A stretch of 23,196 nucleotides of DNA, from positions 1 through 23,196 of the IMG/VR virus record IMGVR_UViG_3300025120_000586; one strand, given 5' to 3'. The translations under genes and the position numbers were made by a program. The notes under the pieces are model-generated. The model ran no database searches. It was given only the letters and a program-made list of their open reading frames with translations, and was not told the DNA's origin. This DNA comes from a virus. Of the stretch, positions 1-23,196 are shown in pieces; within the stretch, counting starts at the first letter, position 1, and each line of letters starts with the position of its first letter.

Positions 1-135
1 ACCTGCATGAGTTTTCATTTTTATGTAACAACATCCTTTTGATCTAACATCAAAATGAATACCTTTTGCGTACCTATCTTCAAATTTACATTTTTTTCTT
101 ATTTGAAGTTCTTCTTTATCTCTATATTTAGCCAT
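1..135 (-). CDS. Small unknown protein, 3' end cut by the window edge
   Basis: An open reading frame starts with ATG at 135-133 and stays open for 45 codons to the window edge, so the stop lies outside. A strong Shine-Dalgarno (GGAGGAG, complement of 141-147) sits five bases upstream, which makes this a convincing start. The visible protein begins MAKYRDKEELQIRKKCKF and is rich in lysine, arginine and aromatic residues, with a Cys-Cys pair near residues 37-38. I do not recognise the family. It is the last minus-strand gene seen on the left, 116 bases downstream of the preceding minus-strand gene. The frame and start are clear; the function is unknown. Confidence 0.6.
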   Translation of the reverse strand, partial: MAKYRDKEELQIRKKCKFEDRYAKGIHFDVRSKGCCYIKMKTHAG

Positions 136-251
136 ATCTTCTCCTCCTTGGTTAGAACATTGTGTAAAGTAAACCACCCATCATAAGTAAAAATACTTTA
201 GGTGAAATTAACATTACTATTAATAATAAAAAAAAATAAAAAACGTTTTTG

Positions 252-542
252 TTATACATCTACAACACTCGCTCTCTTATCTTCTTCGTCTTGGATTGCA
301 GCTATCTCTGAATAAACTAAATCAGATGCTACATACTCATTGATTGGATATACAGGATGACTCCATTCAAATTCTAATCGCACAGTTGCTAGTCTGGTAC
401 GTTGATCTTTGAAATGTTGGTCCTCAACATCCATACCTTTACCGTTAGGTGTTAGGTGTTGCGTCTTAGATAAAATAGAATCCATCTTTTTGATAAATTC
501 TACAAACTCTGGAGACTTAGAAAAAATATTAATTTTTTGCAC
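252..542 (-). CDS. Hypothetical phage protein, about 96 residues
   Basis: This small acidic, soluble protein has no signal peptide or membrane segment. The frame opens after a stop at 567-569. No ATG lies near the beginning: the choices are TTG at 560-558, without a ribosome site, or GTG at 542-540, preceded by GGGGGA. I prefer GTG, although the spacing is tight. With GTG, the gene overlaps the end of the upstream gene by 14 bases, consistent with translational coupling. The middle contains a run of charged residues (DVEDQHFKDQRTRLATVRLE) and the C-terminus is acidic. No family is recognised. It lies in a block of small genes between the left edge and the divergent region at 814-905. Its expression as a real gene is likely; its role is unknown. 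Confidence 0.55.
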   Translation of the reverse strand: MQKINIFSKSPEFVEFIKKMDSILSKTQHLTPNGKGMDVEDQHFKDQRTRLATVRLEFEWSHPVYPINEYVASDLVYSEIAAIQDEEDKRASVVDV

Positions 543-813
543 GGATCCCCCAAAGTTCAAATTTAGTTATGACATGACTTAAAATTTCATGGAACTTTAC
601 TTTTCCTTCGGTAATATCGTCCAAAGGAATTTTTTTGTAAAAATCTCCATTAACTTTAAGTAACAACACTCTTGTTTTTTCACTGAATGAAACTGTAAAA
701 TTATTTTCAGTCTCAGTTGATTTAGGTTTTACTTCCCATTCGGGCCTTAAAACCAAAGCCTCCTGCAAGTTTTCATCAGTGCTCGCAGAAGCTTTTGTTT
801 TATCTTCATTCAT
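529..813 (-). CDS. Hypothetical phage protein, about 94 residues
   Basis: A small protein with an acidic, low-complexity N-terminus (MNEDKTKASASTDENLQEAL) and a compact second half that looks like alternating beta strands. An in-frame ATG at 837-835 would add eight residues but has no ribosome site. The ATG at 813-811 has AGAGGAT five to six bases upstream, so I use it. The gene is first in a minus-strand pair and its 3' end overlaps the following gene. A minus-strand promoter candidate (TTGCAT, 16 bases, TATATA at 845-850) would start transcription close to 838, giving a leader of about 25 bases. No family is recognised. Confidence 0.6.
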   Translation of the reverse strand: MNEDKTKASASTDENLQEALVLRPEWEVKPKSTETENNFTVSFSEKTRVLLLKVNGDFYKKIPLDDITEGKVKFHEILSHVITKFELWGIRAKN

Positions 814-905
814 GATATCCTCTTTGTTAGTATTCATTGAAACATATATAAGTATTTTAATGGGATATGCAAGTAAATAATAAGCTAGGATAATATAGGA
901 TAAAT
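814..905. promoter_or_regulatory. Divergent promoter region
   Basis: This 92-base non-coding gap separates a minus-strand gene pair from a plus-strand trio. On the minus strand, TTGCAT (complement of 867-872) and TATATA (complement of 845-850) are 16 bases apart. On the plus strand, GATAAT at 889-894 could be a -10 box, but no good -35 is present. The 10-mer TGCAAGTAAA at 868-877 also occurs in the other divergent region (8403-8412). The calls rest on motif matching alone in AT-rich DNA, where such matches are common. Confidence 0.4.
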
Positions 906-1118
906 ATGAAATTTTTATTGGTTTTACATCTTTGTAGTTTTATTACACAGACCTGCCCAAATATGATGTATCCACAAGGAACTTATGATACTTGGTCAGA
1001 TTGTGCTGCTGCAGGTTATATTTTATCTGGAGAATATTTTAGTCAATTTGATAAAAACGTTGTAAATGAACAAAAATTAGCTATAAAATTTGAATGTAAA
1101 GATCTTGACATAACTTAG
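906..1118 (+). CDS. Small exported cysteine-containing protein, 70 residues
   Basis: The protein starts MKFLLVLHLCSFITQTC, a short basic residue followed by a hydrophobic stretch, which looks like a signal peptide or membrane anchor of about 12-16 residues. The remainder is small and carries cysteines at 17, 33 and 64 (plus Cys10 inside the hydrophobic part), so disulfide bonding after export is possible. AGGA at 897-900, five bases before the ATG, is a good ribosome site. Similar tiny proteins with this layout (hydrophobic start, a Y-D-x-W-x-D-C-x-x-A-G-Y-like centre, late Cys) are familiar from marine phage genomes, but they have no assigned function. It is the first of three plus-strand genes. 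A role at the cell envelope is inference. Confidence 0.7.
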   Translation: MKFLLVLHLCSFITQTCPNMMYPQGTYDTWSDCAAAGYILSGEYFSQFDKNVVNEQKLAIKFECKDLDIT

Positions 1119-1125
1119 TCACTAG

Positions 1126-1155
1126 TTGCATTAACCACTTAAATTGATATATAAT
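1126..1155 (+). promoter_or_regulatory. Sigma70-like promoter placing the start at or beside the ATG of the next gene
   Basis: TTGCAT at 1126-1131 is followed after 18 bases by a perfect TATAAT at 1150-1155. The expected first transcribed base is about 1161-1163, and the ATG of the downstream gene is at 1161. There is no Shine-Dalgarno before that ATG. If used, the promoter gives a leaderless message. The same TATAAT-N5-ATG layout occurs in front of the SNF2 helicase gene at 8421-8434. The match is by eye. Confidence 0.45.
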
Positions 1156-1160
1156 ACCAC

Positions 1161-1439
1161 ATGAAGCTATATCGCGTCCAAGCAAAATATAAAAATATAT
1201 ATATTGATGAGATGCTTGAGGCTGAGAACGATAAAGCCGTCCTTGAGGATTTTGTAAAGAAGGTTGACTCAGGGGATGTAACTGAGAAAGAAGGTGCTGG
1301 GTTTGAAAATCCAGATATTCTTTTCTTAACCTTTGAGGAGGTTGATCGAGATGCAACTACAAAAGTTAATATCGGAGAAACTTCAGTTGGAGTCCAAATG
1401 GGCCAGCAAAGCGTTGGAACAGGGAAGAGTAACTCCTGA
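1161..1439 (+). CDS. Hypothetical phage protein, 92 residues
   Basis: A small acidic protein whose first 65 residues look folded (alternating YRVQAKYKNIYIDE-type strands and helices rich in Glu and Lys). The last 30 residues are Gly/Ser/Thr-rich and probably disordered. No ribosome site precedes the ATG; instead TATAAT ends six bases upstream of it, suggesting a leaderless message. The final 89 bases are shared, in a different frame, with the next plus-strand gene. This may explain the low-complexity C-terminus. Related short proteins occur in marine phages without known function. The ORF start and N-terminal part look real; the exact C-terminus is less certain. Confidence 0.6.
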   Translation: MKLYRVQAKYKNIYIDEMLEAENDKAVLEDFVKKVDSGDVTEKEGAGFENPDILFLTFEEVDRDATTKVNIGETSVGVQMGQQSVGTGKSNS

Positions 1440-1539
1440 TATGAAGTGGATTGATATAGAAATCAAAGGTCTTAGAAAAAAGATCAATGATCAGAGTGTT
1501 GAAGACGCTAAAAAAGGTCTTCTAGATATAGCTAGTTAA
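1351..1539 (+). CDS. Hypothetical small charged helical protein, about 62 residues
   Basis: The frame starts at ATG 1351, preceded by GAGGAGGT at 1335-1342, a strong ribosome site that decides the start; an upstream TTG at 1333 is less likely. The product is almost entirely charged and predicted helical (MQLQKLISEKLQLESKW, then a lysine-rich helix near residues 38-60), so it could form a coiled coil or bind nucleic acid or another protein. It overlaps the preceding gene by 89 bases in the +1 frame. It is the last gene of the plus-strand trio and faces the DNA polymerase gene. No family is recognised. Confidence 0.6.
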   Translation: MQLQKLISEKLQLESKWASKALEQGRVTPDMKWIDIEIKGLRKKINDQSVEDAKKGLLDIAS

Positions 1540-1552
1540 TTTTAATCTAGCT
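1530..1552. repeat. Inverted repeat at the end of the plus-strand trio
   Basis: AGCTAG at 1530-1535 pairs with CTAGCT at 1547-1552, and the intervening TTAA pieces can extend the stem with one bulged T. The repeat overlaps the stop codon of the 62-residue gene. It could protect the 3' end of the plus-strand message or help terminate it, but no T tract follows on the plus strand. Confidence 0.4.
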
Positions 1553-1553
1553 T

Positions 1554-1577
1554 AAAAAAAATTAAAGTTTACTCTAA
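1554..1577 (-). terminator. Intrinsic terminator of the replication operon
   Basis: Read on the minus strand just after the polymerase stop codon, TTAGAG-TAAA-CTTTAA forms a 6-bp stem (one G-U pair) with a four-base loop. It is followed at once by eight T residues. The stem is AT-rich and weak, but the position between convergent genes fits. A second hairpin at 1530-1552 has no T tract on the plus strand. Confidence 0.5.
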
Positions 1578-1594
1578 GCCTTCTGCGCTCTAAA

Positions 1595-3463
1595 TTATTC
1601 TTTGGCCTCACCCCAAGATCTACCAAGTGCGATATCTACTTTGGATGGTACTTTTAATGTATCGATAGCATTCTCCATTAAATTTTTTACAGCAAGAATG
1701 TCAGATTCTTCGTTAATTGAAAAACAAAGTTCATCATGAATTTGTAGTAATGGTTTAAACCCTGCTTTGTAACAATTTATCATTGCCTGTTTTGTTTGGT
1801 CTGCAGCAGATCCTTGAATTAATCTGTTTAAAGCTTTGTATGTGAAAGCTCTTCTAATGTTGTTTCCATAAACCGCCTTAGCCTCTGCGTATTGCATGGC
1901 CTTGTTCATTCCGAAGGTAGCAGGCTCCCACATGTCAAATCGGCATTTACGGCCACCCACTGTTCGAATAAAACCAAACTTTGAGGCACTGTTGGTTACT
2001 TCAGTAGTCAATCTTTTTACAAACGGAACTCTTTCGCCATACTGTCTTAACAAAGCTTCAGCTCTATCTTTATTTATACCTAATTCCTTACCCAACTTAG
2101 CTTTACCCATACCATAGAATAGACCTAAGTTAATTGTTTTAGCTTGAGTTCTAGTAATACCCGCCATCTCAGCTACAATTTGGTGAAAGTCTGCAGCCTC
2201 ATTTTTATAAGCTTCAATGAACTCCGCTGCACCTTCAAAGTGGTCATTGACAGATGCAGCGTAGTGAGCAACAAGCCTAGGCTCTTGTTGTGAGTAGTCA
2301 AAACTACCCCATTGTTTGCCTTCTTCAGGCAAGAACAAACTTCTAATTTTATCTCCATACTCCTTATTTCTTGCAGGGATCTGTTGCAGGTTGGGATTAG
2401 AGTATGATAAACGTCCTGAAACAGTTCCACCTTGGTCAGATCTTAGTTGATTTATTTCAGAATGTATTCTACCTTTGTGAACATAACGTTGAATGGAGTC
2501 TATGAATGTTGAATGAAATTTATTTATTTCTCTTGCTTGTCTTATTAGTTGCGCTATTGGGTTATCACAATTTACTAACCAGTTTTGTGTAAAGCTTGGT
2601 TCTCCGGTTTTCGGTGTCCGTGGGTACTCCACACCTATCCTGTCAAACACTTGCGCCACTGATCTTCCCGCCCAAATATCTACACCTAATGTAGTTTGTT
2701 TTTTAATATCATGTAAAATTGTTTTTTCTTTAGCTACAAATTCTTTTTTTAAACTTCTAGCCTTCTCTTCATCAACTCTTATACCTCTTCTTCTAGTATC
2801 AATTAAAATAGGCAATAATTCCATCTCCATTTCCCACACATCGTGTAGGGACTGCTTAGATAGCTCTGTTTTTAGCACTTGCCATAAACGTAAGGTTAGA
2901 CCTGCATCTTGCTCAGCATAGAAGCCTACGTAGCCCGCAGGCAGCCTCCACATGTCAGCTTTTGGGTCAATTCCCCATTCTTTTGCTTTTTCATTCAAAA
3001 ACGTTTCATTTTTAATTTCACCTAAATAATCTTTAGCACAAGCATTTAAACTAAAACTAAATCTATTTTCATTTATGATTGCTGCTGCAATCATTGTATC
3101 AACTATCTTACCTTTAATCTCAAAACCATTTACAAGCAGCCAACCCACATCATAACTTGCATTATGAAATATTTTAGTAGCGTCTGTTTTTAAAATATCT
3201 TGCATCCAAGCCGTGGTGATGGCTAAATCCATATTACCACCAGCATCATGTTGAATTGGAAAGTACCATTGTTGGCCAAGTGCAGCCACAGCAAAACCAA
3301 CTATCGCACCATCAAAAGTTGCCCATCCTGGTCCTTTAGTTTTTATATTTGGATCTTTAGTCTCCAGGTCAATTGCGATCTCGGTTGCTTTAGATAAGTC
3401 TGGGTATTCTGCAGGAGCTACCCAATCACTGTCGTTGTATATAAAATTTAATTGATGAGTCAT
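1595..3463 (-). CDS. polA: Family A DNA polymerase with 3'-5' exonuclease domain
   Basis: This is the replicative polymerase of the phage. The N-terminal third is a DnaQ-like proofreading domain: Exo I D32/E34 (IDLETKD), Exo II D105 (HNASYD), Exo III Y182/D186 (YAEQD). The polymerase domain has motif A at 389-394 (DYSQQE), motif B at 438-451 (R438, K442, Y450, G451) and motif C H576-D577-E578 (QIHDEL). All catalytic acids are present. By alignment of motif B with E. coli Pol I (RRSAKAINFGLIYG), the residue at the Phe762 position is Leu446. There is no 5'-nuclease domain, and 622 residues is a usual length for T7-like and marine phage PolA. The start ATG overlaps the stop of the upstream zinc-ribbon gene (TAATG). 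It is the last gene of the replication operon, followed by a terminator-like hairpin. Confidence 0.97.
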   Translation of the reverse strand: MTHQLNFIYNDSDWVAPAEYPDLSKATEIAIDLETKDPNIKTKGPGWATFDGAIVGFAVAALGQQWYFPIQHDAGGNMDLAITTAWMQDILKTDATKIFHNASYDVGWLLVNGFEIKGKIVDTMIAAAIINENRFSFSLNACAKDYLGEIKNETFLNEKAKEWGIDPKADMWRLPAGYVGFYAEQDAGLTLRLWQVLKTELSKQSLHDVWEMEMELLPILIDTRRRGIRVDEEKARSLKKEFVAKEKTILHDIKKQTTLGVDIWAGRSVAQVFDRIGVEYPRTPKTGEPSFTQNWLVNCDNPIAQLIRQAREINKFHSTFIDSIQRYVHKGRIHSEINQLRSDQGGTVSGRLSYSNPNLQQIPARNKEYGDKIRSLFLPEEGKQWGSFDYSQQEPRLVAHYAASVNDHFEGAAEFIEAYKNEAADFHQIVAEMAGITRTQAKTINLGLFYGMGKAKLGKELGINKDRAEALLRQYGERVPFVKRLTTEVTNSASKFGFIRTVGGRKCRFDMWEPATFGMNKAMQYAEAKAVYGNNIRRAFTYKALNRLIQGSAADQTKQAMINCYKAGFKPLLQIHDELCFSINEESDILAVKNLMENAIDTLKVPSKVDIALGRSWGEAKE

Positions 3464-3645
3464 TAGTTTTTTAATTTATAATCTTGTCCTTCGGTATACA
3501 AATTTTGTATTGCTTGAGTCATAGGTATTTTTGTTTCAAATATGTAACAATCACCACAATAATAAATTTGTTTATAAATGATCACTGAACTCATTGTATT
3601 ACACACTTCACATTTAATTGTTTTATTTTTTCTTTTTTTTGGCAT
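3463..3645 (-). CDS. Small four-cysteine zinc-ribbon protein, 60 residues
   Basis: Two CxxC knuckles, C12/C15 and C30/C33, separated by 14 residues, make a typical zinc ribbon. The N-terminus is very basic (MPKKRKNKTIK), which suggests nucleic-acid contact. Its start lies 23 bases inside the end of the DUF3310 gene, in another frame, and its stop overlaps the polymerase ATG (TAATG). It is therefore probably translated together with both. The role is unknown; being sandwiched between replication genes suggests a replication or nucleotide-metabolism accessory. A run of eight A residues in the overlap (complement of 3633-3640) could cause slippage. Confidence 0.75.
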   Translation of the reverse strand: MPKKRKNKTIKCEVCNTMSSVIIYKQIYYCGDCYIFETKIPMTQAIQNLYTEGQDYKLKN

Positions 3646-3874
3646 CTCTTAATTTTTGTATTTCTAAATCACAATAGTGTTTAATCTTTTCAAGATCTTC
3701 GATACCATTTTTAAATGGATATCTCAAAACATATTTTACAACGTTACCTTGAAAAAATGTAAGTTCATTTTTTGAAATAAATTCATAAGGTTGAATTAAA
3801 TAGTGTTGATAGTGAGATCCTCCAATTTGCCTGTCTTGTGGAAATGCTTCATCGAACATATTTTTATCTGACAT
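3623..3874 (-). CDS. DUF3310-family phage protein (T7 gp1.7-like family)
   Basis: The 83-residue protein carries the conserved pattern of DUF3310: IGGSHY (17-22), QPYEFI (28-33), GNVVKYVLRY (43-52) and KNGIEDLEKIKHY (55-67), ending in a poly-lysine tail. Family members are widespread in phages. T7 gp1.7, a nucleotide kinase, is to my knowledge in this family, but the activity should not be assumed here. An ATG at 3886 would add four residues; I prefer ATG 3874 because TGAGG lies six bases before it. The gene overlaps the end of the helicase gene by 11 bases and the following zinc-ribbon gene by 23 bases. Confidence 0.85.
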   Translation of the reverse strand: MSDKNMFDEAFPQDRQIGGSHYQHYLIQPYEFISKNELTFFQGNVVKYVLRYPFKNGIEDLEKIKHYCDLEIQKLRDAKKKKK

Positions 3875-5477
3875 AGTTAGCCTCATATTGTTTATAATAT
3901 TTTCCTAATGGAAAGTTATATTGATGATAGGTACCCAACAGATGGAGTGTGCTTTTAGATCTAGTAGCACCTGTATACCAAACCCTAAGTTCTTTTACCT
4001 TATCTGCTAAATTCTTTTTATCAAAGTGTGATGGAAAATTACATTTGCTCGCCAGGACAACATTGTCTGCCTCACCACCTTTTACCTGGTGTATTGTATC
4101 TATTATTATTTTAGGAGGTTGTGATAAATCTACACCTTCCTTCATAAGTTTTTGAAAATATTTTTTATCTTTATCTTTAAATTTTCTTTTAAATACCTCA
4201 GTCCAAAGACCCTTTTCGTCTCGCATACCACACCTTAAATGTAATTCATCAAAAGTAAATACTTGATTTGGATGTGCAAAACTCCATTTCTTACTGTCCG
4301 TTGACCGGTATCCGTGGTCAATGTTTAATAAAAATTCATACATTGTTGTAGCTTCTTCTCTAGTAATACTGCCGCCTTCGCAAATCTTCTCCCAATAATT
4401 TATAGCTGAAAATTGATTAGGATCAAAAGACTTATTATTTTTTTGATCTTGATAATATAAACCTAAACTTTTTGCCTCCTGCTGCAGCTCTTTTTTTACA
4501 TCATTTATCCTAGCCAACACCATCCAATTGCCATCCATAGTCCAAGGTACTTTTTTTAAACCACCCCATCTGTAAATAGCTCCTTCTTTACCGTTTGAGT
4601 GAAATTCTTTCTGAACTCTATTATTACCCATACTATTTAGTAAACATTTGGAGAAGAAATGTATGTTTTTGTTCAGTCTTACTGACTTTTTTAACACTAA
4701 AGTTTTACCTGGAAAGTTTTGAAATAGGTCAACATCTGCACCATTCCATTCATATATTGCTTGGTCATCATCACCTGCAATGTAAACTCTCTCCACTGCA
4801 CCTGCTATCTTTACAACCATGTCCCATTGCAGCGGTGTTAGATCCTGAGCTTCATCAACCATTAAAATTTTAAAAGGAATAACTAGGCCATCCTTAATAA
4901 ACTTTTCTACCATGTCGGTGAAGTCTAACCTGTCCGCTGTTCGGTGGCCACTTTCCATCTCCATTGTTTTAAATTCTTTGTAACCTGAAATAATAGATTT
5001 AAACTGTTGCAGCCTTACAGATTTTCTAGTTTGTTGTTTATACAACCACACAGGATCTACTTTCATGTTCCTTGCTCTGTCGTATATTTGAAGTGACCAA
5101 TTATTATAAACTTTTGCATCGTCATAATTATCTTTGTAACCAACCTTTACAGTTCCATATTGAGTGTGAAACATTAGCAGGTCTGCCTTTGGATCTAATA
5201 CGGGAATTTCAGCAAACTGTTGTCTTGCCAGAGAATGTAGTGTTCTAAAATATGAGAAAGCATCTTCATCATAACCTTTAAACTTTTGTCGAACTCTTGC
5301 AACACATTCATTAACAGCTTTGTTGGTGAATGATACGTAACAAATCTCGTCTGGTGAATAACCTTTTTCTAAATATCTTTTAACTCTCTTAAGTAAGTTT
5401 TCAGTCTTACCTGTTCCTGGAGGTCCAAATATTTTAATTGTCTTCCCACGCAGCTTTTGCTTTAACAAATTTGACAT
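3864..5477 (-). CDS. Superfamily 1 DNA helicase, UvrD/Rep-like
   Basis: An ATP-dependent DNA helicase of about 537 residues. Numbered from the chosen ATG: Walker A GPPGTGKT near 18-25, motif Ia (VSFTNKA) near 48-54, motif II VDEAQD near 207-212 and motif III GDDDQAIYEW near 235-244. Next come a Rep-like SVRLN motif near 265-269, motif V (HQVKGGEADNVVL) and motif VI (TGATRSKSTLHLL) near the C-terminus. At this length, large UvrD-type 1B/2B insertions must be short. A GTG at 5495-5493 is an alternative start; neither start has a clear ribosome site. The gene overlaps the end of the primase gene by 44 bases (62 with GTG), so the two proteins are probably made together. It is likely the replicative or accessory unwinding enzyme, as no DnaB/gp4-type helicase is present in the window. 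Confidence 0.93.
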   Translation of the reverse strand: MSNLLKQKLRGKTIKIFGPPGTGKTENLLKRVKRYLEKGYSPDEICYVSFTNKAVNECVARVRQKFKGYDEDAFSYFRTLHSLARQQFAEIPVLDPKADLLMFHTQYGTVKVGYKDNYDDAKVYNNWSLQIYDRARNMKVDPVWLYKQQTRKSVRLQQFKSIISGYKEFKTMEMESGHRTADRLDFTDMVEKFIKDGLVIPFKILMVDEAQDLTPLQWDMVVKIAGAVERVYIAGDDDQAIYEWNGADVDLFQNFPGKTLVLKKSVRLNKNIHFFSKCLLNSMGNNRVQKEFHSNGKEGAIYRWGGLKKVPWTMDGNWMVLARINDVKKELQQEAKSLGLYYQDQKNNKSFDPNQFSAINYWEKICEGGSITREEATTMYEFLLNIDHGYRSTDSKKWSFAHPNQVFTFDELHLRCGMRDEKGLWTEVFKRKFKDKDKKYFQKLMKEGVDLSQPPKIIIDTIHQVKGGEADNVVLASKCNFPSHFDKKNLADKVKELRVWYTGATRSKSTLHLLGTYHQYNFPLGKYYKQYEANYVR

Positions 5478-7008
5478 CTTTATTTCTGTGCTCACTTTGT
5501 TTTGGTAGTTCTACCAACCAATGCCTAGACTGTATGCCTTTAAACTTAGACTTGGGTTGTGCACCACCTGTTTCTAAAAATTTTGTACATTCTTTTTCGT
5601 TCCAATTATAACCCATTTTTTTCATAAAGTTTTTAAAGGTTTCTAATTTAAATCTCATCTCCACATCATCTTTCCAAATATTTCCAGAATCAATTTGATC
5701 AAACTCAGTAGTATCTTCGACATCTTCTAAGAACCTAGACATTCTAGAATTAAATACATCTACTAATTCCTCTACACCATCAAAGCCCTCCATGTCGTGC
5801 TTGTTAGACATTAACTCTTCAAGCCAATCTCTATACGGATCTGGATCTCTTTTAGTTGGTTTCAAAGATCTCCATACTATATCGTAATTTAACAATGCTT
5901 CTCCTAACAACTGTTGTTGGTATAGCTGCTTTGTTGATAATCTAATTGATTTACCTTGAATAGGAAGTATCCAATAAGGTTCTGGGTATGAATTTATTTT
6001 TGTAAGTTTTCCAACTTCAGGTAAAGCCTCATTCTTACCAATACCATGTGCACGTCTTAAACAAGTTGCAGAGGAACAGTGCATTCGTGCAATAGATGTT
6101 TTACATTTGTAAGTATATTCTTTGTTTTCAACACCTTTAAAAATATTGTTTAACTCCTGCGGGTGGAGTGGTTCACTACAAACTTTAGACATCATGTTAC
6201 GAGTCCAATCTTCGTACATAACAGGATCTGGATTTATTTTTTTACCTAGTACAGCTACATTAAACATAGCATCATTACGACCTTCACCTTTCGTAACTTT
6301 ATTTTTCATAAAATTAACTACACAAGGTGGGTAGTCTTTTGTTTCATCGTCTTGAAATACTTTTAATTTTTTAAACTGTGCTGGTGTTAATCTATATTGA
6401 GATATAAATTTAAACAGATCCTCTAATTTAATTGAGTTTGCCTCATCATCCATACAAACTCTTGTCGTCATGTGTGCTTTTTGGTATGGAAGATTTACAA
6501 AATTACCTTTATGTTTATCTTCCCATTTTACAGGAGTTAGATCTACTTCATCTTGTGCAGGATAAATATCTGTTTTTGTATCATTGACTCCTAAGTCTGA
6601 AGCCAACTCAATTAATTTTTTACGCATTGAAGATGCAGCAACTACACCATCAATAAATAAAATTAAATGGAGTCCGTTGGATTTTGATCTGAACGGGATG
6701 AGTGGGTATTTCCTTTTCCGTATAACTGATATAACTTCCTTATGTTGTATATTGTAGCGATCAACATCGATGACCCCCCAACTACATGTATTATCATCTC
6801 TGATAGGGACACTTCCATAATATTTTTCTCCTTTTAAATGTTGTAACCAATCATTCCTGGTCATGGGTTTAGGTTCAACCCAATGTCTGAATTCTTGTTT
6901 ACCGTCACGATCACGTTTCTGACCTAAAGGTACGGAATTGCCAAAATATGTAGTAGAGCCCTGGAAGAGTTCTACAAACTCCTCCAGGGTCTTGTCAAGT
7001 ATCTCCAT
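5434..7008 (-). CDS. Archaeo-eukaryotic-type primase (AEP, TOTE-like)
   Basis: The N-terminal half matches the AEP catalytic core: metal-binding D81-x-D83 (GVIDVDRY), nucleotide-binding S110-N-G-L-H114 followed by a beta strand (LILF), a third acidic/basic strand KTDIYPAQDE near 145-154, and the GNFVNLPY element near 168-175. Such cores make RNA or DNA primers. In the middle a cysteine cluster (YKC, then HC and TC within the next 20 residues) precedes R-R-A-H-G-I-G; this may bind zinc or an Fe-S cluster as in other primase C-terminal regions. The remainder is helical and unassigned. The gene starts two bases after the stop of the SSB-like gene and overlaps the helicase gene. It probably supplies the primase activity that T7-like phages obtain from gp4. 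Confidence 0.82.
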   Translation of the reverse strand: MEILDKTLEEFVELFQGSTTYFGNSVPLGQKRDRDGKQEFRHWVEPKPMTRNDWLQHLKGEKYYGSVPIRDDNTCSWGVIDVDRYNIQHKEVISVIRKRKYPLIPFRSKSNGLHLILFIDGVVAASSMRKKLIELASDLGVNDTKTDIYPAQDEVDLTPVKWEDKHKGNFVNLPYQKAHMTTRVCMDDEANSIKLEDLFKFISQYRLTPAQFKKLKVFQDDETKDYPPCVVNFMKNKVTKGEGRNDAMFNVAVLGKKINPDPVMYEDWTRNMMSKVCSEPLHPQELNNIFKGVENKEYTYKCKTSIARMHCSSATCLRRAHGIGKNEALPEVGKLTKINSYPEPYWILPIQGKSIRLSTKQLYQQQLLGEALLNYDIVWRSLKPTKRDPDPYRDWLEELMSNKHDMEGFDGVEELVDVFNSRMSRFLEDVEDTTEFDQIDSGNIWKDDVEMRFKLETFKNFMKKMGYNWNEKECTKFLETGGAQPKSKFKGIQSRHWLVELPKQSEHRNKDVKFVKAKAAWEDN

Positions 7009-7010
7009 CG

Positions 7011-7802
7011 TTAGAATGGAGATTTTTCTGTTTTTTCTTCGTTGGAGTGGCTTGCTCTCACTGCACCTTTTTTACACGACTCATAAAAGTCAAAGGCTGC
7101 TTTGATTGTTTCCTCGCTCGCAACTTGGCCGATGTGCTCTATTTCCCAACCATACCAAGAACCTAAATTGTTTTTCTCCAATACAGTTTTTAGTTTGTAG
7201 GATTGAGTAAACGGTGCAGGTCTAAAGAAACCTTTACCATCTTTTTTCTTTGCTCTTAGAGACATCATCATAGAATTCCACTTTTTAGATTTTTTTCTTT
7301 GAGTAGATTTCATTGTGATTAAAGCCGTAGAAGATTTATCTTCCTCCACCACCATTACATAGTGTGAAGCAGTTTCTTCTACATAGTTACCATTTTCTAA
7401 CCTATCTTTACCATCATCACCTCTATTTGTTTTAGACATGATATCAGAATCAGAAGGGTAGACATTAACTGGAGCAACAGCACCTTTATCTCTGTCTTTC
7501 CATTCAATGTACTCGAGTTTATAGAAACAAGGTATGACATCCATACCTTCAGATCCATTATATAACTCGTTTGTTACCGTGTTGTAGATCATTCCTGGTC
7601 TTGCCTTTTCATTAAATTGGCTATCACCTTGTGTAACTTGAGGAGATAATTGTCCAAGAACTTTTAGAAATGGTAACGCTAAACTTTTTGAATCTACGTT
7701 ATCAAATCCTTCATCAGCGAATTGCTCAATATTAATTGCAGCAACTGCACCGGCTTCTTTTTTAATCGCTACTTCGTCCGATTGTCCGTCTTTTATTTTC
7801 AT
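7011..7802 (-). CDS. Probable single-stranded DNA-binding protein
   Basis: The 263-residue soluble protein belongs to a conserved phage group recognisable by LALPFLKVLGQLSPQV (about residues 41-56) and a following beta-rich region with many aromatic residues (GMDVIPCFYKLEYIEW). Members sit in replication operons and some are annotated as ssDNA-binding. The C-terminal tail is charged and ends in EEKTEKSPF. A terminal Pro-Phe or Phe after an acidic tail is typical of SSB and T7 gp2.5, where it docks partner enzymes. AGGT seven bases before the ATG is a modest ribosome site. It lies directly upstream of the primase gene. I infer the SSB role from tail, size and context, not from a detectable OB-fold motif. 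Confidence 0.6.
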   Translation of the reverse strand: MKIKDGQSDEVAIKKEAGAVAAINIEQFADEGFDNVDSKSLALPFLKVLGQLSPQVTQGDSQFNEKARPGMIYNTVTNELYNGSEGMDVIPCFYKLEYIEWKDRDKGAVAPVNVYPSDSDIMSKTNRGDDGKDRLENGNYVEETASHYVMVVEEDKSSTALITMKSTQRKKSKKWNSMMMSLRAKKKDGKGFFRPAPFTQSYKLKTVLEKNNLGSWYGWEIEHIGQVASEETIKAAFDFYESCKKGAVRASHSNEEKTEKSPF

Positions 7803-7813
7803 GTTATTACCTA

Positions 7814-8362
7814 TTATTTGTTAGTTATTTTCGTTTTATTTGCGATGTATACACCGAACAAATCAAATGGTAATTGCTTACCACCTTCAACTTGTTCTTT
7901 AACAAACGCCTTTAAAGTCATAGGTTCAACTTTTTCTTTTTTATTATAGTTGAAATTAAACTTTTCACACACGCTTATTAATTCAGAGACTTGGTTGTCT
8001 TGTCCTCTACCAAATGATGCTGTAACGGTATTCTTTATTAGATCTTCAAACCCGTTATGTCTCAAATAGCCAAAGGCTTCCTCAATCCGTGACTCAGGAA
8101 TTTTTGCTGCATAAAATGGTTTTACTTCTACAGTAGATCCATCACTTAACTTCAGCAAAGATACACCAGCTTCCTGCATCATCTCTGGAATTGTTCTCTC
8201 CTCTAAATCACGAGCTTTGTTTTTTAGAGTAGATAATTTTTCTTCTTCATCTTCGATTTGTTTTCGGAGACTTTTTAGTTCATTACATTTATCTGAAATA
8301 GACTTAACACTATCTTGGCTAAGATCTATATTAGACATTTTTTCAATATCTATTTTTTCCAT
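7814..8362 (-). CDS. Conserved phage coiled-coil protein, replication operon leader
   Basis: The 182-residue protein has a long charged N-terminal coiled coil (about 20-60, with SLRKQIEDEEEKLSTLKNKA), then a compact domain with a recognisable phage pattern: IPEMMQEAGVSLLKLSDGS near 58-76, SRIEEAFGYLRHNGFEDLIKN near 91-111 and a SFGRGQ-type strand. Homologs are common in podovirus and siphovirus early regions, usually without function and sometimes labelled DNA-binding. An excellent ribosome site (GGAGGA, complement of 8366-8371) precedes the ATG. It is the first gene of the minus-strand replication operon, directly downstream of a promoter candidate. The role is unknown. Confidence 0.75.
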   Translation of the reverse strand: MEKIDIEKMSNIDLSQDSVKSISDKCNELKSLRKQIEDEEEKLSTLKNKARDLEERTIPEMMQEAGVSLLKLSDGSTVEVKPFYAAKIPESRIEEAFGYLRHNGFEDLIKNTVTASFGRGQDNQVSELISVCEKFNFNYNKKEKVEPMTLKAFVKEQVEGGKQLPFDLFGVYIANKTKITNK

Positions 8363-8383
8363 ATTTCCTCCGGTATCGTGATT

Positions 8384-8412
8384 ATTTTATTTTCTTGACC
8401 TTTGCAAGTAAA
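8384..8412 (-). promoter_or_regulatory. Sigma70-like promoter for the replication operon
   Basis: On the minus strand, TTTACT (complement of 8407-8412) is followed after 17 bases by TAAAAT (complement of 8384-8389). The start point would be near 8377, just ahead of the GGAGGA ribosome site. The spacing is optimal and each box has one mismatch to consensus or close to it. It overlaps the plus-strand promoter of the SNF2 gene. Inferred by eye. Confidence 0.5.
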
Positions 8413-8426
8413 AAAATATATATAAT
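8395..8426 (+). promoter_or_regulatory. Sigma70-like promoter for the SNF2 gene, leaderless start
   Basis: TTGACC at 8395-8400 lies upstream of TATATATAAT at 8417-8426. The exact TATAAT (8421-8426) is 20 bases away; the overlapping TATATA at 8419-8424 is 18 away. Predicted start points of 8431-8433 coincide with the ATG at 8432, and no ribosome site with workable spacing exists. The arrangement matches the one at 1150-1161. Confidence 0.5.
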
Positions 8427-8431
8427 TTAGG

Positions 8432-9859
8432 ATGTGGAAATACCCGTATAAGACTACCCCATACGAGCACCAAAGAAATGCTTTGAATCAATCTGCTGAA
8501 CAAACTCAGTGGGCTTATTTCATGGAAATGGGTACAGGTAAAACTAAAGTTACCATAGATAATATGGCTTATCTTTTTTTTCAAAGAAAAATAAACTCAG
8601 CTTTAATAATTGCACCTAAATCCGTATATCTAAATTGGGAATTAGAAATAGAGATGCACCTTCCAGATGTTTTAAAATATAAAACTTATAAATGGAATAT
8701 AGACAAACCAAAAGATTATCACGCGTTAAGCGAATTTAAAGATTTAAAAATATTTTTAATTAATGTTGAGGCTTTATCTACTAAGAGAGGCTTTGATGCT
8801 TGTGTAGATTATCTCAAGTCAAATAAGTTAAACTTTGTAACGTTGGATGAATCAACCACCATAAAAAATAGATCAGCAAAACGAACAAAGAACATTTTAG
8901 CACTACAAAAATTATCGCTGGTAAGGCGTATATTAACAGGATCCCCAATAACAAAATCTCCATTAGATCTTTATACACAATGTCAATTTTTAAGTCCAGA
9001 ACTATTAGGTTTTTCTAGTTATTTGGCTTTTAGGAACAGATATGCTGAAATGACTGATATCCCAGTCGGTTCTGGAAGATATATAAGTGTGCCTAAATAT
9101 TACAAAAGACTAGAAGAATTAGAAATAAAAATGAAATATTTTTCAACTAGAATTCGTAAGGATCAGTGCTTAGATTTAAAACCAAAAGTAAGACAAAAAA
9201 GATACATTGAATTAGATGGTGAAGGTAAAAGAATTTATGAAAAACTTAGAACTAATGCACTAGCCATTGTTGAAGATAGTACAATATCTTTTTCAAATAA
9301 ACTAACTGAAATAATTAAACTTCATCAGGTCTGTAATGGTTTTACTAAAAATGATGATGGTGAAATAATGACTTTACATAATTCAAAAGTAAATGCTTTA
9401 GATGAAATTTTAGAAGAAACTGATGGAAAAGTAATTATCTGGGCTAATTATATTTATAACATTAAACAACTTATAGATTTTTTAGAAAAGAAATATGGTA
9501 AAAAATCTGTTGTTAGTATATATGGTGCTGTAGATGTTCAATCACGTAAAGAAGCTGTTAAAAGAATTCAAGAAGATCCAAACACACGTTTTCTGGTGGG
9601 TAATCCAACTACAGGAGGGTTTGGTCTTACTCTTACTGCTGTTAATACCGTTATTTATTTTTCTAATAACTACAACTTAGAAGTGAGAAAACAATCAGAA
9701 GACCGTGCTCATAGAATGGGCCAAAAAGGAACTGTTGTTTATATTGATATTGTTGCAAGAAACACATTAGATGAAGCTATTATGAAGTCTTTAACAAGTA
9801 AAGGCCAGATTGCAGCCAAAACATTAGGCGAAGAAGATTTAAGAGACTGGCTGCTGTAA
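8432..9859 (+). CDS. SNF2-family (SF2) DNA helicase/translocase
   Basis: The 475-residue protein contains the full SNF2 core: a Q-motif-like YEHQRNAL (11-18), Walker A MGTGKT (33-38), motif Ia IIAPKSVYLNWE (59-70), motif II LDES (138-141) in place of DEAH, motif III LTGSPI (168-173), motif V GNPTTGGFGLTLT (390-402) and motif VI QSEDRAHRMGQ (421-431). Such enzymes move on duplex DNA and remodel protein-DNA complexes or forks; phage versions occur beside replication genes. The ATG is supported because the Q-motif-like segment begins ten residues later. It is one of four plus-strand genes in the window, is driven by its own promoter, and its last 21 bases overlap the convergent nuclease gene. 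It may start or restart replication, but this is inference. Confidence 0.92.
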   Translation: MWKYPYKTTPYEHQRNALNQSAEQTQWAYFMEMGTGKTKVTIDNMAYLFFQRKINSALIIAPKSVYLNWELEIEMHLPDVLKYKTYKWNIDKPKDYHALSEFKDLKIFLINVEALSTKRGFDACVDYLKSNKLNFVTLDESTTIKNRSAKRTKNILALQKLSLVRRILTGSPITKSPLDLYTQCQFLSPELLGFSSYLAFRNRYAEMTDIPVGSGRYISVPKYYKRLEELEIKMKYFSTRIRKDQCLDLKPKVRQKRYIELDGEGKRIYEKLRTNALAIVEDSTISFSNKLTEIIKLHQVCNGFTKNDDGEIMTLHNSKVNALDEILEETDGKVIIWANYIYNIKQLIDFLEKKYGKKSVVSIYGAVDVQSRKEAVKRIQEDPNTRFLVGNPTTGGFGLTLTAVNTVIYFSNNYNLEVRKQSEDRAHRMGQKGTVVYIDIVARNTLDEAIMKSLTSKGQIAAKTLGEEDLRDWLL

Positions 9860-10507
9860 TTTATTAAATTTCTCTAATCTTCCTAAAAATTTTTCACCAT
9901 ATTCTTTTAAATCAGCCTCTGAGAGTTTAAACTCTTGGTATTTTAAGTCTCTTGTACAAATACTTATTATACCTTGCTCTATGGGGCCGTAATTAGCTGT
10001 GTGGGCCAAATAATAAGCACCCAATTGAAATTTATAATCCTCAACCCATTCTTCCCGCTTAGGTTTATTAGATTGTTTCCAATCAATAATGCTTGGTTTT
10101 CCGTTTGCAAGTGCTGTTAAATCACAAGTTCCTGCATATTTATTTTGATATTCTAAACTTATTTCGTTACCCCACACCTCTTCAATTTTTACATTATTCA
10201 ATATAGTTTTTGCCATCATTCTAGGTTTTGCACCTTCCTCCATAGCATTGTAATATCCGTTACCATTTAAAGTATACTCAAGCACTTGATGCATTTCAGT
10301 TCCAATGGTGGAGGCTTGCCTCATGATTCGATCAGCTTCATTATTACCAACTTTTCTTCTCCAGTTTTCTAAAAATCTTGTATCTTTTGTTGCACCTAAA
10401 ATGGTAGTTACACTTGGGACTTTAATGTTATCTACCAAGTATTTTCTTCCTGTTGTGTCTGAGAATCTATTGTAATGTTTGTAAGGATATTTCCTAACTA
10501 ATTTCAT
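9839..10507 (-). CDS. PD-(D/E)XK exonuclease, RecB/Cas4-like
   Basis: The 222-residue nuclease has the expected order of motifs: PSVTTIL near 31-37, GTEMH with H73, D129 (GTCDL), D142-x-K144 (IIDWKQ) and Q161-x3-Y165 (QLGAYY). These are the metal- and DNA-binding residues of RecB/Cas4-type single-strand exonucleases. No four-cysteine Fe-S cluster as in Cas4 is visible. In the phage it may degrade host DNA or process ends for recombination and packaging, in place of T7 gp6. The ribosome site is weak; a small hairpin (10510-10523) lies between this ATG and the upstream gene's stop codon, so translation may depend on the upstream 58-residue gene. The 3' end overlaps the SNF2 gene tail to tail. 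Confidence 0.87.
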   Translation of the reverse strand: MKLVRKYPYKHYNRFSDTTGRKYLVDNIKVPSVTTILGATKDTRFLENWRRKVGNNEADRIMRQASTIGTEMHQVLEYTLNGNGYYNAMEEGAKPRMMAKTILNNVKIEEVWGNEISLEYQNKYAGTCDLTALANGKPSIIDWKQSNKPKREEWVEDYKFQLGAYYLAHTANYGPIEQGIISICTRDLKYQEFKLSEADLKEYGEKFLGRLEKFNKLQQPVS

Positions 10508-10509
10508 TC

Positions 10510-10523
10510 GTAGTTAATACTAC
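10510..10523. repeat. Small inverted repeat before the nuclease start
   Basis: GTAGT-TAAT-ACTAC forms a perfect 5-bp stem with a four-base loop. It contains the stop codon of the 58-residue gene and ends three bases from the nuclease ATG, where a ribosome site would normally lie. It could control or couple nuclease translation, or be chance. Confidence 0.35.
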
Positions 10524-10696
10524 AAATGGTTAGAAAGTACAGCCATAAATATTGCAAACATACCGCCTACAATAATTTTTTCTATTCTATTTATACGTGC
10601 TTCCATCTTATCCATCTTTTCAAAGGTCTGTTTTTGCATTAGCTTACAAATTTTTTCGTGATGATCTATTCTAGCTGATGCAGATTGTTTAGACAC
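10520..10696 (-). CDS. Small membrane protein with N-terminal coiled coil (holin/XhlA-like candidate)
   Basis: A 58-residue protein starts with GTG at 10696-10694, preceded by AGAGGAG with a six-base spacer, a very strong site that decides the start. Residues 1-40 are charged and helical (for example EKMDKMEARINRIEK). Residues 41-54 are hydrophobic (IIVGGMFAIFMAVL) and end in a short SNHL tail. This layout resembles small phage lysis-accessory proteins such as XhlA-type or holin-like proteins, and also many unassigned one-helix proteins. The GTG lies inside the end of the 1122-residue ejection protein gene (8-base overlap), so it is part of the virion operon. The position at the end of the late operon supports, but does not prove, a lysis or membrane role. 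Confidence 0.65.
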   Translation of the reverse strand: MSKQSASARIDHHEKICKLMQKQTFEKMDKMEARINRIEKIIVGGMFAIFMAVLSNHL

Positions 10697-13600
10697 GTTT
10701 AGCTCCTCTGTTTGCTATTGCTTGTCCTAGATTGTCATCTGGAAACACAGCAGCAAATTGTTGTGGATTCACTTGTCCGGTAGCCGGTTGTGTTGGTGCT
10801 TGAGGCATTTGCGCTTGTGGGCCAACTTGATTGACAGGAGCTTCACCTCCTGGTTCAAGTTTATTCGCTTGTGCTGCTGGTAGGAAAGTAGAATTAAATT
10901 CTTTTTGTGCTGTAAGACCACCTTCAATAAAGTTTTCCTCTTCCGCTTGTTCTTCTTCATTAGGAGCTTGCATAACTTCTTCATCATACATTTTATTTAT
11001 TGTTTTCATTGGTACGTTACCTGCGTTCTCTCCAAAGTTTGGTTTTATCATTTCAACATCTTTCATATTAAGATATTCAGTAATTCTTTTAAGATCAATA
11101 TTTTTTGGATCTACAGGTACAAAATCATCATCATCACCAAAAGCTTTATTCATAAATCTTGCAAACGCTTCTCTCTTAGTTCTTAATCCTGCAAGATAAG
11201 CTTTAGGATTTATTATTCCTGCTTGTGTTGTACCAAATGCTTCACCACCATTTAAAATTGCTTTTACTTCTTTAGGAGTAAGTACATCGTTTATTTGTCT
11301 TAATAGGTAGGGATCAGCTAAAATTTTACCCGCTCTTAATGCTGTTGCAAATAATACAAATGGAGCAAAAGGACTAGCTGCAGCTGAGCCACCAAAACCT
11401 AATGCAACACCTGCAAGTGAGCTAGCACCACCAAGTGTTAACCTTCTTTGAATGAATGAAGATGAATTTGTAATTGGTATGTCAGTCAATCTTTTTGTAT
11501 ATTCAACAAAGTCTTGTAGATGACCTAATGCTGTAGCACCTTTTTGTCCACCACCGTACATCTCTTCAATAAATTTATATACGTCCATTGAAGGATCATC
11601 TAATCCTAAGATATCTCTAAATCTTGTTCCATCAAAATCTCTAAAATCATCAGGGCCAAAACGTATACTTGTAACGTCTTCTAACCCGTCTGCAGTTAAA
11701 CGTGAACTTATATCTCCTCCTTGACTTTTTAATGCATTTTTTATGCCAACATTTTCCATTGCTTCATACATATCATCTACACCATTTTGAAATCTTGGAT
11801 CAATTTCTAAATTTTTAAAGGCACCATTATCAAAAGGGGCACTAAATGGAACTCTTGCTTTACCAAATATACCAGCGTTAATTGGCTTAGATTTAAAAGA
11901 AGACATATAAGCGTTGTGCATAAATCTTGCAACTGATGCTTGATATAATTTTTCTCCTGCAGCAGAGTAACCTTCAAATCCTGGTTGTGCACCAATCATT
12001 TTTCTGTATTCCTGAAGAGCTGCTGGACTTCTAGATTTAAATACAGAAGTTTGTATTTTTTCAAATAATTTATCTTTAGGAAGTGTTGCTGCACCTGGAA
12101 TATTAAACAAAGTTTTTTGTGTAAATAAACTCTTATCGAATTTAGCTAAAGCTCCAATAGCAGTAGTACCCTCCTTACCAGTGTAAAATTTCATAATTCT
12201 TGAAAATACTTCATTGGCATCTTTTAATCTTGTATGTAATTGTGAACCAGCATTTATTACTGACTCCATAATTTCTTTACCTTCTTGTGTTTTAGCAATT
12301 TTAGCAGCAGCTCTAGCTGATAGTTCTTCTGTAACTTCAACACCTTCTTTTATAATTTGTTCTTCTGTTTCTTTTAACAATGTTTGAAAAGCTTGTTGAT
12401 TAGTAGGCACATCTCTTACGGCCTCTGCTACTCTTGCAGCGGCTAATTCAGGTGCCATAATTCTTACAGCATCTCCACCACCTAACTCAATCATTCTTTG
12501 TTGTAACTCTTTGTTTTGTAACAAAGATGGAACATTTAATTCTTTTAAAAAACCATGAGCATCTTTTTCTAAAGCCTCCCTTATCATGGCAACTGATTTA
12601 TTAACTGTTTTATATTTTGTTTGTTCCAATGCTTGATTAAGCATCATGGTCATACCCTTATATTGGTTAAAGGTTATTGGTTCTCCTCGTGCTACACCAT
12701 TTGCAAAACTCATAAATTGAGCTAAAGGATCTGAAAATCCTGCTTGCTCCTCAATTGCTTTTAAGTCGAAAGGTCTTCTTCCAGGTCCAGAAGCTTTATT
12801 CATCGCTTGGATGATGTCTGGAAACTGTGCTGAGTTTTGTCTAAGAAAATCATCGGTTGCTTTTAAAGTTTGTGTTAATTTTAGAATAGCAGGATCTCCT
12901 GCAACTGTGTTAATCGCAAAAAATTTTTCATAAGCTTTATCTATTGTTGCTGCGTTTTTTTTAAATGTTTCAACAGCTTGGTTGTAGACTTTTTGCGATA
13001 AAAAAGAATGTGTGTAAATTGGTGCGATAGTTGCAATATTTGAATCCATAAATCCATTAGAAAATGTTTTTTCTGCTGATAACATTCTTCTATCCATTAT
13101 TTTAGAAATGTATGGAAATACACCAACAGTTTTAAAGTATGATTGACCTAATCCAGATAGGGGACCATCTCTCATTGCTGCAAGTAAAGGTATCTCGTAT
13201 CCGTTGTCCCGTGCAAATTTTGCAATTTCCTTTTGAGTTATTCCCGTAGTGCCAAATAATTTATTTAAAATTCCACCAGATGCCATCAATAGTGGTGTAA
13301 GCGCAGCAGCTCCAAAATTAAATAATGCAGCATTCTTTGCTTCAACCATAGCTCTGTCTAAAACATTTAATTTATCTATTTCTTTTTTAGGCATGTTACC
13401 TAAATCTTCCAGTAGGCCATCCATTAAAGCAGGTCCGACAGTTTTATTCATTAAATCATAAGTTGCAGAACCCACTCCAGCACCTATTGTTCCAGATGCA
13501 GCAACTGCAAGTTCTCCTCTTCCAAGAGGACTTCTAATGGCTCTTTCACCTAAATCTAATGTTTTTCCTGCTAATCGTGCTGCACCTTTTAAGAATCTAA

Positions 13601-14057
13601 ATCTACCAGGAAGTTTGTCTGATAGTTTTTCAAAAAAAAATTTCTTACCTTGTGTAAGTTTCATTCCTGTCATGCCAGTTTGTTTATAAGCATCAGCAAT
13701 TTTATCTTTCATGTAGTTTGCTGCCATAAAAGAAGCTGATACATCCCCAGCTAATACAGCACTACTTCTACCAGATAAAATAAAATCTCCTCCTGGAATT
13801 GATGATTCATCCATTCCAAGTGCTGCAGCTAAAGGATCTTTAGCTACTGTTTCTTGTTTAGCTAAATCTTGTCTAGCTTTATCTCTTTTGATAGCAATTT
13901 TTCTTAAATCACCTTTTAAATAACCTTTTTTAAAAAATTGATCTACAGCTCTTAATTGAAGTGGATTTAATGTTTCAGGAGCAAAGGTGTTATCATCAAT
14001 AGTTTTTTGAACTTTATTTAAAAATTCTTGTCTCTCTGGTGAAAGTTTTTCAGCCAT
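10689..14057 (-). CDS. Large internal virion (DNA-ejection) protein
   Basis: The 1122-residue protein is mostly helical, Ala/Lys/Gln-rich, with hydrophobic glycine-rich segments near 182-197, 243-267 and 875-916 that could insert into a membrane. The C-terminal 80 residues are acidic and then Pro/Gln/Gly-rich and probably disordered. Size, composition and position after two other helical virion proteins match the ejection proteins (T7 gp15/gp16-like place) of podoviruses, which leave the capsid and form a channel across the cell envelope. No lysozyme or transglycosylase motif was seen. The ATG overlaps the stop of the upstream gene (TAATG). The gene is the largest in the window. The functional assignment is by context and composition. 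Confidence 0.7.
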   Translation of the reverse strand: MAEKLSPERQEFLNKVQKTIDDNTFAPETLNPLQLRAVDQFFKKGYLKGDLRKIAIKRDKARQDLAKQETVAKDPLAAALGMDESSIPGGDFILSGRSSAVLAGDVSASFMAANYMKDKIADAYKQTGMTGMKLTQGKKFFFEKLSDKLPGRFRFLKGAARLAGKTLDLGERAIRSPLGRGELAVAASGTIGAGVGSATYDLMNKTVGPALMDGLLEDLGNMPKKEIDKLNVLDRAMVEAKNAALFNFGAAALTPLLMASGGILNKLFGTTGITQKEIAKFARDNGYEIPLLAAMRDGPLSGLGQSYFKTVGVFPYISKIMDRRMLSAEKTFSNGFMDSNIATIAPIYTHSFLSQKVYNQAVETFKKNAATIDKAYEKFFAINTVAGDPAILKLTQTLKATDDFLRQNSAQFPDIIQAMNKASGPGRRPFDLKAIEEQAGFSDPLAQFMSFANGVARGEPITFNQYKGMTMMLNQALEQTKYKTVNKSVAMIREALEKDAHGFLKELNVPSLLQNKELQQRMIELGGGDAVRIMAPELAAARVAEAVRDVPTNQQAFQTLLKETEEQIIKEGVEVTEELSARAAAKIAKTQEGKEIMESVINAGSQLHTRLKDANEVFSRIMKFYTGKEGTTAIGALAKFDKSLFTQKTLFNIPGAATLPKDKLFEKIQTSVFKSRSPAALQEYRKMIGAQPGFEGYSAAGEKLYQASVARFMHNAYMSSFKSKPINAGIFGKARVPFSAPFDNGAFKNLEIDPRFQNGVDDMYEAMENVGIKNALKSQGGDISSRLTADGLEDVTSIRFGPDDFRDFDGTRFRDILGLDDPSMDVYKFIEEMYGGGQKGATALGHLQDFVEYTKRLTDIPITNSSSFIQRRLTLGGASSLAGVALGFGGSAAASPFAPFVLFATALRAGKILADPYLLRQINDVLTPKEVKAILNGGEAFGTTQAGIINPKAYLAGLRTKREAFARFMNKAFGDDDDFVPVDPKNIDLKRITEYLNMKDVEMIKPNFGENAGNVPMKTINKMYDEEVMQAPNEEEQAEEENFIEGGLTAQKEFNSTFLPAAQANKLEPGGEAPVNQVGPQAQMPQAPTQPATGQVNPQQFAAVFPDDNLGQAIANRGAKRV

Positions 14058-16534
14058 TAGTTAACTCCAAAAAGGTTAAATAATTCAGCGTCTGTCGTTG
14101 GCACTGATCTTTGTGCTTGTCCCAAAGCTTGATCAATAGGAGCTATTAATCTTGCTACGTCATTGGGAGTATTACCCATTTGATAGAACCTAGATAATCT
14201 AGCAGCATTTTTCTCTTCTACTTTTTTTAATAACTGTTCATATTTTTGTATAATTTTTGCATCTGGTTCTCCCGATAAAGTACCAGTTAATTCTTCAATT
14301 AATTGTAAGTCTCTGTTTGTCAATCTGTCTTTGTCTTTCAATGCATTAGCCAATGTATATGTTAACATTCTAGCATTAACCTGTAATTGACCTAAAACTT
14401 CTGACGCGCTCTTAGGACCATCAGCAGTATTTATTACAGCGTCTGGATTTTTTTTCATATAAGCTTCTGTAGCTTCTGTAAAATCATCTAAAATTCTTGT
14501 TGTACTTTCATCAAAAGTTTCTTTTGAAAAAATACCTTTAGCATTATCGTATTTTTCATTTTCTCCAATACCGGATTGAGTAAAAGTATTTCCTACAGAT
14601 CCTTTAAACCCTTCAGCAATCTCAGATGGTATGTTTCCAATTGTTTCTGCAAATTTTAAAATTATTCCAGATGCACCAATTGCAGTTTTACCTTCAGGTG
14701 TTTTCATTAAAGCTATTTGTTCTTTAAGAGTTTTAGCAGCCATTGCACCATCAGCAACAAGTCTTAAGTTATCTACATAAGCTGAAGAATCTTGTTCAGG
14801 AAAGAAAGTTGCATCTACAGTGCTTACTTCTTTTTCAGCACCAGTTTGCGGATCAAAAATAAAAATTTGTGCAGTATCTTTATTTTGGAAAGCTTCATAA
14901 TATTGACCACCCATAGAAATTGAACCTCTTTGTCTTTTAATTTTACCTCCTGCATCCATAGCCTCTTTTAGCATGTCATTTCTTGCTTCTATCAAATCAG
15001 AGTTGTAACTTAAAACAGTTGAAGCCCAGTCTCTGTAAGCTTCATCATTCTTCATTTTGACTAATACCTTAGCATCAATTGCAGGGCCTAAAGCATTACC
15101 AAATACTTCAGCTAGTCCCCCCAAACCACCTTTCATAGTTTTACCTGATAATAATCCAGCAGCTAGTTTCATTAAGAAAATTCTTTGTGGATCCATCTGA
15201 GTGTTTCTAGGATCTGCTTTTAAAAATTGTGTCATATCAATCGTGTCCGCAGCTTTTTTTGCATCTCTAATTTCTGGATCTTCAATATTATTGTTATCTG
15301 TTTGTGTACCATCTCCACCAGCAAATTCTTTTGAAATACCTGGTTTCTTTATAATTGGTGCATTGTTTTTTTCTTTTATTGTTTCTACTGTTTTTTGTTC
15401 TTTAATAAATTTAGGATGATTCGGATCGTTCACTATATTTGGAACTTGAGCATAGAGCTCATCACTCTTAATAATTTCATCTACATTACTTGACTCAATT
15501 TTGCCATCAGTAATAGCCATTGCTAAATTTGTTGCTTTATTAATATCTTTCATATCTTTTTGTACCATTAAAGCATTTCTTAATTCTTCAATTGATTTAG
15601 CTCTTTCAAATAAATCAACTCTTAAAGTTGATTCTTGCTGCATTGCATCATCAGGACTCATGGAAGCAATATCTTGATTCATTTCTATTTGTCTCTCTTT
15701 ATCTTTTACATTTTGAACTAATTGATCTACATCTTGAAAATATCTTCCGTATTCTTTTGAATTATCTATATAGTCTCTCATCTCTCCAGCAACTCTTTGT
15801 TCATAAGATTTTGATCCTGGAGGGCCTTCTGGAGTTTTATCTAAACCACCTGCAACAAGACTTCTTCCTGAGCCTGCAGCAATAACCATTTTTCCAACAT
15901 CACTTGATACCATTGGTCTTTGTCCTCCAAATGAAAGATCTCTGTTAAATATGTCCATAGCTTTTTTTTCAGTAATGTCATTTGCTCTTGCATAATCTTT
16001 GACTAATTTTGATTCATCTATATATCCTTTAGCACCACCCGTTACAGCCAATGCTCCACCAATACCAATAGCTCCAATTGGATTAGAAGCACCTAATCTC
16101 ATACCACTCCCTAACATTCTTGAAAGTGTTTGAGCAGTTTTACCCTTTCCCAAGGCTAAAGGTATTGAAGCTAACTCACCAGCAGCAGCTGTTTTTAAAA
16201 TTGGATCTGGTATTCCAGCCATTTCTGCGCCTGCATATAGTGCAGTTAAACCAGTCAAACCTTTTGCAAACTTTGCAGTACCTGCTTTAATTTTACCTTT
16301 TCCATAACCTGTTATGTATTCACCGGTATTTGGATTGTAAGAAAAGGACTTTCCTTTTGGCCCTTGAAACTGAGGGGGGAAAACTGAATATTGTGATTTG
16401 CTTAAAAATTGAGGACCTTGCGTTTGTCCAGGCCCTTGAAAGATTCCAGTCTTTGCTCTAATTAGTTTCAACGCACCTGTACGAAGTGCTTCCCTTCTGA
16501 ACATAGGTCTGTTTAAAACTTTGTTTAAAGACAT
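14057..16534 (-). CDS. Internal virion / ejection protein, 825 residues
   Basis: The N-terminus is basic (MSLNKVLNRPMFRREALRTG). Residues about 85-170 are rich in Gly/Ala/Leu with several possible membrane-entering helices (GAIGIGGALAVTGGAKG near 154-170). From about 220 onward the protein is charged and helical with coiled-coil character, including a loop with asparagines and acidic residues near 360-400. The pattern of a hydrophobic start and a long helical body fits proteins stored in the capsid core and ejected with the DNA. The start and stop form TAATG junctions with both neighbours. I cannot assign it to a particular T7 homolog; the virion role is inferred from operon position. Confidence 0.65.
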   Translation of the reverse strand: MSLNKVLNRPMFRREALRTGALKLIRAKTGIFQGPGQTQGPQFLSKSQYSVFPPQFQGPKGKSFSYNPNTGEYITGYGKGKIKAGTAKFAKGLTGLTALYAGAEMAGIPDPILKTAAAGELASIPLALGKGKTAQTLSRMLGSGMRLGASNPIGAIGIGGALAVTGGAKGYIDESKLVKDYARANDITEKKAMDIFNRDLSFGGQRPMVSSDVGKMVIAAGSGRSLVAGGLDKTPEGPPGSKSYEQRVAGEMRDYIDNSKEYGRYFQDVDQLVQNVKDKERQIEMNQDIASMSPDDAMQQESTLRVDLFERAKSIEELRNALMVQKDMKDINKATNLAMAITDGKIESSNVDEIIKSDELYAQVPNIVNDPNHPKFIKEQKTVETIKEKNNAPIIKKPGISKEFAGGDGTQTDNNNIEDPEIRDAKKAADTIDMTQFLKADPRNTQMDPQRIFLMKLAAGLLSGKTMKGGLGGLAEVFGNALGPAIDAKVLVKMKNDEAYRDWASTVLSYNSDLIEARNDMLKEAMDAGGKIKRQRGSISMGGQYYEAFQNKDTAQIFIFDPQTGAEKEVSTVDATFFPEQDSSAYVDNLRLVADGAMAAKTLKEQIALMKTPEGKTAIGASGIILKFAETIGNIPSEIAEGFKGSVGNTFTQSGIGENEKYDNAKGIFSKETFDESTTRILDDFTEATEAYMKKNPDAVINTADGPKSASEVLGQLQVNARMLTYTLANALKDKDRLTNRDLQLIEELTGTLSGEPDAKIIQKYEQLLKKVEEKNAARLSRFYQMGNTPNDVARLIAPIDQALGQAQRSVPTTDAELFNLFGVN

Positions 16535-17382
16535 TAAGCTTGCCTATTTTGATTAGGTGCAAATGCTGAAAATGCTCCGATACCTGTTCCTACAGCTTGC
16601 GCAAAAGGACTAGTTGATGGAGTAGTTCCCATTGTAACACCTGATTGTGTTTTAGGTCCTGCTGCATACAAGTTAGCTAAAAATTCAGCTCTTTGATATG
16701 GTTCATATTGTTGTTGTAATGTTGATTGTCTTTTCGCATCAAGAGTTGCTTGTGCTAGTTGTCTTTGAATACCACCCGCAGCCATAAGTTGATTAATGTC
16801 TGCTTGAGACATTTGTTGCTGCTGTAAACCTAACGCTCCTAACTGTTGTCCAGCAGTCAAACCAACTTGTTGTTGTCTTTGTGCTGCACCTAGTGCTGTG
16901 TTAAATCCTTGAGCTTGAGCTTGACCCATTGCTGATAAAGTTCTTCCTTGAAGTTCTGCTTGTTGAACTCCTTCACGTCCTCCACCAAAAGCTCCTGATT
17001 GAAGAGCGGTAGCACCCATTTTATTTTGCATCATTTGGCCTTGTCTACCAATTTCATCAGTTACATATTGTTGGTAAGGGTTTAAGTATCGAGATATTTG
17101 TTGAGCACCAATTGGTGATGCTGCCCCTTGAATTTGCGAAATACCTTGTCCTACTGTGCCTGAACCAATACCTGTAATTCCTGCTTGGGTAAGACCTTGT
17201 TGTTCTAATCCACCAAAACCTGCTACTTGATAATCTGGAAGATTTATTGGTTTTTGCGCTATACTACGCGCAATATCCATTAACTCTATTTTTCTTTCTT
17301 CTATACCTGGTGCTTCTCTAACAATGTTAGTAGTTGTTGATGGTGGAGCTGCTCCTCCGCCTCCTCCTCCGAAAAAACTCAT
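16534..17382 (-). CDS. Gln/Gly-rich virion protein, 282 residues
   Basis: The protein begins MSFFGGGGGGAAPPSTTTN, a flexible glycine tract, followed by a helical region. Its centre (about 100-225) is strongly rich in Gln, Ala and Gly, with QSGAFGGGREGVQQAELQGR near 127-146 as a conserved-looking element. The end is Ser/Thr/Pro-rich. Proteins with the AFGGGREG-type signature are frequent in marine podovirus structural operons near internal virion proteins. It is likely a capsid-internal or ejection component. It is coupled to the 825-residue gene by TAATG and starts four bases after the acetyltransferase-like gene ends. The function is inferred. Confidence 0.65.
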   Translation of the reverse strand: MSFFGGGGGGAAPPSTTTNIVREAPGIEERKIELMDIARSIAQKPINLPDYQVAGFGGLEQQGLTQAGITGIGSGTVGQGISQIQGAASPIGAQQISRYLNPYQQYVTDEIGRQGQMMQNKMGATALQSGAFGGGREGVQQAELQGRTLSAMGQAQAQGFNTALGAAQRQQQVGLTAGQQLGALGLQQQQMSQADINQLMAAGGIQRQLAQATLDAKRQSTLQQQYEPYQRAEFLANLYAAGPKTQSGVTMGTTPSTSPFAQAVGTGIGAFSAFAPNQNRQA

Positions 17383-17386
17383 ATTA

Positions 17387-17851
17387 TTATCCTATCCATT
17401 TTTCTAGTTGTACATGTTTCTTTTGCCATCCCCATTTTTTGGAAACTTTTTCCCATCCAGGTCTGGCCATAATACTCATTCTTTTACATTTATTTGCTTT
17501 TGCAAATTCTGTAACTGAATTAATTAAATTGTCTTCCCATAATTCTCTTCTCTTTCCTGTACATATTACAATCTCGTATTGATTGTAGTTAGGCATTACA
17601 CCAATTCGGCCAACACAAATACCAAATACTTTATTTTCTTCAGACTCATCAGAACCAAACATGATCCAACATTGCATCATATCTTTTTTTAATTCGTTCA
17701 TAACCCAAGGAGACTCAGCATACTTTCCAGAAAAAGCTAAAGCCTCTGAAACCATGAATTCAGCTAAAGGCCAAAACTTTTCTACATCTTTTGGTTCAAG
17801 AGGTAAAATACTTACTAATGGTTTAATTTGTTTTTTGTTTGCTGTTGCCAT
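17387..17851 (-). CDS. GNAT-fold-like internal virion protein (T7 gp13-like)
   Basis: The 154-residue protein shows the outline of a GNAT acetyltransferase: a helical N-terminus, a strand pair near 62-95 (CWIMFGSD, VFGICVGRIG), then a helix, and the C-terminal signature ARPGWEKVSKKWGW (129-142), which also occurs in T7 gp13-like and related phage proteins. The acetyl-CoA phosphate loop (Q/R-x-x-G-x-G/A) is not recognisable: the equivalent place reads GKRREL (99-104). Enzymatic activity is therefore doubtful, and a structural role in the internal core or tail is more likely. It overlaps the end of the 342-residue gene by 29 bases. The fold is probable; the role is inferred from position. Confidence 0.65.
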   Translation of the reverse strand: MATANKKQIKPLVSILPLEPKDVEKFWPLAEFMVSEALAFSGKYAESPWVMNELKKDMMQCWIMFGSDESEENKVFGICVGRIGVMPNYNQYEIVICTGKRRELWEDNLINSVTEFAKANKCKRMSIMARPGWEKVSKKWGWQKKHVQLEKWIG

Positions 17852-18851
17852 TTGCCTCCTTTAATAAATCAAATACTCTTTTGTATCTTGATTGTTGTTC
17901 ATAAAAATACTTAGCACCTTTTTCTCTCATGTCTTTAATGCTATTTGGGTTAGCCCCTGCAATAATACCAGCTCCTAATACACCATCAGCTCTTGTTACA
18001 AATTCTCCATCTGCTAATTGAGCCAACATAGTATCTTCATCTTTATCACCAACACCAGCACCATCTTCAACATATCCAGTTGCTCTTACATAATTGTTAG
18101 AATCATTTTCATCATGTGATGTTTTTGAAGGTAAGTAATTAATACCACCTTCGTTAAATTTTTTAATCTCTGCTAGACCACCTGTGTTAAAAGTTTCTTT
18201 AGATACGGAGTAAGGTCCTATTCTTCTATCGTCCAGACCTGCTTCTTCAGGTGAATACATTTGTTCGTATTCTTTTTCTTGTCCTGTTTCTGGATCTATG
18301 TAAGTATATTTTGGTCTTTCTTTTTTAAGATCTAAGTAACTCATGTTGTAACCAGGCATATAAATATCAGTTGGTCCTTGATTAAAAGCACCTGCTAAAT
18401 ATGAACCACCTCCTACAGCTAATCCGACTTTTAGTGGATCGTATCCTTCAATAATATTTCCTTTAGCATCTTTATTTCTAAGAATATCTAATAAACTTCC
18501 ACCATCATTTACAGGACCTGAGTTTTTTTTATTTCGGATCATATCCGAAGCAAAAGTTGCTTCGCCTGTCGCATTCATGTTTGGATACATAGTTGGAGCA
18601 ACAGTTGCTCTTGCTTGTGGCACACCAGGTATACCACCCAGTGATTTTGTTAAATTCATATTAGCAAATTGTTGTGATGCTGCCGATCCTGGAAACATGT
18701 TCATTCCTGCAGTACCTAAACTGTAACCTGTGTAAGCACCTACAGCGCCACCAAGTATTCTTCCAATTCCAGAAGCACCTGAATCTTTTGCTCCTTTGTA
18801 GCCTTTATAACCACCATAAGCAGCCATTGCGTAAGGTATGAGGTGTAACAT
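17823..18851 (-). CDS. Virion protein with glycine-rich membrane-like N-terminus
   Basis: The N-terminal 50 residues (MLHLIPYAMAAYGGYKGYKG and a following GGAVGAYTGYSLG stretch) form a glycine-zipper-like hydrophobic segment. The centre is Pro/Tyr-rich. The C-terminal part contains a motif known from many phage structural proteins, LAQLADGEFVTRADGVLGAG (276-295), preceded by GDKDEDTM. Residues 296-342 are a charged helix. The ribosome site is AAAGGAGAA about ten bases before the ATG, with a 12-bp palindrome (18868-18879) directly upstream. The position between glycosyltransferases and the ejection cassette suggests a tail or internal virion component. The exact role is unknown. Confidence 0.65.
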   Translation of the reverse strand: MLHLIPYAMAAYGGYKGYKGAKDSGASGIGRILGGAVGAYTGYSLGTAGMNMFPGSAASQQFANMNLTKSLGGIPGVPQARATVAPTMYPNMNATGEATFASDMIRNKKNSGPVNDGGSLLDILRNKDAKGNIIEGYDPLKVGLAVGGGSYLAGAFNQGPTDIYMPGYNMSYLDLKKERPKYTYIDPETGQEKEYEQMYSPEEAGLDDRRIGPYSVSKETFNTGGLAEIKKFNEGGINYLPSKTSHDENDSNNYVRATGYVEDGAGVGDKDEDTMLAQLADGEFVTRADGVLGAGIIAGANPNSIKDMREKGAKYFYEQQSRYKRVFDLLKEANGNSKQKTN

Positions 18852-18867
18852 TAAATATATTCTCCTT

Positions 18868-18879
18868 TTAAGATCTTAA
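18868..18879. repeat. Perfect 12-bp palindrome TTAAGATCTTAA
   Basis: The palindrome lies in the 45-base gap between the glycosyltransferase gene and the 342-residue virion gene, directly upstream of the latter's ribosome site. It may be a small operator or chance; it has no loop and no T tract, so it is not a terminator. Confidence 0.3.
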
Positions 18880-18896
18880 GTTTGAATAATACCATT

Positions 18897-19790
18897 TTAC
18901 TTAGGTATTATCAACTCATCGGCAAAACGTCCTTTGTATTGATGCTCACCAATATGCATGATTGGGTCGTCAATAAAGGCATGACACTTACCACCTACGT
19001 CTTTCCAAAGTTTACAAAAACTAAAATCCTCACCTAAATAAGTCTTAGTTTTAGGGTCGTGCATTGTATCAAAAAAATTCCACAGGTAAGGCCTGTTTAC
19101 ATATTCACCATTGATAACCGTTTTTTGAACTATGTTTTTATCTGGATATTCTTTAATTAATTTATCAAAAACTGATCTTTTAATTAACATACATCCGGTA
19201 GGGCTGTGCGTGACCTCAATGACACCTTTATTAACAACTATATCATTGGTATCCGCTACCCTCATAGGATAACTATTTGTCCATTTTTGTATGTCGTCTG
19301 GTTTTTTAACATCACCTTTTTTAATTGCCTCTAATGCTTTTTTCCAATTAAATGTTTTTAATGGATAAGGTATAGAAATAACGTCCTTATCTCTATCAAT
19401 CATTTTAAATATAGACTCAGCATTCATTAAAATATCTGAATCTACAAATAACATATGTGTCATGCCCGATTCAATAAATCCTGAAACACAAAGATTTCTA
19501 CCTTGTGTAACTAAAGATGATTTTAACAATTGAAATTGTACTTGCACCTTTTTCTCTAAACACATTTTTTGTAGCTCAAGTAAACCTTGTGTATAATGTA
19601 TTGAACAATCACTATGAACAGGAGTGGCAACAAACAAGGACATTTTATCCTTACGTTTTCCGGTATCCGTTGTCCAAATAGGATTAATTCTTTTTTCGTA
19701 TTCTGTTACTGCAATAGGATCCGAAGTTACTTTAAGGTCTTTTAGTGTTTGGTATGTGTCTTCATTAACATATTCATTTATTTTTTTCAT
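18897..19790 (-). CDS. GT-A-fold glycosyltransferase
   Basis: The 297-residue protein has a Rossmann-like strand SLFVATPVHSD (51-61), a RN pair (R98, N99) in the nucleotide-sugar site, and the metal-binding D117-S-D119 (LFVDSDI), as in family 2 and Anp1-like glycosyltransferases. A later GEDFSFCKLW (253-262) gives the usual acidic catalytic pair E254/D255, and H279 in MHIGEH may be the third metal ligand. These are all features of an active enzyme. It overlaps the end of the GT-B gene by 17 bases, so the two are translated together. The acceptor could be a virion protein, host surface sugar or other molecule. Glycosyltransferases are known in larger phages but are less usual inside a podovirus-like virion operon. 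Confidence 0.85.
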   Translation of the reverse strand: MKKINEYVNEDTYQTLKDLKVTSDPIAVTEYEKRINPIWTTDTGKRKDKMSLFVATPVHSDCSIHYTQGLLELQKMCLEKKVQVQFQLLKSSLVTQGRNLCVSGFIESGMTHMLFVDSDILMNAESIFKMIDRDKDVISIPYPLKTFNWKKALEAIKKGDVKKPDDIQKWTNSYPMRVADTNDIVVNKGVIEVTHSPTGCMLIKRSVFDKLIKEYPDKNIVQKTVINGEYVNRPYLWNFFDTMHDPKTKTYLGEDFSFCKLWKDVGGKCHAFIDDPIMHIGEHQYKGRFADELIIPK

Positions 19791-20706
19791 AAAGAGCTCC
19801 TTTTAAAAAACTTGTCCACTCATCGCCCTTTTTTTCCCAACTATAAAATCTTTTGTAAAATCTTTGTTGTTCTTCCAAATGTTCTTGAACATAAGTCTTA
19901 TGTAAATACTGTGAGGCTACTTCAATAGCTACCGCTGTATCTTTTGCCATTTGTTCATAATTAGTATCATAATTTATATATACAGGCCACTCAGCACATG
20001 TTTCATATAACGCACCAAAATTATTTGTAATTACATGAACTCCAGCAGCAAGCGCTTCTAGGGCTGATGCACAAAATGTTTCTTCAAAATTACTTGGATA
20101 AACATACAAATCGTAATTAGTTATATGTTCTAAGATATATTCATTTGGTTTATATCCAATATAATTTACATTACCTAATTGTCTTGCTTGATCGTATAAA
20201 GGTTTAAAATCTTTTTCATTTTTATTAGAAAAAGCATCTCCATAAACTTTTGAAGAACTATAAACATCTAAAGTAATATTAGGGTTTTTTACTAATTGCA
20301 TAGCTGCAAGAAGTATATTCAATCCCCTCCATGGAGTATTATGATGCAAAATTTTAATTGGATCATCTTTTTTATATACTTTTCTCTTAGGGAAATTACT
20401 TGTACCATTTTTAATTACAATTGATCTTCCTGTTGGTATGTTAAAAATGTATCTAAATTTTTCATAATTCCAATGACTGTTAAAAATATACCAATCATAT
20501 TTGTCATGATTTTTAGGATCAGAAAACCAAGAGTGTAAGTTTGATTGATCATATGAATTTTTTTGCCAAAGTATATTTAGTTTATTTGGATCAATAGGAA
20601 CTTTACCTGGTATTGATGTACAAATTTGTACTTGATCTAATAATTCTTTCGGAACATGCTTGTGAAGCATCTCCATTTGTAGCTCAGTAGCTCCACGTGG
20701 TTCCAT
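19774..20706 (-). CDS. GT-B-fold glycosyltransferase, GT4-like
   Basis: The 310-residue protein resembles family 4 glycosyltransferases. Residues 118-126 (KILHHNTPW) begin the C-terminal Rossmann domain, NVNYIGYKP (179-187) matches the linker strand, and PSNFEETFCASALEALAAGV (204-223) carries the donor-binding E209-x7-E217 motif. The N-terminal domain is short (MEPRGATELQ then helices); typical GT4 enzymes are about 350-400 residues, so the acceptor domain is reduced. The ATG overlaps the stop of the upstream small gene (TAATG). It pairs with the following GT-A enzyme and the two may act in sequence. The substrate is unknown. Confidence 0.85.
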   Translation of the reverse strand: MEPRGATELQMEMLHKHVPKELLDQVQICTSIPGKVPIDPNKLNILWQKNSYDQSNLHSWFSDPKNHDKYDWYIFNSHWNYEKFRYIFNIPTGRSIVIKNGTSNFPKRKVYKKDDPIKILHHNTPWRGLNILLAAMQLVKNPNITLDVYSSSKVYGDAFSNKNEKDFKPLYDQARQLGNVNYIGYKPNEYILEHITNYDLYVYPSNFEETFCASALEALAAGVHVITNNFGALYETCAEWPVYINYDTNYEQMAKDTAVAIEVASQYLHKTYVQEHLEEQQRFYKRFYSWEKKGDEWTSFLKGALYEKNK

Positions 20707-20903
20707 TATTTCTTTGTATGTGCGCCCAAGGTTACTCTTGTTACAGTTATTTCGAGGTCTTGTCTAAAATCATCCACAGTAGTGTCAGTATTGGGGTTAG
20801 CAACATCAGAATTAAAATCATCTTTGCTAGCATATACCTTACCTGTTCTTTTATGTTTGATAATTTCTTTAGTTTCTGCAGGAATTTTAACTAGATCATT
20901 CAT
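20706..20903 (-). CDS. Conserved small phage protein, 65 residues
   Basis: The protein starts MNDLVKIPAETKEIIKHKRT and has a basic first third and an acidic, threonine-rich second half (NTDTTVDDFRQDLEI near 38-52). It has no membrane segment. Similar short proteins with VKIPAETKEIIKHKRTGKVY-like starts occur in marine phage structural operons. It overlaps the 45-residue gene (ATGA) on one side and the GT4 gene (TAATG) on the other, which supports it as a real gene of the virion operon. The function is unknown; a small virion or assembly protein is possible. Confidence 0.7.
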   Translation of the reverse strand: MNDLVKIPAETKEIIKHKRTGKVYASKDDFNSDVANPNTDTTVDDFRQDLEITVTRVTLGAHTKK

Positions 20904-21037
20904 TTTTGTCTACGACCTTGTCTATTATATTTTTTATTATTTTGCAACTTCTTTTTTTTATTCGGATTTTTACTATGTCGTCTAGGTCTTTTTCTAGGTT
21001 GATCTCTAACAACAAAGTCTTTAAATTTTCTAGCCAT
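20900..21037 (-). CDS. Very basic 45-residue protein
   Basis: An ATG at 21037-21035 with AGGAA four bases upstream opens a 45-codon frame ending in TGA at 20902-20900. More than half of the residues are Lys or Arg (examples: RDQPRKRPRRHSKNPNKKKK), and the protein has no acidic patch beyond two Asp residues near the start. It is probably disordered and binds nucleic acid, possibly as a packaged DNA- or RNA-binding peptide. The ends overlap the neighbours by 8 bases (upstream) and by ATGA (downstream), which is typical for genes of this operon. Similar tiny basic proteins are known in marine phages without a proven role. Confidence 0.75.
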   Translation of the reverse strand: MARKFKDFVVRDQPRKRPRRHSKNPNKKKKLQNNKKYNRQGRRQK

Positions 21038-21365
21038 TTTCCTGTGATCTGTCTATGAGCGCATAACTAACTGCACCAGTAATTGTGTTTGCACTTCCTG
21101 CTTGAACTTTAAGGACATCACTTGCTTCCATATTTAAACTTGATGTTATCATGTTTGTAAAATTTTTGTTTAATTGTGCATGACTTACTTCAACATCCGA
21201 TCCTCCAGATTTTTGTAAAAAAACATCTACGTCCACGTTTGAAGCAGTTTTATGGTTTGCTTGAAATGATTTAACAATAATAGTTGCATCAGTAGGACAA
21301 GTAAGAACCGTTGTCTTATCTGTGTTTGTTAAATCAAATGTTTCGCTTTTATATCTAATTGTCAT
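21030..21365 (-). CDS. Small beta-rich virion protein, 111 residues
   Basis: The protein is predicted to be almost all beta strand, with Thr/Val/Ser-rich sequence such as TTVLTCPTDATIIVKSFQA (18-36) and VDVFLQKSGGSDVEV. It ends in a short polar tail. This pattern is common for minor tail or head-decoration proteins in marine phages. It has no signal peptide or catalytic motif. It starts by ATGA overlap with the preceding 54-residue gene and overlaps the following 45-residue gene by 8 bases, so it is expressed with the tail gene. A structural role is inferred. Confidence 0.7.
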   Translation of the reverse strand: MTIRYKSETFDLTNTDKTTVLTCPTDATIIVKSFQANHKTASNVDVDVFLQKSGGSDVEVSHAQLNKNFTNMITSSLNMEASDVLKVQAGSANTITGAVSYALIDRSQENG

Positions 21366-21526
21366 TGCATAAAGTAATTAAACGTATCTTGTTCATTTTT
21401 CAAGTCTTGTTGATACGATGTATTTAATTGATTTTCAATAGTAGCTAAACCTTGGTTTATTTGTCTAAAACCTTCCGCTGAATATTCTTGTGGGGGCTCA
21501 GGTACATAAACATTTATTTTTGCCAT
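21362..21526 (-). CDS. Short helical protein, 54 residues
   Basis: ATG at 21526-21524 overlaps the stop of the large tail gene (TAATG), and TGA at 21364-21362 overlaps the next ATG (ATGA). The protein begins MAKINVYVPEPPQEYS and continues as a polar, Gln-rich helix (RQINQGLATIENQLNTSYQQ, 21-40) that could form a coiled coil. No membrane segment is present. Exact coupling at both ends strongly suggests a real gene, most likely a small virion or assembly factor. No family is recognised. Confidence 0.75.
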   Translation of the reverse strand: MAKINVYVPEPPQEYSAEGFRQINQGLATIENQLNTSYQQDLKNEQDTFNYFMQ

Positions 21527-23196
21527 TATCTTCGTCCATCTACATTAACGTCTGCTCTAAATGTACCAAATCTCCATGTTTCATTAACGGCTGTGTTTTG
21601 TATTTTAATATTTGCAAGTCTTCCTCTAGCTCTTGTATCTATTTTTTGTGTAGTTGAGTTTATAGTAAAAGGACCTAATTGTGAACTTGTTCCTGCATCG
21701 ACAGGAAAATTTTTAAGAAATATTGTTACTACAGCGTTACCTTGTAAATTTTTAAAATCAGGTAAAAATCTACTAACTCTTAACAAGTACTCACCATCTC
21801 CTTCAGTTGGTAAATCAAAATCGCCTGATTGTATGTAAGCTGGAATTGCTGTTGTTGTACCATTTAATGCTACCTCATTATTTCCTACTTCATGTGCATA
21901 ATATAGTGAAGACCCAAATGTATTAGTCGCTCCACTTAAAATAGGTAACGATGGTGTACTTGTTGTAGTATATTCAGTTGCATAAGGTACGTCATAAGTA
22001 CTAGCATCTGCATAAGAACTTCTAGCAAGACTCATCGTTGACCAAGTATTTTCCACATAATTATAAGTTACTGATCTATTATTTTGTGTAGCAGGATTTC
22101 CCGAAGGTGTTCCTGCAGGATAGAACCAAACTATTTCATTAAATAAAGAATTGTGAGACGCATAAATAATTTCATTAGAAGAATAGTTTACCCCAACATT
22201 TGAACCGGTAGTCGTGAATACAAAATCTTCTACAAGTGATGGAAGTAATTTAACTGTACCATCAAATACAAAGAATCCTCCTCCTGAACCCATCCAATAA
22301 ACCCTACCATCTGCGTAAACAACTGCGTGTTGACCAATACATCCACAGTTAGAACCCACTTGTCTTATTGAAAAAGTAAATGGAGGACCAACAAATTGCA
22401 TAGTATAAGCTGCTTGGTCTGTTAAAATTAAATTATAATCCTTACCTGAAACGGCAGCTACAATTTTATTACCTGTATCCAATCTAAAAGTACCCGCTGT
22501 ATTAACTGACGTTGGTTGATAAACACTGTAATTTTCTTGATCACTAAATCTAATAAACATAGGATCTTGTGTTGTTGTATCTCCTATTGTTGTTTCAGTT
22601 CCAAAATGAACAACGTGTCTATCTCTATCTGAAGTAATGGTAAGTCTTGTTTTTGTAGGAGCTCCAGCCATGATTACAGCTCTAACTTCTAAAGGATTTG
22701 ACACAGCTGGATTCCATACAAAAGTTTTACCATCTTTAACTGTAGCAATTAATTGCGCACCAAAATTATCAAGTGACCATGATCCAGGATCTAGAACAAC
22801 TGAAGAAGTTGTAGAACCTGAACCCCAAGTTAATCTACTCCATGTACTTGTACCCCAACCATAACCATAAGTTTGAATTGTAGGGCCTATTTCTTCGTAA
22901 GGATTAATACTAGCACTCCCTGCAGTAGACATACCTGTACCAGTTTCATTAGATTTCATTTGTATTGTAAATGTATTTGTTGTTACGGTTAATATTTCAA
23001 AAGTAAAATCTTGAAAATTAGCAACCGTAAAACCTGTTGCACCACCTCCTGGTAGTGATACGGAAGTAAATGTAATATATTCACCAACGTCTAAACCATG
23101 ACTAGCTTTAGTAACGGTTACTACATTTGAGTTTTGTGTTGATGTAAAAGTTGCACCAGTTATTGCTGTTGCAAGTGGTGTAACGTCATAAAATTT
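21526..23196 (-). CDS. Large beta-rich tail protein (tail nozzle/tubular B-like), 5' end cut
   Basis: The frame is open to the right edge; the internal ATG at 22959 is not the start, because the 79 codons upstream stay open with protein-like sequence (GLDVGEYITFTSVSLPGGG and similar). At least 556 residues are visible. The protein is rich in Thr, Ser, Gly, Tyr and Asn, with beta-propeller-like repeats such as VYWMGSGGGFFVFDG and TDQAAYTMQFVGPPFTFSIR. This look is typical of podovirus tail nozzle or tubular proteins (T7 gp12-like, P22 gp10-like) that close the tail and carry receptor-binding parts. The family assignment is by composition, pattern and position and not by a diagnostic motif. It heads the visible part of the virion operon. 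Confidence 0.65.
   Translation of the reverse strand, partial: KFYDVTPLATAITGATFTSTQNSNVVTVTKASHGLDVGEYITFTSVSLPGGGATGFTVANFQDFTFEILTVTTNTFTIQMKSNETGTGMSTAGSASINPYEEIGPTIQTYGYGWGTSTWSRLTWGSGSTTSSVVLDPGSWSLDNFGAQLIATVKDGKTFVWNPAVSNPLEVRAVIMAGAPTKTRLTITSDRDRHVVHFGTETTIGDTTTQDPMFIRFSDQENYSVYQPTSVNTAGTFRLDTGNKIVAAVSGKDYNLILTDQAAYTMQFVGPPFTFSIRQVGSNCGCIGQHAVVYADGRVYWMGSGGGFFVFDGTVKLLPSLVEDFVFTTTGSNVGVNYSSNEIIYASHNSLFNEIVWFYPAGTPSGNPATQNNRSVTYNYVENTWSTMSLARSSYADASTYDVPYATEYTTTSTPSLPILSGATNTFGSSLYYAHEVGNNEVALNGTTTAIPAYIQSGDFDLPTEGDGEYLLRVSRFLPDFKNLQGNAVVTIFLKNFPVDAGTSSQLGPFTINSTTQKIDTRARGRLANIKIQNTAVNETWRFGTFRADVNVDGRR

What the first reader, a model, noticed from the sequence alone, without database searches (positions are those of the whole stretch)
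18897..20706. Two different glycosyltransferases inside the virion operon
A GT4-like (GT-B) and a GT-A enzyme overlap by 17 bases and sit between the tail genes and the ejection genes, and both retain catalytic motifs. They might decorate tail or capsid proteins, or change the host surface to block other phages. The pairing of two folds in a compact podovirus-like genome is unusual.
Basis: partly seen in the sequence, partly recalled or inferred. Interest (0 to 1): 0.6.

Follow-up and report, generated by a model that had tools for sequence, protein, structure and literature searches.

The report
Glycosyltransferase pair in pelagiphage virion operon
Phages of the ocean's most abundant bacterium carry two adjacent sugar-attaching enzymes among their particle-building genes; relatives swap hydroxylase and sugar-decorating genes in beside them, which suggests that the phage chemically decorates its own particle proteins.

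Summary
A 297-aa GT-A and a 310-aa GT4-type (GT-B) enzyme overlap by 17 nt, have intact conserved motifs, and lie between the tail nozzle gene and the ejection genes of an HTVC023P-type (SAR11) podophage fragment. The pair is not odd for its lineage. It was present in every HTVC023P/027P-like contig that could be scored (32 of 32), in one order. It was absent from the same slot in the 023Pt_psg01-like (0 of 29) and CRP-901-like (0 of 7) clades, so it is a clade-fixed insertion. The two genes co-evolve (Mantel r 0.9), but recombine away from the neighbouring tail genes. The unexpected part is that 31 of 127 relatives carry extra genes directly beside the pair. Of 63 such proteins, 55 are 2OG-Fe(II)/JmjC-type oxygenases from nine unrelated clusters. 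Four are NodU/CmcH-like carbamoyltransferases and two match a sugar O-methyltransferase model. The adjacent interval nozzle-h111 has 2 of 37. I therefore favour a protein-modification locus: the pair builds a short glycan, most likely on a virion protein and possibly on hydroxylated residues. The acceptor is not shown. Host-surface modification and DNA glycosylation remain rivals, although no TS/dCMP-hydroxymethylase family gene was found in any GT+ record searched.

The parts
18897..19790 (-). GT-A glycosyltransferase (PHROG 1574), 297 aa
   Evidence: ORF; PHROG 1.4e-34; AlphaFold and PDB matches
19434..19442 (-). GT-A DxD metal/nucleotide-sugar motif D117-S-D119
   Evidence: D117 and D119 invariant in 35 homologues; sequence
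19026..19031 (-). GT-A E254-D255 (GEDF motif)
   Evidence: invariant in 35 homologues
19774..20706 (-). GT-B, GT4-type glycosyltransferase (PHROG 2170, PF00534), 310 aa
20056..20082 (-). GT-B E209-x7-E217 motif of GT4-type retaining enzymes
   Evidence: both Glu invariant in 35 homologues
19774..19790 (-). 17-nt overlap of GT-B 3' end and GT-A 5' end; overlaps of 11/14/17/20/26 nt (same reading-frame relation) in 72 of 78 scored relatives
19797..19804 (-). Shine-Dalgarno-like AAAAGGAG for GT-A, inside the end of GT-B
   Evidence: sequence
20706..20903 (-). s65: small conserved gene just upstream, 1-nt overlap with GT-B in 99 relatives; co-varies with the GTs (r 0.8); a weak homologue lies in GT-less relatives
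21030..21365 (-). h111: small virion-cassette protein; marks the upstream edge of the cargo hot-spot
21526..23196 (-). tail nozzle/stabilisation-like structural protein (PHROG 3287), cut by the window end
17823..18851 (-). gp79 homologue, first gene downstream of the pair; in CRP-901-like phages this gene follows h111 directly
17387..17851 (-). homologue of HTVC023P gp80; same position as the GNAT-annotated gene of CRP-901
16534..17382 (-). DNA ejection protein homologue (PHROG 4287)
10689..16534 (-). two large late genes (825 and 1122 aa), presumed internal virion proteins by position
   Evidence: synteny with HTVC023P gp82/83

Best explanation
The pair is the fixed core of a modification locus inside the virion operon. 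GT-B and GT-A are made together with the tail and ejection proteins, in the cytoplasm, from host nucleotide sugars. They act in sequence to build a short glycan on a virion protein. In many relatives the locus also carries exchangeable 2OG-Fe(II)/JmjC-type oxygenases and sugar-tailoring enzymes (carbamoyltransferase, sugar O-methyltransferase-like). These would create a hydroxyl acceptor and/or trim the glycan, so related phages would bear different coats. Shown: intact conserved enzymes, fixation in the clade, co-evolution, translational-coupling signals, and the cargo pattern. Inferred: sequential action, the virion as acceptor, and linkage through hydroxylated residues.
For: Both enzymes keep catalytic motifs and are under purifying selection. 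Both genes were present in 32 of 32 scorable HTVC023P/027P-like contigs, always in order and on one strand. A Shine-Dalgarno site for GT-A lies inside GT-B, with conserved overlaps. The pair co-evolves at r 0.90, against 0.24-0.56 for most neighbours (0.6-0.8 for s65 and the ejection gene ej1). Cargo beside the pair: 55 of 63 oxygenase-like, 4 carbamoyltransferases, 2 RMNT_CmcI hits, against 2 of 37 oxygenases in the adjacent nozzle-h111 interval. The best GT-A structural match is STIV A197 (Z 17.4); it is reported essential and proposed to glycosylate the STIV capsid protein (PMC10551542). LH3 accessory domain, COLGALT1 and mimivirus R699 follow. No membrane segment or signal peptide is apparent. 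Virion glycosylation by phage glycosyltransferases is established for mycobacteriophages Che8, Corndog and Myrna.
Against: No acceptor or sugar is identified. GT-less relatives build virions with the same cassette, so the pair is not needed for assembly in general. Three quarters of GT+ relatives have no adjacent cargo, and GT-less psg01-like phages also carry 2OG oxygenases upstream. The LH3 domain matched is its non-catalytic accessory domain. No sequence homology to the Che8 glycosyltransferases was found. Distant homologues in T4-like phages lie in replication modules.
Confidence: 0.5

Rival explanations
1. The enzymes change the SAR11 cell surface (LPS or other surface glycan) late in infection, blocking superinfection or stopping progeny from adsorbing to debris of the lysed host.
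For: Clusters of glycosyltransferases near tail fibres in pelagimyophages were given this role (PMC7029224). GT4 enzymes, carbamoyltransferases and O-methyltransferases also occur in surface-polysaccharide pathways; weak NCBIfam hits are to LPS and exopolysaccharide enzymes.
Against: No flippase, lipid-carrier or membrane component was seen in the annotated complete relatives. The genes sit in the virion operon of obligately lytic phages. Diverse protein-hydroxylase-like cargo is not typical of surface pathways.
Confidence: 0.22
2. They glycosylate phage DNA at a hydroxylated base, as T4 alpha/beta-glucosyltransferases do, with 2OG enzymes or a hydroxymethylase supplying the hydroxyl.
For: GT-A homologues (25-30% identity) in T4-like phages phiM12, Cr30, DLP6 and vB_OspM_OC lie beside gp46/47 and sliding-clamp genes. 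Some HTVC023P clades carry a thymidine-hypermodification pair. Carbamoyltransferases are known to me to act on hydroxymethylcytosine in some viruses (from memory).
Against: No TS/dCMP-hydroxymethylase family gene in HTVC023P, HTVC027P or any of the other GT+ records searched. C5-methyltransferase in 1 of 14. No Tet_JBP match in 11 records, though that search had a silent control. The gene sits among virion genes, not replication genes. The Cr30 and phiM12 PF00303 proteins are ordinary thymidylate synthases by PHROG.
Confidence: 0.15
3. The pair and its cargo are a mobile hot-spot of accessory genes placed in the tail region by recombination, with mixed unrelated functions.
For: Mosaic breakpoint: L085 is 92% identical over 18299-20713 and 66% in the nozzle gene. 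2OG genes are common in marine phage tail regions.
Against: The pair itself is fixed and co-inherited; the cargo is confined to two enzyme themes rather than random genes.
Confidence: 0.13

Closest known systems
Pelagibacter phages HTVC023P gp77/gp78 and HTVC027P gp80/gp81
   Same: Same two genes, same order, same neighbours; 69/57% and 56/47% identity
   Different: GT-A annotated only as hypothetical; the pair, its clade-restricted fixation and its cargo were not described in the texts read
Mycobacteriophage virion glycosyltransferases (Che8 gp108-gp110, Corndog, Myrna)
   Same: Adjacent phage glycosyltransferases; capsid and tail-tube glycosylation reported
   Different: No sequence homology found; in Che8 they lie near the genome end, not in the virion operon
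STIV A197 glycosyltransferase
   Same: Closest solved structure to GT-A (Z 17.4, 2.2 A over 161 residues, 23% identity)
   Different: Single gene of an archaeal virus; donor and acceptor also unknown
Collagen-type hydroxylysine glycosylation (LH3/PLOD3, COLGALT1) and mimivirus R699
   Same: Next-best folds to GT-A (Z 15-17); that system couples a 2OG-Fe(II) hydroxylase with glycosyltransferases
   Different: The LH3 match is to the non-catalytic accessory domain; here hydroxylases are separate, exchangeable and often absent beside the pair
T4 DNA glucosyltransferases
   Same: Two phage glycosyltransferases in one genome
   Different: No hydroxymethylase gene found here; pair lies in the virion operon

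Membership tests
HTVC023P-type pelagiphage | Colinear virion and replication genes with HTVC023P | tested here: met
   Nozzle 81%, GT-B 69%, GT-A 57-58% identity and the same order as HTVC023P
GT4-type retaining GT-B glycosyltransferase | PF00534 domain, GT-B fold, E-x7-E | tested here: met
   PF00534 5.7e-15; Z 25 to HepE; E209-x7-E217 invariant
GT-A glycosyltransferase | GT-A fold with DxD motif | tested here: met
   Z 17.4 to STIV A197, 14.8 to Mnn9; D117xD119 invariant
GT62 (Anp1/Mnn9) | Above Pfam Anp1 cut-off | tested here: not met
   20.8 bits against a cut-off of 28.8
Phage virion protein glycosylation system | Glycan on a virion protein that depends on the phage glycosyltransferase | not testable with these tools
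   needs virion mass spectrometry
Phage virion protein glycosylation system | Homology to the Che8 glycosyltransferases | tested here: inconclusive
   hhalign probability under 1% with single-sequence templates
Phage DNA glycosylation system | Source of hydroxylated base (PF00303 hydroxymethylase or TET/JBP) | tested here: inconclusive
   PF00303 not found in complete HTVC023P/027P nor in other GT+ records, control rang; Tet_JBP control silent
Hydroxylation-linked glycosylation (collagen/Skp1-like) | 2OG hydroxylase acting on the same substrate as the glycosyltransferases | tested here: inconclusive
   Genetic association only: 55 of 63 adjacent cargo proteins; also oxygenases in GT-less relatives

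The most novel reading that the evidence does not exclude
Probability: 0.25. Interest if true: 0.8.

Novelty: new variant of a known kind. Interest (0 to 1): 0.52.

Why it matters
[quoted passage not shown] A fixed glycosylation locus with swappable hydroxylases beside it would mean that a large part of marine phage particles carry variable chemical coats. It would also give a concrete role to some of the many unexplained 2OG-Fe(II) oxygenases in marine phage tail regions. Two cultured phages (HTVC023P, HTVC027P) make it directly testable by virion mass spectrometry.

Tried and rejected
Che8 gp108-110 as sequence homologues: no match. Solved-structure sequence search: nothing usable. Anti-phage defence models: none. 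tRNA or promoter/terminator signals near the pair: none above chance. Small gene s65 as a GT-specific partner: rejected as GT-specific, since psg01-like phages without the pair carry a weak homologue. DNA-modification reading through the Cr30/phiM12 PF00303 genes: these score as thymidylate synthases. Cellular origin of GT-A: chromosomal hits are remote (21-27%); the close hits in genome collections are phage contigs in MAGs/SAGs. The DLP6 paper could not be used on restriction resistance because the relevant sentence in the held text is incomplete.

Full report
OBSERVATION. The two ORFs are as described: GT-A 18897-19790 and GT-B 19774-20706, both on the minus strand, with a 17-nt overlap. 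GT-B has a Glycos_transf_1 domain and matches PHROG 2170. GT-A is recognised only by PHROG 1574 (unknown function) and, below threshold, by Anp1. AlphaFold models built from 35-row alignments are confident (mean pLDDT 82 and 91). The closest solved folds are STIV A197, the LH3 accessory domain, COLGALT1, mimivirus R699 and Mnn9 for GT-A, and GT4 enzymes for GT-B (HepE, SenB, BshA; also the protein O-GlcNAc transferases GtfA and SdgB further down). Catalytic motifs are invariant across 35 homologues. There are no internal stops in 77 pairs, and median dN/dS is 0.26 (GT-A) and 0.16 (GT-B).

CONTEXT. The window is a 23-kb IMG/VR record. It is colinear with Pelagibacter phages HTVC023P and HTVC027P (58-61 kb), which carry the same pair as gp77/78 and gp80/81. 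Upstream lie s65, h111 and the nozzle gene; downstream lie the gp79 homologue, the HTVC023P gp80 homologue and ejection genes. A Shine-Dalgarno-like AAAAGGAG for GT-A lies inside GT-B, and overlaps of 11-26 nt in the same frame relation recur in 72 of 78 scored relatives. GT-B starts with a 1-nt overlap on s65 in 99 relatives.

DISTRIBUTION. IMG/VR was sampled with the nozzle protein as an anchor independent of the glycosyltransferases. All 32 HTVC023P/027P-like contigs that were scored with both genes reachable have both, and two more are cut after GT-B. Anchoring on the nozzle of 023Pt_psg01 gave 0 of 29, and on CRP-901 0 of 7. Two remote hits of the CRP-901 scan proved to be 027P-like and have the pair. 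In the GT-less phages the same cassette runs without the pair. The pair is therefore a clade-fixed insertion in the virion cassette, not a requirement for assembly in general. A SAR11 single-cell assembly (L208) carries the locus, supporting the host assignment.

CO-INHERITANCE. Distance matrices of GT-A and GT-B correlate at r 0.90-0.91; GT-nozzle is about 0.5, GT-h111 0.24, GT-s65 0.8 and GT-ej1 0.6-0.7. Contig L085 matches the window at 92% over 18299-20713, then 77% and 66% upstream into the nozzle gene, a recombination edge near the GT-B start.

CARGO. Between h111 and GT-B, and once between GT-B and GT-A (L177), many relatives carry extra genes: 31 of 127 distinct intervals exceed 500 bp, against none among 20 GT-less intervals (Fisher p 0.008, not corrected for relatedness). 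Of 63 cargo proteins from 33 loci, 55 are oxygenase-like in nine unrelated blastp clusters (2OG-FeII_Oxy_5, 2OG-FeII_Oxy_3, JmjC_2, DUF6445), and all 55 contain an H-x-[D/E/H]...H pattern. Four are NodU/CmcH-like carbamoyltransferases, found in those records only inside this cassette. Two match Rhamnosyl O-methyltransferase/CmcI. In the neighbouring nozzle-h111 interval of the same phages, 2 of 37 proteins match an oxygenase. Caution: 2OG oxygenases also occur upstream of the nozzle in GT+ and GT-less phages, so the tail region attracts them in general. The window itself has no cargo beside the pair, and its upstream tail region is not in the fragment.

MECHANISM. Soluble enzymes without membrane segments, made from the virion operon and accompanied by hydroxylases and sugar-tailoring enzymes, fit cytoplasmic glycosylation of virion proteins. 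Two transferases of different folds suggest two sequential steps. The acceptor, the sugars and the link to hydroxylation are inferred. Precedents are virion glycosylation in mycobacteriophages, the STIV A197/B345 proposal and, as an analogy only, LH3/COLGALT1.

RIVALS. Surface modification is the published reading for pelagimyophage glycosyltransferases and is not excluded. DNA glycosylation is weakened by the absence of PF00303 genes in complete HTVC023P and HTVC027P and in all other GT+ records tested, most of them fragments, but distant GT-A homologues beside replication genes in T4-like phages keep it open for the wider family.

KNOWN OR NEW. Wittmers et al. (PMC9599517) listed three glycosyltransferases, several 2OG oxygenases and DNA-hypermodification pairs in HTVC023P-type phages. 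In the main-text passages I read they did not describe the adjacent pair, its clade restriction or its cargo; supplements were not available. I rate it a new variant of a known kind.

Noticed in passing
L086 177-1676, L138 4145-5644, L124 1529-3031, L180 8133-9635: About 500-aa NodU/CmcH-like carbamoyltransferases inside the glycosyltransferase cassette of four relatives, found nowhere else in the 22 records searched.
   Followed up: partly
L144 2618-3439, L186 1930-2748: Proteins matching Rhamnosyl O-methyltransferase/CmcI (PF04989) between h111 and GT-B.
   Followed up: partly
L177 4387-4845: JmjC/cupin-like gene inserted exactly between GT-B and GT-A, overlapping both neighbours.
   Followed up: partly
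cargo proteins of alignment A9: PHROG 274 ('DNA endonuclease V') and PHROG 1644 ('minor coat protein') match many proteins that Pfam calls 2OG-Fe(II) oxygenases; those PHROG names may be misleading here.
   Followed up: no
L199 6055-6912, L201 5959-6936, L203 5049-5897, L337 3956-4762: In T4-like phages DLP6, phiM12, Cr30 and vB_OspM_OC the GT-A homologue lies among gp46/47 and sliding-clamp genes, while the GT-B homologue lies elsewhere in the genome.
   Followed up: partly
L207, L209, L210, L212-L214, L216: Contigs filed as Maricaulis sp. IN14 MAG carry this phage cassette and look like pelagiphage contamination; the SAR11 single-cell contig L208 also carries it.
   Followed up: partly
window 18299-20713 against L085: Sharp mosaic edge near the GT-B start: 92% nucleotide identity on one side, 66% in the nozzle gene.
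   Followed up: yes
window 8432-9859 (+): A 475-aa SNF2-like helicase is the only large gene on the plus strand, as in HTVC023P gp86 and HTVC027P gp87.
   Followed up: no
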